A DNA stretch of 64,000 bases, taken from contig RDOC01000003.1 of NCBI GenBank assembly GCA_011364985.1, positions 1-64,000 on the forward strand, written 5' to 3'. Positions 1-64,000 of this stretch are shown piece after piece. The translations under genes were made by a program, and so were the position numbers. Origin of the DNA: Candidatus Thorarchaeota archaeon (lineage in GTDB: Archaea > Asgardarchaeota > Thorarchaeia > Thorarchaeales > Thorarchaeaceae). Below the pieces are notes generated by a model that was not told the DNA's origin, made no database searches, and saw only the letters and a list, made by a program, of their open reading frames with translations. The first letter of the stretch is position 1; each line of letters opens with the position of its first letter.

Positions 1-53
1 CTGAGAATGTGCAAGAAACACGCACAGAGCATCATAGCTGGAGTTGATACATC

Positions 54-413
54 ATGATGCAGGATGTAGGCTTGTTCATTGAGTCTTCGGTGGTGATCAT
101 CCTATGGACTATCACCGCTCTTCTGACTCTACTTGTTGGACGTAGATTGTCAGGGTGGGCAAGAAACGAGAATAGAGATACTGTGGATGACTTTGCCATT
201 TCTGTCACAGCAACGTTTTGCTTTGGGTTGATCATTACAGATACATTCTGGTTTGCATTCCAGGTTCTGTTCTACATTGGCCAACCCCTTAATCTCATTC
301 AGCTTTTCGTATTTGTACTTGGATCAATGGTGTCCATATTGATTTCTCTAATGTTGAGCTTTTCATCAGATTTTAAGAAATTCAGAATGCGATCACAAAG
401 TACGCAGCTATAG
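54..413 (+). CDS. small multi-pass membrane protein, unknown function
   Basis: A 119-residue protein with about three hydrophobic segments (roughly residues 10-30, 47-72 and 82-105), ending in a basic cytoplasmic-looking tail (KKFRMRSQS). I do not recognise a family. It lies four bases upstream of a broken gene of the DLSRH/TGPWP family and is probably part of the same repetitive membrane-protein cluster. The start is one of two adjacent ATG codons; no strong ribosome binding site is visible. It could be a decayed relative of the other small membrane partners in this cluster. Confidence 0.5.
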   Translation: MMQDVGLFIESSVVIILWTITALLTLLVGRRLSGWARNENRDTVDDFAISVTATFCFGLIITDTFWFAFQVLFYIGQPLNLIQLFVFVLGSMVSILISLMLSFSSDFKKFRMRSQSTQL

Positions 414-417
414 TCTT

Positions 418-1275
418 GTGGAGGTCGTTAACGATGGATTTTCCATCTTCATATACTCCATGGTTTTCAACTGCCAGAACGCCTCCTATGACCTAGTGGA
501 GATGAGGGTCCACGACATCCTGCTGGAGGTGGACCTCTCTCGTCATGACCCCAATAACCCCGGCCAGGAGCAGCTGTACGATGGGACGAGCAAAGGAGTA
601 TCAGAATCACAGCAAGCAAAGGAATTTGTCAGCAATTATGAGTAGTTTGCACATGATTCCTACACAGGAACTTGGCTCGGTCCATGGCCTGTATTCGAAT
701 TGACATGCAATCTTGCATTACATGGACTTGCTTTCCTTCTAGTCATTGCGATAGATATACTCGGTGAACTAAGTGTGAGTAGTTGTTCTTTTAGCCATCC
801 TGATTTGGAAGAAATGATTTAGGAAGAGCAAGAGGCGGCTATTGAAAAGGCAATGAGTCTTTCTACAATCCAAACCCTGCAAGTCATAATACTAGCCGCA
901 AGCTTTACAGCAATGTTTTTTGCCACCTTTCAGCTTCTTCCTTATGCGCAGGCGATTTATACTGCTGCAATGATTGCTTGGACGCTTGCAGCACTTGCGT
1001 TAATTTACACTCTCGCCGAACACTTTCTCAATGGAACCTTAACGAAGTTCACGGCAGCTTTGCGTATATTTAGCCTTGTATGAGGCCTCATAATAGCTGG
1101 GACAGTTATATCTGAGCAAGGTATTTTTGGTAAAGCTCTCAGTTCTCTCAATAAGTACCGAGTAGAGATGGTACAAGACTGGGGATATCATACTACATTC
1201 TTTTGGTGTTCAAGAGCACTTGTAGGACTGCTAGAGTTTTGTGTTCTAGCGGGTATCTTGGCATCTCCGGCATAA
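418..1275 (+). pseudogene. DLSRH/TGPWP-family membrane protein, broken by three in-frame stops
   Basis: One continuous frame from a GTG at 418 to TAA at 1273-1275 is interrupted by TAG (643), TAG (820) and TGA (1081) but has no frameshift. The N-terminal part holds EVDLSRHDPNNP followed by a Gln/Asp-rich stretch. After the first stop comes a TG-LGPWPV motif and hydrophobic segments. This matches the intact paralog at 2737-3489 (DLSRHDPNN, then TGPWPLLHSL), so it is a decayed copy. The three segments might still be made as separate short peptides (an ATG sits at 853). Its stop overlaps the start of the next broken gene (TAATG), which suggests an ancestral translationally coupled pair. TAG, TGA and TAA are all normal stops elsewhere in the window, so recoding is unlikely. 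Confidence 0.7.
511..588 (+). repeat. DLSRH leader repeat, copy 1
   Basis: First of five dispersed copies of a leader sequence with the common core ACCTCTCncGnCATGACC and translation DLSRHDPN. It is in frame in the broken gene 418-1275 and continues into EQLYDGT. Confidence 0.6.
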
Positions 1276-1712
1276 TGTATGAGATTTTAAGATATCTGCA
1301 GCAAATGATGAAGTATTTGCAAATCGGACTGCTTCCCTTCTGTCTTCTGATAATTGCATCATTTATGCCATTACTCATATTTGGTATATCTGGCTTGATT
1401 ACTCGAATCTATCGTAAACGAAAGAAATCGGAGCAGAGTACTCCACCACTTCCGGTTCGTCTATACGGTGCTTCAGTTCGCAGTCTTAGAGCAAGCATTC
1501 TAGTATACATTGGAGGAATATGCATTCTCTCTGGACTGCCATATGTGGCTCTTCTCACATTCTGGCAGTCGGATTTACCTTAATACATTGAGCTTTTTTC
1601 CTTTTGGGCACCTTTTTCCTTCATAATGATTCTTCTATATATTGGCGCAATCAGTCCAGATCCTACAGGCGGGCCTGGAAATCTCATTGAAAACGCAGAG
1701 GAACATGAATAG
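1275..1712 (+). pseudogene. membrane protein with one in-frame TAA
   Basis: Begins at the ATG in the TAATG overlap with the preceding broken gene. The frame carries an N-terminal hydrophobic stretch, a basic loop (RIYRKRKKSEQ) and two more hydrophobic segments. A TAA at 1581-1583 interrupts it, after which the same frame continues with further membrane-type residues to TAG at 1710-1712. No family is recognised. Position suggests it was the partner gene of the DLSRH/TGPWP protein, as 3497-4144 is of 2737-3489. The 126-residue product up to the TAA may still be made. Confidence 0.5.
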
Positions 1713-1735
1713 AAGGGCGACAAATAGATTGGCGC

Positions 1736-1775
1736 CTCTTCGACATCACCCTCCTCACGGACCTCTCAAGTCGAA
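1736..1775 (+). repeat. DLSRH leader repeat, copy 2 (truncated)
   Basis: Shares TCGACATCACCCTCCTCACG and the following ACCTCTC with copies 4 and 5, then diverges immediately after the DLS codons. It is a truncated remnant. Confidence 0.5.
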
Positions 1776-2171
1776 TACTCTGCATTTACAGGCAACTTGC
1801 CTTTGCTTGCCATTGCGATAGGAGCAACGATTGCATTGTTTTTCTTGACCTACAAGCTTGTATGGGATTTTGTGTGGGAGAGAGTGGATACTGGTCAGTG
1901 AAGCTATTTTGAAACAGGATGCGTGGTTGCCCTCCTTCCTTTTTCTACTCTTCTTGGAGCACTTGGTATGAATCCATTATCTTTCTTCGTTGCGCTTTTT
2001 GAATTTATTGAGGCAGAAGTTGCTACAAAGGCAATGGCCAAGTGTACCGGAAAGTTCGATGTGTTCAAACATTCTCTTTTTGCGATTGTTATTATAGGCG
2101 CCTTCGCCGGGATTCTATTTGCTCTTGCAGCCGTTTTGTTTATTCAATCAATTCGAAATGACCCATGGTGA
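1736..2171 (+). pseudogene. decayed membrane gene with truncated DLSRH leader
   Basis: Bases 1736-1775 match the start of the repeated leader (frame reading TLLTDLS), then similarity stops. A different frame continues into FTGN and a hydrophobic segment, is cut by TGA at 1899-1901, and goes on in frame as a 82-residue membrane protein from a GTG at 1923. The change of frame after DLS plus the nonsense codon make this a degenerate copy or a fusion of remnants. The last part (1923-2171) has two hydrophobic segments and may still be translated. Confidence 0.5.
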
Positions 2172-2611
2172 TGACATATGAACATCTTGAAATGGAATTA
2201 CACAGCCGGCAGCAATATCAAAGATGGAGGAAACCCTTGAAGATGAACTCGGTTCTCATGGTGGTGATTGGAGTTCCAGTTTGGTTTCTGCAAATGATTA
2301 TGTACAGCATCTACACTACTGCAGTGGACATTTTCAAGAGCCAAACCGATTCAAGAGATTTGGATGACGAGGGGAAATACTCGGTACTTCAAAGATGGGC
2401 CGAGCCCTGGGCTATGAACCAAAGGAAGCTTAACCAGATGGAGGCACTTGTTTTTGTTGCTTTCCTGCTATCAGGACTGGTTATCTCAATCAATGCTTCT
2501 ACATTGGAGGAATTTGATTTACTGGCATACATGTTTTTGATACCTTGGGGAGTTGTTTACATTCAAGAGATTATAATTGCAATCTGGATAGCAGCATCTA
2601 GAAGACTATAA
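2165..2611 (+). CDS. membrane protein, unknown
   Basis: A 148-residue protein with a polar N-terminus, a hydrophobic segment near residues 28-50, a charged middle part (QTDSRDLDDEGKYSVLQRW) and two further hydrophobic segments near residues 92-145. The start overlaps the end of the previous frame by a few bases; ATGs at 2165, 2171 and 2177 are all possible. No family is recognised. Its place in the repetitive cluster suggests it is one of the small membrane partners of the DLSRH/TGPWP proteins. Confidence 0.5.
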   Translation: MVMTYEHLEMELHSRQQYQRWRKPLKMNSVLMVVIGVPVWFLQMIMYSIYTTAVDIFKSQTDSRDLDDEGKYSVLQRWAEPWAMNQRKLNQMEALVFVAFLLSGLVISINASTLEEFDLLAYMFLIPWGVVYIQEIIIAIWIAASRRL

Positions 2612-2736
2612 TTTTGGAATACTCTGGGCTTGTTGTCGTGCTGAATCTGAGATCACTGAGGCAAAAGAACTGACTCGGTTCATGTCTGGCAAGACAGACA
2701 CAACAGGGGACATTTCAGAATCAGGCTGACGTCGTA

Positions 2737-3489
2737 GTGAAGAGTTTGGAGGTTGACCTGTCACGACACGACCCTAATAACTCCGACGACCCACCACCCA
2801 GCGGGGACCCAGAGGAGGGAACAGACTTCGATGGAACAGAACAAGGACTCTCACCAAGAACTCAGGCTGACGTGGATAGCCATCTATCAGATGCTGCGGA
2901 AAATATTGATTTCTATTGGACAGGTCCGTGGCCGTTACTGCACTCCTTGGTGATTGCTCAGGCCATCTTTCACATGGCTGTGGACCTCTTGGGCGACACT
3001 GTAGTGTATGAATCAGACTCAATGGGACTCAATGATGACGACTTCATTAATGCAATGTGGATATCGGCATTCATGTCCGAGATTTACGGATGGATCTACG
3101 GATTAATATTAGCATGTGCTATAGCTGAGAAGATCCCGACAGGTTGGTGGGGAATTGCCGGCGTGTTAATTACCATGGCTATGACACTCGGGTTTGCATG
3201 GTGCAATGCACATTTGTTAGTGGATAATGGCATATGGGCAGCGGGAGCCGCCGCTTTGTTCTTTCTCATCTTAGGAGTATCTTGTTTCTGCATCGCAGCA
3301 GGACTAAAAACCATAGGCGGTAGTGGAGCCACAGCGATTCTAAAGGCCCTTGCCTTTCTCGCGGGGACGACATTCGAAGCGATCAAGGCTGCCATCCAAT
3401 TCACAGTATGGAGCAAAAGCGTTTTTGTATTCCTAGGCTTTGTATTCGCATGCATCTATTGTCCACATTTCTTAAACTACGGGAGTTAA
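2737..3489 (+). CDS. DLSRH/TGPWP-family membrane protein, intact copy
   Basis: The best-preserved member of the local family: 250 residues, no interruption. Residues 4-14 read EVDLSRHDPNN, followed by a Pro/Asp/Gly-rich, probably disordered segment to about residue 60. Then comes WTGPWPLLHS and about five hydrophobic segments (roughly 65-85, 105-130, 135-160, 165-190 and 225-245). The DLSRH leader is therefore likely soluble and N-terminal to a membrane domain. The GTG start lies only a few codons before the motif and no strong ribosome binding site is visible, so the true start is uncertain. Seven bases separate it from 3497-4144, which suggests one transcript. Function unknown. Confidence 0.65.
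   Translation: MKSLEVDLSRHDPNNSDDPPPSGDPEEGTDFDGTEQGLSPRTQADVDSHLSDAAENIDFYWTGPWPLLHSLVIAQAIFHMAVDLLGDTVVYESDSMGLNDDDFINAMWISAFMSEIYGWIYGLILACAIAEKIPTGWWGIAGVLITMAMTLGFAWCNAHLLVDNGIWAAGAAALFFLILGVSCFCIAAGLKTIGGSGATAILKALAFLAGTTFEAIKAAIQFTVWSKSVFVFLGFVFACIYCPHFLNYGS
2747..2797 (+). repeat. DLSRH leader repeat, copy 3
   Basis: In frame at the very start of the intact gene 2737-3489, reading EVDLSRHDPNN. The downstream part is expanded with Pro/Asp/Gly codons before a conserved DGT. Confidence 0.6.
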
Positions 3490-3496
3490 CAGGAAA

Positions 3497-4144
3497 ATGG
3501 AAGACATTATCTTGGGCGCCGCAGGCGCAGTTGCATTGTTCCTAGCCATTGCCATAGTCGAGTTGCCATTTGAAGAAGAAGAGAAGAGGAGAATGAGTGA
3601 TGGAGCAAGGGGATCATCATTTCCTTTCGCCAAAACAATCCAAAGCTTTTATCAGACAAACTTCAGGAGATGGTATGCTTCATGGTTGAGTTTGTCCGTT
3701 GCAGGATGGGCACTCATTGAATACTACTTACTCATTTCAATCCCAAGGATAGTAGAACTCGAGCCGTCAATAGCGCCAACTGTTCCATTTGTGCTGTTGT
3801 TCTTTCTCGCTGCACCTATTCTGCTTACTTGGGCGAAAGCACGAGAGATTTCCTCTATCACAAAAGGCAGGACCCAGGATGAACTTCCGAAGCCTCCGAC
3901 ACCAGAATTCTCTACCTCGGCTCTTAAGAGCGCCAGGCTGTATATGATTGCTGTGGTCATTCTGTGCAGCTTCGTGATGCTGCTGATGGTATTCATGCCT
4001 GCCTTGTCTCTGGCCTATTCCCTGCTTATTGGTATCTTGGTTCCAGTCATCATTTGTGTAGGCGGAGGGTACCTGCTCATCATTTCACAAAATGCGTCAG
4101 AACAAAGCACTTCTGTTTCTAATAATGATGTGGAATCAGACTAG
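3497..4144 (+). CDS. membrane protein partner of the DLSRH/TGPWP family
   Basis: A 215-residue protein: one N-terminal hydrophobic segment (about 5-22), an acidic/basic stretch (EEEEKRR), two hydrophobic segments near 58-80 and 90-108, a soluble loop, and two more near 147-195, with a polar C-terminal tail. The ATG follows AGGAAA closely, which may serve as a weak ribosome binding site. It sits just after the intact DLSRH/TGPWP gene, so it probably encodes its partner. No known family is recognised. Confidence 0.6.
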   Translation: MEDIILGAAGAVALFLAIAIVELPFEEEEKRRMSDGARGSSFPFAKTIQSFYQTNFRRWYASWLSLSVAGWALIEYYLLISIPRIVELEPSIAPTVPFVLLFFLAAPILLTWAKAREISSITKGRTQDELPKPPTPEFSTSALKSARLYMIAVVILCSFVMLLMVFMPALSLAYSLLIGILVPVIICVGGGYLLIISQNASEQSTSVSNNDVESD

Positions 4145-4168
4145 ATGATCTCTTCAAGGAACTCATAG

Positions 4169-4243
4169 TATCACCCTCCTCACGGACCTCTCCAGACACA
4201 ACCTCAATCACCCCGGCGGGGCGCAGCTGCATGATGGAACTCC
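4169..4243 (+). repeat. DLSRH leader repeat, copy 4
   Basis: Reads TDLSRHNLNHP and then QLHDGTPEGL. It is in phase with the following frame but has no usual start codon upstream. Confidence 0.6.
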
Positions 4244-4948
4244 CGAAGGATTGGCAATCCAGCAAAACAAGGATGAGCAGGAAATACACGCTCAGCTGAT
4301 AGCGGAGAATTATGCAAAGGGAAATTGGACAGGGCCTTGGCCAGTATACCACATCTATGTTCTGTCTGCTTCTTTGTCACTTCTTGCCCACATTACTGTT
4401 GACATTCTATTTAGTTTCAACCTTGTCTATATTGGCTTTTTCTCGTGGTTTTTCGATTTATTAGACTTGCCAACTGAGGAGTTTGATTTCTGGATTGGTC
4501 TTCTTGATATGGAAACGAACTGGCTGGTAGCTGGGGCTGCTGTCGCTGCATTTCATGCGATGACCGCTGCGATGATGGTCTTTGATTATACAAAGGCATT
4601 GCCTGCACTTGCAGCCGGCGCTAGCGCATGGGTGTTCACGGCAGCCCTTTGCCATGTAGCTGCACAATTCTTTGCTACTGAGTGTGAATATCCCACTTTG
4701 GCTGCCCTTTTTTGGTTGACTATACTCATTCAATGCGCCACTAATGTAGTTGGAGCGATAAGAATCAAGGACAAAATAGTGGATTTCTACAGGCCATCGC
4801 AAAAGGCTTATTCGGGTTCTTGGGAAAACATGGAGTCAAGGTTCCATGGAGCGAAGGCAGGTTGAAATTCGCATGGGCAACACTATCGTCTACAATTCTG
4901 TTGATGGGACTGTGTGTCTACTGGATATTCCAATATGCAAGTTATTAG
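4170..4948 (+). pseudogene. DLSRH/TGPWP-family membrane protein, frameshifted copy
   Basis: A frame with TDLSRHNLNHP at 4182-4215 runs in phase into a TTG at 4251 and on through NWTGPWPVYH and several hydrophobic segments to a stop at 4863-4865. Compared with the intact paralog (2737-3489), the C-terminal part is in another frame: from about 4780 the second frame reads GFLQAIAKGLFGFL and ends in a last hydrophobic segment at TAG 4946-4948. A single frameshift near 4770-4785 explains this. The leader has no ATG, GTG or TTG start in frame upstream, so expression would have to begin at 4251. It may be a pseudogene or contain a sequencing error. Confidence 0.6.
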
Positions 4949-4961
4949 GAGTTTATGAACA

Positions 4962-5585
4962 ATGAATCTCTTAGAGATTGTTGAGTGGATGTGGCCTTCA
5001 TGGGCTTGGGCTTTTCCTTTAATTGGAATTCCATGACTTCTCTTCTGGGCGCTATATCACGCTCTTGAACAACCGGTACTTGCTACTCTAATGAGTGAGT
5101 ATTTGCAGGAAACGCATGATATTGAAGTCAAGACCCCAACCTCAGCCTTTGCACGTTGGTGCGTGAGGCAGTACATAGCCCATCCTGCAATCTACGACAT
5201 CGTTGTGATTTCCAGTAGGCTTATTTCCTGTGGGTTGTTGATTTTGGTGATACTAACTACTGCGGCCCCAGAGATTGCATTCATTGTATCCATTATCCTT
5301 TTCTTCCAGATTTGGGGTAGAAGAAAATCGCCCACAATTGAGGGCTACGCAATAAAACTCGGCGAAGGTAAGATTGAGGGAGGTCTTATTGATGATGCTC
5401 GTAGGTTTGAAGTTCTATCCGGAAACGACTTGGAGAAAGGACTGGACAAGGTTCTTGCAGATATCACCCAGAAAGAATCTGAACCAAACGAGAGCATTCG
5501 GCCGACTCTGAGGACCATGGCCCTCCATAATGATGAATTGGGTCACATTGCAAGGAAAAGGCTCATCGAACTCGACCAAGAATGA
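4962..5585 (+). pseudogene. membrane-anchored protein with one in-frame TGA
   Basis: An ATG at 4962 opens a frame with a tryptophan-rich hydrophobic N-terminus. TGA at 5034-5036 interrupts it, and the frame then continues without shift to TGA at 5583-5585. From the internal ATG at 5091 a 164-residue protein remains: two hydrophobic segments (about 30-75) and a soluble C-terminal half (KLGEGKIEGGLIDDARRF...). No family is recognised. It fills the partner position after the frameshifted DLSRH copy. The C-terminal part may still be expressed from 5091. Confidence 0.5.
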
Positions 5586-5609
5586 TTACCCGAGAAAAAT
5601 ACTGGTATT

Positions 5610-5675
5610 CATCACGGACCTCTCCCGACATGACCCCAATCACCCCAACCAGGAACAGAACTATGATAGGACATG
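5610..5675 (+). repeat. DLSRH leader repeat, copy 5 (terminal remnant)
   Basis: Reads TDLSRHDPNHPNQEQNYDRT and then TGA. The rest of the gene is missing, so this copy marks the right end of the repetitive cluster. Confidence 0.55.
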
Positions 5676-6284
5676 ACATTCAGAAAGTCAGAATCTGATG
5701 ATTTGCGATTTGGATCATGAATTCTGCATCTACGAGGAATTTCCTTGGGAGCCGTTGTTCTCCCTCTCCCATACTACAATTACTTTCTTTCTTCGTCACT
5801 CGGTTCGTCTATTGCACACAGACCAGATACATGAATTAGCATTTTGCCGTGGTCGTCTTCGCGAAAGAGATAGTACTCTAGCTTCTTGAATAATCTTGAC
5901 TTCTTGCTCTGGTCTGTCAGTCTCTTCTTCTAGATTGAATTGCGCAAATGACAGGCAAAAGAAATCTCGTCTTATGTCACTAGACTATGTGACCATTAGA
6001 TAGACTTGCATCTTTCTATCAGAGAGGAAGAGTCATTATTTAGAATTCCTGCTTATTATTTAGAAGTAAAACTTCTAAAATTACTGGCCAAATGTTTAGA
6101 TTTATGGATGAATAATTGTTGTTTTTCTGTTAATTCTGAATTATGGAGAACAACCTTCATCATGCATTTGTCATACTGTGCCTCAGTTCGCCTCATAGAA
6201 ACGTTTCATAAAAGGCCTCATTTTGACTTCATGAGTTATAAGAAAGGTGCAACGATAGTTTGAATCATCAGTTCAGTTGAGGAG
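5676..6284. other. intergenic region upstream of the RiPP-like operon
   Basis: About 600 bases without a convincing gene; the open frames here lack ribosome binding sites and protein-like composition. The right part is strongly AT-rich and holds a perfect inverted repeat at 6059-6079. It probably contains the operon promoter. Confidence 0.4.
6059..6079. promoter_or_regulatory. perfect palindrome, possible operator
   Basis: TTTAGAAGT, three A residues, then ACTTCTAAA: a 9-bp perfect inverted repeat with a 3-base spacer, about 210 bases before the wHTH gene at 6291. A dimeric repressor, perhaps the wHTH protein itself, could bind here. The role is inferred from symmetry only. Confidence 0.35.
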
Positions 6285-6290
6285 GAGAAA

Positions 6291-6905
6291 TTGCCAAGGG
6301 TAAGTACACCGAAGATGATTGATTCAGTAGACGAATTCAAGGAATTCGTAGGACTGTTTGGTAGATCAGGGACAAGGAAAGCTGCAATTGCGGCTATGAA
6401 GTCCCTTCCGAACAAAGAGAGGGGTTCTTCAGATATTGGAAAGATGGCTGGAGTCACCTCCGCAGACGCCAAGAAGACCGTAACCAAGCTCAAATCGATA
6501 GGGATAGTTCATGATACGCCAAGCCGACGCTTTCGGGCAAGTCGAAGCATTGGGTGGACGGATAACCTCATCAGGCAGCTGAGCACACTTCCTCTTGAAC
6601 AACAAGAGAAACTTATTTACTACGCAATTCTAGCACAGAAAGAAAGTATCTCTGATACTGCCAAATTCTGGAGGACGAGAGGCAACACCACCAAATGGTT
6701 GAATGAGTGGGGGCAAGCAAGGCCGAGATTGAGCTTCGGAATGAAATACATTCCCGCATCAATGGCGGCAGATGTTGCAAAGGTAATGGAGAGGTTTGAG
6801 AAAGATCTCAGTGCCACCATTACACAGAAAGAAACAGCAATGGGAGAAGGAGAGGTCGACGAACCATTACTGCTGCTCCAATGGCTGGTAGTACCTACTG
6901 GTTGA
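6291..6905 (+). CDS. winged-helix protein heading the RiPP-like operon
   Basis: A 204-residue soluble protein starting at TTG, six bases after a clear GAGGAGGAG ribosome binding site. Residues about 20-85 look like a winged helix: a helix with RSGTRKAAIAAMKSLPNK, then SSDIGKMAGVTSADAKKTVTKLKSIGIVHDT, the usual two-helix-plus-wing order. The C-terminal half is helical and of unknown fold. Only 23 bases separate it from the small Cys-rich precursor gene. It may regulate the operon, or bind the precursor or its leader. No exact family is recognised, and its role in regulation is inference. Confidence 0.65.
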   Translation: MPRVSTPKMIDSVDEFKEFVGLFGRSGTRKAAIAAMKSLPNKERGSSDIGKMAGVTSADAKKTVTKLKSIGIVHDTPSRRFRASRSIGWTDNLIRQLSTLPLEQQEKLIYYAILAQKESISDTAKFWRTRGNTTKWLNEWGQARPRLSFGMKYIPASMAADVAKVMERFEKDLSATITQKETAMGEGEVDEPLLLLQWLVVPTG

Positions 6906-6928
6906 AAAGGTTGTGGAGGAGTACATAG

Positions 6929-7036
6929 ATGGAATTGGAATGGATCGAGGAACCTATCGATGTGTGGGAAACTACAGAAGAACTTGAAGCATGCAGTTGC
7001 TTCACGGCATGCTTTACTTGTGTTCTCTTCTGGTAG
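6929..7036 (+). CDS. Cys-rich RiPP precursor peptide candidate (35 aa)
   Basis: A 35-codon frame from ATG to TAG with GGAGGAG seven bases upstream, one of the best ribosome binding sites in the operon. Residues 1-20 are strongly acidic (WIEEPIDVWETTEELE) and look like a leader. Residues 21-31 read ACSCFTACFTC, followed by VLFW at the C-terminus. The four cysteines (22, 24, 28, 31) sit among Thr, Ser, Ala and Phe, the pattern of sactipeptide and other radical-SAM thioether peptides. It lies directly before an HEXXH protease and a radical SAM/SPASM enzyme. The likely fate is leader-guided crosslinking and leader removal. The product and its activity cannot be read from the sequence. Confidence 0.7.
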   Translation: MELEWIEEPIDVWETTEELEACSCFTACFTCVLFW

Positions 7037-7071
7037 CGGAAGCGACATCTAGTCAGAATCAAGATTACGAT

Positions 7072-7740
7072 GTGAAGTCTTTGTCTGACACCGAAATCTC
7101 GGTACATGCAGAATATCAGGACTTCCTTGCCAGAGTGGTGAGAATCTTACGCCATACGAAGAAGGTTGTGGGATACGAAAAGAAAGTAACATTGAAACTG
7201 CTTTCAACAAAGGGCGCACTTAACCATAGCGCGTTCCTCGATAGGAGAGGCGCAATTGTACTGGCAGCAGATCTGTCCACTTTGTTGATGGATGATGAGG
7301 AGCTGACTGGTGTACTCATCCATGAGATGATACACAAGAAGCACCGGAAGCAGTTCTTCAACGTGATGAGAGCCGTTTTAGAAAGACTGGTCGGGACTCC
7401 GTATCTTAATCCCAGTTTCGATTCTATTGCATTCGCATATTCAAAGAGCTTTGCAGAGTACTATGTTGTTCAGAAAAGAGCATATCGATTAGATAATCGC
7501 GCCACTGAGAGAATCCTAAGAAAATCCTGTGTTTCAATTGAGAGTCAACTCAGTTCTGTTACCGCCTTCTTTCGGTGTCTAGTTGCAGTATCAGTCTTGG
7601 AGGGAGTCGAGAGTATTCCATTTATTCAAGAGATTGCCAAGGATTGGAGGGCTGGTAGATTCTCAAAACAGCATCTACGAGGCATAAGAGCTAAACTACG
7701 TGAAAAGCAGATTCTGTATAGCACGGAAGTACTGGTTTAG
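7072..7740 (+). CDS. HEXXH metallopeptidase (M48-like), probable leader protease
   Basis: A protein of about 222 residues with DDEELTGVLIHEMIHKKHR near its middle, a canonical HEXXH zinc site in an M48-like setting. A third ligand would be expected in the region FAEYYVVQKRAYRLDNRA. There are no clear membrane spans, unlike HtpX or Ste24. The open frame extends upstream to 6991, but that overlaps the precursor peptide in another frame. GTG at 7072 or TTG at 7081 are better starts, probably translated by coupling to the precursor. Position between precursor and maturase suggests it removes the leader. The start and substrate are uncertain. Confidence 0.65.
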   Translation: MKSLSDTEISVHAEYQDFLARVVRILRHTKKVVGYEKKVTLKLLSTKGALNHSAFLDRRGAIVLAADLSTLLMDDEELTGVLIHEMIHKKHRKQFFNVMRAVLERLVGTPYLNPSFDSIAFAYSKSFAEYYVVQKRAYRLDNRATERILRKSCVSIESQLSSVTAFFRCLVAVSVLEGVESIPFIQEIAKDWRAGRFSKQHLRGIRAKLREKQILYSTEVLV

Positions 7741-7760
7741 GGAAAAGGAGGAGAAAGCCA

Positions 7761-9146
7761 ATGGTTCAGTTGAAGCAATCGAGATTCTTAGTCAGCTTCG
7801 ACCTTGATAACGAAAAGAAGGTTCTGGTTTCAAATCTCACTAACGCAATTTGTGTTGTTGATTCTGAAGCATTGAGCGTTGTCGAGGATTTCAAGTTTCC
7901 AACTCATGAAGAAACATATGTCCAAAATCCAGAAACAGCTGATCTGATTAACCAGCTGAGAAGAGGAGGAATCTTAGTCGAGGCAGATACTGACGAATTG
8001 GGCTTGTACGAAAGAAGGATCAAATATGCCTCTAGAGAAGCGGTCTACACTCTTGTGTTGACATATGACTGCAATTTAGCTTGTGCATACTGCTACGAGG
8101 GCCATAAAGAACCAGAGCATTTGACCATTGATACTGCAAAGAAGATTCTGGATTTTATATCTGCAAGGGCAAGAAAGGAGAAACAGAAGAGGGTGGGGAT
8201 TGGATTCTACGGAGGAGAACCACTTCTAAGAAAGGAAGCAATGTTCGAAATACTTGAATTAGCGGAACAAATGTTGCCTCGTGAAACGACACTCTCCACA
8301 AGCATAGCGACCAATGGTGTGCTTCTCACTGATGACATCACCGAAGTACTGAAGAACTACAATTGTGAGAACATCCAGATAACAATAGATGGTCCGCCTG
8401 AGATTCACGACAAGCGACGACCCAAGATTTCAGGCGCTGGAACCTTTGAGGATGTCATTGCAGGTGCACAATCAGTCTTACGTCATTCGATAATTCTTCT
8501 TCTGCGAGTTAACTTAGATTCAGAGAACATATCATACGTTCCTCAATTCATTGAGGTTTTGAAGTCACTGAAATTCAATCAGCCAGATGTGCTCATAATG
8601 CCAAGTCCAGTTCTGACCACCACATCGGCATGCAAAGACTACGCCCATTATTGCCTATCTTCTCCCAGATATGCTAGCATGATTGTGAGCTGCCTTAAGG
8701 AGTTTGGTGAACAAGGATTCAATGTGTTTTGGCGGGAGGCACGACCATCAATACACTATTGCGAAGCGCTCGGAAAGAATGCCAGGTTGATCTTCGATGC
8801 GAGAGGTGACGCATACACTTGTCTTGCGGGTTTGAGAAGAGAGGAATATCTTGTTGGAAATATCCATAACAGACCTATAATTGATAAGTCATTGTTCAGC
8901 AAATGGGAACAGAGATCTCCACTCCAATTCGAGGAGTGCATGAATTGTGATATTGTTGGCTTCTGTGGAGGAGGATGTCCGGATGAAGCATTTGATGAGC
9001 ATGGGACATTTGATGCCATACATTGTCCATACATTCTTTATAGCTATAAGGATGCAATAAGAGAATACATCAATCTGAAATTGAAGTATCCGTCACGCTG
9101 GAGAAGAGGGTATCCCACCCGGCTTATGGGTGATACTGATGTTTGA
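7761..9146 (+). CDS. radical SAM/SPASM peptide maturase
   Basis: A 461-residue enzyme with an excellent ribosome binding site (AAAAGGAGGAG). Residues 1-90 form a small alpha/beta N-terminal region of the kind that acts as a precursor-recognition (RRE-like) domain in such maturases. The radical SAM motif CNLACAYC gives Cys104, 108 and 111 for the [4Fe-4S] cluster, and GFYGGEPLL follows as the SAM-binding GGE motif. The C-terminus carries a SPASM cluster motif CMNCDIVGFCGGGC (Cys393, 396, 402, 406) and a later HCPY (Cys422). These enzymes make thioether, C-C or related crosslinks in ribosomal peptides. The neighbouring Cys-rich peptide is the obvious substrate. Which bond is formed cannot be decided here. 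Confidence 0.85.
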   Translation: MVQLKQSRFLVSFDLDNEKKVLVSNLTNAICVVDSEALSVVEDFKFPTHEETYVQNPETADLINQLRRGGILVEADTDELGLYERRIKYASREAVYTLVLTYDCNLACAYCYEGHKEPEHLTIDTAKKILDFISARARKEKQKRVGIGFYGGEPLLRKEAMFEILELAEQMLPRETTLSTSIATNGVLLTDDITEVLKNYNCENIQITIDGPPEIHDKRRPKISGAGTFEDVIAGAQSVLRHSIILLLRVNLDSENISYVPQFIEVLKSLKFNQPDVLIMPSPVLTTTSACKDYAHYCLSSPRYASMIVSCLKEFGEQGFNVFWREARPSIHYCEALGKNARLIFDARGDAYTCLAGLRREEYLVGNIHNRPIIDKSLFSKWEQRSPLQFEECMNCDIVGFCGGGCPDEAFDEHGTFDAIHCPYILYSYKDAIREYINLKLKYPSRWRRGYPTRLMGDTDV

Positions 9147-10467
9147 AGAGAAGGATGCACTGGATTTGGCAGTCAGTTCCTATGAAACAACAGAGTTCTA
9201 TAGATGGTTCTATGACAAGCACAAGATTGATCCGTATAAGACGACGTATGATGCACTTCCTATTCTCCGTAGAAATGAGATATTCGAGTATCAGGAACTC
9301 ACAGGAAAGCCTTACTATGGTATGGATATCCCAGATACCGATCTAATCAGATTGGAGACTTCCGGATCAACAGGAAGACCTCTTCAAGTAATCTATACGA
9401 AAGAAAGATGGGAAAAGGCGTACGGGATTCTTCGACACGGTTTTGACCAATTTGGAATACATAAGAAGATCTTCACGTACCATTCCATTCCACTCGAAAA
9501 GATGCTTGAACCTCTTATGAGTACATGGGGCTTGGAAACGAAATTCATTTCATCTTCAGATATGCTTGACGTGAAGCTTGTAAGGGATGCCATAAAAGCA
9601 GAGAAGCCCGACGTGATTTACGACGCGACAGGCCGATGGCTTCTCCATCTGCTTGAAGGTGGTTTACCACTAGGAGAAATGGGTGTGAAAGCTTTCCTGA
9701 TAATGAGAGCTGACAATCACGACATACAAACGCTCAGGGAGAAAGGGATGAATCTGCTGTTCTTTCTTCCATCAACAGATCTCGGGTGCATTGCTTGTTC
9801 GTGCCCTCATTCAGTGAGCTTTCATCTCGCTGAAGAGCCACTGTTTCATGTTTCCAGTAATGATAGACTGGATTCAGTGGGAGAAGGAGAGCTGGTAGCT
9901 ACATTCCCATTTTCTATCCTTCCCCTGATTAAGTACACCAACAACGACTATGTTAGACTTGTCAAAAAGGATTGTATATGTGGTTTTTCAGGTCGATTTC
10001 TGCAATTCATCGGTAGGTCAATGCAAGTCAAGGTGCCAGATGTTGAGGGATGGTACGTCGACGTAGACAAGGTGTACCACGAGTTCTTTGACAGATACAA
10101 GAAGCCCATACTAATGATGTTTATGACTGCAAGAATCAAAGGAAGAGGAAAAGCAGTTGATATGCTTGCGACATTCATCGAAAGCCACGAATCCAAAGAC
10201 CCCATCCTAAGATACGACCTTTCTAATGACGTTGTTTCTGTTGGAACTGGGAAATACCTTCCTGATTTGGTCGATGTGCTTCCCGTGATTATTGTTCCCA
10301 GCGGGAGCATTCCCATTATTGATAAGAAAGGGACAAAACCAAGAATGTTCCTCGATATCCGCGCAAGAACTCCTCAACAGGAATACAATGCCTTGATTGA
10401 AACGCTGAATGAACTTGCATCAGCGAAGATTCAATTCGAAGATCAATCCAAAACTAGCAATCTATGA
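9139..10467 (+). CDS. PaaK-like adenylate-forming enzyme
   Basis: About 442 residues of the phenylacetate-CoA ligase (PaaK) superfamily. The phosphate-binding loop ETSGSTGRPLQV lies near residues 73-84, and FPFSILPLIKYTNNDYVRL is the usual A5/A7-type region before the C-terminal subdomain. Cys pairs (CIACSC and CIC) resemble the metal-binding cysteines of PaaK-type enzymes. ATG 9139 overlaps the end of the radical SAM gene by 8 bases, so the two are translationally coupled; a GTG at 9130 is an alternative. It should activate a carboxylate as an acyl-adenylate. In this operon that could be the peptide C-terminus, a side chain or an acyl cap; which one is unknown. Confidence 0.75.
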   Translation: MFEEKDALDLAVSSYETTEFYRWFYDKHKIDPYKTTYDALPILRRNEIFEYQELTGKPYYGMDIPDTDLIRLETSGSTGRPLQVIYTKERWEKAYGILRHGFDQFGIHKKIFTYHSIPLEKMLEPLMSTWGLETKFISSSDMLDVKLVRDAIKAEKPDVIYDATGRWLLHLLEGGLPLGEMGVKAFLIMRADNHDIQTLREKGMNLLFFLPSTDLGCIACSCPHSVSFHLAEEPLFHVSSNDRLDSVGEGELVATFPFSILPLIKYTNNDYVRLVKKDCICGFSGRFLQFIGRSMQVKVPDVEGWYVDVDKVYHEFFDRYKKPILMMFMTARIKGRGKAVDMLATFIESHESKDPILRYDLSNDVVSVGTGKYLPDLVDVLPVIIVPSGSIPIIDKKGTKPRMFLDIRARTPQQEYNALIETLNELASAKIQFEDQSKTSNL

Positions 10468-10493
10468 GAGGCTCAATATGAGGAGAATGATTA

Positions 10494-10943
10494 ATGATGA
10501 GTAAAATCAAGAAGATCATTTTTGAAGAGAAGTGGAAAGGGCTGGGGAGTATCTACGCCTTCACTTATGCGTGCCTAGTGGCATATTTGGAAGCAATGTA
10601 CGGCAAACAAGATGTTGATAAATTCCTAGATTTTATGGCAGACCAAGCAAAGCCCTTGTACGCTCCTCTGAAAGGGAAAAGTGTTGAAGAGGCATCCGAC
10701 ATGTTGTTCAGTGCTGGACAATCCTTCTTTGATATCCTTGATTCGAAAACAGCTTCTGATAGACATTCCATTGTTACATCATGCCTTATGAGAAACTTAT
10801 TGAAAGAAATGCATCTTCGCTCAGATTTGATATGCACTTTCTGCGAACAAGTCCTAAGACCCGCGATCTATGCAGCCTCAGACTATGAAATGCAGATTGA
10901 TAGGACAGCAGGAGAGTGCAAGATATCCCTGAGTCGATCCTAA
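10494..10943 (+). CDS. small Cys-containing protein closing the RiPP-like operon
   Basis: A 149-residue soluble protein with a GAGGAGA ribosome binding site and a double ATG start. It is mainly helical up to residue 100, then has CTFCEQVLRPAIY and TAGECKISLSRS at the C-terminus. The CxxC plus a later Cys on a terminal beta strand recalls the L-2-amino-thiazoline-4-carboxylic acid hydrolase/V4R-like families, but this is only a resemblance. Twenty-six bases after the adenylating enzyme, it belongs to the same transcript. It may bind a ligand or the modified peptide. Confidence 0.5.
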   Translation: MMSKIKKIIFEEKWKGLGSIYAFTYACLVAYLEAMYGKQDVDKFLDFMADQAKPLYAPLKGKSVEEASDMLFSAGQSFFDILDSKTASDRHSIVTSCLMRNLLKEMHLRSDLICTFCEQVLRPAIYAASDYEMQIDRTAGECKISLSRS

Positions 10944-11313
10944 TTGGTATCCCGATAGGTAACTTCGACGACGAGGAACGCGAAGCAAATTAGAACTATC
11001 GTTGGAAGAGAAGATGATCACCAGGAATTGGGAAGAGCATTTGCTCCATCTCTGTTCCATTGTTTCATCCCATTTCTCAAGAAAAAGCATAGAATCTGAT
11101 GCCACAGCTCTTTCTGTTATACATGTTGCAACAATGAGTGAAAAGCGCTTTACGAAGAATCATATTTGGTTTTCTAGATAAAACATAAGTAGTAGAAAGC
11201 ATCAAGGATATTGTTGAAGAGATTCACTAGACTCTACTAGAGTGAGCATTGAATCTTTGATTCTACTCCACAATTCTTTTAACCGTTCACGAGCGAGAGG
11301 CGAAGCACAGCAT
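10944..11313. other. intergenic region before tRNA-Ala
   Basis: About 370 bases with no supported gene. The stretch just before the tRNA (CACAATTCTTTTAACCGTTC) probably includes its promoter. Confidence 0.4.
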
Positions 11314-11450
11314 GGGCCGGTAGATCAGCTCGGTTGTTCCGTTCATTCGTGTGCGGAGCAGGCAGAGATCGCTTCCTTGGCACTTGTCAAGGATTAGCCT
11401 GACTTCCAAAATGGAAGAGGTCGCGTGTTCGAATCACGCCCGGTCCACCA
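11314..11450 (+). tRNA. tRNA-Ala(GGC) with two introns, CCA encoded
   Basis: Acceptor arms GGGCCGG and CCGGTCC pair fully and include the G3:U70 wobble that identifies tRNA-Ala. D stem GATC/GATC, anticodon stem CTTCC/GGAAG with TTGGCA in the loop (anticodon GGC), and T stem GCGTG/CACGC with TTCGAAT are all present, and CCA ends the gene. Two insertions must be removed: about 29 nt in the D loop (roughly 11336-11364) and about 29 nt after position 37 (roughly 11383-11411). The second is the canonical archaeal intron site; the first is not. Exact splice sites can shift by a base or two. Confidence 0.85.
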
Positions 11451-11460
11451 CTTTTTATTC

Positions 11461-11637
11461 CTAATCCTCCCATTTCCAGCCAACTTTGGTGTATCTTGGA
11501 AGCTGCCCCGTTTTTCTATAAATTTTCTCACATTTGGCACAAATCTTACGTCCAGACCATCCTGGAGAGAAATCATGGGTTGCGTCTTTCTCTCTAATCT
11601 TTCTTCCACAGCCGTAACAATTAATCCACTTACTCAC
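11461..11637 (-). CDS. 58-residue zinc-ribbon protein
   Basis: A short reverse-strand frame (GTG start) of 58 codons with CYGCGRKI near the N-terminus and ICAKCEKIYRKTG about 25 residues later: two CxxC knuckles forming a zinc ribbon, followed by a basic/aromatic tail (YTKVGWKWED). Between and after the knuckles it is rich in Lys and Arg, so nucleic acid binding is plausible. It lies alone between tRNA-Ala and a partial tRNA-Ala copy, in what looks like a tiny cargo segment. The start could lie slightly upstream. Confidence 0.55.
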   Translation of the reverse strand: MSKWINCYGCGRKIREKDATHDFSPGWSGRKICAKCEKIYRKTGQLPRYTKVGWKWED

Positions 11638-11677
11638 TAATTATTCCCACAAGTGAGTTGAATTGCCTGATAAAAAG

Positions 11678-11786
11678 CTCTTCGCACTTGTGGCGCACTT
11701 CGCGTGCATCCAAAGTGGAGGAGGTCGCGAAACTCCGTGTATCTTTCGACACGGGGCGCGAATTCGAATCTCGCCCGGTCCACCAT
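11678..11786 (+). pseudogene. 3' part of a second tRNA-Ala (CGC anticodon), 5' half missing
   Basis: From GCTCTTCGCA onward this aligns with the 3' two thirds of tRNA-Ala(GGC): a loop with anticodon CGC, an inferred 29-nt intron (about 11688-11716), GGAGG AGGTC, a T arm holding an inferred 31-nt intron (about 11733-11763), TTCGAAT CTCGC, then CCGGTCC and ACCA. The 5' acceptor and D arm are absent on both sides, the anticodon stem lacks two bases, and position 53 mismatches 61. It is either a tRNA 3' remnant left by integration or the 3' half of a split tRNA. CACAAGTG (11649) and CACTTGTG (11686) are complementary. Confidence 0.6.
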
Positions 11787-11894
11787 TATTTCTCTATTCA
11801 CTTACCGTTGAGTGTTTCGCTAATTTGCAAATATATTTTTATCAAAGGTCTGACTTATCGTGTAAGGTATCGTTTATTTAGGGAGGACTATGCA

Positions 11895-12845
11895 TTGGCT
11901 AAAACCATTAGATTGGGCACCTATAATGTAAATAATCTGTTTGACAGGTTTGACGACCCGTATAACTTCAGTGATGACCCATGGAGGGAAAGGTTCGCAT
12001 CAAAGCCCAAGAAGCTTGAAGACCTCTACAACCTAGGACAGAGGATTCTGAAGAGTGAAGTAGACATCCTAGCACTGCAAGAAATTGAATCACTTGGTGC
12101 ATTAAAGGAATTTGTTGCGGGTCATCTTGGAAAGAAAGATTTCAAGGAATATGGCATTGTGAGTGTTTCGGGCAATGATCCACGGGGAATAGATCTAGGA
12201 GTTATTAGCAAGTATCCATTGGGTGAAGTTACAAGTCACCGATTTCATAGACATGAGGGAACCTGGATCTTCTCACGTGACTGCCTAGAGGTGGAGATTT
12301 TGGACAAAGCAGGAGGACAGCCTTTTCTCACACTTTTTGTTTCGCACCTGAAATCACAATTCTCGGAACATAAAATCGGAACAACTGAGTGGAAGAAGGA
12401 TAAGGAAGAGAACGATGCAAAACGAAAACGGCAGCTGGAAAAGACACTTGACATCGTGAAGCGCTCAGGGAAAGACACCTATGCGATTCTTGGTGACTTT
12501 AATGACTCTCCGGAATCTCCTTCTATCAAGTGGTTTATTGACGCAAATGTAGGTGTTGGCAATGGTATTGAACTATTTGATGCTCTAGCAACAATTCGTT
12601 GTAAGCCTGAATTCGAACCATATACCGGAGAGGATTCTCCAAAAAAGCGGAAACGTGATACGCACAAATGGGAGAAGGACAAAGAGAAAGGACACGAGGA
12701 AACCACGTACAGCCAACTGGATTACATATTCCTCTCGGGAAATCTACAACAAGCATTCAAGTCTGCACAAATCGAACAGAGCTGGTATACGAGCGGTTCT
12801 GACCACTATCTATGTTATGCTGATGTGAAATTCGCCAATCTTTAG
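11895..12845 (+). CDS. endonuclease/exonuclease/phosphatase-family protein
   Basis: A 316-residue protein of the EEP (DNase I/ExoIII-like) fold. Motifs in order: TYNVNNLF near the N-terminus, ILALQEIE (catalytic Glu), GIDLGVISKYP, FVSHLKSQ, ILGDFNDSP (Asp/Asn) and the C-terminal LDYIFLS and GSDHYLCYAD (His). All catalytic positions appear present, so it should be an active Mg-dependent nuclease or phosphodiesterase; the substrate is unknown. A Lys-rich insertion (KKRKRDTHKWEKDKEK) precedes the last motifs. TTG at 11895 is chosen because GGGAGG lies 8 bases upstream; the longer open frame runs through the tRNA fragment and is not real. Confidence 0.8.
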   Translation: MAKTIRLGTYNVNNLFDRFDDPYNFSDDPWRERFASKPKKLEDLYNLGQRILKSEVDILALQEIESLGALKEFVAGHLGKKDFKEYGIVSVSGNDPRGIDLGVISKYPLGEVTSHRFHRHEGTWIFSRDCLEVEILDKAGGQPFLTLFVSHLKSQFSEHKIGTTEWKKDKEENDAKRKRQLEKTLDIVKRSGKDTYAILGDFNDSPESPSIKWFIDANVGVGNGIELFDALATIRCKPEFEPYTGEDSPKKRKRDTHKWEKDKEKGHEETTYSQLDYIFLSGNLQQAFKSAQIEQSWYTSGSDHYLCYADVKFANL

Positions 12846-12997
12846 AGTTCGAACACAGAGGGAGCACTAATGCTGAGCAACAATCCGATGATAGAGTGGT
12901 TGTGGAAAATGGGTATGGTTTTTGATGACTTCGAATGAGAAACTATGCACTCCATTCTCTTCATTCTATTCCTAGTAGTTCATCTCTTGGTCAAATG

Positions 12998-13465
12998 CTA
13001 TATCTCTGAGAGAACCACGCTAGTAACTGTCCTCTCCAGGCCTTCGATGTTTCTCAATGTAAAGATCACAAAGTCATTCAACGTGTCAACATCTTTCACT
13101 GCCGCTTTCACAATCAAGTCATTGTTTCCAGTCACTATGGACACTCCTTCGACTTCTGGCAGCTCCTTTATCATCTGAGCGACTTCAAATTGATTGATTT
13201 TGTCCCCCCTTGTTGAGCGATAAGACACTGTACACAGGATATAGGCAACCAAACCCTTCTCAATCTTCTTTCCATCAGTTTCTATCGTGAATCGCTTGAT
13301 GACTTCTTTTTCAGTCAGTTTCTTGATTCTGTTGTGGACTGTTGTTTGAGGCATTTCGAGTTCTTTAGACATCTCTTTGGTGGTCATTCGAGAGTTCGCT
13401 TTGAGTAGAGCCAAAATTCTGAAGTCCTTGTCATCCAGATCGTTCATGATGGAAGTATTTTCCAT
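12998..13465 (-). CDS. Lrp/AsnC-family transcription regulator
   Basis: A 155-residue regulator. The N-terminal HTH is typical (DKDFRILALLKANSRMTTKEMSKELEMPQTTVHNRIKKLTEKEVI), followed by the RAM/ASNC ligand-binding domain (VAYILCTVSY..., VEGVSIVTGNNDLIVKAAVKD). It is transcribed away from the asparagine synthetase gene at 13572, so it likely controls that gene and itself in response to an amino acid. The start may also be the ATG at 13447 (MNDLDDKDF). Confidence 0.85.
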   Translation of the reverse strand: MENTSIMNDLDDKDFRILALLKANSRMTTKEMSKELEMPQTTVHNRIKKLTEKEVIKRFTIETDGKKIEKGLVAYILCTVSYRSTRGDKINQFEVAQMIKELPEVEGVSIVTGNNDLIVKAAVKDVDTLNDFVIFTLRNIEGLERTVTSVVLSEI

Positions 13466-13480
13466 CAGACCGTATTTATC

Positions 13481-13498
13481 TTGCTATTATTGCTATTA
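13481..13498. promoter_or_regulatory. tandem TTGCTATTA repeat between lrp and asnA
   Basis: Two adjacent copies of TTGCTATTA in the 106-base divergent promoter region between the Lrp/AsnC gene and the asparagine synthetase gene. This is a plausible operator or promoter element for either gene; no function is proven. Confidence 0.3.
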
Positions 13499-13571
13499 TT
13501 TCCGATTTTACTTGCAAGACCTTTTCTTTGGCTGTTATTCTTAGTAGCAAAAGACGAGATGTGCTATTAAC

Positions 13572-14504
13572 ATGATTCGTTCATCAATCTTGATGCCAAA
13601 TGCTATACATCTACAAAAGGAGAATTTCATAGAGATATTCAAAATACAGACTGAGGCACTGATTGCGATTCATGAGTTCCTATATCAGCATGGGTTCCTT
13701 CAGCTCATGCCCGTAATAGTGTCTCCAATTACAGATCCACTATGTCATTCTGTATATGAAGCAAATATCGAATATCTCAACCAGAAACTCCAGCTTACAA
13801 AGAGTATGGCTTTGCATAAGCAAATCGCAATTTCCGCCTTGGATACCAAAGGAATCTACATAGTATCCCCAAATGTTCGATTAGAGAAAGACATCCAGAG
13901 TGATAATCATCTTTTAGAGTTCTCACAACTCGATATAGAGTTGAAAGGTGCGTCAGCACGAGAGTTTATGTCATTCATGGAAGAGCTAATTGTCTATACC
14001 TTCTCAAGAGTAAGAGATAGATGCAAAGAAGAAATAACGTTGTTAAGAGTCCCAATCAAGACCCCCAAGACGCCATTTCAGCTCTACTCAAGCTGGGATC
14101 TTAGGAGTGAGTTTGGTACAGAGTTTGGGTTTCAGATTTCTCAACGTGAAGACAATTTGTTCTGGATAACTGATTTCGAGAGAGAGTTCTATGACAAAGA
14201 GAACGAGTCTAGAAAGGGGCACTACTTCAATTATGACTTATACTACCCAGAGGGATATGGCGAAGCGCTCTCTGGTGGAGAACGGGACTATAAATATGAT
14301 GTAATTGTCAGGAAACTTGAGGAGAGAAATCAGAGTCCAGAGGATTTTGCTCCCTATCTCGAATTAGCAAAGGCCGATTTACTGGGTCCTAGTGCCGGTG
14401 GAGGGCTAGGCATTGAAAGGCTCGTTCGCTTCCTTACGAAGAGACCCCATATTAAGGAAATCACATTATTTCCGAAGGTGCCTGGAGAGAAAATATTCCT
14501 GTAG
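13572..14504 (+). CDS. archaeal asparagine synthetase, AsnRS-related
   Basis: A 310-residue class II synthetase-like enzyme lacking an anticodon-binding domain, as in the archaeal AsnRS-derived asparagine synthetase A. Visible are the motif 2 region (LRLEKDIQSDNHLLEFSQLDIEL), FWITDFEREFYDKE, YGEALSGGERDY and motif 3 GGGLGIERLVRFL. It should make asparagine from aspartate, ATP and ammonia. The divergent AsnC-family neighbour supports an amino-acid role. Truncated AsnRS-like paralogs of other function cannot be fully excluded. Confidence 0.75.
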   Translation: MIRSSILMPNAIHLQKENFIEIFKIQTEALIAIHEFLYQHGFLQLMPVIVSPITDPLCHSVYEANIEYLNQKLQLTKSMALHKQIAISALDTKGIYIVSPNVRLEKDIQSDNHLLEFSQLDIELKGASAREFMSFMEELIVYTFSRVRDRCKEEITLLRVPIKTPKTPFQLYSSWDLRSEFGTEFGFQISQREDNLFWITDFEREFYDKENESRKGHYFNYDLYYPEGYGEALSGGERDYKYDVIVRKLEERNQSPEDFAPYLELAKADLLGPSAGGGLGIERLVRFLTKRPHIKEITLFPKVPGEKIFL

Positions 14505-14587
14505 AGTCCAACTAACGATCAGTTCCTACATTCTATCTTGGCATTGAAGAGGTTGTATATTCGAATCTAGACTGGTCCTCCAAGAAA

Positions 14588-15346
14588 TCAGCCTTGCTCC
14601 ATTTTTACCATAAGGTCTGCCAAGAATTCAATATTGCGATCAAGCTCCTTCTTCCTGCATAGATTCCCATGTCCAGGACAAATCAATTCGATATCGAGAT
14701 TCTTGAGTCGTTCCAGTTGCGAAATCCAAACCTGCCACTCTTCGGGGCCGCCGAATCTTGTAGTCAATGGTAAACCTTCGTACACTGTATCTCCAGCAAA
14801 TAGTGTCCTTGAAGATGGATGATAGACTGAGATACTACTAGGAACATGACCAGGAGTTACTAGAAGCTGGATTTCAGTACCAATGTGCAAAGTGGTGTCG
14901 ACATCTATCAGTAAATCAGGTACTGAGAGCCAAACATCTCCCAGTATTCTATCCGCCTCTTCAGAGCTCCAGTTCATGAGATTCCTGATAAACTGCTTGT
15001 ATTTGCCATTATCATTCTCGAGAAACTTGCAGGTGGCAGAATGTGCAATTACCTTTGAGCCTTGTTCCTTCATCACACGCATACCGAAGACGTGGTCGGA
15101 GTGATGATGTGTGAGTATAAGATAGAGGGGCCTGTCGCCCCCAATTTTGGACTGCGCTACGTTCCAGATGAATTGGGCTGATGCAATCGTCATACCTGAA
15201 TCAATAAAGGCTATTGCTTCTGGAGACGAGATAATTCCTGCATTTGTTCCCATTCCTCCAGACACATGGTAAAGCCCAGTGATAGCATAGACTCCATCCC
15301 GAATAGTGTGAACCTTTGGATTACTGAGACCTCTGCTGTCTTTCAT
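14588..15346 (-). CDS. metallo-beta-lactamase-fold hydrolase
   Basis: A 252-residue protein with the signature THHHSDHVFG near residues 78-87, followed by VTPGHVPSS, LFAGDTVYEG and ICPGHGN, which supply the remaining metal ligands of the MBL fold. It is likely a glyoxalase II-like or thioesterase-type hydrolase in the cytoplasm; no specific substrate is implied by sequence or context. It is convergent with the asparagine synthetase gene and probably monocistronic. Confidence 0.8.
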   Translation of the reverse strand: MKDSRGLSNPKVHTIRDGVYAITGLYHVSGGMGTNAGIISSPEAIAFIDSGMTIASAQFIWNVAQSKIGGDRPLYLILTHHHSDHVFGMRVMKEQGSKVIAHSATCKFLENDNGKYKQFIRNLMNWSSEEADRILGDVWLSVPDLLIDVDTTLHIGTEIQLLVTPGHVPSSISVYHPSSRTLFAGDTVYEGLPLTTRFGGPEEWQVWISQLERLKNLDIELICPGHGNLCRKKELDRNIEFLADLMVKMEQG

Positions 15347-15491
15347 TTACCTCGGTATTGAATAGATGGTAAGTGACTTATTGCTATCGATTATAGCAGA
15401 TCCATCCCCGGAATTCCCATTATTCTGTTGTACATTGAGAGTAGTCATCACAGCAAGGGCTTGAGTTGACTAGGGAAAACTCTGGGCGAAC

Positions 15492-16148
15492 CTAGCTGTT
15501 CCCATAAATCTCCCCAGTCTCAAGGAGTTTCATGAATTTCTCCCTTTGTTCCTTGGTGACACAGTTAAGGACGCAGCCGAAATTTGGGCAGCTTGAACAA
15601 CTCCAATGGCGTAGCGTTGTGAGAAATGCCACAGTCACCAGAAAGTAAGCCAATAGCCATTCAATCCGGTCCCAAAGGTAGAGAAAAGGAAACAAAAATG
15701 CGATTCCAATGCCCCACACGAGAAACACAACTCTGCCGGCGGTGTTTACAGGAGTGGCATCATACTTGAAGACTTTTGGGCTGGCCCAGTTGGCAAGACA
15801 GTAGAACCTCTTCTCATTCCCATGTTCTTTGCCTGAATACTCATAGCAGGGGCAATGTCTACACAAGACATACCATTCAATTCCACCTGCAAAGAACAAC
15901 ATCGAAACGAGAAGCAGAATCGGAATCATAATCATGGATTCTGACAGGACAAAGGAATCGAATCCCAAGAAGCTTCCGATGTCAAAGGAGAGACCCAAGT
16001 AGGCAATACTGGACCCGGTCATTCCGATATAAGCTACGATCATTGTTGTAAAAGAAATTGTTCCGAACCAGCGTGCATCTTTACCGTTATATCGTGCATG
16101 AATTCCACAGCAAATCGTTTGTCTTTCTTCAATACCGCTATCAGACAT
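15492..16148 (-). CDS. Cys-rich polytopic membrane protein
   Basis: A 218-residue protein with about five membrane spans and two Cys clusters: CRHCPCYEYSGKEHG with FYCLANWASP in the middle, and HWSCSSCPNFGCVLNCV near the C-terminus. The clusters could bind metal or an iron-sulfur centre at the membrane face. The longer open frame to 16562 has unlikely composition and overlaps 16329-16532, so the start is taken as the ATG at 16148 (MSDSGIEERQT). Function unknown. Confidence 0.6.
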   Translation of the reverse strand: MSDSGIEERQTICCGIHARYNGKDARWFGTISFTTMIVAYIGMTGSSIAYLGLSFDIGSFLGFDSFVLSESMIMIPILLLVSMLFFAGGIEWYVLCRHCPCYEYSGKEHGNEKRFYCLANWASPKVFKYDATPVNTAGRVVFLVWGIGIAFLFPFLYLWDRIEWLLAYFLVTVAFLTTLRHWSCSSCPNFGCVLNCVTKEQREKFMKLLETGEIYGNS

Positions 16149-16328
16149 TTTGTCACTCTTCTGAAAAAGAAATCCTGTCTGAGAAAAAGAAACGCAAGAT
16201 GATATTAAAGACTCTGGGTTTTTGTTGTCAGATTCAATCAGAATAAGCTCAAATCCTTCCAAGAAGAACTTAAGAGTGAATAAGGGAATCAGAACAAAGC
16301 ACTCCCTAATCCGGAGGGACAATATCAA

Positions 16329-16532
16329 TTGCAGTTTGCGCAACCAGAATACATGGATACATTCTTTCAGTACATTTTCGGTTTCTTTGACCAGCTCTTC
16401 TCGACACCACTGCAGCCTTGGATTCCTTGGGGTCCCGGTGATTGGTTCTTTGTCATCTATACACTCTTTTGGATCGTTGTGGTTGTAGCAGTACGAAGAC
16501 GGGGCGGAAGAAGAGCAACCTATCAGGTGTAG
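16329..16532 (+). CDS. small single-span membrane protein
   Basis: A 67-residue protein starting at TTG after a good CGGAGGG ribosome binding site. It has an aromatic N-terminus (FFQYIFGFFDQLF), a Pro/Trp motif (PWIPWGPGDW) and one strong membrane span (FFVIYTLFWIVVVVAV) followed by RRRGGRR. The topology is N-out with a basic cytoplasmic tail. No family is recognised. Confidence 0.5.
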   Translation: MQFAQPEYMDTFFQYIFGFFDQLFSTPLQPWIPWGPGDWFFVIYTLFWIVVVVAVRRRGGRRATYQV

Positions 16533-16646
16533 CCAGCTGTGCCGCAAGATACTGCGGTACATACAATAGGTGGTTCGAAGCCTTGGAACGCCGTACTTTC
16601 GACCAAAAAGAATCAGACAAAGAATAAGGAAGGCGGCGTATAGTAG

Positions 16647-17240
16647 ATGGAAAAGCTATTGCTTGAGATTCCCTCAGAATTGGAGACAGAGCATCTGATT
16701 CTGAGAAGATACAAGAAAGATGATGGCACTCAACTCCTTGCGTTATTCGAGAGAAATGAGAACCGACAAAACCTCAAGGAAGCCGTAGATGAAGCCAGCG
16801 AAATAACAACTGAAAAAGAGGCTGAGATAAGGATTAGAGATATGCGGGCACAGTGGATAGGTCGGAAGAGATTTGTTATGGGAATTTGGCTGAAGACATC
16901 TCATCTATACATTGGAGAGATTTGGATCGAGCCCAAGAAATGGGAGGTTCCATCCTTCGAGCTTGGGTATTTCTTGGATTCGGGGTATTGGAACATGGGC
17001 TTCGCCAAGGAGGCTTGCCTTCGTTCCATGGAATTCATCTTCAATGATTTGGACGCACATAAGATAATCATCATTACTCGTGACACCAACGAACGAAGTT
17101 ACAGATTAGCAGAGGCACTCGGGTTCACCAAGGAAGGGCATCACCGTGAGGCGAGTTACAAGGATGGAAAGCGCTGGGGATTACTCTATTACGGCATGCT
17201 AAGAATTGAGTTTGATAAGCTGAACCGGAATGGGGAATGA
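16647..17240 (+). CDS. GNAT acetyltransferase, RimJ/RimL type
   Basis: A 197-residue N-acetyltransferase. It begins with the usual ETEHLILRRYKKDD, contains YIGEIWIE and ELGYFLDSGYWNMGFAKEA, which is the acetyl-CoA binding region (a GYWNMGFA version of GxGxG/A), and ends with NERSYRLAEALGFTKEGHHREA, standard for the RimJ/RimL subfamily. It probably acetylates an amine on a protein, amino acid or small molecule. It runs into the methyltransferase gene downstream with a one-base gap, so the two are cotranscribed. Confidence 0.8.
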   Translation: MEKLLLEIPSELETEHLILRRYKKDDGTQLLALFERNENRQNLKEAVDEASEITTEKEAEIRIRDMRAQWIGRKRFVMGIWLKTSHLYIGEIWIEPKKWEVPSFELGYFLDSGYWNMGFAKEACLRSMEFIFNDLDAHKIIIITRDTNERSYRLAEALGFTKEGHHREASYKDGKRWGLLYYGMLRIEFDKLNRNGE

Positions 17241-17241
17241 C

Positions 17242-17808
17242 ATGAAGGAGAACTCGTCCTTTGTTACTCCAATTCAGTTAATAGATTTAGAACCCATACC
17301 CGGAAGGGAATCCATTCTTGATATAGGTGGAGGAGGAGAGGGACTGGTATCCCGCCTGGAAGGGCAGCGAGTCTTCGCCGTGGACATTCGCTTTGACAAG
17401 ATTCAGGAAGCGCGATTATATGATGTTCACTCACAATGGATTCTTGCTGATGCACGTAGTATCTGTTTTCAGGATGCTTCATTCAATGTAGCATCATTCT
17501 GGTTTTCGTTAGGATATTTCCACAGCTTCAAGTTGAAATTCGCAGCCCTTGCAGAAGCGTTCAGATGCATGAAAGAAGGCGGTTTGCTGTCAATCATTGC
17601 AGCCAAAATCGCTAACAAAGAGGAAAAACACGTCTTCAATGCTCATTTCGTTTTTCCTAATGGATCAATTTCGCAAATCGGGTTTGGAGTCAGAGGAAAG
17701 CAGAATCAAAACGTGGCCATCATTAGCCAATTGGTCAGGAGTGCTGGCTTCAAGGTTATCGGTTCGGAGAGGCATAAGTATTGGTTTAGAATTGAAGCTC
17801 TAAAGTGA
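17242..17808 (+). CDS. SAM-dependent methyltransferase, class I
   Basis: About 188 residues with SILDIGGGGEGLVSRLEG as motif I, VFAVDIRFDKIQEAR as motif II, and a later RCMKEGGLLSIIAAKIA, all typical of class I methyltransferases. The ATG at 17242 follows the GNAT stop directly and has GGGGA upstream; ATG 17230 in the same frame is an alternative. Substrate unknown. Pairing with a GNAT enzyme suggests small-molecule or protein modification. Confidence 0.7.
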   Translation: MKENSSFVTPIQLIDLEPIPGRESILDIGGGGEGLVSRLEGQRVFAVDIRFDKIQEARLYDVHSQWILADARSICFQDASFNVASFWFSLGYFHSFKLKFAALAEAFRCMKEGGLLSIIAAKIANKEEKHVFNAHFVFPNGSISQIGFGVRGKQNQNVAIISQLVRSAGFKVIGSERHKYWFRIEALK

Positions 17809-17892
17809 AGACATCTAGGAACTTGGATTCCAAAAGCTTAAAGTGGAGTCAAATTTTCTGAGCGACTAATTCAATAGACAGGATAGAGAACA

Positions 17893-18411
17893 ATGAGCCT
17901 TGCAGTATGGTGGAAACGTGGAAGCAAGCCCGGGCTTATATTGATATTCGTTGGATTAGCTGGACTTGTTCAGATTCCAGTTCTTTGGCATGCACAGACA
18001 TACATTCAAGTATTGAGTGCAGAACTCCAGCTACTGGTTGCTCTTGGAGCCATGGCCGTTCTTGCAGGGTCCTTTGTACTCATGGCGGAGGCAATGTATC
18101 GCTGGGCCCATATTGTGTCAAAAAGAAAGGTCAGGAAAAGAGACAAAGCAAAGAAGAACTGGCTGAAGACCTTGTCGGAGTTTGCAAGGTCCTCGTCAGA
18201 TATGCCTGCCTTCACAGGCGTTGCCCTATTGACCTGCATCTTCCTGATGGTATACTTAGTCCCATTTGGGGTTGCAGATAATGTCAATGTTCCTTCAGTC
18301 CTAGCAACCCTATCATTTCTTGATTCGCTCTTCATCTATCCCATCGCAGTGAACGCATCAGCAATCACCTGTGCAGTCATTGCCAGTTACATGAACTACA
18401 AGATAAAATGA
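17893..18411 (+). CDS. four-span membrane protein, unknown
   Basis: A 172-residue protein with hydrophobic segments near residues 12-32, 45-70, 105-128 and 140-168 and a very basic loop in between (KRKVRKRDKAKKNW). The basic loop marks the cytoplasmic side. No family is recognised and there is no operon partner. Confidence 0.55.
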   Translation: MSLAVWWKRGSKPGLILIFVGLAGLVQIPVLWHAQTYIQVLSAELQLLVALGAMAVLAGSFVLMAEAMYRWAHIVSKRKVRKRDKAKKNWLKTLSEFARSSSDMPAFTGVALLTCIFLMVYLVPFGVADNVNVPSVLATLSFLDSLFIYPIAVNASAITCAVIASYMNYKIK

Positions 18412-18493
18412 AACCTACCTCTTGCCAGTGTACTGCATTTGTTATGGTCGTTATCTTTATATCCAGAGGGCCAAAGTTCGAGAAACAACCTCT

Positions 18494-18600
18494 GCCGCGG
18501 TAGATCAGCCAGGGAGATCGCACGGCTGAAGACCGTGTTGTCGCCGGTTCACATTGATTCAATTCGAATCAGTGGCCGAAAAATCCGGCCCGCGGCACCA
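18494..18600 (+). tRNA. tRNA-Phe(GAA) with a T-loop intron, CCA encoded
   Basis: GCCGCGG pairs perfectly with CCGCGGC; D stem GATC/GATC; anticodon arm CACGG-CTGAAGA-CCGTG gives anticodon GAA with no intron. T stem GCCGG/CCGGC is separated by TTC, 30 extra bases (18551-18580) and AAAT. Removing these 30 restores a 7-base T loop TTCAAAT and a 77-nt tRNA including CCA. An intron in the T loop is a non-canonical position. Confidence 0.9.
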
Positions 18601-18603
18601 TCT

Positions 18604-19251
18604 TTAATTTGTTTTTGATTCTTCCATAGGTTCTCTTGATTTCCAATTCAGTGCCCTATGGACTGCCACAAAGACAATTCCTAAGAGTGGTGTGGTGGCA
18701 ATGGGTACGTTCACCCACGTGGTCTCGTCACTAAAAACCCAAATCGCTAGGAACCACCAGAAAATGGAAAGCATGCAGCCTATGGCAAGATGCATCAGAA
18801 AGTCAACATAACGCTGTGGGTGCGATAGCATATTCATCTGTAGGAGGATGATACCTATGATAATCCAGAACGGTAGAGAAATGGGGAGGAATCTTAGCCT
18901 AAAGAAGTAATCGAAGTCACCGATGGGGAAGTACCACCATTGAGTAGAGTATCCGGGGGGAGGATATGCAGGAGGCTCATACACGATTGGAGCTGGGTTA
19001 TAGTGGTAGGAATATGGAATCGTGCATGCTATGCTAAGAAACACAATAGGTAACACTGATTGTTTCAAGAATCTGTCCTCCTCGTTGGGCAAAGTGATAA
19101 TGAAACACATAGCAAATAGAAGCAGAAGTGGCAGATTTCGCCAAGTTCTTAGAATCTCATCAATATCCAATAGAATGCCCAAGGAAATAACTAGGAGTAT
19201 TGAAATTATGCATAGTAGCTTGAATCGTCCTACAAGACCGATTTGAATCAT
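18604..19251 (-). CDS. polytopic membrane protein, unknown
   Basis: A 215-residue protein with about six hydrophobic segments. A Pro/Tyr-rich loop between the third and fourth (PAPIVYEPPAYPPPGYSTQWW) is probably extracellular. It ends with a polar tail (REPMEESK). No known family is seen. It lies four bases from the end of tRNA-Phe on the opposite strand. Confidence 0.55.
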   Translation of the reverse strand: MIQIGLVGRFKLLCIISILLVISLGILLDIDEILRTWRNLPLLLLFAMCFIITLPNEEDRFLKQSVLPIVFLSIACTIPYSYHYNPAPIVYEPPAYPPPGYSTQWWYFPIGDFDYFFRLRFLPISLPFWIIIGIILLQMNMLSHPQRYVDFLMHLAIGCMLSIFWWFLAIWVFSDETTWVNVPIATTPLLGIVFVAVHRALNWKSREPMEESKTN

Positions 19252-19396
19252 CCTAACCGCATCCTACTTCAAATCCATCACGATATATGGTTTTGCAGGA
19301 CGTGAATGCTTTCAAATCACATCCATGGCACAATCATTACCAATCAGCATAAGTGAGGCCATCAGCATCTGAAACCGTTTCATAATTCGAAGAAAA

Positions 19397-19699
19397 CTAC
19401 GGTTCCGTTTTGCTTCTCCTCTTGGTTGCAGTTATCTTCAGAACCACTCCGGCTGAAGTCGGATCTGGGCATCGAACGAACTCAGTCGTGACGCCATCCT
19501 TGTTAATGATCTTCTCGTATGGTGTCCCCTCGTAGGACCAAGGAAGCTTGCCATCATATTCCAGCACACGAATCATGGTTCTTGCAGAGTCTAGAAGCCA
19601 ATTGCACATGTTTCCAATATCTTCGGGATATCTGAACTTCAAACCCACTTTGTGTCTGTTACATCCACTCTCAAAGATCTCCAATTCAATGTCTCGCAA
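19397..19699 (-). CDS. TIGR04076-like small protein
   Basis: A 100-residue soluble protein. The order (C)NRHKVGLKFRYPED, a central helical part, LPWSYEG and FVRCPDPTSAGVVLKI resembles the TIGR04076 family, whose members share a KVG-F start and a terminal CPDP strand motif. The function of that family is unknown, and the conserved Cys residues may bind a ligand or metal. Confidence 0.5.
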   Translation of the reverse strand: MRDIELEIFESGCNRHKVGLKFRYPEDIGNMCNWLLDSARTMIRVLEYDGKLPWSYEGTPYEKIINKDGVTTEFVRCPDPTSAGVVLKITATKRRSKTEP

Positions 19700-20051
19700 A
19701 GATTCACACCATTCTTGAAATACTCAGGTTCGAACAAAAGTGCTTTCTATGTGAGAATAGAAGTGCATTAATCTCATTGAACTCAGACCATCGGCGAAGG
19801 GAAACAGGAGATGGACTATTACCTCCTGCAACGGATGAAAGCGACGCGATTATGCTGACAATCATGCTGTTCATTCTCGTCGTGTTTATTATCGCGTTAT
19901 TGCTGCATTTCCAGCAGAAGCAGCAGTATTGTTCAGCCCCTTGCTTGTTGCCGAATGCTATATTCTCTCTTTGAGACAGAATGAATTGAAAACTCCACGA
20001 AGAGAAAGTAGGAGGCAGGGGAGTCAAGTCCCCTGCAATTGCCAAACGAAT
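19700..20051. other. intergenic region, possible 65-residue membrane peptide
   Basis: No firmly supported gene. A forward frame at 19777-19974 (TTG start) contains one good membrane span (LTIMLFILVVFIIALLLHF) but lacks a ribosome binding site; it may be a real small protein. Confidence 0.25.
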
Positions 20052-21164
20052 CTAGTTGCCTTGATAGCCGTCCTCGTAGGCTCGCCGTTCTTCATCACGT
20101 CCTTCATAGTGTTTCGAAAGGCGGTGCCTGAAGCCCTTTGCATGTTGCCTCTTTCCCCAGTCACCATGCCACCAGAGATCCCTTCTACTTCGGAAGTACA
20201 TTGCGACCTTTGTAAGATCAACAATAACTCTCCAAGTATTAGTTACAACCAAGACAAAGATGATGAAAATCCATATCCAGTCGAAGGGGAAGAATGGAAT
20301 TCCATTATCAATGAAGAATGCCTCTAAATCAACGAAACCCCAGGTCACACCATCTATGCTACCATAGAAGTAGTCTGTAGGCCAACCAACGTTGATTAGA
20401 GCCATGGCGATGACAATCCAGACTATTCCAATGAGAGCCTCGATGATGAGGTTGAGGCTATTCTCACCGGCAACTAGGAACATTCCACCCTTGATTGCGT
20501 CCACGAAGACAAGTGCAGCAATAATTCCCACAAAGGGGACAAAGGCTGTAGAATAGAGGACCTGTACTGCTGGATGGAGTGCAATGACACCAAAGAGGAT
20601 ACCAAAGATTATTTCACCAGCAGCATCGGTTCTCGCCTTGGGCTTGAAGCCTTCAGTACCAATGCCAAACACTCCTTCCAATCTGGTCTTCTCCTGTGGC
20701 ATCTTGTCCCTGTCGGCCAGAGAGATACCTCCGATTATTAGCAGGACAAAGAGTATGTTGACAATCAACATAATCGGAATGCTTGCTGGGAAGTTCTCAA
20801 TCTCACCTATGATTCCCCAGGGAACGAGAAAAGCGCTGCCGACAACGTAGGCGCCTACTAGGAAAGCAGCACAGACACCAATCAGAACCAGAAGCATTCG
20901 GAACACAGGTTGTGCATATTCAGCAGGCACAGGGCCCACTTTCTTCCCACTGCCAGCGTATTCATTTGCTACTGCCTGCGGCTCGCCCATTCGCTCTATT
21001 GCCATGATAGTAGAGCCTTGGGTCATTGTACCATTTCCGATGGCCTCAGCAGACTCAATAAGATGAGTGCGTATCTCTTCCAGAATCTCACCACTATCAA
21101 TTGGCAGATACACCTTCACACGCTCAAGATACTCGTCTATTAGCTTTAGTGGTTCCTTAGTCAT
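20052..21164 (-). CDS. HAAS-domain membrane protein
   Basis: A 370-residue protein. Residues 1-70 form a HAAS-type helical domain (DEYLERVKVYLP..., ILEEIRTHLIESAEA..., MGEPQAVANEYAG), which is commonly paired with PadR regulators. About eight membrane spans follow, with a basic/charged C-terminal tail (RSRRDLWWHGDWGKRQHAKGF...). Its ATG overlaps the PadR stop codon by four bases (ATGA). The pair probably senses or responds to a membrane condition; the exact role is unknown. Confidence 0.75.
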   Translation of the reverse strand: MTKEPLKLIDEYLERVKVYLPIDSGEILEEIRTHLIESAEAIGNGTMTQGSTIMAIERMGEPQAVANEYAGSGKKVGPVPAEYAQPVFRMLLVLIGVCAAFLVGAYVVGSAFLVPWGIIGEIENFPASIPIMLIVNILFVLLIIGGISLADRDKMPQEKTRLEGVFGIGTEGFKPKARTDAAGEIIFGILFGVIALHPAVQVLYSTAFVPFVGIIAALVFVDAIKGGMFLVAGENSLNLIIEALIGIVWIVIAMALINVGWPTDYFYGSIDGVTWGFVDLEAFFIDNGIPFFPFDWIWIFIIFVLVVTNTWRVIVDLTKVAMYFRSRRDLWWHGDWGKRQHAKGFRHRLSKHYEGRDEERRAYEDGYQGN

Positions 21165-21529
21165 TGATAACCAGCCTCCATAGTGATTTCCTTCATTTCA
21201 CCTGAGAGGATATTCCAAGTCTTTGCCATCATTTGAAGAGCATTTCTCCCTTCAGATGTAAGACCATAGTATTTCTTGGGCTTAGTAGGATCGTCATAGT
21301 CCCATTCTGATACCAGTAAGCCGCGTTTTTCCATCCGTCTAAGCAGAGGATAGACAGTGCCTTGTTCGAGCTGCAGGAAGGACACCTTTTGCTCAAGTCG
21401 CTTGACAAGCTCATAACCATAGGCCGGTTCCTTATCAAGTAGAGATAGTATTGCAAGAGTGACTGCTCCACGCTTCACTTCTTTAGCCCACCTGTCCATT
21501 TCTTTGTCTGCTTTCGACATTGCTTTCAC
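21161..21529 (-). CDS. PadR-family transcription regulator
   Basis: A 122-residue regulator with the PadR winged-helix pattern: VTLAILSLLDKEPAYGYELVKRLEQ, LEQGTVYPLLRRMEKRGLLVSEW and PKKYYGLTSEGRNAL. It is translationally coupled to the HAAS membrane protein gene. The repeat-rich upstream region (21551-21612) shared with the divergent dUTPase gene is the probable operator, which would make it autoregulatory. Confidence 0.85.
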   Translation of the reverse strand: MKAMSKADKEMDRWAKEVKRGAVTLAILSLLDKEPAYGYELVKRLEQKVSFLQLEQGTVYPLLRRMEKRGLLVSEWDYDDPTKPKKYYGLTSEGRNALQMMAKTWNILSGEMKEITMEAGYQ

Positions 21530-21550
21530 CAGAGTTGTATTGCTTTGTAT

Positions 21551-21612
21551 TGTGCATCATTGTGCATCACAATATACTATGTATTATATAGTACTATGCA
21601 TCATGCATATAT
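21551..21612. promoter_or_regulatory. repeat-rich divergent promoter/operator of padR and dut
   Basis: Two direct copies of TGTGCATCA (21551 and 21561) are followed by ACTATGTATTATATAGT, which contains an ACTAT/ATAGT inverted repeat, and by ATGCATCATGCAT (21596-21608). The sequence CATATATAAA at its right end looks like a TATA box for the dUTPase gene. These repeats are good candidates for PadR binding. Confidence 0.5.
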
Positions 21613-21701
21613 AAATGTTACTAGGTAGGCAAGTGGAAAAACCGCAAGTATATGTACAGGAAGCAATGGAGTTCTGTAGTCAGGCCAGAAAGGTGAAAGG
21701 A

Positions 21702-22148
21702 ATGAGGGAAGAACCAGTCATCATTGGGGTGAAATTGCTATCTCCAGATGCCCAAGTACCAAGGCTTGCAAAACAGGAAGATGCAGCCTTCGATCTTTTC
21801 TCTGTTGTAGATTATGTCCTAGAACCAGGAGCGAGATATGCAGTGCCCACAGGAATATCGGTCGAGATACCGCGGGGCTTTGAAGGGCAAGTACGACCAA
21901 GGAGCGGCCTAACGTTGGAGCACGGAGTGACTGTTCTAAACACTCCGGGGACAATAGACAGCGGGTATCGTGGAGAGATTAAGACTATCATGATCAACCA
22001 TGGCAAGGAGCCCTTCAAGATAACCAAGGGGATGCGAATAAGTCAACTCGCAATTAGAGCTGTTCCCAAGGCACTCTTTGAGGCTGTGGATGAACTCAAC
22101 GAGTCTGACCGTGGCGAAGGAGGATTTGGCAGTACTGGCGTTGATTAG
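21702..22148 (+). CDS. dut: dUTP diphosphatase
   Basis: A 148-residue trimeric-type dUTPase with the five motifs in order: DAAFDLFS, VRPRSGLTLEHG, NTPGTIDSGYRGEIK, KGMRISQLAI and RGEGGFGSTGVD. It hydrolyses dUTP to dUMP, protecting DNA from uracil. The open frame extends to an ATG at 21615, but that lies just downstream of the TATA-like box and would be upstream of any transcription start. ATG 21702, with GGTGA just before it, gives the normal family length. It is followed 14 bases later by the geranylgeranyl reductase gene. Confidence 0.9.
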   Translation: MREEPVIIGVKLLSPDAQVPRLAKQEDAAFDLFSVVDYVLEPGARYAVPTGISVEIPRGFEGQVRPRSGLTLEHGVTVLNTPGTIDSGYRGEIKTIMINHGKEPFKITKGMRISQLAIRAVPKALFEAVDELNESDRGEGGFGSTGVD

Positions 22149-22162
22149 GAAGGTAGCTGCTT

Positions 22163-23374
22163 ATGTCAGATTATGATGTAATTGTAGTTGGAGGAGGACC
22201 AGGAGGTTCCACGGCGGCTAGAAGAACAGCTCAAAGGGGTCATACTGTGCTCTTGCTTGACAAGGAGAAATTTCCTAGAGTAAAGCCCTGTGCTGGAGGA
22301 GTTCACCCAACAGGCATAGCTGCGTTGGACTTTGGCATCGACGAGGTGGTGCAGAGAAGGCCCTACGGCTTTAGGATGTATGCACCCTCTGGCATGGTGG
22401 TTGACTGCACACAGCAGGAACCATCTGGAGGCTTAGTGATGCGAACAGACTTCGATCATCTGCTTCTGAAAAAGGCGGAAGAGGCGGGGGCTGACGTCAG
22501 AGAGGGAGAGAAGGTCGTAGGAGCAGAGCAGGACTCCAAAGGAGTCAGTGTGATCACTACTGAAGGGGAGATTTACACTGGGAGCTACCTTGTAGGCGCT
22601 GACGGGATAAACAGCGTTGTGGCAAAATCGCTTGGTTTCTATACAGGGTGGCCTAAAGATACTGCAGCTGTGACAATCGAGGTAGAAGCCGAGGTTGGGA
22701 AGAAGGCAGTTGAGAGAATCTGTGGAGTACCAGAGAAGAAAGATAGTGTAGCTTTCCACATCTATCTTGGAGCCGTTGAGTTCGGATATGCATGGTGCTT
22801 TCCGAAGAAGTCTATTCTGAGTGTTGGACTGGGAGGAAGGCAGGATAGGGTTCAGAACCTCCGAAGTACGTTCGACGCATGGTTTGAGGAATTTAAACAC
22901 GAACATGAGCTGGAGCCTGAGATACTGTCAGACACTGCAGCAAGAGTACCATACTCCGGTGCTGCCCCAAAGACAATATTGGGTAGAACGCTACTTGTTG
23001 GAGATGCTGCAGGCTTTGTAAATCCATTTGACCAAGGGGGCATCTTTCTAGCTATAAGGTCAGGAGTCATTGCAGCCCAGATTATGAATGAAGCTGCCAA
23101 AACAGAAAATGCGGACGGTCTCAAGAGGTATGAAAAGGCCTGTCATGATGATTTTGGGGATGTGCTCAAGATTGGAAAGAAAATTGCCAAGCTACTATTC
23201 AAGAGCAAAAAGAACATGGAAACCGTAAGCAGACTGGGCACAGAAGACCCTGTCATTAGGGACATCATGTTCAGGTTGGTGGACGGTCAGGACTCCTACA
23301 CTAAACTCTACAGGGCACTTGTCAAGAGGTTTCTATTCAAGCATCCAAGAGCAGGGCTGTCACTCTATACGTGA
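22163..23374 (+). CDS. geranylgeranyl reductase family FAD protein
   Basis: A 403-residue flavoprotein: the N-terminal dinucleotide fold VIVVGGGPGGSTAARRTA, KPCAGGVHPTG, YLVGADGINSVVAKSL, and the late FAD motif LLVGDAAGFVNPFDQGGIFLA. This is the geranylgeranyl reductase pattern of archaeal membrane-lipid synthesis, which saturates isoprenoid chains of archaeol. It follows dUTPase in the same transcript. Other archaea have several paralogs, so a role on another isoprenoid is possible. Confidence 0.85.
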   Translation: MSDYDVIVVGGGPGGSTAARRTAQRGHTVLLLDKEKFPRVKPCAGGVHPTGIAALDFGIDEVVQRRPYGFRMYAPSGMVVDCTQQEPSGGLVMRTDFDHLLLKKAEEAGADVREGEKVVGAEQDSKGVSVITTEGEIYTGSYLVGADGINSVVAKSLGFYTGWPKDTAAVTIEVEAEVGKKAVERICGVPEKKDSVAFHIYLGAVEFGYAWCFPKKSILSVGLGGRQDRVQNLRSTFDAWFEEFKHEHELEPEILSDTAARVPYSGAAPKTILGRTLLVGDAAGFVNPFDQGGIFLAIRSGVIAAQIMNEAAKTENADGLKRYEKACHDDFGDVLKIGKKIAKLLFKSKKNMETVSRLGTEDPVIRDIMFRLVDGQDSYTKLYRALVKRFLFKHPRAGLSLYT

Positions 23375-23537
23375 TGGGTTATCCCAATGTTTATGCCCAT
23401 TGAAAATATAATGGACTTGAGTAGAATGGCGGTCTAGACATGTTATGACAATGGCTAGACCATGCTCAACCGTTGTAAGTGTCCAGACTGGTAATTAGAG
23501 GTGATAGAACACGAATAATACACCCAGAATAATACTC

Positions 23538-23702
23538 ATGATTCTAATAGCGGCTGTGCTCATTGAATTGCTAACTTTCTCTGTGCTTATTTTCGGATTT
23601 CCACCAGGGATGGAACATGGTGCTGCATTGTATGTCAACTCAATCTTTGCAATGTTCATCATAGTGGCATCTGCGACCTGGCTTTTCGTTCATTGGCGTT
23701 AG
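23538..23702 (+). CDS. 54-residue two-span membrane protein
   Basis: A short frame from ATG to TAG encoding two hydrophobic segments (LIAAVLIELLTFSVLIFGF and SIFAMFIIVASATWLFV) joined by a short Gly/Glu/His turn. The composition is that of a real membrane hairpin, but no ribosome binding site is visible. It lies alone between the reductase and tRNA-Val. Confidence 0.4.
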   Translation: MILIAAVLIELLTFSVLIFGFPPGMEHGAALYVNSIFAMFIIVASATWLFVHWR

Positions 23703-23822
23703 AAACGCGGGGCTACTTCCTAGATTACACTGAAACATCAAGTATTCTCATGAATCTTCGCAGTCATGTTGGCGTTGTCGTAATGTTTTTAATCGTCAGC
23801 GGTCGTCATGACGAACCTGAAT

Positions 23823-23991
23823 GGGCCGGTGGTCTAGCCCGGCTATGATACTGTCCAATTGGATGGTATCGCCGAGTGATGCCGCATTGACAGAAGTGTT
23901 TGACTTCCATGCACGTTCAAACGTGCGGCGGTCACGTGTTCAAGCGGCTTAGGACTTCCCTGAGCCGGAACAAATCACGTCCGGCCCACCA
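23823..23991 (+). tRNA. tRNA-Val(GAC) with three introns, CCA encoded
   Basis: Acceptor GGGCCGG/CCGGCCC is perfect. Three insertions of about 30 nt interrupt the gene: in the 3' D stem (about 23850-23880, bounded by repeated GAT), after position 37 in the anticodon loop (about 23893-23922), and in the T loop (about 23942-23971). Removing them leaves anticodon arm CCGCA-TTGACAG-TGCGG (anticodon GAC), T arm ACGTG-TTCAAAT-CACGT and a 78-nt tRNA ending CCA. The T-loop intron can fold as GGCTTA/TGAGCC. Confidence 0.85.
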
Positions 23992-24295
23992 TTTCATTTT
24001 TTTTTGATATTATCAACTAAATCTGGCCATTCAATCCCTAGAAATTCTAGTGCCTCCCTTATCAGACGGTAACTGCACGGCTACAGCCATGTGAAGTAGG
24101 TCCCTATTGAGGACTTTATCTCCATATAACAGATGGCACATGCCGGACTCCAATCCGCCGCCAAGCAAGGCATCTAGGGTTTCATCTCTATTGGCGAGGA
24201 GAAATCTCTAAGTCAGCTCATCGGTTGTTCAGAATGGGTTGAAAGTTTTATCTGCTCGGTAGTTCTTCTTGCCCATGCTTATTGAAGATTCCAGT
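23992..24295. other. intergenic region after tRNA-Val
   Basis: About 300 bases with a T-run directly after the tRNA, which may end its transcript. No gene is supported here. Confidence 0.35.
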
Positions 24296-26608
24296 TCAGA
24301 TTTTCTTAGCATTTCGTATCCAAGTTCTAAATGTTGAATCTCTAGGAATCGGTTTCCGGAATTTACCTGATTTCTTTCTTTTTGTTATACGACTTTTGAG
24401 ACTCTTTGAAGAGGAACGTTTCAATGCTTTTATGTTATGAATTCCAGCAGCAAACAGGATTTCAGCCTCATCTTCTCTTATCCCATGGATTTGCATTAGT
24501 TCAGCAAAGGAACACCATCTTGAGACTGTACTTGGGGTAACGCCACAAAGTGAGGAAACTACAGCAATCTCATTCTCTGTTTTACAGGTGTTCAATAAAT
24601 CTGTGCTAGTAAGAATTCCTTGATCAATGAGCCTGCTCTTAGGGACATCATCGATTGTCTTCATGTCAGCAATCAGATGACTCTGCTGCTTTTTCCCATC
24701 TCCATAACTTTCATAGAATTCATCCAATGAAATCATTCCATCGCGATACAATTCGATAGCTAGGTCTTGTTTGGGTAAAGAACTGACTGTTTCGATTCTG
24801 ACTACTTGTCGAATTGCCTCGTGGTGTTGGCTTGTGACAGATTTGGATATTCTTTCAAACCACGGAGCAAAGTCGAAATTGAGAAGGTCTAGATTAAAAG
24901 CTTTGAATTGTTCGATACGATTCCGAACATCATCGGCAGAGAAACCTTCTCTGAGTGCCTTTTTCTCATCATACACAATCTTCTTTCCTGCAACATCTTT
25001 CTGAATCGATTTTAGTTCTTCAATATCGAGGATTGAAAGTGCCTTCGTCATCTCTTGCTCTGCATGATATAGTAACTCTCTTGTTTCCGAAACAGCTTTG
25101 TTCAGCAGTTCCAATGCTTCTCTAGCTTGCTTGCTTTGTTTATTAGCTGCTCTGATCTTGTTGTCTTTTATAGCACTCATACCGCGAATATATGTACGAT
25201 CAATATACTGCGAATATTGTCTTATTAATTTCAGATGTTCTTCCAATTTTATCAAGTATGCAGGTGCATCTGGATTGCTGATTGAAATAGAGGAATCACT
25301 AACGGCATGTGTTGTTTTCTCGTAGTCAGAGTCATATGGTGTAGGACATTTTTCTACTACATATTCGCAGCTTTCTTCACCAATTTCAGCGGCGCGCTCT
25401 TCAAGCCACTTAAAAAGAAGACTGATAACAGCGCCTGCTGCTCCAGCGCCATACCCAATTATCTCAAGTATGAAGAGTATAGCATCAATACTACCCATGA
25501 TTACGAACAAATTATGCGCCGCAGGAGCTGTTCCAAGTCCCCATTCAGCCATCTTTGCAGCATCTATCTTATTACCTAAAATCCTGATTCGCTGTGTTAC
25601 AGGTGGAACATATGGATAATGAACAGCATCCTCGTTTCCTATCTTAAGAATCGTCAAGGGTACATGATATGTATACGTTTTTTCAGTTGGTCCAAGAAGA
25701 TGGAATTCTTCGCAATCGTGATCAGCTGTATACCAGCTCCATTTCTTCAGTAGAGAATCTGTATAGAAGGATGCATAGTAACCTGGATCCAAATATTGGA
25801 GTTGTTCACTGTTAGGTCCACCTCGCCTGCGCAGAACAATGTCAGTTCGTTTGTCATCTTCGTCTTCTTCAAAACATCCAACTTTGAATGTCAAGGGTTC
25901 CCGATAATAATTTCTGAATCCGAAGAATAGCTCATAATCATGGTTCCAGAAAGGATGTCCTTGGACAAAAAACCTGATATCGTACATGGAGTGAGTTTTC
26001 ACAGATATTTTCAGGGTCTTTCTTTCAGTCAGTGTTCCTAGATGGCGACCAGGTTTATTCTCACCCCTATATTCAACCCATTCCCATTGATCTAGTTTAG
26101 CTTCAATATCGAAAGAAAAGGTTGTATATTCTCCAAGATGAAAGAGATCTTTAGGTGCTGTGAATCTTACTGACTGGTCATCCTTGTCGAAGGTGCAATA
26201 AGTGTCAAATCTTGGTGGTGGTATCTCATCACCTCTTCTCTGTCTTCTCAACTCCTCTTTTTGCTCCCTTGTCATCGGGTCTGAAAAATGCGCCATAACC
26301 TGCCCTGAGTCATCATACATAGTTATCTTAAAACTTGGAATGTCGTAATTGGTCGTTGCTTCTCGATAGGACATAGCGATTTTGAATACAACATCTCCTC
26401 TAAGCACTGGCAACCAGTATTCCCACTGATCTTTCCCAATTAATTTGAATGGGGGATCCTCTGGTACATCATCATGTGCTTCATATTCAGGAAACATAAG
26501 GAACTCGATTTTGGGGTCTTCAAACCGTTCATCACGTGTCCATTCTCCAATACATTGAATCGACACAAATGGGATTATAGTATCCCTAGAAACCATTCGT
26601 AATGCCAT
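24296..26608 (-). CDS. large protein: beta-rich N-terminus, membrane hairpin, coiled coil, C-terminal HhH domain
   Basis: A 770-residue protein paralogous to 27295-29499. Residues 1-350 look beta-rich (repeated hydrophobic/charged strands, LRGDVVFKIAMSY, WSWYTADHD). A glycine-rich hydrophobic hairpin lies near 375-415 (LFVIMGSIDAILFILEIIG, GAAGAVISLL). Long helices with coiled-coil character follow (450-560). The C-terminus carries a DUF4332-like tandem helix-hairpin-helix region (FAELMQIHGIREDEAEILFAAGI). The layout, a soluble head, membrane insertion hairpin and putative nucleic-acid or protein-binding tail, is unusual. It is divergent from its paralog across a 686-base region that carries tRNA-like fragments. 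Function unknown. Confidence 0.65.
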   Translation of the reverse strand: MALRMVSRDTIIPFVSIQCIGEWTRDERFEDPKIEFLMFPEYEAHDDVPEDPPFKLIGKDQWEYWLPVLRGDVVFKIAMSYREATTNYDIPSFKITMYDDSGQVMAHFSDPMTREQKEELRRQRRGDEIPPPRFDTYCTFDKDDQSVRFTAPKDLFHLGEYTTFSFDIEAKLDQWEWVEYRGENKPGRHLGTLTERKTLKISVKTHSMYDIRFFVQGHPFWNHDYELFFGFRNYYREPLTFKVGCFEEDEDDKRTDIVLRRRGGPNSEQLQYLDPGYYASFYTDSLLKKWSWYTADHDCEEFHLLGPTEKTYTYHVPLTILKIGNEDAVHYPYVPPVTQRIRILGNKIDAAKMAEWGLGTAPAAHNLFVIMGSIDAILFILEIIGYGAGAAGAVISLLFKWLEERAAEIGEESCEYVVEKCPTPYDSDYEKTTHAVSDSSISISNPDAPAYLIKLEEHLKLIRQYSQYIDRTYIRGMSAIKDNKIRAANKQSKQAREALELLNKAVSETRELLYHAEQEMTKALSILDIEELKSIQKDVAGKKIVYDEKKALREGFSADDVRNRIEQFKAFNLDLLNFDFAPWFERISKSVTSQHHEAIRQVVRIETVSSLPKQDLAIELYRDGMISLDEFYESYGDGKKQQSHLIADMKTIDDVPKSRLIDQGILTSTDLLNTCKTENEIAVVSSLCGVTPSTVSRWCSFAELMQIHGIREDEAEILFAAGIHNIKALKRSSSKSLKSRITKRKKSGKFRKPIPRDSTFRTWIRNAKKI

Positions 26609-26765
26609 TGTGGTATTTTCACCTCATCGTGAATAGTGTCAAGCTCCCAATCAGGCGTGACCTTTGTCATCTATTCCTTGATTGAGTCCCCCACTCAAGT
26701 GCAAGTCCAGAGAAGAATATTAGACAGGTCGTATAATGTAATACGAGCTTAAGTTGCTATTCAAT

Positions 26766-26797
26766 CTTCTCATGTTTCGATCTCGCCCGTACCGCCT
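26766..26797 (+). repeat. degenerate tRNA 3'-like fragment
   Basis: TTTCGATCTCGCCCGTACC resembles the T loop and 3' acceptor of the partial tRNA-Ala at 11678-11786 (TTCGAATCTCGCCCGGTCC). There is no 5' half nearby. Similarity is partial, so this is a weak call. Confidence 0.3.
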
Positions 26798-27020
26798 ATT
26801 TTATTGCTGTAAAACAAAGCTGCATTGCTCAATCCAAAATGACACGGAAAAAGATGGATAGGTAACTGTCGGTGTCATATTCAAACAGCTGCAGAAATAT
26901 GGAGGCGGGTTTATTGCATCCACATTCAGCTTCAGGCATATCAGCTTTCAAGCAGAATCTGGTGTAATTCAACAGCTAGTGACAGTGCGGTGAAGATAGG
27001 TGGATTTCCCATCTGATACC

Positions 27021-27053
27021 GATTCACGTGTTCAAGTCACCTCAGGCCCATCA
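27021..27053 (+). repeat. tRNA-Val 3'-like fragment
   Basis: TCACGTGTTCAAGTCAC followed by CTCAGGCCCATCA matches most of the spliced T arm and 3' acceptor of tRNA-Val(GAC) at 23823, without its intron. The same 15 bases TCACGTGTTCAAGTC recur at 30241. It looks like a decayed integration-site copy. Confidence 0.45.
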
Positions 27054-27294
27054 CTTCCTCAGAATGTCAGCCGAGGGCAATCAGAGGGCTTTTGATGACC
27101 TAAAAGGTTCCAAAACGGATATTCTAAGTGCGAATCAGAAGCGGAAAATTAACAGGAACATTGATTACAAAGCTCAGGCATGTTCCTATGCGCAACAATT
27201 CTACATCAATTTAGCAGCTAAGTAGAATGGAGGGAGAGAGATAGTTGGTTACGCCTGATAGGTATCAAGATAGAATTAGAAGGAGAAATGAGAG

Positions 27295-29499
27295 ATGGAT
27301 ACAGAAGTAGTGATAGCATCCATAGCCTGTACTGGCGAGCTGGATGAGTCAAATCGCTATGTTAACCCGTATATTGACATAGTATTAGATCCTTTTGAAG
27401 CAGCCAAAGATAAGACAGATGACGAAATGGAATATGCCATCGACATCTTACGTGGTGATGTAATTATAAAGGTCAGCACAAGCTATATCGAGGCGACCGA
27501 ATACCTTGATGAACCTTCTTTCAGGATGACAGTGAAAGATGCCTCTGGGCAAATAATTGATGTCGTAGAGGATGAATATGATCCCTCAATGGTGCGGGAT
27601 AGATTTCTCTATCATGACAAGGATAAGTCTGAACTCTACTATATATCAAAAATAGATAACTTCACTCCTGCAGAACCCTTAACATATCAATTTGACCTCG
27701 AGGCGAATATTGTACTATACGAATGGACGGATGAAGGAGAACGCGGAGATTACGTTGACACAATAACAAAGATGCAGAGTATTATTGTGAAAGTCACAGC
27801 AAATGCAATTGAAAGAATCCTAGTCACCCCATCATTTAGCCCAACTTCAAATATCAAATGGAAAGACTATTACAGACTCATAGTCAAAGTGGAAAACCTC
27901 CATTCAAATCCTATTAATTACAAGCTGCCTTGCCGCGAGGATGATGACAAGGAGATATGGGACTATTCCCTGAATATTCTAGGCGCAAAAGGAACCCAGA
28001 CTCACACCGAAGACTTGCATCAGGATTGGACATGGTACTCGGAGAATCCAGGGCTTTCCTTTATCACAAGTGGCCCCACAACGAAGACCTTCAAGTATAC
28101 TGCTCAGTTGATATTGTGCGAATATCAAGATGGTCAGTTGGTTGAAACAGTATACGGACCCTATGAGCTATCAAAGATCGTATACGTTCCTCAGAATAAA
28201 CTTGATCATGCCTATTGGGCAAATATCTGCTGGGGTTCGGGAGCTGGATGTTTTGGAGCTGCAGCAGGCACAGCGTTTTGGGGAGTTGTGTGCACTGTCA
28301 TTTCGCAATTCCTGCTTGAGATGACATTGCCGTTTTGTCTGTTCTGTTTCCAATTAGCGGGATTCTATTTGACTGCAGGAGGAATTCTTGAAATGATTGG
28401 AGGATGGAATGCGAGTGATGCAAAGGATAAATGCCCCATCTCTTTTGACCGCCAATATAAGGAATTAGCTGAAGAAGACCTTGAGAAATACCTCCGACCA
28501 CTTCCACAAGACGTGTCAACGGAACTTGAAGAATTGCAGGAAGCATTTGCTGGATTGGTTGCATTGAATGAAAGCATCAATAAAACACATGCTAGATTCC
28601 TTAGTGCGAAAAAAGAGAATGATACCAAAGCTGCTAAGAAACAACGTGCTTATGCTGAAGCATCATCTAGTGTTCTTAAGGATCATCTCACCACTATCAA
28701 GAACCTGCTGCCGCGGGTTAGGAAAGACGCCAAGAATGTAGCCGAGAAGATTGATAGGGAGAAACTTGCCGAGCTGGCGGAATACTATTTCGAAAAAGGC
28801 ATTCCCTCTGGTCACGAAACGAAGTTCAAACGGGAACTAAAGCGTTGTGGAGTTGACTCAAAGGATATCTCCAGAATTGAACAAGATTCGAAAAGAGGGA
28901 AACCGACTGATTTTCTAGATTTCAACATTCAAGAAGCTCATAATGTACTAGAGCAAAGTGCCCTTAAGGTAAGGGATGACACAGAAGACCAGATTGAGCG
29001 AATAGAAGAACTAGATGGCTTATCGAAAGAGGATATGAGCATCGAGCTACTTCAAGAGGGACTCATCACTCTTGACGAATACTTTGAACGCCGGAAGAAA
29101 AATGAAAAAGCCAGCAACTACTTATTACTGGAGATTGAAGACATTAGACTCCACGATAGAAAACGACTCGACGAAGCAGATATTCATTCGACCTCAGATT
29201 TTCTCAAAGCCTGTAGAAAGCGTAAAGGTATCAAGCTGCTTTCGACTCGAACCGGTATTGATAGGAAGAAGGTCATCTATTGGTGCCATTTGGCAGAGCT
29301 AATGCAAATTCGGGGTGTTGGCGAGCGAGAAGCCAAACTCTTGATTCTTTCAGGAATAAAGACCAGAAGAGCATTACAGAAAGCATCTAGAAAGAAATTA
29401 CACGAAACAATGCAAAAGATGAAGAAAGAGCATGAAGTTATAGGCAGAATTCCTACCGAAGCAACTATCAAGAAGTGGGTGGAGCGATCCAAGAAATAG
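27295..29499 (+). CDS. large paralog: beta-rich N-terminus, membrane hairpin, coiled coil, C-terminal HhH domain
   Basis: A 734-residue protein with the same layout as 24296-26608. The N-terminal half is beta-rich (DILRGDVIIKVSTSYIEATE matches LRGDVVFKIAMSYREAT in the paralog). Near 305-375 is a Cys/Gly-rich hydrophobic hairpin (FWGVVCTVISQFLLEMTL, LFCFQLAGFYLTAGG). Helical coiled coil covers 410-600. The C-terminus reads LAELMQIRGVGEREAKLLILSGIKTRRAL, a DUF4332-like HhH pair. The ribosome binding site GAAGGAGAAATGAG is good. The two paralogs are well diverged, so the duplication is old. Function unknown. Confidence 0.65.
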   Translation: MDTEVVIASIACTGELDESNRYVNPYIDIVLDPFEAAKDKTDDEMEYAIDILRGDVIIKVSTSYIEATEYLDEPSFRMTVKDASGQIIDVVEDEYDPSMVRDRFLYHDKDKSELYYISKIDNFTPAEPLTYQFDLEANIVLYEWTDEGERGDYVDTITKMQSIIVKVTANAIERILVTPSFSPTSNIKWKDYYRLIVKVENLHSNPINYKLPCREDDDKEIWDYSLNILGAKGTQTHTEDLHQDWTWYSENPGLSFITSGPTTKTFKYTAQLILCEYQDGQLVETVYGPYELSKIVYVPQNKLDHAYWANICWGSGAGCFGAAAGTAFWGVVCTVISQFLLEMTLPFCLFCFQLAGFYLTAGGILEMIGGWNASDAKDKCPISFDRQYKELAEEDLEKYLRPLPQDVSTELEELQEAFAGLVALNESINKTHARFLSAKKENDTKAAKKQRAYAEASSSVLKDHLTTIKNLLPRVRKDAKNVAEKIDREKLAELAEYYFEKGIPSGHETKFKRELKRCGVDSKDISRIEQDSKRGKPTDFLDFNIQEAHNVLEQSALKVRDDTEDQIERIEELDGLSKEDMSIELLQEGLITLDEYFERRKKNEKASNYLLLEIEDIRLHDRKRLDEADIHSTSDFLKACRKRKGIKLLSTRTGIDRKKVIYWCHLAELMQIRGVGEREAKLLILSGIKTRRALQKASRKKLHETMQKMKKEHEVIGRIPTEATIKKWVERSKK

Positions 29500-29682
29500 G
29501 ATAAAACCAAGGGAAGAAGAACCTAAGGAATTTCGTTCTGAGAAGTTGGGAGTCTACTCCCAACTCCAATTCCTTGAGAGAAGTCTATCTTTCGTCTAGC
29601 ATAGCCTCTGTTTCTTCAAATCATGTTCGTTCTACCATTAGCCACTTTCCCAGGTAAGAGAGGGCAATTGGAACTTGAGATT

Positions 29683-30135
29683 CTACCGATGGCTCTTGCT
29701 GAATAGCTCCTTCCACTTTTGATAGGCCACTCTGAACTCGTCATCCTTTCCGAGTTCATTGTACAGAACATATAGACCATGCCAAGGGCTATGATAATCA
29801 GGATCTAATTCTATGGAGTGTTTGTACGCTTTCTCTGCTTCTTGATATCGATTGATTCCTTGAAGCTTAAACACATTTCCGAGACTGTACCAACCCTCCG
29901 AATGCGTAGAATCGATCTGCAGAGCAGTCCGATATGCCTGCTCGGCCTCGGGAAGCCGCTCTTTTCCTTGTAGTGCAATTGAAGATCCTAAGGACAACCA
30001 ATAAGGCGCGTTCTTGGGGTCTACCAGAATGAGTTCTCTATATGCAAGTTCAGCCTTGGCAAACCGTTCTTGTTGAAAGAGCTTTCGCGCTTTTGCAAGG
30101 AGCTGTTCTGCATTCTCCTTCAAAGTTATCTCCAT
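29683..30135 (-). CDS. tetratricopeptide-repeat protein
   Basis: About 150 residues with at least three TPR units: ARKLFQQERFAKAELAYRELILVDPKNAPYWLSLG, AEQAYRTALQIDSTHSEGWYSLGNVF and AEKAYKHSIELDPDYHSPWHGL. It is a soluble scaffold for protein contacts. The ATG at 30135 (MEITLKENAEQ) is preferred over the longer frame to 30183, whose extra residues are atypical. It lies between tRNA-like fragments with the large paralog. Confidence 0.7.
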   Translation of the reverse strand: MEITLKENAEQLLAKARKLFQQERFAKAELAYRELILVDPKNAPYWLSLGSSIALQGKERLPEAEQAYRTALQIDSTHSEGWYSLGNVFKLQGINRYQEAEKAYKHSIELDPDYHSPWHGLYVLYNELGKDDEFRVAYQKWKELFSKSHR

Positions 30136-30240
30136 CTTCTTTTTATTACATTCATGGGAAATAAAGATAGCTGAGCAATTCATGAATCTGTATTTTGACT
30201 GGTTTGGACTTCGAAGAAAGTATCAGGAGATGCCAACAGA

Positions 30241-30272
30241 GATCACGTGTTCAAGTCGCGTTCGATCCGCCA
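30241..30272 (+). repeat. tRNA 3'-like fragment
   Basis: Shares TCACGTGTTCAAGTC exactly with the fragment at 27021 and continues with an acceptor-like CGATCCGCCA. There is no 5' half nearby. It is probably another trace of insertion at a tRNA end. Confidence 0.4.
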
Positions 30273-30450
30273 TTTCTTCAGGCCATATTCACGCTAGGTG
30301 AAAGGATTATGTCTCGGATTTTCGTTCAAGTACACAACGTTTCAGTGATTCAAAGATGAGTTCTGTACCTCGCAGGCACTCATCGATGAGCCGCAACGAA
30401 GGCAGTCGAACTTCAGCCAAAACTGCAACTTGTCAAAGCGATGTGTAATA

Positions 30451-30957
30451 ATGAAAGATGAAAAACGCGATATTATGCAAAAGATGGCCGGTGGAGAGAT
30501 ATCAGTAGAAGAAGAGCAGAAGCTCCTAGACAAGATTGGCTCCGAAATAAAATCTCATGATAGCTGGAGAATACGCTATTCTAGGGCAGTAGGAGCTCAA
30601 GAGATGGAACGGATCCTGGGAAATGTATTGCCGAATGAAAATCCAGAGTTCTTGGAGGAATTGGATGCAGTAGGACGAGGCAGTGTTTCCTATAATGAGC
30701 TGGGTGAACTAGTCGCCAAACATGCCACAAATGAGTACCTGTCGCAGATAGCAAGTTTAGGTTATGGTGATTTGAACTCTAGACAATTGGGCCTACTGAT
30801 CATGAATGATGTGGGCCCTGATTTTGTAAGAGGGCTGTTGGATGTCGGGTATGAAGCTTCGCCCAAACATATTGTAGACACGGCAATATATGATGTGACC
30901 TTGGATCACATTGACAAATTGATGTTGCTGAGTCATTCTCATGCCGGAGAATACTGA
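30451..30957 (+). CDS. SHOCT/YvlB-like small helical protein
   Basis: About 168 residues. The start DEKRDIMQKMAGGEISVEEEQKLLDKIG is the short helix-turn-helix common in YvlB/SHOCT-like proteins (E-R-x-I-L-x-x-x-x-G-x-I-S-x-E-E-A). Two or three helical repeats follow, each with an LxELxxxG/LxxLGY-type pattern. It is soluble, likely a protein-interaction module. ATG 30451 is taken; an upstream TTG at 30430 is possible. Its end overlaps the convergent gene by 19 bases. Confidence 0.5.
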   Translation: MKDEKRDIMQKMAGGEISVEEEQKLLDKIGSEIKSHDSWRIRYSRAVGAQEMERILGNVLPNENPEFLEELDAVGRGSVSYNELGELVAKHATNEYLSQIASLGYGDLNSRQLGLLIMNDVGPDFVRGLLDVGYEASPKHIVDTAIYDVTLDHIDKLMLLSHSHAGEY

Positions 30958-31632
30958 ACCCAATCAGAGCTATCCACTATAATCGGATACCTTCGATACT
31001 CGTTAAGGAATAGGATTGTCCCAAGGATGTCTAGTATTAGTGAGGTTGTTAGCGAAAGGAGATACAATAGATCAGCAGCAAAAGAGGCTGACAGGAAATA
31101 GACCAACGGCCAAAATACCTCAATTAGTCCATACCCCAAAAAAAACTGGTTGGGGTGCTCTTTCACGAAGCCGCAGAAGAACGATTCCAAATACCACCGA
31201 CATAATTACATCAGCAGCGAAGAGTACAGACATCAAAGCCATCAATGTATTGACATCCAGGATAGGACTGAGGAATCGATTCATAGACTGGGTTAGAATA
31301 AGAAGTCCTGTTTCGACTATTGCCACCAGACTCAAAATTGTTGCATTATACTCAATGGAAAGTCCGTATATTCCTAGCACAAAAAGGAAAGAGCCGGCAG
31401 TGCCAACCAGACTAATCACAGCAAGTGTCACTATATTGAATTCCGAGAGAGGTCGCGGGCCAAAGATGATAAATGTCTCAATAATAGTTACAAATAATCC
31501 TATTAAGCTTCCCGCGAGTCCAGCTAGAATAAACCCTACGGGATCTCGGCCTATTTCTAATGTGGCTTCTTCTCCAGATTGGTAATAGCTGTCATTTTCC
31601 ACACTAAAACCTTCTATGAAACTCAATCTCAT
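30939..31632 (-). pseudogene. polytopic membrane protein with frameshift at a run of eight A/T
   Basis: The first frame (31632 to about 31140) encodes 170 residues with four to five membrane spans and stops soon after QPVFFG. A second frame, entered at a run of eight T on the coding strand (31138-31145), continues with LIEVFWPLVYFLSASF and one or two more spans to 30939. Together they give a sensible membrane protein of about 230 residues. The frameshift may be a sequencing error in the homopolymer, a true mutation, or slippage. Family unknown. Confidence 0.5.
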
Positions 31633-31724
31633 TCATGCAATTCTGTCAGGAGGAATAAACCTTTTCGACCACTTCGGAGCAACTTCGGTTCAGGCTTGGG
31701 AAACTATATCATTGCTAGAATACA

Positions 31725-32246
31725 TTAGAAGAACATTCCTGCACGCTCGGGGTATTTCCTTCTGAACTCCTTTAGGGCAGACTGCTCAAGAATGTCACTA
31801 GACCTAAGCATCTCAGGACTAAGTGTTCCCAAGTCAGGTCGTGCCAAAACAGGCCCAGTGAGAAGATGGTCCACACTCTCACCAGCTATGTCTGAGAGAC
31901 TCAGAGGCGACCGTGTTAATATCCGTTGCAACTGCATCCTTGTCCTTTCAGGCTCACTCAAGGTGGATACAAGATTCCGTATGTCCGACTCCTGAAGGGG
32001 ACGGAAGCCGTATTCTGGCGTGGATCGTATTCTTTCAAGCACCTCTGAAGGCTCTGAGAGTTCAATCCCTGATCCTGTGAATCTGTTGGGACTAAGGGGA
32101 ATCAATTTGAGCTGAAAGGCAGACTCTGTCCCAACGACTAACATCTCACCCCTAGGAGTAGACATGACTCTCCAGCCTCTAGGCTCCGCTGAGTACTGCT
32201 TCAATATGCGCGGCAGAATGTCGTCTACTGGTTCTATATCAGTCAC
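31725..32246 (-). CDS. soluble protein of unknown function
   Basis: A 173-residue protein. The first half looks like a small alpha/beta domain (WRVMSTPRGEMLVVGTESAFQLKLIPLSP). The second half is helical with repeated Leu/Arg pairs and ends EFRRKYPERAGMFF. There are no Cys clusters or membrane spans. No family is recognised. Confidence 0.5.
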   Translation of the reverse strand: MTDIEPVDDILPRILKQYSAEPRGWRVMSTPRGEMLVVGTESAFQLKLIPLSPNRFTGSGIELSEPSEVLERIRSTPEYGFRPLQESDIRNLVSTLSEPERTRMQLQRILTRSPLSLSDIAGESVDHLLTGPVLARPDLGTLSPEMLRSSDILEQSALKEFRRKYPERAGMFF

Positions 32247-32383
32247 GGTTCATCATAGAATATAGGTTCGCTTTCCCCTCATAATCATGTTGCTATAGGA
32301 GTTATCGTGGAAAACAGCTTTTATGAATGTAGTATACCTAGCTCCGAGTGTGGGAAGAATGACCTTGTATCTTTCCTATTACT

Positions 32384-32761
32384 TCATGGACGTATAGTCA
32401 AGGCTTCCCCAAATGAAATACCCATGTCGACAGTACCACGCACCAGAGTACTACCTAGGTCCAATCCGTGTATAATCTCTGAAAGCAGGTCATCGCCTGC
32501 TGTACTAGCATCCTCGTATCCATCCAGTTTGTCATAGTCAAAGACATACTTGAAAGTGAGTGTCACATCCTTAACCTGAACTCCGAGGGCTGTCAGTGTC
32601 AGCCTACGAAGTCGCTTCTGGTCATTCAAGAAAGGGCTTACGAAGAACTCGGGGAAGTACACAATCACAGCCGCATTCTTTGCAAATCCTTTGAAATCGG
32701 CATAATCCTCCAGCACTATCGGAGGAGTAAGAGTTGTTGATTCTTGTTTCATTAAAGCCAT
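32384..32761 (-). CDS. soluble protein of unknown function
   Basis: A 125-residue protein with a hydrophobic beta segment (AAVIVYFPEFFVSPFL), a basic helix (QKRLRRLTLTALGVQV), and an acidic middle part (DYDKLDGYEDASTAGDDLL). No family is recognised. It starts just upstream of a tRNA T-arm-like sequence at 32768. Confidence 0.45.
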   Translation of the reverse strand: MALMKQESTTLTPPIVLEDYADFKGFAKNAAVIVYFPEFFVSPFLNDQKRLRRLTLTALGVQVKDVTLTFKYVFDYDKLDGYEDASTAGDDLLSEIIHGLDLGSTLVRGTVDMGISFGEALTIRP

Positions 32762-32767
32762 CTCACT

Positions 32768-32800
32768 GTTTCCTGTTCGAATCCCTCCCGCCCCTTCATT
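32768..32800 (+). repeat. possible tRNA 3'-like fragment
   Basis: CTGTTCGAATCCCTCCCGCC resembles a T arm running into an acceptor stem, in the same setting as the fragments at 27021 and 30241. Evidence is weak because it rests on a short T-loop-like motif. Confidence 0.25.
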
Positions 32801-33026
32801 TCCAGTGGAGCAGGGAAGGAATTCGGCGTCAAATTAGGCCTCCCGGCCAACTCTAATATGGTATATGTATAACTACTAATAAATTTATCTCTTCTTTTAT
32901 TTTTTAAACTTATAGTTTGATATTAATACTTAGAACACGTGTTCTAGTTGATTGAGAGATGGATCGCAGAAGAGTTATGAGACTCCAATGTCCAGAGGAC
33001 TACTACACGGCAAAATCTGAAGCCTT

Positions 33027-33506
33027 TTAGGATGGAGAAGCAAAAGACTCGCATACCTTTCTCAGACGCTTCAAGTGCTGATTCTTCAGATATGCAAGAT
33101 ACTCAAAAACCACACCAACAACTTTCGATTTGGCGCGAGACGAGATGGAGAGATAGAATTTGTGAGACTTCAGCCCCCGTTCGAGAACCTGATTGCATAC
33201 TGTCACACGCTGGAATTGCAGAGTTGAACCAAATGGTGATGTGAAATCAAACGGGTCGCTGTTAGGAGGTTCCCATTTGCCGTGAACCACTTGAGCCTCT
33301 TCAATTGCGCTGACAACACCAGTAAACATCATGTCTTCGATCTTAGCAATAAGTTCCTCTTCCGACTCCTGTAGAACCAAGAGAAGTGCTTGAACCTCTG
33401 GTATCTTCGTTTTTTCAAGCTCGTCTGCGTAATACTGCAGGTCATTCAGTGCGGTAGCTAGGGCCAGATTCAGCATGTGTTTAACCGGGTCCTTGAAATC
33501 AGACAT
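33027..33506 (-). CDS. mainly helical protein, ferritin-like possibility
   Basis: A 159-residue protein, strongly helical. The N-terminal part (LALATALNDLQYYADELEKTKIPEV, LQESEEELIAKIEDMM) has Glu/His-type spacing reminiscent of ferritin-like four-helix proteins, but the full ExxH ligand set is not evident. The C-terminal half is different (SPFGSTLQFQRVTVCNQ) and ends basic. I do not assign a function. Confidence 0.4.
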   Translation of the reverse strand: MSDFKDPVKHMLNLALATALNDLQYYADELEKTKIPEVQALLLVLQESEEELIAKIEDMMFTGVVSAIEEAQVVHGKWEPPNSDPFDFTSPFGSTLQFQRVTVCNQVLERGLKSHKFYLSISSRAKSKVVGVVFEYLAYLKNQHLKRLRKVCESFASPS

Positions 33507-33565
33507 GTGAGATTGCCTTAGTATACATTCGGATAAAAGAGATTATTGTTCGTTGTCGAAATGAA

Positions 33566-34291
33566 CTATCTCTCGGCAGCGAGATAGGTTCTGATTTGTT
33601 CATATTCTTGGATGTTCATCAAGTCCTTTATGTCGGGAAGGCCCTCATCGACGAATCTAATGACTGAATGGAGGTTCAAGCCTAATTCCTGTGCCTTCTT
33701 CAATGCACCTTGTTGCCGGTCGATAACAACCGCGATGTCAGTACACTTGATATCATGTATTTCGCGTCTTTCCGCCTCGGCAAGAACTTGGTCACGAGCT
33801 ACAAGCTTAGTCGTCAATCCAGTCACAAGGTCGTCCACGATGCAGAGGCGATCGCCATCTTCAAGGACCCCTTCAAGAAGCTCATGTTGACCGTAGCTAT
33901 CGATAGCCTTCGCGAAGTCCTCCTGACTCTTGACTCCTAGGATTTTCCGTGTGTGACATGTAGGAAGGCCGGATTCAAGAGAGAGAGCAGTAGCAATTGG
34001 TATTCCAGCAAAGGCAACCCCAACAAGCTTGGTGACATCAGGAGCCTCTTCTCTAAGTAGTATTGCCATTGCTTTTCCGACTCTTCTCAATGTACTGGGA
34101 AAGGAGCTTAGAAGCCTAAGCTGGATGTAGAACGGACTCCAGAGGCCCGAGACTAATGTCCATCCCTCTTGCCTGTCACGATTGGCAGTAAGTAGCATTC
34201 GATTTTGATATATCTCTCTCATGATCTCCTGCTTTAGTAAGTCCACATCTTTAGTCATATGAAATGCCCGAGCACCAAGAACTGCTGACAC
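33566..34291 (-). CDS. orotate phosphoribosyltransferase-like protein
   Basis: A 241-residue type I phosphoribosyltransferase. SGLWSPFYIQLR resembles the OPRT SG...SP-Y start, VGVAFAGIPIATALSLESGLPTCHTRK is the middle region, and RLCIVDDLVTGLTTK is the PRPP-binding loop. It may be PyrE in pyrimidine synthesis or a paralog with a different base. The real start may be the ATG at 34258 (MTKDVDLLK). Confidence 0.7.
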   Translation of the reverse strand: MSAVLGARAFHMTKDVDLLKQEIMREIYQNRMLLTANRDRQEGWTLVSGLWSPFYIQLRLLSSFPSTLRRVGKAMAILLREEAPDVTKLVGVAFAGIPIATALSLESGLPTCHTRKILGVKSQEDFAKAIDSYGQHELLEGVLEDGDRLCIVDDLVTGLTTKLVARDQVLAEAERREIHDIKCTDIAVVIDRQQGALKKAQELGLNLHSVIRFVDEGLPDIKDLMNIQEYEQIRTYLAAER

Positions 34292-34346
34292 TCTTAATCT
34301 TACCGAGAGAAGAAAGCATAAGCAGGAGATGAAAGATTAATGGGCT

Positions 34347-35417
34347 GTGAATATTCCAGAACCTATGCAATGGTTGCTGGCAAATTCAGGCCCAGCAATA
34401 CGCTTTCAGATGATAGTGGACATGCTTCAAGAGCAGGATGTCACGCGAGTTAGCCAGGCGCTTGACGATCTGCATAGGAGCCCGATCGTGTCCGAGTGGA
34501 TGGCACGTGTCGGGCGAGGCTTCGAAATGAAACAGCTTCACTCTTCAAATCCTTTGGCATTTGAGAATGTCATGGGAAAACTGGGGGATCTTGGATTGCG
34601 AGCTGGACTTCAACCCTTCGACACTAAGACCCTTCCATTCAGGGTATGGCTATCTGAGGGGGCAAAGAGGGCTGATGATTCTCCCTTCAGAGTGTTCCTA
34701 CGAACTTTAGTCGCTTCATTCCTATCCTTTGTAGGATATGGTGACACGGAGCCGGTCCATGAAGTGCTTGTTAGACGTCTGAAGAGTCTATACTCCTTCG
34801 CAGTGAGCCCGAGTTTTCAAGATATATACACAGAGAGCTATATCACACATGATGTGAAGCAAGAAAAGAGGAAGCATAGGTTTCTGAACCCAGACCTGTA
34901 CTTTGGGCAGCAGCTTGTACTGCCGTGGGTCCATGACATCAGAGGACTTGCCCATTCCAGAAAGATTCTTGATGACCCGGACCTTCGTCACAAAGCAGAG
35001 ACCGTGGTCTCCATGGTCTTCAGTCCTGAGTATCAAGATCTCCCCCTTGGTTATGGTCTGATCAAACATCAGGAAAGATCGTATGTAATTGGATGGAGCG
35101 TTCATCTTCCGGGCTTTGAGTCCCTCCCTAACGATTCATCGATGCCAAAGATACTCCTTCTTCTCCAATCCTTTGCTTCATTTAGGACTGCCCGAGAGAG
35201 CGATTGGTTTCTCCGGATGATGGAGATTTTAGAAGGATGTTCTACTGAGTATGAAACCTACAGATTTCCAAAAGAATGGCTGCCTGAGAAGAACGCAGGA
35301 TACTGGGTGAATGGTGCGTACATGGCTCTTGAAGATGATCGGCAAAAGAAGTCTGCAATTGAGTGTGAGTCCACCTTTAGAATGCTCAAGATAAAGCACC
35401 TGATGACAAGGCAATGA
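34347..35417 (+). CDS. large helical protein, unknown (toroid-like)
   Basis: A 356-residue soluble protein starting at GTG. The beginning (MQWLLANSGPAIRFQMIVDML) and several later helices with small aromatic motifs (YVIGWSVHLPGFES, AGYWVNGAYMALED) look like an alpha/alpha-toroid fold as in some uncharacterised archaeal proteins. No catalytic motif is recognised. It is divergent from the phosphoribosyltransferase gene with a 55-base gap, so the promoters overlap. Confidence 0.45.
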   Translation: MNIPEPMQWLLANSGPAIRFQMIVDMLQEQDVTRVSQALDDLHRSPIVSEWMARVGRGFEMKQLHSSNPLAFENVMGKLGDLGLRAGLQPFDTKTLPFRVWLSEGAKRADDSPFRVFLRTLVASFLSFVGYGDTEPVHEVLVRRLKSLYSFAVSPSFQDIYTESYITHDVKQEKRKHRFLNPDLYFGQQLVLPWVHDIRGLAHSRKILDDPDLRHKAETVVSMVFSPEYQDLPLGYGLIKHQERSYVIGWSVHLPGFESLPNDSSMPKILLLLQSFASFRTARESDWFLRMMEILEGCSTEYETYRFPKEWLPEKNAGYWVNGAYMALEDDRQKKSAIECESTFRMLKIKHLMTRQ

Positions 35418-35424
35418 ACTGAAT

Positions 35425-36528
35425 CTAGACTGTCTGTGAGCCCTGAGCAGAAGTAGGGACAATCCTAGGCTGGAATGAACCTCTGAACAGAAAAGAGAGA
35501 AACTTGCTCTGCGTGAGAACGCGACTTGCCAGTGGAACAGATATGGCTATTCCAATGACAAATCTGGCTGGCCATAGATTGTACATCAGAATTGGATCTG
35601 TGATAGGAAATCCAACAAGAAGAGCCACCAGCGGAATCAGATAGAAGGTAACTGGATGAATCTCATACACTTCTTGCGAGTTGGCACCCAATGCCATCAA
35701 TAATCTTCGAGTATCGCTGAATCGAAGAAGCAGGCTAGAGGCTGAGAAAACCAAGATAGTACCAATGGTTCCATTCAAGATATACAGCCACGCATTTACT
35801 CCGTAGTTGTCAACTGCAATATCGGTGAATCCGTTTAGATTCGAAGTGAAGATCAAAAAGACGACTAGTATCACCAGCATTGCTGTTGTCCTAGGGACTG
35901 ACGTTGCCCCCCATGGCTTCAGTTCCCTTACCCTGCGCATCTCATTGCCTAGAAGAACAAATGTTGCAGCAAGAAAGGCACTACTGAGTCGCCATGGCAC
36001 CAAATTAGGCGCAAACAATGATTGAATAAGTACTGCAACGACAGGAAAAGTCACTACCAGTAGCCATCGAGCTGCCATAGGGGCATCCTTCAGGACACGG
36101 TCAGATATGACAAAGAGGACCATTCCAAGAAACAGGACTGGCAAGAACCAGAGATGCATGGCTGAGTTGGGAGGGCCGTTTCCGTAGAGAAACCAGAACA
36201 GGAGCTGGTCTGGAGTTAAGTATGTGTCCACAGTGGATGCCAACGGTACGAACATGGTCATGATGATGACATAAAGTAGAAAATAGGGAATGAGATACTG
36301 CCTAGCTCGAGAGCTGATGAAAGCACCTAGGTTCTTCTGGTGTTTCGTGTTGTTATATGTGAGTCCTGCAAGAATGAAGAACAATGGTATTGTGAAGCTG
36401 CTAAGATGGATGGTAACAGGATTAACAATAGGAATAATAGAATGGACAAGAATGACGAACATGACACCGAGACCCTTGGCCGCCTCGATCCAATGGAGCC
36501 TTGTGATATCATCTGCCCTATTAGACAT
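35425..36528 (-). CDS. acyltransferase 3 family membrane protein
   Basis: A 367-residue protein with about ten membrane spans. The start HWIEAAKGLGVMFVILVHSIIP followed by FFILAGLTY matches the acyltransferase 3 (OafA/fucose-4-O-acetylase) pattern with its conserved early His and FF-LAG motif; HLWFLPVLF is the usual middle motif. These enzymes add acyl groups to surface glycans or other envelope molecules. It is convergent with 34347-35417. Confidence 0.8.
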   Translation of the reverse strand: MSNRADDITRLHWIEAAKGLGVMFVILVHSIIPIVNPVTIHLSSFTIPLFFILAGLTYNNTKHQKNLGAFISSRARQYLIPYFLLYVIIMTMFVPLASTVDTYLTPDQLLFWFLYGNGPPNSAMHLWFLPVLFLGMVLFVISDRVLKDAPMAARWLLVVTFPVVAVLIQSLFAPNLVPWRLSSAFLAATFVLLGNEMRRVRELKPWGATSVPRTTAMLVILVVFLIFTSNLNGFTDIAVDNYGVNAWLYILNGTIGTILVFSASSLLLRFSDTRRLLMALGANSQEVYEIHPVTFYLIPLVALLVGFPITDPILMYNLWPARFVIGIAISVPLASRVLTQSKFLSFLFRGSFQPRIVPTSAQGSQTV

Positions 36529-36641
36529 TCTTCGGTCTCATCCTGTTGTCATGTCGCCGCTAGCTTTCAACGAAAATTCGCAGGTTATTTTCACCTCTTG
36601 GCAAACTTTTTTAACACTGTCTATGGCGGAATGCATTGACT

Positions 36642-36807
36642 GCGCTCGTTGTCTAAAGGACATCGGATTCTGAAGTCCTGACAAAGGGGCTATGATGGAT
36701 CCCTGCCACGGATCCGGCAATCACATTCACTATGAATGTGATCGGGAACCGGGAACTGCGTTCAGTTTCGAATGTGGTCGGGAATTCGAGTCCCGGCGAG
36801 CGCACCA
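36642..36807 (+). tRNA. tRNA-Gly(GCC) with three introns, CCA encoded
   Basis: GCGCTCG pairs with CGAGCGC. TTGTCTAAAGG begins the D arm. An insertion of about 28 nt (around 36660-36687) interrupts the D loop. The anticodon arm GATCC-CTGCCAC-GGATC gives GCC with no intron in the loop. A second insertion of about 30 nt (36719-36748) lies at the variable loop/T-stem junction, and a third of about 31 nt (36754-36784) between CCGGG and TTCGAGT. Removing all three gives T stem CCGGG/CCCGG and a 77-nt tRNA. All three positions are non-canonical. Confidence 0.8.
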
Positions 36808-37008
36808 TTCCTTAGTTTCTCAGAAGTGATGATTCTTCGGTAGCGCCATTCGAAATAGGGATTTGGTTCACTGATGATAAAGAGCATTCTGATTTGCTGA
36901 TGATAAGCGAGATGCTGTAAAGGATGCAAGAATCAACTTGGTTTTTTACAGATGTTTGGACGCATGGCATCTTTCTGTTTCAATGGTTATCTCTTCATGG
37001 CCTCTCAC

Positions 37009-37299
37009 TCAGAATTGCTGTTTCTTGTCAAGATGAGGGCTTTCATGGTTTTCTGATAACAATCGTATCGCAAGAACGAGAACCACAATGGGTGCAACTA
37101 TGACAATGAGCGAGAACATATAGTCAAGTGGCGTTCCAGTAACTATGATTTGACCAGTAAGAGCCGAAGGCCAAAAGACGAGGATTATGATGAGCACAAT
37201 AAACGTCACAATGAGTCCAAGAAACGAACATCCGTAGTCTTCCACATGAAGGTCACTCAACGAGCCACCCATGCGAACGGAGCGAATCACAACAGCCAT
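37009..37299 (-). CDS. two-span membrane protein, unknown
   Basis: A 96-residue protein with two strong hydrophobic segments (FLGLIVTFIVLIIILVFW and YMFSLIVIVAPIVVLVLAI) and a charged C-terminus (SENHESPHLDKKQQF). No family is recognised. Upstream and downstream are short stretches without genes. Confidence 0.5.
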   Translation of the reverse strand: MAVVIRSVRMGGSLSDLHVEDYGCSFLGLIVTFIVLIIILVFWPSALTGQIIVTGTPLDYMFSLIVIVAPIVVLVLAIRLLSENHESPHLDKKQQF

Positions 37300-37639
37300 C
37301 CCTACAATTAATGCACACAGATTGAGATAAGGTTGATGTTTCCAAATCGCCTACAACTTCAAGACAGACTCATAGTTTACCACAAAATGCAAGATGCTAG
37401 GCACGGATACTCAGCTATCTTGAAAACGGACTGGTGCTCTATCTTGATGCAATCTTTGGGTAGTGAATGCTCTTTCGATTTTCATCTCAAGGTAAGCATA
37501 TCACTTCTCAATCTTATATCGAGCGCTTTCATTTGCTCTCTGCGCACTATCCAAGCCATAGGATGAAGTTTAGCTCATGCGAAAGGTATCTCCTTATCCA
37601 AGATGGGAAGAGGAAGACAATGGTAGGAACCTTGAACTC

Positions 37640-38575
37640 CTAGGTTCTGTAAATGCGAACAGCGTTGTCCCAATATAGCTTCCGAAGCACCGAAAGCGGA
37701 AGATCAAGTCCGTTGATGAATGTCCCCCCAGAGTCCCTTGTGTCAGCATCTTCGAAGGGAAGGGGCGTATGTTGAGCCCGAGTTTCCCATAGAACTCTTT
37801 GAGCATGATATCTCCCTTGGAAGTAGTCCCTATCAGTCCTATCAGTGGAAAGATCGGTACCAAAGAGAATTCGGTCACTGTGTCTCATTAAGAATTCGCG
37901 TGCATCTTTAACATCCTTGCTGAGCTCTCTTGCCATCCAACGAGAGGAAGCCGTATCAATGATTACATTAGAATACTGATTAAGCCATGTAGATAGATTA
38001 GAGAGTCTGTGTATTTCAGGCTGAGAAGCAAAATGAGGAAGCTGGAAAAGCAGTCTATCATACCGTTCTATTACATTCTTGAGTTGTGCAAGGTGATCTT
38101 CTTTTGTGCCATACTTATCGGTATCAGCATAGTGTAGCTTATAGTAGGTGTCAGGATCTCCAACATGAATAAGCAGAGGTAGGCTATTATCCTCCAAGGC
38201 TTGAAACACCGGTTCTAATCGAGTATCATCGATCCTGAAATCTTTCGGTGCATTCTCATAGTAGTCTCGCCAGCGAGGACCAAACCACATCTTCGTCAAC
38301 ACGTAACCTTCGTCTTTGGTTCTGTAGATATCATCAACAATCTTGTCGGTTTCAAAATGTGCAATGTCATTAAGAAACAGGTATTTTGCAAAAACGAACC
38401 TGTCGGGGTATTTGTTTCTGGCATCCAAGAAGACTTCCTTCGTATGGACTATTGCCAACTGGGCGGTAATCCCGAACTCATCTTCAAACATAATCATCTC
38501 TTCCAGATTCTTGGGGTTGCCGATATGCGTGTGCGCGTCGAAGATTGGTCCATTATACTTCCACATATTGGTCAA
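37640..38575 (-). CDS. amidohydrolase-family metal-dependent hydrolase
   Basis: A 311-residue TIM-barrel protein. PIFDAHTHIG near the N-terminus is the HxH metal motif; LPLLIHVGDPDT supplies the next His; LLFQLPHFASQ and DRILFGTDLSTDRTD (late metal Asp) follow, as in the amidohydrolase_2 (ACMSD/TatD-like) group. It probably hydrolyses or decarboxylates a small organic molecule; no substrate can be named. Confidence 0.75.
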   Translation of the reverse strand: MTNMWKYNGPIFDAHTHIGNPKNLEEMIMFEDEFGITAQLAIVHTKEVFLDARNKYPDRFVFAKYLFLNDIAHFETDKIVDDIYRTKDEGYVLTKMWFGPRWRDYYENAPKDFRIDDTRLEPVFQALEDNSLPLLIHVGDPDTYYKLHYADTDKYGTKEDHLAQLKNVIERYDRLLFQLPHFASQPEIHRLSNLSTWLNQYSNVIIDTASSRWMARELSKDVKDAREFLMRHSDRILFGTDLSTDRTDRDYFQGRYHAQRVLWETRAQHTPLPFEDADTRDSGGTFINGLDLPLSVLRKLYWDNAVRIYRT

Positions 38576-38625
38576 TACGCCTCTACTGAGTTTCCAAGAA
38601 TGCCTACTGAAAAGGAATTCCGTTC

Positions 38626-39726
38626 ATGCCAAATAGAATCAGCGAGTTGGAATGGAGTCTTGACAAACCTTATTATCCGATTATTCGCCAGCTACCTGAG
38701 AGTACCTGTGGTATGTACGAGGAGATTGACAGAAGTGACCAAGGCAAATGGTTTCCCGTTGCTGCCTTTGGCTTTATTGTAGTTGTTGGACTATTGAGCA
38801 TCCGATTACTATCCAACCCAATTGTGGTAGTACCGCTGAATGCAGAAGACCTTGTCGCAATAATAGGATTCTCACCGATGCTGGGATATCTCATAGGAAG
38901 TCTTTTTGGATTCTTGAGAAAGCGTAGTACAAAGATCAATCTGGATATGCTTGAATTCTCCGATGAGGTTCGAGATCTCGAGGATTTTGGGAAGGTCTAT
39001 TTTGAGGGCGAGTTTGAAACCACAAACCTTGGAGGCCATCCAGCATACGGATGCGGGTGGGCGATTGTTTTGATGTTTACCGCATTTGCAGGATTCGCAG
39101 TGCTATTTGGGATGGATGCTATTGGCTATTCACTGGGATCCTACATAGAAATCATCATAGTAGCAGTACTCTATCCAGTCGGATTCCATTTTGCATTTCG
39201 GGGAAGTCCCATAAGCAGTTCGTATGTGAAGAACCCACTGCATTATCGCATTACCAAGTACCTGTCGAAAGAAGATGTCCTTCGCAGTATTCTCCGTTGT
39301 GAAACTGTGGAATCAATCATAGTAAGGTTCAGACTCGGCAAGGGGCAGTCACTCCTAGTCATTGATGATATTCGTGTTTATGCAGTGACCTCAGCAAACC
39401 CACCGCTGGAGATTGAAATCACCATTGAAAACATGGAAGACATAGGACCACAATTCACCTATCATCTAGCAGAAGGAACTCCTCTACATAAGGAAGAGAG
39501 AATAGATGTTGATGAAAAGAATGCCTTTCTCATAATCGATGAAGTTGATTTGGATTCGATAATCCGAGTAAGATACGATGTGGGATCAATACGAGCAAAA
39601 TGGACACTTGGCACTCCTAAGGACCTATGCAGTCTAATGCACACACTTCTCGACGAAGTAAGCAAGTTTACCGATATCTCAGCACCCTTCAAGGACTCCA
39701 CAGATGTTGAATTCGGATTTCAGTAG
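38626..39726 (+). CDS. membrane protein with soluble C-terminal domain, unknown
   Basis: A 366-residue protein. About four membrane spans lie in the first 190 residues (FPVAAFGFIVVVGLLSIRLL, AWAIVLMFTAFAGFAVLF, IEIIIVAVLYPVGFHFAF). The C-terminal 180 residues form a beta-rich soluble domain (VIDDIRVYAVTSANPPLEIEI, LIIDEVDLDSIIRVRYD). It is probably anchored with a cytoplasmic domain. Divergent from the amidohydrolase gene. No family is recognised. Confidence 0.5.
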   Translation: MPNRISELEWSLDKPYYPIIRQLPESTCGMYEEIDRSDQGKWFPVAAFGFIVVVGLLSIRLLSNPIVVVPLNAEDLVAIIGFSPMLGYLIGSLFGFLRKRSTKINLDMLEFSDEVRDLEDFGKVYFEGEFETTNLGGHPAYGCGWAIVLMFTAFAGFAVLFGMDAIGYSLGSYIEIIIVAVLYPVGFHFAFRGSPISSSYVKNPLHYRITKYLSKEDVLRSILRCETVESIIVRFRLGKGQSLLVIDDIRVYAVTSANPPLEIEITIENMEDIGPQFTYHLAEGTPLHKEERIDVDEKNAFLIIDEVDLDSIIRVRYDVGSIRAKWTLGTPKDLCSLMHTLLDEVSKFTDISAPFKDSTDVEFGFQ

Positions 39727-39848
39727 GCAATTGGACCAACTCCAAGTTTGGGATCAGTGGAATTCAATGTATTTCATGACACAATATTCATTTCATTTCA
39801 ATGTTATATTAGGGATTGCTTCCTCAACTCCATAGGAGGCTGTGGAAC

Positions 39849-40715
39849 GTGGACGAGACATCAAAGAAGAAGATTCTTCAAATTGGAAACTTGCTTACAC
39901 CCATCTTTTGCGCCTTGACAATTGGACTCTCAGGATTGGATTTTAGTTCAACGGTGATTAGTGACTCGGGCTATCCAAAGATTCTAAGTCCAGCACCATT
40001 CACATTTGCAGTCTGGGGACCAATCTTCCTCTTCCAGTTCATGTTCTACTTCTATCAGGCTAGAGACCTATTCAAATCTAGAGAGAACAAGATTGAGATG
40101 CCCTATGTTCACGAAGTCAGTGTCTTCTTCATACTCTCGTGGATATCCACTACTGTGTGGTATGTGCTCTGGGTACTTGGCTTTGTCTGGCCAGCTATTG
40201 GAGCGATGTTTGCATACCTCTTGAGCTCGTTAGGAGCGTATCTAGGACTTGGAATCAACCTTCGCGCTAGGTCCCTAAAGGAACATCTCTTTGTCACAGT
40301 GGCCTGGAGCCTACTTGCAGGGTGGGTGACTGTTGCTGCAATTGTCAATACCACGACCGGATTCGTATATTCTGGGTTTGACCCCGGCGTCATTGGGGAA
40401 GCCGGATGGACAAGTATAATCTTGCTCATGGCTGTAGGAATCTACCTTCTAGTGTTGGTAAGAAGAAATGACTTTGTCTTTGCAGGGGTGGGCTTATGGG
40501 CGATTATCGGACTAATTGCAGATCTACTGGACCCTACCAATGTGCCGCAACCATTAGTCACCCTTGTAGCAATATTAGGAGTAGGGATCCTTTCTGTGGC
40601 GATGATTGTGTGGTTTTATCTTCAGAGTAGGCGGGGAGTAATCTCCTTGCCATCATTTTGTGATTTCAATCAGGAAAGCACTAGTCAAGTCACGATTAGG
40701 ATTATAAGCCAATAA
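39849..40715 (+). CDS. TspO/MBR-like membrane protein
   Basis: A protein of about 288 residues with eight membrane spans. PAPFTFAVWGPIFLFQF and the Trp-rich middle segments (STTVWYVLWVLGFVWPAIGA), plus LLAGWVTVAAIVNTTTG, resemble the extended TspO/tryptophan-rich sensory family of membrane transporters or sensors. The GTG at 39849 is chosen because AGGAGG lies 9 bases upstream; the open frame starts earlier at a TTG. Confidence 0.6.
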   Translation: MDETSKKKILQIGNLLTPIFCALTIGLSGLDFSSTVISDSGYPKILSPAPFTFAVWGPIFLFQFMFYFYQARDLFKSRENKIEMPYVHEVSVFFILSWISTTVWYVLWVLGFVWPAIGAMFAYLLSSLGAYLGLGINLRARSLKEHLFVTVAWSLLAGWVTVAAIVNTTTGFVYSGFDPGVIGEAGWTSIILLMAVGIYLLVLVRRNDFVFAGVGLWAIIGLIADLLDPTNVPQPLVTLVAILGVGILSVAMIVWFYLQSRRGVISLPSFCDFNQESTSQVTIRIISQ

Positions 40716-40889
40716 TCTGAGCTGCAATCAAGTGGGAACCATGGGTCTACCAATTGACGATACGCTTGTCGCAGCAGAATACTACTCGGGCAGTAATATT
40801 ATGTATAATTGTGTTTTTTTGAAACAATCATGAGGCCCAAAAGAGCCTAGGTCAAGTTGTCAGACTCTTGGGTTTCTAAAGAGGGCAAT

Positions 40890-41857
40890 GTGCTGCTGAT
40901 GACTGTGACAACAATGAATTCCATTAGGAAAGCAAGCCAAACAATAAGGGAACATGTGAAACATACTCCCCTGATTAGATCCGACTATCTTAGCAAGCTC
41001 TGCCGGTGTAGTTCATATCTAAAGCTTGAGAATCAGCAGCATACAAACTCCTTCAAAATTCGAGGCGCACTGAATAAGATGTCGCAGCTGACTTCCGAAC
41101 AGAAGGAGGCTGGTGTTGTCACAGCATCTTCTGGCAATCATGCCCAAGCCGTGGCTCTGGCTGCCCAGATACTCGGTATTCATGTCATCATTGTTGTTCC
41201 AGAACAGGTATCAAAGGCCAAACTTGAAAAAATGCGGGAGTACAGCGTCGAAGTCGTACTTGGTGATGGTTTTGACGAAGTGGAGCCAAAAGCCCGTTCA
41301 ATTGCAGGTGAGCAAGGAAAGTCATACATAAGTCCGTACAATGACTACGAAGTGATCTCTGGCCAAGGTACCATGGGATTGAAGTACTTCAGAACCTTGA
41401 TAGTTTCGACACCATCATCGTGCCAGTTGGTGAAGGAGGACTCATTGTAGGCATAGCAGTCGCCGCAAAAAGCCTCAAACAGGACTGTGAAGTGATTGGG
41501 GTTCAGACAAAGGCCTCCTCTAAAATGTACGAGTCTTGGAAAAAAGGATCCTTTGTTCATGTTGAAGAAACTGACACGCTGGCAGAGGCGTTTCTGGGTG
41601 GTGTTGAAGATGGCTCTGTGACGCTTGATTTGACACTGAAATATGTTGACAAAATGCTTCTTGTTATGGAGAACACGCTGAGAGATGCAATTCGGATTCT
41701 ATGGACAGAGGAGAAACAAGTGGTAGAAGGTGCTGGTGCAACATCCATAGGCCCGCTTCTTGAGAATCCAGAATACTTCAAAGGAAAAGCCATAGTATCG
41801 ATTGTGAGTAGTGGAAATATAGAAAAGACGCTCTTTGAGAACATCACTAAACAATAG
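40890..41857 (+). pseudogene. threonine dehydratase-like PLP enzyme, one frameshift
   Basis: Two frames together give a full fold-type II PLP enzyme. The first includes KHTPLIRS, NSFKIRGALNKM (the PLP-binding Lys) and SSGNHAQAVA, and ends in SGQGTMGLKYF. From about 41385 the second frame continues naturally (DTIIVPVGEGGLIVGIAVAAKS) and ends with the terminal serine-type motif IVSSGNIE. A single base change in length near 41383-41392 would restore one 320-residue protein. This is either a recent pseudogene or a sequencing error; two overlapping polypeptides are less likely. The start is probably GTG 40890 after GAGGG, or ATG 40899. Confidence 0.75.
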
Positions 41858-42015
41858 GACGCTGCCACCACTGTATACAAGTTCAGCGAACGATTCGATC
41901 AATACTTCTCATTTATGGCAGAGTTCTTCATCTTTTCAGTAATAGAAGACCTGCTGCCATGACCATCTTGGAAAGGACAGCCAAGTCTGATACATATGCA
42001 ATCTAGCAATGGACG

Positions 42016-44019
42016 CTAATTCTCAACCCAAGCAAACTTTCGCTGCAGAGTCCTAGGATATACTCTTTTCCAATCATAGTCCACTTTCTTACACCACGTA
42101 TAGACAACCTTTGGATGAATGTAAGACTTCAGTGAAGTTCCCAAGTTCCACGTCCTACTGGCTTTCGCCAGTGCAAAATCGGTTTCGATCCTGCTCTTAG
42201 CAATCTCAGCCTTTCTTACCTGCTCCTTCATCCGTTCGAGGGCCTTCTCAGCTTGTGCAATTCGTTCAGTAGATTTCTCCTTGAAATCTGCAAGTACTTG
42301 CTGCTGCTTCTCAAGAGATGTTTTGCTCTTGGTGTAACGATCCCTTGTGCGAGAAAGACCCGTTTCTGCATCATCTAGGCGTGCTCGAGTGCGCTCAATA
42401 CTTGTCTGGGCTTCTTCCAGTCGTTCTTTCTTCGTGGTCTTCGCCTTCCTCTTGCTTGTTCTGGTCCTGCGCTTTCGTTCTCGAGCGTTGTCCCACGTGG
42501 TCTTTGCACGGTTTCTCTTCTCACGCCAAGAGAGGACGACTTGCCAGTTCTGATCCATGGTTTTCTTCTTTTTCGCAAGTGAGCTTTGTTTCTTTTCCTG
42601 CATCTGTTTCTCTTTCTTTTTTCTGGCTCGTAGTTTCTTCTTCTGTTCTTGCAGCTTTGCCTTGGTCTTTGTAATTCGCTGCTCAGCTTTCTTGATTCGG
42701 TCAACGTATCTATCAGCGGTACGACTCCAGCCCTTGGGAGCCTGCTTTGTGTGATTCATTATACGAGCTACCTCAAGATTTGCTCTCTTGACAGCAGCTT
42801 TCTTGATGAAATCAGGGTCTGCTTGCTTAGTCTTGCTCTTACGGAGCTCATCTTGCATTGTAAGGGTGGCATGAAAAGTTCTGAACACTTTTGCTGTGAG
42901 ATTCTTGTCCACTTTGCCAAGGAATCTGTTAACATGAGAGCTATTGATTCTAGGGAATAACTGTGCAGGTTTCTTAGGGTCTATCTTTGTCTTTCCTTTG
43001 CGAGACTTGAAGGATGCAATACGCTCCTCGGTTCTCTCATAAAGCTCTCTGAATACATTATAGACATCAAGCGGCATTTCCAGCTCCTTATGCCAAGGAA
43101 CGCTATCCTTGCCCAAGAAATTGAACACGACTGAATTCTTCTTGAAAGTTAGATGCTCAGCTCGAAGGGTTGTTGCTCCGACGGTGTCAGCCTCGTCTGG
43201 ATCTTTCTCATCACCCACTCTGAGACTCAGAGCATCTATGAGGTAGCATGCCGCAGCAACCATTCTTGTTTTGTAATCCTCAGAATGAATTCCCTCCATG
43301 ATGTGCGCCCGTATAGCATCGATCTTTTTGGCAACCTTCATTGCCTTGTCATATTTCTCTGCCTCACGTTCTTGCTTTATGGGGCTGCTATCATGTAGCC
43401 ACAGGTACTTGACCTTTCCAGTGAGTTCATCAACCCACTTGGCAATCCACATTGAATCAGAAGCCCAAACAATCTCATCCCAATCACCTTCAGGAACGGG
43501 CGCATCAGGACTCAGATTCAACGTTATGTCTTTATGCGTCACGCCCTTCTTCCAGCGGCCTCTCAGGGGGTGCTCGCCTCGCCCCATAAATATCCCTGAT
43601 GGTTCTGTCTGATAGCTTCCAAGCTCCATACGTTCCCCATCAACTATGGCATAGCCGTACTCCTCCTTTAGACGCTCGCGCTCAACCTTTCGAGCCTCTC
43701 TTTGTGCTTTCTTCTCTTCCTTCGTCATTGCCTCCTTCGTAGCACGCTCCTGCTCAACGAATTCAATGATTTCTGAGAAGTCGATTTCATCAACGGACAA
43801 TGGGGAAGTTGTCTCCAGGGCTTTAGAGAAGTCAGTCATGAAGTTCTCACAAAAAATGGGGTCCTCGACGTATGGAGTTCCTAGCTTTCGCACCCAAGCA
43901 ATTGCCATCTCTTCTTGGAGCCGAGTTAATGCTTTCTTCTGACCATGAACAGTAATATGAAACCCCTTGGATTCGGGTGGTTCTAGGACAATGATGCCGC
44001 GGTGTACAAGAGACTCCAT
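42016..44019 (-). CDS. eukaryotic-type DNA topoisomerase IB
   Basis: A 667-residue topoisomerase IB. The core follows the eukaryotic enzyme: GIFMGRGEHPLRGRWK, TLNLSPDAPVPEGDWDEIVW, KYLWLHDSSPIKQERE, ALSLRVGDEKDPDEADTVGATTLR (catalytic Arg region), FPRINSSHVNRFL, and KVFRTFHATLTMQ. The C-terminus LGTSLKSYIHPKVVYTWC matches LGTSKxNYLDPR and supplies the active-site Tyr. Between them lies a Lys/Arg/Glu-rich linker of about 200 residues, a long coiled coil. It relaxes supercoiled DNA. This enzyme is known from Thaumarchaeota and Asgard archaea, which is the main hint to the host lineage. RBS GAGGA precedes the ATG. Confidence 0.9.
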   Translation of the reverse strand: MESLVHRGIIVLEPPESKGFHITVHGQKKALTRLQEEMAIAWVRKLGTPYVEDPIFCENFMTDFSKALETTSPLSVDEIDFSEIIEFVEQERATKEAMTKEEKKAQREARKVERERLKEEYGYAIVDGERMELGSYQTEPSGIFMGRGEHPLRGRWKKGVTHKDITLNLSPDAPVPEGDWDEIVWASDSMWIAKWVDELTGKVKYLWLHDSSPIKQEREAEKYDKAMKVAKKIDAIRAHIMEGIHSEDYKTRMVAAACYLIDALSLRVGDEKDPDEADTVGATTLRAEHLTFKKNSVVFNFLGKDSVPWHKELEMPLDVYNVFRELYERTEERIASFKSRKGKTKIDPKKPAQLFPRINSSHVNRFLGKVDKNLTAKVFRTFHATLTMQDELRKSKTKQADPDFIKKAAVKRANLEVARIMNHTKQAPKGWSRTADRYVDRIKKAEQRITKTKAKLQEQKKKLRARKKKEKQMQEKKQSSLAKKKKTMDQNWQVVLSWREKRNRAKTTWDNARERKRRTRTSKRKAKTTKKERLEEAQTSIERTRARLDDAETGLSRTRDRYTKSKTSLEKQQQVLADFKEKSTERIAQAEKALERMKEQVRKAEIAKSRIETDFALAKASRTWNLGTSLKSYIHPKVVYTWCKKVDYDWKRVYPRTLQRKFAWVEN

Positions 44020-44145
44020 TCAGATTCCTCATTGGTTATAGGGAGTGGGATGTCGTTTTGTTACTAACAAAAGGATTGTTGTCGTGGTATCTATGAGAAG
44101 GCAATCGCCAATAATTTCAAGTGGCCAAAATAGAACATCTCATCT

Positions 44146-44430
44146 ATGGTTGATGAAGTATCAGAACTCTTTGACGACCTTCTGAAGGAGCGAAGTTATA
44201 GAAAGACGAGAAAGCCCGATCCATCCAAGAAGAAGGAGTTGGAGAAGTATCATAGAGTACACTATCTGAGCAAGCTAATTGCTGAACTGGAGGCAGTCAA
44301 AGTAAAGGCACGTGCTCTGATATCTTCTGATGAGGAGTACCTCCATGTGTGCGAACTCCTCGATTCTGTGGTCAATCGTCTCACCTATACCAGACTCGAA
44401 ACAAGAATTGGAATTCAGTCTGAACGATGA
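44146..44430 (+). CDS. small charged helical protein
   Basis: A 94-residue protein, very rich in Lys, Glu and Leu, with an N-terminal basic stretch (RKTRKPDPSKKKELEK) and two helices (YLSKLIAELEAVKVKARALI, YLHVCELLDSVVNRLTYTRLE). It is divergent from topoisomerase IB. It may bind nucleic acid or a partner protein; no family is recognised. Confidence 0.5.
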   Translation: MVDEVSELFDDLLKERSYRKTRKPDPSKKKELEKYHRVHYLSKLIAELEAVKVKARALISSDEEYLHVCELLDSVVNRLTYTRLETRIGIQSER

Positions 44431-44646
44431 GTTTAAAACCGCCAATCAAAGAGAGCCGTCTTGATGCAACCGTGGCTTGGATGACACGGCAAATGATTAA
44501 TCCCATCAAAAATGCGGCCATAGTCTAGGGCGCTCGGAGTTACCGTTTTTTGTCTTGGGTATCGTGTCCATTTCCGGCATTCAGCTCGTCCTCTCTGAGC
44601 TAAGGACTTATATCATCACCAGAATATCCATAGTCGGTGGTATGGA

Positions 44647-44901
44647 ATGGCCTCTGTATTGGGTGGCATAGCAAAGGGTCTAGCTAAGCTATTGTCAAAG
44701 GTCGAATTCTGGCTCGCTTTGATAATCTTGGCCGTCATTGTGTTCTTTGGGCTACTGATTTCAAATATTGCCCTCGTTGGAATAGAACATCCCGAAGCAT
44801 TTCCCGTAGTTGCTGGAATTGGTGTGTGGATAATTCAGATTCTATTCCTGTTTGCACTAGTTGCATTCCTATTGTATTTCGCTTGCAAACTCATCAAATA
44901 A
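44647..44901 (+). CDS. two-span small membrane protein
   Basis: An 84-residue protein with two hydrophobic segments (FWLALIILAVIVFFGLLIS and GIWIIQILFLFALVAFLLYFA-like) and a short N-terminal helix. No family is recognised; it stands alone between the topoisomerase region and the defence island. Confidence 0.5.
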   Translation: MASVLGGIAKGLAKLLSKVEFWLALIILAVIVFFGLLISNIALVGIEHPEAFPVVAGIGVWIIQILFLFALVAFLLYFACKLIK

Positions 44902-45015
44902 ACCTCTGCCGGTTTCGGGTTGCGTTTCTTCTCGGAGTGAGTTAGGTATAAGTTCAAAAGACTGCCTAACCACACTCAGTATGTAAACAGCATCGCAGAT
45001 GGACTACAGGATTCC

Positions 45016-46332
45016 ATGGAGAAATCAGACATCATGCATGAAACACAGAACGAGAGTTCGGAATCTGAAAAACGAAAAGCAATCATACGGCAGGTTACCC
45101 TAAGGGAGTTCGACAAAGACCAGAACCAGAAAGAGCAAGATGTTTCTCTGCGGGATCTCGTTGATTTTCCGTCCACAACATACAGTACCTTTGGCATCTA
45201 CAACTACCCTGCGAAGTTCATCCCTCATGTTGTCAACTATGTCCTTGAGAACTACGGGGAGGAGGGGATGACAGTCTTCGACCCATTTGCAGGTTGTGGC
45301 ACCGTCGGACTTGCATCTCGTATCTATGGGCATGGCTACGAACTCTGGGATCTAAATCCCATTCTAGAACTGCTGCATCGAGTAGCGATAGCCGCGCCTG
45401 TCAATATCGACATTGTATCCCTTGTGGATCATGTTCTTGAATATGAGGAATCATATATCCCAAAATGGTCAAACTTTGACTACTGGTTTGCAGAAGACCT
45501 TCAGAATCTTCTTGCACAATCTTGGGGATTCTATCACGCACTAGAAGACGAAAGTGTGAGGGATTTCCTTGCTGTCCCGCTCCTTAAGGTAAGTAGACAC
45601 TTCTCGTATGACGATATGGGTCGTATGAAGCTATCGAAGTCCCCGAAGTCAAAGGCCCGTGTGAAAGAGATTTTGAAACAGGACTGGAAATGGTTGTTCC
45701 GTTCGATGCTCATCGATGAGCTCAATGATTTGCACAAGAAGCAGAAGGAATATCAATCACTCAACCCCGTCGATGTAGAGGCAACTATACGTGCAGGTGT
45801 GGACTCTCTCAAGGAGAGCCTTCGAGAAGACCGTGATATTCTCATCACCTCTCCTCCGTATCTTCAGTCACAGGAGTATATGAGGCAGGCAAAGATGGAC
45901 CTGTTCTGGCTTGGATACTCCGATAAGGAAGTAAAACAGCTTAGCAAGATGGAAATACCCTATCGAGATTTGCATGAGATAGACATCAAATCTGAAACAT
46001 ACAGACGAGTGAGGAAAGTCATAGGTGAAGAGCATATTCAGGACGTCTATGACAACTATTTCCGGGGTGTGACTCAGTGTCTTGAGCGACTGTCAACAGA
46101 CATCTCGACTTACCTCTTCTTCTTCGTTGGAAGGTCAAGTATGAGGGGCAGACCTGTCCCCATCGACACGATACTAACTGAACACTTCACCCAATTGGGC
46201 TGGACGCATGAGAGAACACTAGTGGATACTATTGTTTCACGGCGGATGTTCTCATATGGTGTCAATCCCGCCACAAATCAGCGAGATGTGAGGACCAAAA
46301 CAGAGCATCTAATCGTCCTTAAGAGACCTTAA
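45016..46332 (+). CDS. DNA methyltransferase (N4-cytosine/N6-adenine type)
   Basis: A 438-residue methyltransferase. VFDPFAGCGTVGLASRIYGH near residues 92-110 is the SAM-binding motif (DPFxGxGT), and TSPPYLQSQEY near residue 278 is the catalytic S/N-P-P-Y motif, so it methylates an exocyclic amino group of DNA. The sequence between them probably holds the target recognition region. Thirty-five bases downstream is a small PD-(D/E/Q)XK-type nuclease gene, giving a probable type II restriction-modification pair. The recognition site cannot be read. Confidence 0.8.
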   Translation: MEKSDIMHETQNESSESEKRKAIIRQVTLREFDKDQNQKEQDVSLRDLVDFPSTTYSTFGIYNYPAKFIPHVVNYVLENYGEEGMTVFDPFAGCGTVGLASRIYGHGYELWDLNPILELLHRVAIAAPVNIDIVSLVDHVLEYEESYIPKWSNFDYWFAEDLQNLLAQSWGFYHALEDESVRDFLAVPLLKVSRHFSYDDMGRMKLSKSPKSKARVKEILKQDWKWLFRSMLIDELNDLHKKQKEYQSLNPVDVEATIRAGVDSLKESLREDRDILITSPPYLQSQEYMRQAKMDLFWLGYSDKEVKQLSKMEIPYRDLHEIDIKSETYRRVRKVIGEEHIQDVYDNYFRGVTQCLERLSTDISTYLFFFVGRSSMRGRPVPIDTILTEHFTQLGWTHERTLVDTIVSRRMFSYGVNPATNQRDVRTKTEHLIVLKRP

Positions 46333-46367
46333 GAAGTTGGAGCGCTCCGAATAATCAGAGGATAGTC

Positions 46368-46877
46368 ATGGGCCGGGTGACCGATCTCAATATCACTGGC
46401 AAGGATGAGAGTGCCTTTGCAGCAGACATGGGTATGGCACACGAGTTTCTAGTAACTGCAATACTAATTCGGCTTGGTTTTGAAGTCGGTGTTATGCAAG
46501 TTTCGAGAACCCCGTATGATCTCTGGCTTCTTGCATACGACCGGCCCGATGGCAACAGTGTTTCCTTGCGGGTTCAGATAAAGACAGTTTCTAAGGGTGG
46601 CACCATCAAACTCACAGGTGGAACCCGTGGGGGCATAGACCGCGAGTACAAGAGTGACGTGAAAGAATACAAGTACAGCACCGAGCATAGCGACCTACTC
46701 ATTGGGGTTGACAGGAATACATTCGATTTGTATTTGGTACCGACAAGCTTTCTTGACGATTGGGGGAAGTCCAAGGCTGTGTCACTGCTTAAGCCCTTAA
46801 AGAACAACTGGGACTTGCTGATGAACTGGAATGATGAATTCATTATCTCACTTCGGAATGATTTGATCCAGTCATGA
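46368..46877 (+). CDS. putative restriction endonuclease, PD-(D/E)XK-like
   Basis: A 169-residue protein. GMAHEFLVTAILIRLGFEV is the helix that precedes the core; YDLWLLAYD supplies the acidic residue and SLRVQIKTVSKGG the Q-x-K catalytic strand. This is the arrangement of small nucleases related to DUF4365 and other restriction endonuclease-like proteins. It directly follows a DNA methyltransferase, so it is likely its partner endonuclease. Gln replaces the usual Glu, which occurs in some active families. Confidence 0.65.
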   Translation: MGRVTDLNITGKDESAFAADMGMAHEFLVTAILIRLGFEVGVMQVSRTPYDLWLLAYDRPDGNSVSLRVQIKTVSKGGTIKLTGGTRGGIDREYKSDVKEYKYSTEHSDLLIGVDRNTFDLYLVPTSFLDDWGKSKAVSLLKPLKNNWDLLMNWNDEFIISLRNDLIQS

Positions 46878-46982
46878 AGCAGTTATGGTTGGCAGGTGTT
46901 TTAGCACTATCCAGTCTATCGAAAGCATGAGGGCCCAATATCTTCGGCTTCAGCTTATTGTCGATTTGGCTTACACTTTCTT

Positions 46983-48326
46983 CTATGCTTTCAGGCTTAG
47001 AACGAATTGGTCAAATTGAGCAGGACCAATAATCTTAAAGTCCAATTCTTGAAAGAAGGATGCGAAATCCTCATTGAGAGAACTAGTTGCAGAAGAAACA
47101 TCTTCATCAAGGTTCCAGACCAATATGGCCCGGCTGACGTTGCGGCCGTTAGCAACGCACGAACGAACGTGTTTCTCAATCTGTTGTACAGTCTTCCTTA
47201 GCTCCTGTGTGACTGCAGTCCTATCGTCTATAGTACGCTTTCGGAGGACTTTGCATTCCACAAGCGTGTCCTTCACGAGGAAGTCGATTTCTCTCCCTCC
47301 CGCGTATTGATTGCACTCGAACGGTATTTCCTCACTCTTAAGCATCCATGCCAAGTACACGGAGAGGAAACCATCCTTACACAGAAGCGCCTTCTTGAAG
47401 TTTTCAGAGGGTTCATAGAGGGCCGAGAATGAATAGGGTTGCTTGCAGGTAAGGCAGTGATACTTGGTCATCTTATCAGGGGCAGCCCTACCATGTAGTT
47501 CGACATAGGATGGACTCTCAAGAGCGCAGCTATCACACCATAGGATTGCACCCTCGAGGTCTATGAGTTTGTGCAGATAGAGGGCATTCATCAGATTGAA
47601 GTATTCATCATACTCCATATCGGCATTCTGAAGAACACTGCGATGCCATGCCACAGAAATAAGTAGTAGAGGCAATCTCAGATTTGGCATGATTCTTGAG
47701 AATGATCCGAGTAGCCCCATTTTATCGCTCTCGAAATGTTTTCTTAGGGCCGATGCAACCTTCTCTGCTTTTTCCGCCACAATGCTGGACGTGTCGTCGA
47801 TGTAAGGGGATCCTTCTTTGCCAGCCGATGTCAACGCGGATGTAATGAACTCCTGAATATCTCCGAGTTTCTCCTTCATGAGTTGATAATTGAAATTCGG
47901 GCTGCTGATCAAATCAACGACGTCTTTGTTGGATCTGGCTGCATGAATCAAGATATAGGCAATTATATCAAGGAAGTCCGAATACTGCTTAGTTTCAGGA
48001 CCAAGTCCGAGATTCTCCATTATCCTCCTACTAATATCCTGTTGCATCGTCATTTCAGCAAGATACTCAACAACTCTTGTTCTCTCGGCAGGGACATAAG
48101 TGTCGATATGGAACTCACCCGATAGCGGGAACGCATGCATAAGATGTTCTCCCTCGATTCCAAACATGTCGGTGTGGTGCGTGAAAAGAAGCCGCCTGTA
48201 ACTCTCTTCGCGTCCCACTGATTGCATGAAGACATCCAGCTGTTGATTCCCCTTCAGTATGTTCATTATCTCTTCCACAGTAGGTCTATACATGAGATCA
48301 TATCCTTCGAACAGTGGACCTTGCAT
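46983..48326 (-). CDS. zinc-ribbon protein with C-terminal PD-(D/E)XK nuclease-like domain
   Basis: A 447-residue protein. The first 250 residues are helical and of unknown fold. LWCDSC near residue 262 and YHCLTC some 28 residues later form a zinc ribbon. The C-terminal domain has YAGGREIDFLVKDTLVECKVLRKR, where D and E-x-K are the PD-(D/E)XK catalytic residues, so a nuclease is likely. It is convergent with the methyltransferase/endonuclease pair and probably belongs to the same defence island. No named system is recognised. Confidence 0.6.
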   Translation of the reverse strand: MQGPLFEGYDLMYRPTVEEIMNILKGNQQLDVFMQSVGREESYRRLLFTHHTDMFGIEGEHLMHAFPLSGEFHIDTYVPAERTRVVEYLAEMTMQQDISRRIMENLGLGPETKQYSDFLDIIAYILIHAARSNKDVVDLISSPNFNYQLMKEKLGDIQEFITSALTSAGKEGSPYIDDTSSIVAEKAEKVASALRKHFESDKMGLLGSFSRIMPNLRLPLLLISVAWHRSVLQNADMEYDEYFNLMNALYLHKLIDLEGAILWCDSCALESPSYVELHGRAAPDKMTKYHCLTCKQPYSFSALYEPSENFKKALLCKDGFLSVYLAWMLKSEEIPFECNQYAGGREIDFLVKDTLVECKVLRKRTIDDRTAVTQELRKTVQQIEKHVRSCVANGRNVSRAILVWNLDEDVSSATSSLNEDFASFFQELDFKIIGPAQFDQFVLSLKA

Positions 48327-48802
48327 TATGTGAATTCAAATCTCAAGATTGTTGAGTAATCTTGGACAGGAGTTGGGGTGTGATGAAATTCTTTCTTGGT
48401 ACCCTCAGGAGCTTCGATACAGCGCCTACATCGTTCATGGTATGTAGACTAATCAACCTTCTCGTAGGTCTTTGATGATTGAACCGTTTGCTGGCATTGT
48501 CCTCTCGGAGGCTTTAATTAGAACCTACTCCCGAGAATCCCACCCTTCCACGGACCATCCGATCTGGGTGGTGCAGTTGGCCACTATGAACTGAAGATAG
48601 TGGCCTTCCACAGATTCGTTCGGTTGACCCGGCATCACTGTATCCAACTCATGATACAAGCCTTCCACTAACGGTCCGCATGATGAGGAAACAATATGCT
48701 TAAATTTCCAGCTCGAACAGCCGTAGATTAGAGGCCCGAAATCACTTCCTTGTAAGGAAAGATAATTCGAGCCTTTCGCTAACAGTCTGTGAGTGGACAC
48801 CT
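48327..48802. other. intergenic region before tRNA-Gly(TCC)
   Basis: About 475 bases without a supported gene, between the zinc-ribbon nuclease promoter and the tRNA. The only long frame here reads through the tRNA and is not a gene. Confidence 0.35.
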
Positions 48803-48877
48803 GCGGCCGTTGTCTAGGGGTTAGGATGCAGCCCTTCCAAGGCTGGGGCCCGGGTTCAAATCCCGGCGGCCGCACCA
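48803..48877 (+). tRNA. tRNA-Gly(TCC), no intron, CCA encoded
   Basis: GCGGCCG pairs perfectly with CGGCCGC. D arm TTGTCTAGGGGTTAGGATG, anticodon arm CAGCC-CTTCCAA-GGCTG (anticodon TCC), T arm CCGGG-TTCAAAT-CCCGG, then ACCA. It is 75 nt with no insertion, unlike the other tRNAs here. Its 3' end is the probable integration target of the island downstream, since near copies occur at 55551 and 58664. Confidence 0.95.
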
Positions 48878-49009
48878 CATCATAGCCCATAGAACATGGC
48901 TGAAGTGAATGAACCCCACCTACGGACTTCTGTGTTCCATCCGTCTTCTGCCCGATGTCGCCATCAACTCCTGGAGCCACCCAGTAGCAAGCAAAAGCAT
49001 TGGCTGCAA

Positions 49010-50692
49010 TCATCGAGACACGGTCCCTCCTACAGCCCTGACTTCTTTCTCCTGCTTTATTCCAGTCGCATCTTTCCTGGGAGCAGTGAGCCTTTCCACA
49101 GCATTTTCCACGGCACGGTCATCATCGCCATCCCCGTCCTCGTCACCGAATTCAAGGACACTCGTCTGAGCTGAGCGAACCACCGCGGACTCCCTCGGGC
49201 TTGATGCACTACCCTTGCGAGGGAGTGAGGACTTCTGTTTAGGGGAACGAGCCCCCCTAACAGCCTTCGGGACTGAGCCCAGCCTCCGCTCGGGAGTGGC
49301 CCACCGCCCTAGTCCATTCTCACTCCAAAGTGAAGGAATGAGCGTGATAAGTCGACGCGCTATGTTCAGGGAACCGTTGCGGTCCGCGTTTGTGCGGAAC
49401 CCACAGGTGTGGCACACGAAGAGAGACTGCCTCGGTCGGATTCCCTGATGCCCGCACTTCCAACAGGTGATGGAGGTCCAGTTCTCCGGGATCACATGGA
49501 AACGACTTTGTTTACCCTCTGTCCGCCAACCGAGTTGTTCGAGGCCGTGCTTCAGCGTGCGCGTCACCCGCCCGAAGCACCATCTGTGCATAAGGCCTCG
49601 AAACCGCTTTCCCTGATAGTTGCCCTTGCGGGCCGTGTTGCGGATGCCCTTGAGTCGACCGATGGCCACATGCACGACATACCGCTCACTGAGCCCCCCT
49701 ATGTATGAGAGAAGCCAACTCACCGTGAGCCTATCATACTCCTTGGACACATTCTCGCGCTTCGACCGAAGCCCCTTAAGTTTCCGAACAACATTGTCAT
49801 ATCGAAGCCCCCGGTCCCTGCGCGTGTCAGCCTCGTGCTGGAGATTAGCCACCTGCCGGTCGTATCGCCGCATGAGTCTGACCTTGTCATGTTGGACGAA
49901 ATAGCGGGTTTCCGAAACACGCGTAGGCGTCAGCAACGTCGTGCACACCGCCCTGTTAATCCCGAGGTCGATACCAAGAATCGCCGGGGGAAGGCCCCGC
50001 TTCTCCACCATGGTTTCAGGAATCCGGATGGCCACAGCGGCCCACCACTTTCCTCGCCTATCGGTGAAGACCTGCACGCTCTTCTCATTCCCGCGTTCAA
50101 GCTGCTGGAGATGGAAGGGCGCCGTCTTCAGGGGCACAGTCAATCTATCATGCACCTGCCTGCCCTCTGCGACCGAGTCCAATGAGTCGCGGAGCTCCAG
50201 CCACCATGTGGCCACGGTATTCTCATGCTTTACAAGCCTAGCGCGATACGGAATGAAGATTCGTCTGGGAATTCGCCTGTCCCGATTGACCTGACTGGGG
50301 CGGGAATGTCTTCCCCCACCCCTCCGAAGAGCCAGATAACTCTCATAGTTCGCTGCAGCCACCCTCCGACACTCGGAGAGTTCGTTAGCCGATATCCTCG
50401 GGAAGCGCGCTTTGAGGTCATGCTCAACAATCAACCTCTGCTTGCCATCTCCAGAGACCCGTTCGGCTGTCATAGTCAGGGTATGCAGCTTGCTCTCATC
50501 GATTCGCTTTCTGTTCACCCCCCTCAAGAGCTGTTCCTCGTTCTCCTCGATAATCCTGAAGAACGCCCTGATGACTCTGGTGTCTCGGCCCACCATCTGG
50601 CGCAGCCGCTGTTGCGCCCTCGTGGTCATCATCTCCCAGTTGATGGGAATTTTGACCGTAATCACTGGTTGCTGGTTTTTCACCATAGCCAT
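49010..50692 (-). CDS. TnpB-family (IS200/IS605 OrfB-like) protein, unusual RuvC site
   Basis: A 560-residue TnpB-like protein. ILGIDLGINRAVCTTLL carries the first RuvC Asp. TSITCWKCGHQG and FVCHTCGF form the zinc finger, and TNADRNGSLNIARRL holds the last Asp. The segment usually reading E-D-L has VAIGRLKGIRN instead, so the central Glu is Gly at this position. The protein may be nuclease-dead, or the Glu may have moved, as reported in some TnpB lineages. A long Ser/Arg-rich C-terminal tail follows residue 470. No TnpA gene lies nearby. The composition is GC-rich, unlike the host. Confidence 0.8.
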   Translation of the reverse strand: MAMVKNQQPVITVKIPINWEMMTTRAQQRLRQMVGRDTRVIRAFFRIIEENEEQLLRGVNRKRIDESKLHTLTMTAERVSGDGKQRLIVEHDLKARFPRISANELSECRRVAAANYESYLALRRGGGRHSRPSQVNRDRRIPRRIFIPYRARLVKHENTVATWWLELRDSLDSVAEGRQVHDRLTVPLKTAPFHLQQLERGNEKSVQVFTDRRGKWWAAVAIRIPETMVEKRGLPPAILGIDLGINRAVCTTLLTPTRVSETRYFVQHDKVRLMRRYDRQVANLQHEADTRRDRGLRYDNVVRKLKGLRSKRENVSKEYDRLTVSWLLSYIGGLSERYVVHVAIGRLKGIRNTARKGNYQGKRFRGLMHRWCFGRVTRTLKHGLEQLGWRTEGKQSRFHVIPENWTSITCWKCGHQGIRPRQSLFVCHTCGFRTNADRNGSLNIARRLITLIPSLWSENGLGRWATPERRLGSVPKAVRGARSPKQKSSLPRKGSASSPRESAVVRSAQTSVLEFGDEDGDGDDDRAVENAVERLTAPRKDATGIKQEKEVRAVGGTVSR

Positions 50693-50950
50693 CGCTCCTA
50701 CAATATAAAGTTCTGACCTGTTCAGTCAGTGGAGTTCATTCGCAACCTTGTGCTTGCAAGACTGTATTGAACTCCTACAATTAGTAGGTATGAAACAATA
50801 TAAAGTTATGAAGCAATTTAAATAAACGAAAAGTTGAATTAGTCAGTCCATTCCTTCTTTATCAAAATCTAAGTAGAAAAAGATTTAATCTGCTTTTGAT
50901 ATAGTCACAAAAAAGTCTATAGTTTTCTACACGAAAGGAGAGTGGCGCGC
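50693..50950. promoter_or_regulatory. divergent region between tnpB and the giant gene, with repeats
   Basis: AT-rich. ACAATATAAAGTT occurs twice (50701 and 50796) and CTCCTACAAT twice (50696 and 50773). GGAGTTCA (50732) and TGAACTCC (50769) form an 8-bp inverted repeat. These may be an IS605-type end hairpin and promoter elements for the two divergent genes. Confidence 0.4.
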
Positions 50951-53900
50951 ATGAGAGGGAGCCGCGGCCCTCAGGTGAAACCGTATCCGAAACATCCGAA
51001 CAGGGTGCTGGCACGAGCGATGAGGACAGGCTTATCCACGGCGGTATACCTGCAGCGAACCATCCGGAATAGAATCACCCGCCACCTGTACGATAGCTCC
51101 CGCGATATACTCCACAGGTACACCGAGGCTTACCAAATCGCGAAGGCCTCGGGCGTGCCGGACTTCACCCACATCATAAAAGCGGAACACAACATCAGGA
51201 AGAACGGCTTGGACATGCTGGAGGAGAACGCAGCCCTCTACGGGTGCACAGAAACAGTGCGGGCGCGACGCTGGTACGAGGAAGTGGGCCCCCTGAACCA
51301 GCGGCTCAATGTCGGGGGCGCGGTGCTGCGGGAGATGGGTGCAATCTACTACCCTATGGAGCGGCCGCAGCCGCTCTTCGACGACAACGGCGAACACATC
51401 GGTTACGGCTATCCTGGTGACTCACGCTGGCCTGCCTATCCTCCTGTTCACCGGTTCCTGAGCGAGCTGGACTTCATGGACGCCCTCCGCCAGCACATCC
51501 AAATTCTAAACACCGATGCGTACATCCACGATGTGTCGGTTCGGGACATACGCCGATACAGCAACCTCCTTATCCTCCGTGCACGAACCTACCTTGACTA
51601 CCTGTACACCGAGCACGAGTATGGCTCGGCAGGGTTCAGAAACGGGACGGTCCGCCTGCTGCGGGAAATCCGCAATGATATCTCCAAGCACCATAGTGTC
51701 CGTGTAGGCGAACTGGAATCCGTGTCGTTGCATGGTAGACATACACGTCTAGTCTTCAGCATAGACTTTTTCAAAGAGCAGCTGGCAAAGGCTCGGGAGA
51801 GCGGTATCAATCCAGCTGTGACTGAGGAGCTTTCACGAATCCTGACCGGTGGGTCTGCGGTCTTGGAGGAGGAAGGGAAGGAAGCTCCCTGCCTAACCAG
51901 TGACGATGTGAAACACTTGTGGGAGAGGGCTGTGCGAAGGACAAAGAAGGTGGGAGCCCACGTTCACAGGCGCATTACCGATATGTTCGACCGGTTTCTG
52001 AATGTGCAGAGGGCCATCCGCAACGATGACCGCGATAGTTTTGGAGGTGGTTTCAGGATTGTCGCAGAGATGCCACTGGGAACCGAACTGGGGAAAGGCA
52101 GAGCGGATCTGGTGGTGTTCAGGAGGGAAACCGCGCCCGCAGGTCTACGTACCCTCTGGCGCCCAGTAATGGTGGTGGAGATTAAGAGCCGCTGTGGGTT
52201 CAAGTGGTATATGGTGCCTGAACGAAGGTCTTCTCTATCCAGGAAGAGGTACGGAATGGTGCAGCGGGTGGTCCCACGGTTCAGGCTCTCTCTGCGCCCT
52301 CTCAGTCCCAGCGAGTGGGAGCAGGTCGTCGATGGCATTCCCGAGCCGAACACTGTGATCCAGCTCGATACCTATGCGGAAGCCCTGTCTGAAGCCTTCG
52401 GGTCGATTGCGCATCTTGACAGTCCTCCGAGAGTGATTCGGGCAACACTCGTCATTGACCCCACCGATGAGAACAGAAAGAGCAGGTCTATGATACAGAG
52501 TTTCCTCCTGAGTGCTCTTGAATCTTGCCTGACGGAGGACCTGTCCCAAAGCAGGACCGCCTATAATGTTTCGAGAGATGGACTCAGACCACGCATGGCA
52601 CTCGTGGTCCATAGTCAGGAATACTCTCCAAACTACGGACAACCGCAGGTGCCACAGGAATGGAAACCGCCCTATGACCCACTGATTGGTGCTGGCACCA
52701 GAGCCCGACGCTTCATTCTCTATGTTTCCGCGGCGTCTCCAACGTCAGCAGGGCTTTCGGCCGCTTGGATTGCAAGACACCATCACGGTTTGCAGACAAT
52801 CCATGAGTTTCGAGAGGCGTCTCCTGACCTGCGTGTTTTTTGGCTTGACATGGCCAATGAGTTCCCAACGCCCACTCTCGCGGAGGCGAGGTTGCGGGCT
52901 CGAGGACGGGAGGCTGAGAACAGTCTGTCAGACGCTGTCAAAGTAACTTTCCGCTCCATAGAGTTCAAACAGCTTTTTGCTGATATCCAGACGTATCTCT
53001 ACAGCGACGGCCCGATGGTGGACCTGTCGGCTGTATTGGGAGACCAAGTGAAACAGCCCCGCATGCTTGTTGTGTCAGGCTGGGACATTATTGACAGCTC
53101 AACGCCCTCACCCTACCGAACCCGCATGAACAGACTGCTGGCTGAGATAGTAGACCAATTGCCTGATGATGAGCAAACCATCATCCTGTGGCTTTCAAGG
53201 CCGGTGAAATATGAGAGAAGAACACCAATCTACTCAACCAATTGTTTCATCCCTGTTCGGGACACCTCTCCCCTCCTAGGCGAACTGGATGAAATCATCT
53301 GGAATCTGCCATGCGGACCTGAGCAAGTCATCTATCCTGATTCTTGGCAGCGCCCGTCCACCTCCAAAAGCCCCATGTTTGATGATATCAGGATCGTGGT
53401 TGCCCAGTCTCTTCAAGGGTTCGAAACCTCGCTCATCCATATCCCGGCTCTCAGACATTGGTCTGCCAAATTCAGAACCGAAGAATACAATCACTCCAAG
53501 AAAGAGATACCGGAACCACGGGAACATGCCGTGCCCGGGGCAGGGATACGAGAGAGAATCAGGTCGCTGGCATTGACCCTAATTCCCTGGTTGGTTGACC
53601 TGTGGCCCGATACACATCTTTCACCTGATGTGAACCTTTCCGATTCTCTCCGTAACTCCTTAGATGAGATTCACGACTCTGCAGAAGGCCTGACAGTTAC
53701 AAGACGTTCTCTCTCCCGCGAACCCACAGATGTCCCAAGCCTGTTGAATAGACTACAGTATCGTCCTCCCCGAACAAGAGGAGGCAAGGCATTTGCCGAC
53801 ATCTTTCTCGGACAGATCAATGCTCACCGACTATATCGTGCTCGCCAGCAGAGCAAGTCCAAACCGAGGCCCTCATATCCTAAGACTTTCGAGCCCCCCA

Positions 53901-55519
53901 AGCTTAGGATTGCTAGCTTTGGCCAGATGGTCTGCTCAGAGGACGCTGACCAGCCGCTCTACATAGTGGCATTGGAGGACCCAGAGAATCCTGCCAGAGT
54001 TCTTGTGGGATTCCTAAACAGCTACGTACAGATTCGCACTGACGGACTGCAGTGGGCTGAGAGTCGTATCTCGGAGCAGGTAGATGATATCCAGCAGGTC
54101 ATGAGCTCAGGCCATCGTTTCTCACTGGCTCTTCAGCAAGACGACGAAGGCTGGCTGCTCTGGCAGAAGGACTCAGAGAGATCAGATTGGACTTTTGAAA
54201 GCACTATTGACATCATTAGGGGAAGAACGATTGGCTCGACCGCAATGATTCGGGCAATCAGGTACCTTCCCTCCTCCGACTCCGTGACTCAATATACCAG
54301 TGACATTCGCTTTCCCGCGAATCTGACCGGCCGACTCGACAAGGCTGTCGCTCGCATCTTGAAACATATTCGGCAGCAGAAGGAGGTTTCAGTCAAGCTG
54401 TCGTGGACGGATAATGGCTGCACGGTGGACTTCAAGACCGGGGATGATGTGCTGGACACAGTAGAACATCTCTATACCTCCAATCTTGTCGAAACCTTAA
54501 CTCTCACACGAGGAGGGTTTCCAGTGAACCTCTCATCGGGCCATCTAGTCGTTTGGGATCGGTTTCGTGACATTGACTATGGAGAAGTATCTCTCCTGAT
54601 AGATGTAAGTCAGACTTTTATTCCAGCTACGACCGAGATTGGTTTGCCTGCAAAACTCTCAGATCTGTTGTGCCTTCCCGAGGGAGAGGAGCTTGAGTTC
54701 CAGCTCTCGCACGAGCGAGATGAATGTCCGCTCTTCTCAGGACAAGGAGAAGACCATGGCAGGTGCTGGCGACTCTCTCTTGTGGGTGAGAATGAGGCGG
54801 TATCCAGGATTTTTTGTGGTTTCCTTACAGACCGAGAGGTATTCCTCCGCATCGGCTCCAAGAGTGTGGTGTTCGGGTCGAAGGTTTACCCAATCAAGGT
54901 AGATGTTCCATCAGCACTGCAACAGGAGGGTATGGTTTTTCGGGAGAGTCCACTCATTCGCAAGATACTCCAGAGGAACGGTGTTCGGGCGTCTCCACTG
55001 AAACCAGGAGCGTATCTACAGGCCGCCCAGCAAGAGTGGGAGATATCTGTAACTATCAGGGATGACTGGCTGACGTGGGTTGCAGTATCCACTCTAACAG
55101 GAGAAAATTGGAAGAACCGAGCTTTCACCTACGAACTGCAAGTTGTCCGAGAGCTCTCCGATATCTTGGATGAGCTCTGGGGATATATCATATCGGAGAT
55201 TCCCGAAAAGTTCATTCATAATTCAGAACTCCAAAAAGCCAGATTGAGAGGCATTCTTGAGAAACGAGGCCTGAGTGATGCCTTACTGCAAGTCAGGCTG
55301 GAAGCGACCATGAAACGGAGAATCCTCACTGTGGAAGCGCGACGAACAGGGAATGGTGATGAGATGATTGACAGCATTTCGTGGGAACTCCCACGTAGAG
55401 TCAAGGGGGACCATCTCATAGACAGTATTGTGCAACGCCTGGAGGAGGGTACATGGGCAAGATTCGACGTAGTGAATAAAGAGGAATTCTTCGAAACACT
55501 AGACCGGCTTCTTGATTGA
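50951..55519 (+). CDS. giant protein (about 1,520 aa) with PD-(D/E)XK nuclease domain
   Basis: The longest gene in the window. The N-terminal 350 residues are helical and basic. Near residues 370-420 lie GRADLVVFRR and PVMVVEIKSR, the D and E-x-K of a PD-(D/E)XK nuclease, and about 60 residues on VIQLDTYAEAL matches the Q-x3-Y motif of RecB/Cas4-type nucleases. The remaining 1,000 residues have alternating alpha/beta segments (RMLVVSGWDIID, TIILWLSRPV) without a recognisable Walker motif. The ATG at 50951 sits 10 bases after AAAGGAG. It is divergent from the tnpB gene and ends 31 bases before a tRNA 3'-end copy. It is probably a defence or mobile-element nuclease; the function is not known. 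Confidence 0.6.
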   Translation: MRGSRGPQVKPYPKHPNRVLARAMRTGLSTAVYLQRTIRNRITRHLYDSSRDILHRYTEAYQIAKASGVPDFTHIIKAEHNIRKNGLDMLEENAALYGCTETVRARRWYEEVGPLNQRLNVGGAVLREMGAIYYPMERPQPLFDDNGEHIGYGYPGDSRWPAYPPVHRFLSELDFMDALRQHIQILNTDAYIHDVSVRDIRRYSNLLILRARTYLDYLYTEHEYGSAGFRNGTVRLLREIRNDISKHHSVRVGELESVSLHGRHTRLVFSIDFFKEQLAKARESGINPAVTEELSRILTGGSAVLEEEGKEAPCLTSDDVKHLWERAVRRTKKVGAHVHRRITDMFDRFLNVQRAIRNDDRDSFGGGFRIVAEMPLGTELGKGRADLVVFRRETAPAGLRTLWRPVMVVEIKSRCGFKWYMVPERRSSLSRKRYGMVQRVVPRFRLSLRPLSPSEWEQVVDGIPEPNTVIQLDTYAEALSEAFGSIAHLDSPPRVIRATLVIDPTDENRKSRSMIQSFLLSALESCLTEDLSQSRTAYNVSRDGLRPRMALVVHSQEYSPNYGQPQVPQEWKPPYDPLIGAGTRARRFILYVSAASPTSAGLSAAWIARHHHGLQTIHEFREASPDLRVFWLDMANEFPTPTLAEARLRARGREAENSLSDAVKVTFRSIEFKQLFADIQTYLYSDGPMVDLSAVLGDQVKQPRMLVVSGWDIIDSSTPSPYRTRMNRLLAEIVDQLPDDEQTIILWLSRPVKYERRTPIYSTNCFIPVRDTSPLLGELDEIIWNLPCGPEQVIYPDSWQRPSTSKSPMFDDIRIVVAQSLQGFETSLIHIPALRHWSAKFRTEEYNHSKKEIPEPREHAVPGAGIRERIRSLALTLIPWLVDLWPDTHLSPDVNLSDSLRNSLDEIHDSAEGLTVTRRSLSREPTDVPSLLNRLQYRPPRTRGGKAFADIFLGQINAHRLYRARQQSKSKPRPSYPKTFEPPKLRIASFGQMVCSEDADQPLYIVALEDPENPARVLVGFLNSYVQIRTDGLQWAESRISEQVDDIQQVMSSGHRFSLALQQDDEGWLLWQKDSERSDWTFESTIDIIRGRTIGSTAMIRAIRYLPSSDSVTQYTSDIRFPANLTGRLDKAVARILKHIRQQKEVSVKLSWTDNGCTVDFKTGDDVLDTVEHLYTSNLVETLTLTRGGFPVNLSSGHLVVWDRFRDIDYGEVSLLIDVSQTFIPATTEIGLPAKLSDLLCLPEGEELEFQLSHERDECPLFSGQGEDHGRCWRLSLVGENEAVSRIFCGFLTDREVFLRIGSKSVVFGSKVYPIKVDVPSALQQEGMVFRESPLIRKILQRNGVRASPLKPGAYLQAAQQEWEISVTIRDDWLTWVAVSTLTGENWKNRAFTYELQVVRELSDILDELWGYIISEIPEKFIHNSELQKARLRGILEKRGLSDALLQVRLEATMKRRILTVEARRTGNGDEMIDSISWELPRRVKGDHLIDSIVQRLEEGTWARFDVVNKEEFFETLDRLLD

Positions 55520-55550
55520 GAGCAGTTCAGGTGGTCGCCTCCAAACCTGC

Positions 55551-55581
55551 GACCCGGGTTCGAATCCTGGTGGCGGCACCA
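55551..55581 (+). repeat. tRNA 3'-end copy, left border of the Argonaute unit
   Basis: A T arm and acceptor sequence starting GACCCGGGTTCGAATCCTGG and ending GGCACCA. It differs from the copy at 58664-58694 at only two of 31 positions and resembles the 3' end of tRNA-Gly(TCC). Upstream bases (CAGGT...ACCTG) could form an anticodon-like stem, but no 5' acceptor exists, so it is not a working tRNA. It is an apparent attachment site. Confidence 0.65.
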
Positions 55582-55595
55582 TTCTTAATATCCTG

Positions 55596-58541
55596 TTACA
55601 TGTAGAATCTATAATGTCCTTGAACTTCTTTTCCTTCAGGAATCTCAGAAAGAACAGCTCCTACTTTTTCTGGGAATATTATCGTTATTGGCAACTTATC
55701 TCCAAAACTAGATGTATTCCAATTGATTTTTGTCAGCTTTAAAATCTCACTCGCAACAAAATCCATCTCTGAGTCACAATCGAGATCAAGTAGTAGTGGT
55801 CTCGGAACTCTTGGACCTGGATAAGTCCTCAATCTAGGTATGTAACCTGAAGTGTACAGAAGACATTGTTTCTCATTTATTTTTATCATCGTTCCTCTTA
55901 ACACTGGATATTTACCAGTTCTTACAAAGCGGAAACCATGTACCCGTCCAATACTAATAAAATCAGCAGAAGCTCGACCTATAGCATTGAGAAATCCTTG
56001 ACGTTCATCAGAGTTGAATCTGGATAATTTATGTATGACCACTCTTGCAGGCTTTGTTCTTGATTTGAGCGTATAGGTTTCAATTGCTCTGTTAAGTAGG
56101 TCAAATGCGCTATCCTTTTGAAGATGAACCTCTTTTGATTTTTTGTCAACTTCTACCTTTGCCCCTTGGAGCACAAAACCGTCACCGCTATGGGTAAAGA
56201 CCTGCGCCATTGACGCCTTTAAATTGCCTAAAGGGTCATCTCTCCTCGAATAAAATGCAATTCCAACATAACAAGTATCCTGTTCTAGTTTTGCTAGTCT
56301 CCATGGTTTCCCATTTGCCTTGTAATACATGGCAGTAGAGAAATTCCAACTAAATGTCGCTGGATTTTGAACCAAGTCTGCTCTTCGTGGATAATCTAAT
56401 ATTGCTCTACCATTTCTTTCGATTAGCAATTGCACAGGAATTCCATAATCCATCACAGCTCCCTTAATTGCATCATGCAAATCAAAACTTCGAAGGTCTG
56501 GTTCTGCAAAATCGAAATCAACAAGTGTGGTCTGCCCTTCCTCTTTGGCCTTAGCGAAATCTTTCTCCTCTTTAGTATATCGAGGCCTTTTGGCCCATCT
56601 GGTTTTTTTACTTATTCCACAATAATCATCAATTGCATCTGGAACTATACACAATATCACATCCGGACGGTTATCTTCTATTGCAATTGATTTCACTTTG
56701 TCATGATACAACTCAACTGCAGCATGAATACGTTCGTGAACACTTTGTATTGAAATGATTCTATCGACCTCTGATTGCGTTATTGTTTCGTTCCAAGAAT
56801 TTGAGTACTTGAACTGGCAGTTAACAGGTGAATCAGTATTAAAACCAGGATAACTAGGAAACAAGAATTTATTTTCACTTGGGCAGGCAATTTCCTGACC
56901 TAGCAAATCTATGATGTTTTTTGCAACTTCGCGTCCAGATCCAGTACCAATTATACCTAATCTGACTTGACCAATAGGCTCTTCATCTTTGGCATGATAC
57001 GGTCCAAAATACTTCAGTCCAATTCTCGGGTCTTCCTCTTCCCTCTGCCCTCCAAAAAGTAGTTTTGGTTCTTCGATAAACTGTGACTTGAATTCTGTAC
57101 CTACACTCTCCCTATCAAATGCTAGAGGCCCTTCTTTTTGTTCCTTTGCAGGTGTATCTCCATCAATCCCTATATCCATATACGCACGAATGAATTCTGA
57201 AGAGATGGTGATTCGATTTTCAGTGAGAATCTCACCATTTTCATCTTCAGTTATTACTTGACCAAATACAATATGTCCGAATTCATCTTTAGGTAGTTTT
57301 GACCTCCAGAATTTCAAATCGTTATGATAGCTACTGTTGTATCTAAGTCTAAGGAGTCTGGTTATTGCAGTCCCGTCAATTAGATTATGTACAGGAGTTA
57401 CACCATCATTTGTTAGTACAATACTAGGTTCGACTTTCAGATAATATTGATTATTTATCCATTGAAACTGCAGTGACACTGACCAATGCCGCCATCTATA
57501 TGATGTCACTTGACTCACGTAGAATTTCCTTACAACTTTGCGGGGCTTTCGGGAACTTCCATCTCCCCACCCTTCGTAGCATACCTCGTCCTTACAGGTA
57601 TAGAAAAGAGCACGAGGTCGTGATTCTGAATCAAGAACCATTCTTTTCTTCTTCATTGCTGCAGTTGCTTCAATGTTAAGAAGATGGGTTATTAGGTTCC
57701 TCCCATCATCACTTTGAACTAGTATTTCAGTATCTATCTTTTCTTGGCTATCTGGAACAATGTAGTCTTGAAGCTTATGCTCATCAAACCTACAAAATGA
57801 ATGAAGACGCCTACCCTGTTTTGTAAATGGTTTATCACCTGTTCTAGAAAGTGGAAAATCATCAGTTTCAATTCGGACGGTATAGACAGTTTTTGGTATT
57901 TCTAAAACTTTCAGTAAATTGCCAAAAATGACCTCTTCTACTTGGTCGGGCCTACCAGTTAACAAGGACATTCGATGTTGATCTAGCTTTATTCTTTTCT
58001 CAATCTCTCTATGCTCTTTATCATTGGCTACAATACTTTGAGTGCCTCGTCTTGTCAGAACATCGTTCCTTCTGAAAGCATACTTTCTCTTTCCATCTTT
58101 TATGTAAATTCCATCCTTAATCGGTTTTAGAACTGACGTTGAAGGGGGAACATAAACTACAGCAAATTGTTTTGCTAATATCACACCCTTTTCTTCAACA
58201 TGTCTTTCAAATAATCTAAAACCTAATTCGATCTTTTCAGAACTAAAGGAATTGAATTTTTCTTGGAGCTGTGCTTGATCAATCTGTATCCTTTCATCTA
58301 AGCCGACAGGAATGATTTTCTTTTTCTTATCCAAAAATCCAAAGAGAATCCAACCTGAGCCTTTGTTTGCCATAGCAAAGATGTGTTTCGCAAGTTTCGC
58401 AAAATCGGATTGCTGAGATATATCTATGGTGAGTTTGAAATCAATGTGTGGTTCCTCAGACATTTTATCCCAGATTAGATCTAACATTAAATCTCCTAAT
58501 GGATCAGGATGAATCTCATTATCTCCATGAATAACTACCAT
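55596..58541 (-). CDS. single-chain AlbA_2-APAZ-MID-PIWI Argonaute
   Basis: A 981-residue protein. Residues about 20-175 match an AlbA_2 (Schlafen-type) domain: DFKLTIDISQQ, AKHIFAMANKGSGWILFGFLD, then Y-FRRNDVLTRRG. The middle (about 280-500) is APAZ-like, with VEPSIVLTNDG, LKFWRSKLP, FGHIVFGQVI and EEPKLLFGGQREEEDPRIGLKYFGPYH. MID-like RLGIIGTGSG, SYPGFN and DVILCIVPDAID follow, then PIWI: CYVGIAFYSR, MAQVFTHSGDGFVLQG, RVVIHKLSRF, LLYTSGY. The catalytic Asp positions read Ala (GIAF) and Leu (HKLS), so slicing is unlikely. The domain order is that of short Argonautes fused to an effector. AlbA_2 is the likely effector. AT-rich and flanked by tRNA 3'-end repeats. Confidence 0.8.
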   Translation of the reverse strand: MVVIHGDNEIHPDPLGDLMLDLIWDKMSEEPHIDFKLTIDISQQSDFAKLAKHIFAMANKGSGWILFGFLDKKKKIIPVGLDERIQIDQAQLQEKFNSFSSEKIELGFRLFERHVEEKGVILAKQFAVVYVPPSTSVLKPIKDGIYIKDGKRKYAFRRNDVLTRRGTQSIVANDKEHREIEKRIKLDQHRMSLLTGRPDQVEEVIFGNLLKVLEIPKTVYTVRIETDDFPLSRTGDKPFTKQGRRLHSFCRFDEHKLQDYIVPDSQEKIDTEILVQSDDGRNLITHLLNIEATAAMKKKRMVLDSESRPRALFYTCKDEVCYEGWGDGSSRKPRKVVRKFYVSQVTSYRWRHWSVSLQFQWINNQYYLKVEPSIVLTNDGVTPVHNLIDGTAITRLLRLRYNSSYHNDLKFWRSKLPKDEFGHIVFGQVITEDENGEILTENRITISSEFIRAYMDIGIDGDTPAKEQKEGPLAFDRESVGTEFKSQFIEEPKLLFGGQREEEDPRIGLKYFGPYHAKDEEPIGQVRLGIIGTGSGREVAKNIIDLLGQEIACPSENKFLFPSYPGFNTDSPVNCQFKYSNSWNETITQSEVDRIISIQSVHERIHAAVELYHDKVKSIAIEDNRPDVILCIVPDAIDDYCGISKKTRWAKRPRYTKEEKDFAKAKEEGQTTLVDFDFAEPDLRSFDLHDAIKGAVMDYGIPVQLLIERNGRAILDYPRRADLVQNPATFSWNFSTAMYYKANGKPWRLAKLEQDTCYVGIAFYSRRDDPLGNLKASMAQVFTHSGDGFVLQGAKVEVDKKSKEVHLQKDSAFDLLNRAIETYTLKSRTKPARVVIHKLSRFNSDERQGFLNAIGRASADFISIGRVHGFRFVRTGKYPVLRGTMIKINEKQCLLYTSGYIPRLRTYPGPRVPRPLLLDLDCDSEMDFVASEILKLTKINWNTSSFGDKLPITIIFPEKVGAVLSEIPEGKEVQGHYRFYM

Positions 58542-58663
58542 AATATCTCAACTATCTTCTTTGTATAATGCATCCCCCTCAAGCGCGCAATGCAAATACA
58601 GAACTACTTCATGTATATAGCCTAATCAAGTTTATTCTAATTCTAAGTATTAATTGGAATCAT

Positions 58664-58694
58664 GACCCGGGTTCGAATCCCGGTGGCCGCACCA
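58664..58694 (+). repeat. tRNA 3'-end copy, right border of the Argonaute unit
   Basis: Begins GACCCGGGTTCGAATCCCGG and ends GGCCGCACCA, 29 of 31 positions identical to the copy at 55551-55581. It has no anticodon arm or 5' half. Nep1 begins on the opposite strand eight bases later, so this is the island/chromosome junction. Confidence 0.65.
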
Positions 58695-58701
58695 CTATCT
58701 T

Positions 58702-59430
58702 CTAGACACTGTGGTATCTCTTGTCAATTACATGGGATTTCCAAGAATAGGTCCATATCACTTCCGCGCAGACATGCCAAGCCATCATAACCTCCCTATC
58801 TAGCTCTATGCGTTCATCGAAGAACTGAGCGATTTCTTTGTCAAATTCGCCGTGTGGAAAGGCTCCAACACCAACAATCATTGGTGTTGCATTACTGTCA
58901 GGAAGAAGCCTGCAGAGATCGTTCATCGTGGTATGTCTGCCCCCCTCCACGAAAAGGACAGTTTGTGGCGTTGGACCAGAGGCTTTGAGCTCGTGCAGTA
59001 AGTCAGGTAACCGTTTTGATGTGATACGCATCAAAGGCTTGCTGTCCACCGGGACTTGTCTCTTTTCCAGAAGCTGCTCAAAGAGACCAATGAATCTATC
59101 ATAGCTTCTGGGCAGTCTGGTCTCAGGTGAAACCTCCACTATTCGCCCATCCTGTAGATGTAGATGAATGGTGAGAAGACCTTCCTTGCAGAGGGGAGTT
59201 TCGAGCATCGAGAGCATGCTTAGATATGTAATGTCGGGTCGGCCTCGTCTCGAGTGATTATCTAACCTAACCATCACCTGGCCATGCTGGGTCTGGTCCA
59301 GAAGCAATTGATTGGGCTTTTTCTTCTTCTTAGCTGCATATCTTTGAATGGCCTTGGTTGCGGTCAGCTCTTTTGGAATGAGTTCTATTGCACAGTCTAG
59401 AAGAATGACATGAAGCACGGAATTCACCAT
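58702..59430 (-). CDS. nep1: rRNA pseudouridine N1-methyltransferase Nep1
   Basis: About 242 residues of the Nep1/Emg1 SPOUT family: ELIPKELTATKAIQRYAAKKKKKP, LLDQTQHGQVM, RRGRPDITYLSMLSMLETPL and a later ETRLPRSYDRFIGLFEQLL, with the SAM-binding knot near VGVGAFPHG. It methylates a pseudouridine of 16S rRNA in small-subunit assembly. The ATG at 59430 (MVNSVLHVILLD) gives the normal length; the open frame extends further upstream. It is divergent from the Rpp21-to-FtsY cluster. Confidence 0.9.
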   Translation of the reverse strand: MVNSVLHVILLDCAIELIPKELTATKAIQRYAAKKKKKPNQLLLDQTQHGQVMVRLDNHSRRGRPDITYLSMLSMLETPLCKEGLLTIHLHLQDGRIVEVSPETRLPRSYDRFIGLFEQLLEKRQVPVDSKPLMRITSKRLPDLLHELKASGPTPQTVLFVEGGRHTTMNDLCRLLPDSNATPMIVGVGAFPHGEFDKEIAQFFDERIELDREVMMAWHVCAEVIWTYSWKSHVIDKRYHSV

Positions 59431-59493
59431 GGAAAGACAAAACACGAACGATTTAAGGTATATCACACATCCATGCTTTAGCGAGGATTGCAT

Positions 59494-59811
59494 GTGCCTA
59501 GACGAAGATCTCCACGAACACAGGTACGAAATCTGGCCAAGGCAAGAATCAGTCTGCTTTGGAAGCAGGCCTCAGGAGATGCTCGGACAAGTCCTGAGCT
59601 TGCAAGACGGCAAATGGAAATCGCAAGCAAGGTGGCACAGAAGGCAAGAATAAAGATACCCCGCCACATTAAGCGTCAGCTCTGCAAGAGATGTGGACGC
59701 GTTCTCATTCCAGGAAGAAATTGTCGCGTTAGGGTGCGAAACAAAAGAGAGAGGCATGTCGTGGTGACATGTTTAGATTGTGGCGCAGTCAGAAGATTTC
59801 CGGTCAGATAA
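59494..59811 (+). CDS. ribonuclease P protein component 4 (Rpp21/Rpr2)
   Basis: A 105-residue basic protein. LARRQMEIASKVAQKARIKIP is the conserved helix, followed by the zinc ribbon LCKRCGRVLIPGRNCRVRV and VVTCLDCGAVRRFP (four Cys ligands in C-K-R-C and C-L-D-C). It is the Rpp21/Rpr2 subunit of archaeal RNase P, which removes 5' leaders of tRNAs. GTG 59494 is preferred, seven bases after GAGG; TTG at 59488 is also possible. First gene of a translation/secretion cluster. Confidence 0.9.
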   Translation: MPRRRSPRTQVRNLAKARISLLWKQASGDARTSPELARRQMEIASKVAQKARIKIPRHIKRQLCKRCGRVLIPGRNCRVRVRNKRERHVVVTCLDCGAVRRFPVR

Positions 59812-59859
59812 GAAGCTTAATGTGCATTACTTGGGAATCTCACTTGAAGGCTAGTATCG

Positions 59860-60132
59860 ATGCCCAAGAAACCGGACCCAACAAGAATAGGGATTGTCTG
59901 GCAAGAACCAGCAATGATGCAGATAGGAAAAGGAGGTATATCTGAAGGTGTCATTAAGGAAGCAACAAGGTTGCTTAAGAAACATAGATACATCAAGATT
60001 CGTCTACTCCGCACAGGAGGAGGCAGTACTCCATCCAGACAAGAGATCTTCGAGAAAATCTCTGCATCACTCGGAGCCAGGCTAGCGGGCGTAAGAGGAA
60101 ATACTGCTGTCATTTACAGACTGCGTGGATGA
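59860..60132 (+). CDS. CRM-domain (YhbY-like) RNA-binding protein
   Basis: A 90-residue protein covering a single CRM domain: MQIGKGGISEGVIKEATRLLKKHRYIKIRLLR and LAGVRGNTAVIYRL. The GKGG turn is the typical RNA-contact loop. It is associated with ribosome assembly in bacteria and archaea, and sits next to Rpp21 and S19e as in many archaea. Confidence 0.85.
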   Translation: MPKKPDPTRIGIVWQEPAMMQIGKGGISEGVIKEATRLLKKHRYIKIRLLRTGGGSTPSRQEIFEKISASLGARLAGVRGNTAVIYRLRG

Positions 60133-60255
60133 AAACCATTAGACCCATGAAAATCCTTTTATGCGGTCCCAAATTGTCGAGTCCAGCCTTCTGAGGTGGG
60201 CCATCGGCTTAGTCTAGATACGGTGACTCTCCTCTGCCTATATGGTGAAGTGCAA

Positions 60256-60708
60256 ATGCCTACAGTTTACGATATTCCACCAAGCGTTCTAATAAGACGA
60301 CTTGCACAGGACCTGAAGTCCAGAAACGAAATCATTGCCCCTGACTGGGCCGATTACGTGAAGACTGGTGCACATAAGGAAAGGGCTCCGGACGATTCGG
60401 ACTGGTGGTACATGAGATGCGCAAGTATTCTGAGAAAGGTCTACCTGAACGGGCCGATTGGCACGGAAAGGCTGCGAATTGCTTACGGTGGAAAACAAAA
60501 ACGTGGCTCTAAGCCAGCACATTTCAAAAAAGGAAGTGGAGCTATTGTCAGAACTGCTCTCCAGCAGCTTGAAAGGGCCGGATTCATCAAGAAACGTGGC
60601 AGCAAGGGCCGTGAAATGACAGATATTGGGCGATCCTACATGGACAAGCTGGCTGCTGGATTGAAAGACGAACTTGTACGAGCCATACCAGAGTTAGAGA
60701 AGTACTGA
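60256..60708 (+). CDS. rps19e: ribosomal protein S19e
   Basis: A 150-residue protein: TVYDIPPSVLIRRLAQDLK, PDWADYVKTGAHKERAPDDSDWWYMR, RKVYLNGPIGTERLRIAYGGKQKRG and GSGAIVRTALQQLERAGFIKK, the complete S19e sequence. The start is the ATG at 60256 with GGTGA just upstream. Small-subunit head protein. Confidence 0.95.
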   Translation: MPTVYDIPPSVLIRRLAQDLKSRNEIIAPDWADYVKTGAHKERAPDDSDWWYMRCASILRKVYLNGPIGTERLRIAYGGKQKRGSKPAHFKKGSGAIVRTALQQLERAGFIKKRGSKGREMTDIGRSYMDKLAAGLKDELVRAIPELEKY

Positions 60709-60738
60709 TTGCTAGTCAAGCGTGGCGGGTGAGGTATT

Positions 60739-61068
60739 ATGAGCGACGAAGAACTTGATGAGATTCGGCAACGTAAACTTGCTGCGATACGCAATCAAGC
60801 TCTCGATGAACAGGCACAAGAGCAAGCATCTGCTGAGGCACAAGCGCAAAAAGAAGCGATCCTTCGGCAGATACTGACTCCCGAAGCCAGGTCAAGACTT
60901 ACTAACATCAGAATGGTACGACCCCAGCTGGCTGAGCAAGTTGAGATGCAGCTCATTCAGCTAGCAGGAGCCGGAAGACTCCGAGCAAGGGTCACTGATC
61001 AACAACTCAAGGCGCTCCTTCAGCAACTTCAGGGGAAGGAACGGGAACGAAAGATCTCATTTAGATAG
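60739..61068 (+). CDS. PDCD5-related DNA-binding protein
   Basis: A 109-residue helical protein of the PDCD5/TFAR19 family: IRQRKLAAIRNQA, an Ala/Gln/Glu-rich helix, ILTPEARSRLTNIRMVRPQLAEQVEMQLIQLA and ITDQQLK-like LKALLQQLQG. The cellular role in archaea is not settled, but the position between S19e and L39e is conserved. Confidence 0.9.
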   Translation: MSDEELDEIRQRKLAAIRNQALDEQAQEQASAEAQAQKEAILRQILTPEARSRLTNIRMVRPQLAEQVEMQLIQLAGAGRLRARVTDQQLKALLQQLQGKERERKISFR

Positions 61069-61088
61069 AGATGCTATAGGTGATAATA

Positions 61089-61244
61089 ATGGCACGAAAT
61101 AAGCCTCTCGCAAAGAAGCTCCGGATGGCACGGGCAATGAAGAGTAACTCCTCTGTACCCACATGGGCAATTGTGAAGACCGGCGGCAAAGTCAGAAGGA
61201 CTCCAAAGCAGCGGAACTGGCGTCAGTCCAAACTCAAACCATAA
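61089..61244 (+). CDS. rpl39e: ribosomal protein L39e
   Basis: A 51-residue, highly basic protein starting [18 protein letters not shown] and ending [10 protein letters not shown], with the conserved VPTWAIVKT in the centre. Full length for L39e. Large subunit, near the peptide exit tunnel. It sits 20 bases after the PDCD5-like gene and 16 before L31e. Confidence 0.95.
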
Positions 61245-61260
61245 TCAGGTGTGCTGTGCA

Positions 61261-61665
61261 ATGAAGGAAGAGAATGAATTGGAGGAAATCCAAGAGACCG
61301 AAGAGGTAGAGGAAGAGCTCGTGGAGATGGAAGACATCGAAGCTCTTGATGAAAAGAGGTTACCAGCCGAAGAGGTCGCTCCAGCAGAGGTCATTCCCGA
61401 GGAGGAAATTGTTGATGAGAGAATCTACACTGTTCCACTTAGGAAAGCATATTGGACTGGTAGTAGACTGAGAAGAGCCAATAGATCTGTCAGAATAGTC
61501 AGACAATTCGTGGAAAGGCATATGAAACCTGAAGAGATTGTACTTCAATCAGAAGTAAACGAACGAATTTGGTCACGAGGCATCCAAAAGCCGCCCCGCA
61601 GAATACGCATTCGTGCCACTAAAAACTCTGATAATCTTGTCCGGGTGTATTTGGCGGAGGGATAG
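61261..61665 (+). CDS. rpl31e: ribosomal protein L31e with acidic N-terminal extension
   Basis: A 134-residue protein. The last 80 residues are L31e (RIYTVPLRKAYWTGSRLRRANRSVRIVRQFVERH, VNERIWSRGIQKPPRRIRIRA). Before them lies an extension of about 50 residues made almost only of Glu, Asp, Ala, Val and Pro (EEELVEMEDIEALDEK), about half the usual length of the family again. The ATG at 61261 has GGTG upstream. The extension is probably disordered and surface-exposed on the 50S subunit. Confidence 0.9.
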   Translation: MKEENELEEIQETEEVEEELVEMEDIEALDEKRLPAEEVAPAEVIPEEEIVDERIYTVPLRKAYWTGSRLRRANRSVRIVRQFVERHMKPEEIVLQSEVNERIWSRGIQKPPRRIRIRATKNSDNLVRVYLAEG

Positions 61666-61671
61666 TCCCAT

Positions 61672-62337
61672 ATGATCGCCCGAACGGACTTCGAGGGCGA
61701 TTCTAATGTAGGAGCCTTTGGAATTGCCACAGACAAGTTTGTGTTCATATCACCGAATATGTCAAAGAAGTCTATTGAATCAATAGAACGGGTTTTCAAT
61801 TTACCACTCGTACAAACCACCATAGCTACACTGGATGTTGTGGGACTAGTTTGTGTTGCCAACTCCAATGGAATACTTGTTCCGTACACTACCGGTGACG
61901 AGGAGCTTGCAGAACTCAAGAAGTACTCAGAGTTTGAAGTCGATTGGATAGACAGCAAAATGACAGCCCTTGGAAACATTGTGACCACCAATGACAAGGG
62001 AGCAATATGCCATCCTGATTTTGACGTCAAAGCGCGCAAAAGAATGGCGGATGTACTAGACGTTGAAATCCTTCCTGGTAGCGTGGCCGGACTTCCCATT
62101 GTTGGTGCAAGCACAATCATTACGAATAATGGAGCTGTTGTTCATCCATTGGCACGGGATGAAGAGATTGAACAGATATCACAGCTGTTAAAAGTACATG
62201 TTGAAGTGGGCACTGTGAACAGAGGCAGTCCGTACACCAGTCTTGGTGTCATGGCCAACATTGATGGTATGATTGCTGGAACGGACACGACAGGTGTGGA
62301 ATTAGCACACATTAGTCAGGTTCTAGGATTTGTATGA
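61672..62337 (+). CDS. translation initiation factor aIF6
   Basis: A 221-residue factor with the fivefold repeated alpha/beta units of aIF6: NVGAFGIATDKFVFI, VVGLVCVANSNGILVPY, IVTTNDKGAICHPDF, LPIVGASTIITNNGAVVHP and TSLGVMANIDGMIAGTDTTGVE. It binds the large subunit and prevents premature joining with the small one. Confidence 0.95.
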   Translation: MIARTDFEGDSNVGAFGIATDKFVFISPNMSKKSIESIERVFNLPLVQTTIATLDVVGLVCVANSNGILVPYTTGDEELAELKKYSEFEVDWIDSKMTALGNIVTTNDKGAICHPDFDVKARKRMADVLDVEILPGSVAGLPIVGASTIITNNGAVVHPLARDEEIEQISQLLKVHVEVGTVNRGSPYTSLGVMANIDGMIAGTDTTGVELAHISQVLGFV

Positions 62338-62348
62338 GGTGTTTGAAT

Positions 62349-62591
62349 ATGAGCTCAAAGATATGGAGAGCAACTGGCGAATACGGTAAGAAACGGAGAA
62401 GATTCAGATTCATGAAAGAAATGATTGCCATGAAGGAGGCTCATGTTCGTGAGCGATTGTACTCGGAGATTGGCAGTCGTCATCGTGTGAAGAGAAAGGA
62501 TATCACAATTGAAGAAGTTGTTGAGATACAGCCAGAGGAGCTTCGTGACCTAGACCTGAGAAGGATTCTTGGTGTGGAGAGCGAACTATAA
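62349..62591 (+). CDS. ribosomal protein L18a/LX
   Basis: An 80-residue protein starting MSSKIWRATGEYGKKRRRFRF and containing HVRERLYSEIGSRHRVKRKDI, the archaeal LX/L18a pattern. Its stop overlaps the prefoldin start by one base, so translation is coupled. Confidence 0.9.
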   Translation: MSSKIWRATGEYGKKRRRFRFMKEMIAMKEAHVRERLYSEIGSRHRVKRKDITIEEVVEIQPEELRDLDLRRILGVESEL

Positions 62592-63031
62592 TGAGCCAAG
62601 AACAGCAGAAGGCTCTTGAATCACTCTATGTAGAAAGACAACTTACGGAATCGAACATCAGCTTGCTACAACAACGCCTTGAATTCTCACAAGTCCTACT
62701 AAATAGCTACAGAACAGGGTTCATGGTTCTTGAAGAACTTGAAGCTAAGAAGAAGGATGAAGAGATGCTGATGAACGTCGGAGGCGGCATCTTTGTTCCA
62801 GCTCGGCTAGTCAATCCCGAGAGGATTATGCGGACACTAGGTAGTGGGATAAGGATCGAACAAGGGTTGGAAGAGGCCAAGAAAGGAATCGAAACGGCTA
62901 TCACTTCCCTTGAAAACCAGTATAAGCAGCTTGCAGAAGAGCATGACAAAATGGTGGCTCATCTAAATCGAGTAAACGCTCAGATGAACCAACTAGTGGA
63001 AGCGATTCAAGGACAGAGCAGGGAGGGATAA
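62591..63031 (+). CDS. pfdA: prefoldin alpha subunit
   Basis: A 146-residue coiled-coil protein: an N-terminal helix (LESLYVERQLTESNISLLQQRLEF), a central beta hairpin (MNVGGGIFVPARLVN), and a second helix (QGLEEAKKGIETAITSLENQYKQLAEEHDKM). This is the alpha-class prefoldin layout; it forms the jellyfish-shaped chaperone with the beta subunit, which is not in this window. Confidence 0.9.
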   Translation: MSQEQQKALESLYVERQLTESNISLLQQRLEFSQVLLNSYRTGFMVLEELEAKKKDEEMLMNVGGGIFVPARLVNPERIMRTLGSGIRIEQGLEEAKKGIETAITSLENQYKQLAEEHDKMVAHLNRVNAQMNQLVEAIQGQSREG

Positions 63032-63034
63032 CCC

Positions 63035-63943
63035 TTGTTCGACAATCTTCGAACAGCGGTTGATTCTGCCGTAACCAAAGCAACAACAAAGGAACTGAAT
63101 GAAAAGAACCTCTCGGATGCTATCTGGGCACTTCAAATGGTTCTAATTCAGAATGATGTTGCTGTAGAGGTTGCAGAGTGTATTTGCAGCCTGACGAAAG
63201 AGAAGTTGATAGGTACTAGAGCAGGCCGGCTTGAGAATTTGAAACGGCTTTTCAAGACAGCAATATACGAGTCTGTACTTGAGGTTTTGACTCCAGAGCA
63301 TCCGTTAGACCCTGTTGAGATTGTGTCACAGAAAAAGAGCAAGGGCGAGCCAACAGTGATTCTCTTTGTTGGGGTTAATGGAACAGGGAAGACAACCACG
63401 CTAGCAAAGATGGCGAATATGTACAAACAGAAGGGCTTCTCGGTTGTCCTAGCCGCTGGAGATACTTTTAGGGCAGGCAGCATTGAGCAATTGCAAAGGC
63501 ATGCCGATGTACTGAATTTGAAACTCATTAAGCAGGATTATGGATCCGATGCTGCTGCTATTGCATACGATGCGATATCTCATGCACGTGCCAAGCATGT
63601 AGATGTGGTACTGATCGATTCCGCAGGAAGAATGCAAAGCAACAGGAACTTGATAGAAGAAATGAAGAAAATTGCTCGTGTGGCTGAACCGGACTTGAAG
63701 ATTTTTGTCGGAGACTCCCTGGCGGGGAATGACGCTCTTTCACAGGCAAGGGAGTTCAATGATGCTATCGGGATTGACGGAACCATACTTACGAAGGTTG
63801 ATGCGGACCCATCTGGCGGAGCAGCTCTTTCAGTAGCATTTGTCACAGGCAAACCAGTCATCTATGTCGGAGTTGGTCAGAAATACGATGACCTTCAACG
63901 TTTTGAACCGAAATGGTTTGCACAAAGACTTGTCGGCGAGTAG
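63035..63943 (+). CDS. ftsY: signal recognition particle receptor FtsY
   Basis: A 302-residue SRP GTPase. It begins with the N domain (LSDAIWALQMVLIQNDVAVEVAE) and has the G motifs FVGVNGTGKTTTLAKMA, AAGDTFRAGSIEQLQ, VLIDSAGRMQSN and TKVDADPSGGAAL. The ATVE-like GVGQKYDDLQRF closes the G domain. It docks SRP-ribosome complexes at the membrane. The start is TTG 63035 after GGGAGGG; no long acidic N-terminal extension exists. A TTTTAT-rich stretch follows the stop and may be a terminator. Confidence 0.9.
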   Translation: MFDNLRTAVDSAVTKATTKELNEKNLSDAIWALQMVLIQNDVAVEVAECICSLTKEKLIGTRAGRLENLKRLFKTAIYESVLEVLTPEHPLDPVEIVSQKKSKGEPTVILFVGVNGTGKTTTLAKMANMYKQKGFSVVLAAGDTFRAGSIEQLQRHADVLNLKLIKQDYGSDAAAIAYDAISHARAKHVDVVLIDSAGRMQSNRNLIEEMKKIARVAEPDLKIFVGDSLAGNDALSQAREFNDAIGIDGTILTKVDADPSGGAALSVAFVTGKPVIYVGVGQKYDDLQRFEPKWFAQRLVGE

Positions 63944-64000
63944 TAGTAACAGTGGGCAGTTTTATTACAGAGCGCATTTTTATCCCCTTTAACCATTCAT

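What the first reader, a model, noticed from the sequence alone, without database searches (positions are those of the whole stretch)
55596..58541. Argonaute with N-terminal AlbA_2 (Schlafen-type) effector and dead PIWI site
The chain reads AlbA_2, APAZ-like, MID and PIWI. The two visible PIWI Asp positions are Ala and Leu, so it cannot slice. Short Argonautes usually signal to SIR2, TIR or nuclease effectors through APAZ. Here the effector position is taken by AlbA_2 in one polypeptide. Schlafen-type domains can act on RNA, including tRNA, so an abortive defence by RNA cleavage is possible. I do not recall a characterised system with this layout.
Basis: partly seen in the sequence, partly recalled or inferred. 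Interest (0 to 1): 0.88.

Follow-up and report, generated by a model that had tools for sequence, protein, structure and literature searches.

The report
Archaeal Argonaute fused to Schlafen-type nuclease
This Thorarchaeota-family genome carries a small Argonaute sensor fused in one protein to a Schlafen-type domain that keeps the catalytic pattern of human tRNA-cutting antiviral enzymes; sister systems, mostly as two adjacent genes, occur across the archaea, pointing to an untested guide-directed immune switch that may work by cutting RNA.

Summary
ORF 55596-58541 (-) is a 981-aa protein: SLFN_AlbA_2 (29-155), APAZ (about 195-440), short-pAgo MID-PIWI (484-981) with non-acidic PIWI positions. 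APAZ is nearest SPARHA/SPARDA APAZ, not PAZ; every clear fold match of residues 1-195 is Schlafen-family (SLFN5/11/12/13/14, SAMD9 tRNase). It is no freak. I found the same layout fused in five genomes and as overlapping or adjacent AlbA_2-APAZ + short-pAgo gene pairs in 15 more loci, nearly all archaeal; only these two modules are conserved, often beside restriction-modification genes. The motif E-x4-D-[F/Y]-K, equal to SLFN13 Glu205/Glu210/Lys212, is invariant in the 20 AlbA_2 rows examined. Best reading: a short-pAgo abortive-defence module whose effector is a Schlafen nuclease, likely switched on by guide/target-driven oligomerisation; substrate (tRNA or other RNA) unproven. New here: the gene is almost the whole content of a 3.1-kb cassette between tRNA-Gly 3'-end repeats; two same-genus genomes show the empty site, and a relative's copy sits between tRNA-Ser 3' ends. 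No library used here names the AlbA_2-APAZ combination; published surveys may have glimpsed it under other labels.

The parts
55596..58541 (-). 981-aa AlbA_2-APAZ-MID-PIWI Argonaute gene (stop codon included)
58077..58457 (-). SLFN_AlbA_2 domain, residues 29-155
   Evidence: Pfam 2.1e-11; the only PF04326 match found in the genome; Schlafen fold
58434..58457 (-). Motif E29-x4-D34-F-K36, equal to SLFN13 E205/E210/K212; the third acid is D71
   Evidence: PMC5862951, PMC8789055
57222..57959 (-). APAZ domain, about residues 195-440
55599..57092 (-). Short-pAgo MID-PIWI, residues 484-981; PIWI positions Ala762 and Lys838-Leu839; presumed MID pocket K693/Q704/N733 invariant
48803..48877 (+). Intact tRNA-Gly(TCC), left border of the inserted region
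55540..55581 (+). tRNA 3'-end fragment 1, between the two cassettes
58653..58694 (+). tRNA 3'-end fragment 2 next to EMG1 (homology in 58664-58694), right border
55582..58694 (.). 3.1-kb cassette, 95% of it the Argonaute gene, GC 38%
   Evidence: empty sites in two same-genus genomes
48878..55581 (.). 6.7-kb companion cassette: TnpB-like ORF 49010-50692 (-) and 1525-aa ORF 50942-55519 (+), GC 54%

Best explanation
A single-chain short-pAgo defence module. The dead MID-PIWI holds a small guide (by analogy with SPARTA/SPARDA a guide RNA against invader DNA). Pairing with a target is passed through APAZ and drives oligomerisation, which brings two or more AlbA_2 domains together. Each AlbA_2 corresponds to one lobe of the two-lobed Schlafen core, so assembly would complete a nuclease that uses E29/D34/K36 (and D71) and cuts RNA, most likely tRNA, shutting down translation and aborting infection. 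Shown here: domain order, dead PIWI, conserved residues at the presumed guide pocket, Schlafen fold and invariant motif, recurrence as fusion or two-gene module across archaea, frequent restriction-modification neighbours, insertion next to a tRNA gene. Inferred: guide and target type, activation by oligomerisation, nuclease activity, RNA/tRNA substrate, abortive outcome.
For: AlbA_2, APAZ and MID-PIWI each identified by profile and fold. E29, D34, K36 invariant in 16/16 and position 71 acidic in 15/16, matching the residues needed for SLFN13 tRNA cleavage. The same AlbA_2-APAZ/pAgo unit in fused or paired-gene form is the only thing conserved across loci, so the two parts work together. RM or OLD genes beside several independent members. 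TIR occurs in the same slot before APAZ in other archaeal loci, and HNH/DREN in the nearest solved kin, so AlbA_2 takes the effector place. SPARDA precedent: target-induced filaments and collateral nuclease activity (PMC12205087). Schlafen-family RNases are reported as effectors linked to prokaryotic defence loci (PMC12839542).
Against: No biochemical or genetic evidence. The acidic residues are also present in non-cleaving SLFN5. Position 71 is Gln or Pro in one subclade (L017, L048, L049) and not acidic in L050. Nearest APAZ/pAgo relatives use HNH and DREN nucleases, so DNA could be the substrate. No viral or plasmid copy of the whole module was found. TM-scores of the AlbA_2 model to Schlafens are only 0.3-0.46.
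Confidence: 0.58

Rival explanations
1. AlbA_2 is only a nucleic-acid-binding domain (the 2018 survey labels it DNA-binding) that helps the dead Argonaute hold its targets; interference is by binding, or by another, unlinked nuclease.
For: PMC6299218 treats Schlafen AlbA_2 as DNA-binding; SLFN5 keeps the acids but shows no nuclease activity.
Against: The family keeps the Lys that SLFN5 lacks, with E/D/K invariant; in sister systems the slot before APAZ holds an enzyme; no third gene is shared across loci.
Confidence: 0.2
2. AlbA_2 is a catalytic nuclease, but of DNA, giving collateral DNA degradation as in SPARDA.
For: Closest APAZ and pAgo relatives are SPARHA and SPARDA.
Against: The solved relatives of the AlbA_2 fold with known cleavage are RNases (SLFN11/12/13/14, SAMD9).
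Confidence: 0.1
3. AlbA_2 is an RNase used to make or trim the guides in cis, not a suicide effector.
For: Fusion or gene overlap keeps it next to the guide-binding module; source of guides in these archaea is unknown.
Against: Known APAZ-linked enzymes are activated effectors (PMC12205087); no sign of processing was tested here.
Confidence: 0.08
4. The gene serves the tRNA-inserted element itself, for example by excluding rival elements, rather than general host defence.
For: It fills 95% of a tRNA-bounded cassette, and a relative also sits between tRNA 3' ends. Compatible with the main reading.
Against: No att-like repeats were found at most other family loci with the limited tRNA set used; several of those loci adjoin RM genes.
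Confidence: 0.04

Closest known systems
SPARDA / SPARHA (short pAgo with DREN- or HNH-APAZ)
   Same: MID-PIWI and APAZ are the closest solved relatives (9jsb, 9qbp, 9om4); operon layout of the split members
   Different: AlbA_2 (Schlafen) instead of DREN or HNH; effector and sensor fused into one chain here
S1A SIR2-APAZ-pAgo fusions
   Same: Single chain effector-APAZ-MID-PIWI
   Different: SIR2 NADase replaced by AlbA_2
SPARTA (TIR-APAZ + short pAgo)
   Same: APAZ and dead pAgo as sensor; archaeal TIR-APAZ + pAgo pairs were also met here
   Different: NADase effector, separate genes
Long-B pAgos with N-terminal Schlafen AlbA_2 and og_40 SIR2_1-Schlafen-APAZ (PMC6299218)
   Same: Earlier sightings of AlbA_2 joined to Argonaute or to APAZ
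   Different: The first have PAZ and belong to long-B; the second also carry SIR2
Schlafen SLFN11/12/13/14 and SAMD9/9L tRNase domains
   Same: Fold and E-E/D-K-D active-site pattern
   Different: Eukaryotic, no Argonaute; SLFN core has two lobes in one chain
CbCash (PDB 9ylu)
   Same: Prokaryote-like AlbA_2 protein in PDB with the same E-x4-D-[L/F]-K pattern and RRG motif
   Different: Known here only by its PDB name; no paper found in the library
S2B DHS-like-APAZ (recalled as RecG/DHS-like)
   Same: May be an earlier label for similar proteins: AlbA_2 domains are sometimes called RecG-related (PDB 2kyy, hit)
   Different: Could not be checked; no Schlafen assignment or function found in the papers held

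Membership tests
Short prokaryotic Argonaute | MID-PIWI without PAZ, in the short clade | tested here: met
   PADLOC pAgo_I and PDB short pAgos; APAZ not PAZ
Short prokaryotic Argonaute | Catalytically dead PIWI | tested here: met
   Ala762 and Lys838-Leu839 at the Asp positions
SPAR-type system (short pAgo + APAZ effector) | APAZ joined to an effector domain, fused to or co-encoded with a short pAgo | tested here: met
   Fused here, paired genes in most relatives
SPAR-type system (short pAgo + APAZ effector) | Guide/target-triggered effector activation and cell death or dormancy | not testable with these tools
   Needs biochemistry and challenge assays
SPARTA / SPARSA / SPARDA / SPARHA | TIR, SIR2, DREN/Mrr/SMEK or HNH effector domain | tested here: not met
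   Only AlbA_2 found before APAZ; so it is not a member of these subtypes
Schlafen (SLFN/AlbA_2) endoribonuclease | AlbA_2 fold | tested here: met
   Pfam and Foldseek
Schlafen (SLFN/AlbA_2) endoribonuclease | Carboxylate triad plus Lys | tested here: met
   E29, D34, K36 invariant, D71; third position varies in some relatives
Schlafen (SLFN/AlbA_2) endoribonuclease | Cleavage of tRNA or rRNA | not testable with these tools
   Needs an assay
Long-B pAgo with Schlafen fusion | PAZ domain and long-B MID-PIWI | tested here: not met
   No PAZ match in the APAZ-region profile search; short-pAgo profiles fit far better
tRNA-gene integrative element | Same-strand tRNA 3'-end repeats bounding the insert, and an empty site in relatives | tested here: met
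tRNA-gene integrative element | Own integrase | tested here: inconclusive
   None recognised in 48878-58694; only a TnpB-like ORF, the 1525-aa ORF of unknown function and the pAgo

The most novel reading that the evidence does not exclude
A guide-directed Argonaute, triggered by invading DNA, that switches on a Schlafen tRNA-cutting nuclease: a new class of short-pAgo immunity spread across archaea including Asgard lineages, sharing its killing domain with vertebrate antiviral Schlafen/SAMD9 proteins and moving as a one-gene cassette into tRNA genes.
Probability: 0.35. Interest if true: 0.9.

Novelty: new variant of a known kind. Interest (0 to 1): 0.74.

Why it matters
The characterised short-pAgo effectors described in the papers read are NADases or DREN/Mrr/SMEK/HNH-type nucleases. 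A Schlafen effector would add RNA, probably tRNA, cleavage to Argonaute immunity, would give archaea (Asgard included) a guide-directed system that uses the same catalytic fold as human antiviral Schlafens and SAMD9/9L, and, because one 981-aa chain holds sensor and effector, would give a compact programmable RNase switch that can be tested directly. The tRNA-bounded one-gene cassette suggests a way for such genes to spread.

Tried and rejected
Single-sequence scan of genome contigs found nothing; the alignment-based scan found 17 loci. No relative in viral contigs. Plasmid tblastn: no record covers 80% of the query, and the 15 listed match only the MID-PIWI part. The 1525-aa neighbour as partner: rejected, not shared with the neighbourhoods of the other family members and itself a multicopy family in these archaea. 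Sequencing error or chance fusion: rejected, since open fused frames of 41-57% identity exist in three other genomes of the family and in L009. Long-B Argonaute with PAZ: rejected. Fused form as the ancestral state: not resolved; split members group together (91/90) but the basal order of fused L004, L009, the fused trio with the window and L021 is open.

Full report
WHAT IS THERE. The window is part of a 222-kb contig of an archaeal genome whose family includes a genome labelled Candidatus Thorarchaeota archaeon CSMAG_407: L010 from the named collection matches G028:C286 in contig length (9,520 bases), gene position and pAgo score. ORF 55596-58541 (-) encodes 981 aa. Pfam finds SLFN_AlbA_2 at 29-155 (2.1e-11). 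PADLOC APAZ models match about 180-440 and its pAgo_I model matches 484-981 at 1.3e-141. PDB sequences give SPARDA, SPARHA and SPARTA pAgos for 484-981. A profile of the APAZ region alone finds SPARHA HNH-APAZ (6.6e-33), SPARDA DREN-APAZ (1.5e-12) and TIR-APAZ, and no PAZ. The AlphaFold model of residues 1-195 (pLDDT 89) has as its 27 clear PDB matches only Schlafen-family structures, including SLFN11, SLFN13, SLFN14 and the SAMD9 tRNase domain. TM-scores are modest (0.3-0.46), partly because most targets are larger, two-lobed proteins. The full-length model (pLDDT 76, pTM 0.48) returns SPARDA/SPARTA/SPARHA pAgos as its top hits.

ACTIVE SITES. PIWI: first Asp position Ala762 (Ala/Ser in all rows); the second falls at Lys838-Leu839. 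The residues I take for the MID guide pocket, Lys693, Gln704 and Asn733, are invariant, with His/Arg/Trp at 689; their roles are inferred from the canonical pAgo pocket, from my own knowledge. AlbA_2: E29, D34 and K36 are invariant in 16 of 16 rows and position 71 is Asp/Glu in 15 of 16. Four more members (L048-L051) keep E-x4-D-[F/Y]-K, but L048 and L049 have Pro at position 71 and L050 has no acid there (read by eye). These positions align with SLFN13 E205, E210 and D248, whose mutation abolishes or weakens tRNA cleavage (PMC5862951), and with SLFN13 K212, a Lys also present in SLFN12 but absent from SLFN5 and mSlfn2, which show no activity (PMC8789055). Caution: acidic residues alone do not prove activity, since SLFN5 keeps them. 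SAMD9L, with a similar triad, represses translation and lentiviruses (PMC11221667).

THE FAMILY. Fused homologues occur in three more genomes of the same family (57, 47 and 41% identity; the last runs off its contig) and in L009, labelled Bathyarchaeota. Eleven further loci carry two overlapping or adjacent genes, AlbA_2-APAZ of about 460-506 aa and a short pAgo of about 500-537 aa, in records labelled Bathyarchaeota, Nanoarchaeota, Methanophagales, Methanoperedens, Micrarchaeota, Woesearchaeota, Methanomassiliicoccaceae and unnamed archaea, and one gammaproteobacterial bin; L020 and L023 are partial. Four more pairs, two of them divergent, come from the phylum of L011. Pfam confirms AlbA_2 in every such effector tested. 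The family is sparse: matches that include AlbA_2 in 2 of 394, 5 of 398 and 2 of 371 genomes in three sampled archaeal phyla, and in 4 of 228 of the window's own phylum. Four other loci in the L011 phylum carry a different domain in front of APAZ, TIR where tested (L052), so effector swapping is evident. In the MID-PIWI tree the split members group together (91/90) while the fused ones and L021 lie at an unresolved base; at least two changes between fused and split are needed.

DEFENCE CONTEXT. Comparing neighbours, the AlbA_2-APAZ/pAgo unit is the only thing shared widely across loci; three Methanoperedens-like loci share more context by descent, and the few other matches are between pairs of loci. 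Neighbours include type III RM (L012, L018), a BsuBI/PstI-type RM ending 24 bases before the effector gene (L019), HsdS ending 32 bases before it (L013), an OLD-family gene (L021) and a C5 methylase (L022). The window has a type II methyltransferase at 45016-46332, on the other side of the tRNA-Gly.

A tRNA-BOUNDED CASSETTE. The gene lies between two tRNA 3'-end fragments, 55540-55581 and 58653-58694 (last 31 nt 29/31 identical), both in the orientation of the intact tRNA-Gly(TCC) at 48803-48877. The core pattern occurs only at these three places, with zero expected by chance. In two same-genus genomes EMG1 is followed within about 10-30 bases by an intact convergent tRNA-Gly(TCC); in G001, a one-contig genome, topoisomerase IB comes next. 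Here EMG1 is followed by fragment 2, then the Argonaute, fragment 1, the 1525-aa ORF, the TnpB-like ORF and the intact tRNA. So 9.8 kb, in two tandem cassettes of 3.1 kb (GC 38%) and 6.7 kb (GC 54%), were probably inserted at the tRNA 3' end; the Argonaute gene is 95% of the first. In L010 the 57%-identical homologue also lies between same-strand copies of a tRNA-Ser 3' end: 3158-3169 in the intact gene, 4196-4207 and 9441-9452. No integrase was recognised inside. A TATA-like sequence (CTATATACA) stands between fragment 2 and the start codon, so the cassette may carry its own promoter (inference).

HOW IT PROBABLY WORKS. By analogy with SPARTA/SPARDA (PMC12205087), a guide-loaded dead Argonaute recognises an invader, and the change passes through APAZ to oligomerise and activate the effector. 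Schlafen cores are two AlbA_2-like lobes embracing tRNA (PMC5862951), and this protein has one AlbA_2 per chain, which aligns weakly with both SLFN13 lobes. I therefore predict that target-driven pairing of chains completes the nuclease. RNA, most likely tRNA, is the favoured substrate because the solved relatives of the fold with known cleavage are RNases; DNA cannot be excluded because the nearest APAZ/pAgo kin are SPARHA and SPARDA.

NOVELTY. The 2018 survey lists Schlafen in long-B pAgos and in SIR2_1-Schlafen-APAZ proteins, and 18 archaeal group-III APAZ proteins with no other recognised domain, but not AlbA_2-APAZ with short pAgo (PMC6299218). PADLOC 2023 APAZ models match only the APAZ part of these effectors. 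The Asgard defence survey reports Argonautes but a search of its text found no APAZ (PMC11291487). Prior-art risks: an S2B 'DHS-like-APAZ' label (PMC12205087), which I recall as 'RecG/DHS-like', AlbA_2 being sometimes named RecG-related (PDB 2kyy); and a 2025 preprint on bacterial Schlafens in anti-phage defence, cited in PMC12839542 and not readable here. The paper searches covered open-licence papers only. I rate it a new variant of a known kind.

Noticed in passing
window 50942-55519 (+); L038-L041, L095-L105: 1525-aa ORF of a large multicopy family in these archaea with no Pfam, PADLOC or PDB match; its sequence holds a PD-(D/E)XK-like stretch (RADLVV...VVEIKSR). Copies often lie near tRNA genes, and the copy in L102 lies between same-strand tRNA-Tyr 3'-end repeats.
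   Followed up: partly
window 11439-11450 and 11774-11785 (+): Two same-strand copies of a tRNA-Trp-like 3' end (CCCGGTCCACCA) 335 bases apart; ARAGORN calls no tRNA there.
   Followed up: partly
window 49010-50692 (-): TnpB/Cas12f-like ORF inside the companion cassette.
   Followed up: no
L021 7508-7510: In a Methanomassiliicoccaceae genome the AlbA_2-APAZ and pAgo frames are in register and separated by a single TAG; such archaea can decode TAG as pyrrolysine (own knowledge), so read-through fusion is conceivable.
   Followed up: partly
L091 8865-9181 (G005:C3): Short remnant of the same Argonaute (query residues 446-550), suggesting decay of a former copy.
   Followed up: partly
window 45016-46877 (+): Type II methyltransferase plus a 169-aa ORF that may be its nuclease, between topoisomerase IB and tRNA-Gly: the EMG1-tRNA-Gly-TopoIB interval looks like an insertion hotspot.
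   Followed up: partly
PDB 9ylu/9ylv/9ylx (CbCash): A solved AlbA_2 protein matching this family's domain, with the same motif; its biology could not be looked up.
   Followed up: no
L042 (Halorubrum lacusprofundi plasmid pHLAC01): A short pAgo annotated as hypothetical protein lies 98 bases before a DUF499 gene, a family I associate with BREX-like systems, with no gene listed just upstream of it.
   Followed up: no
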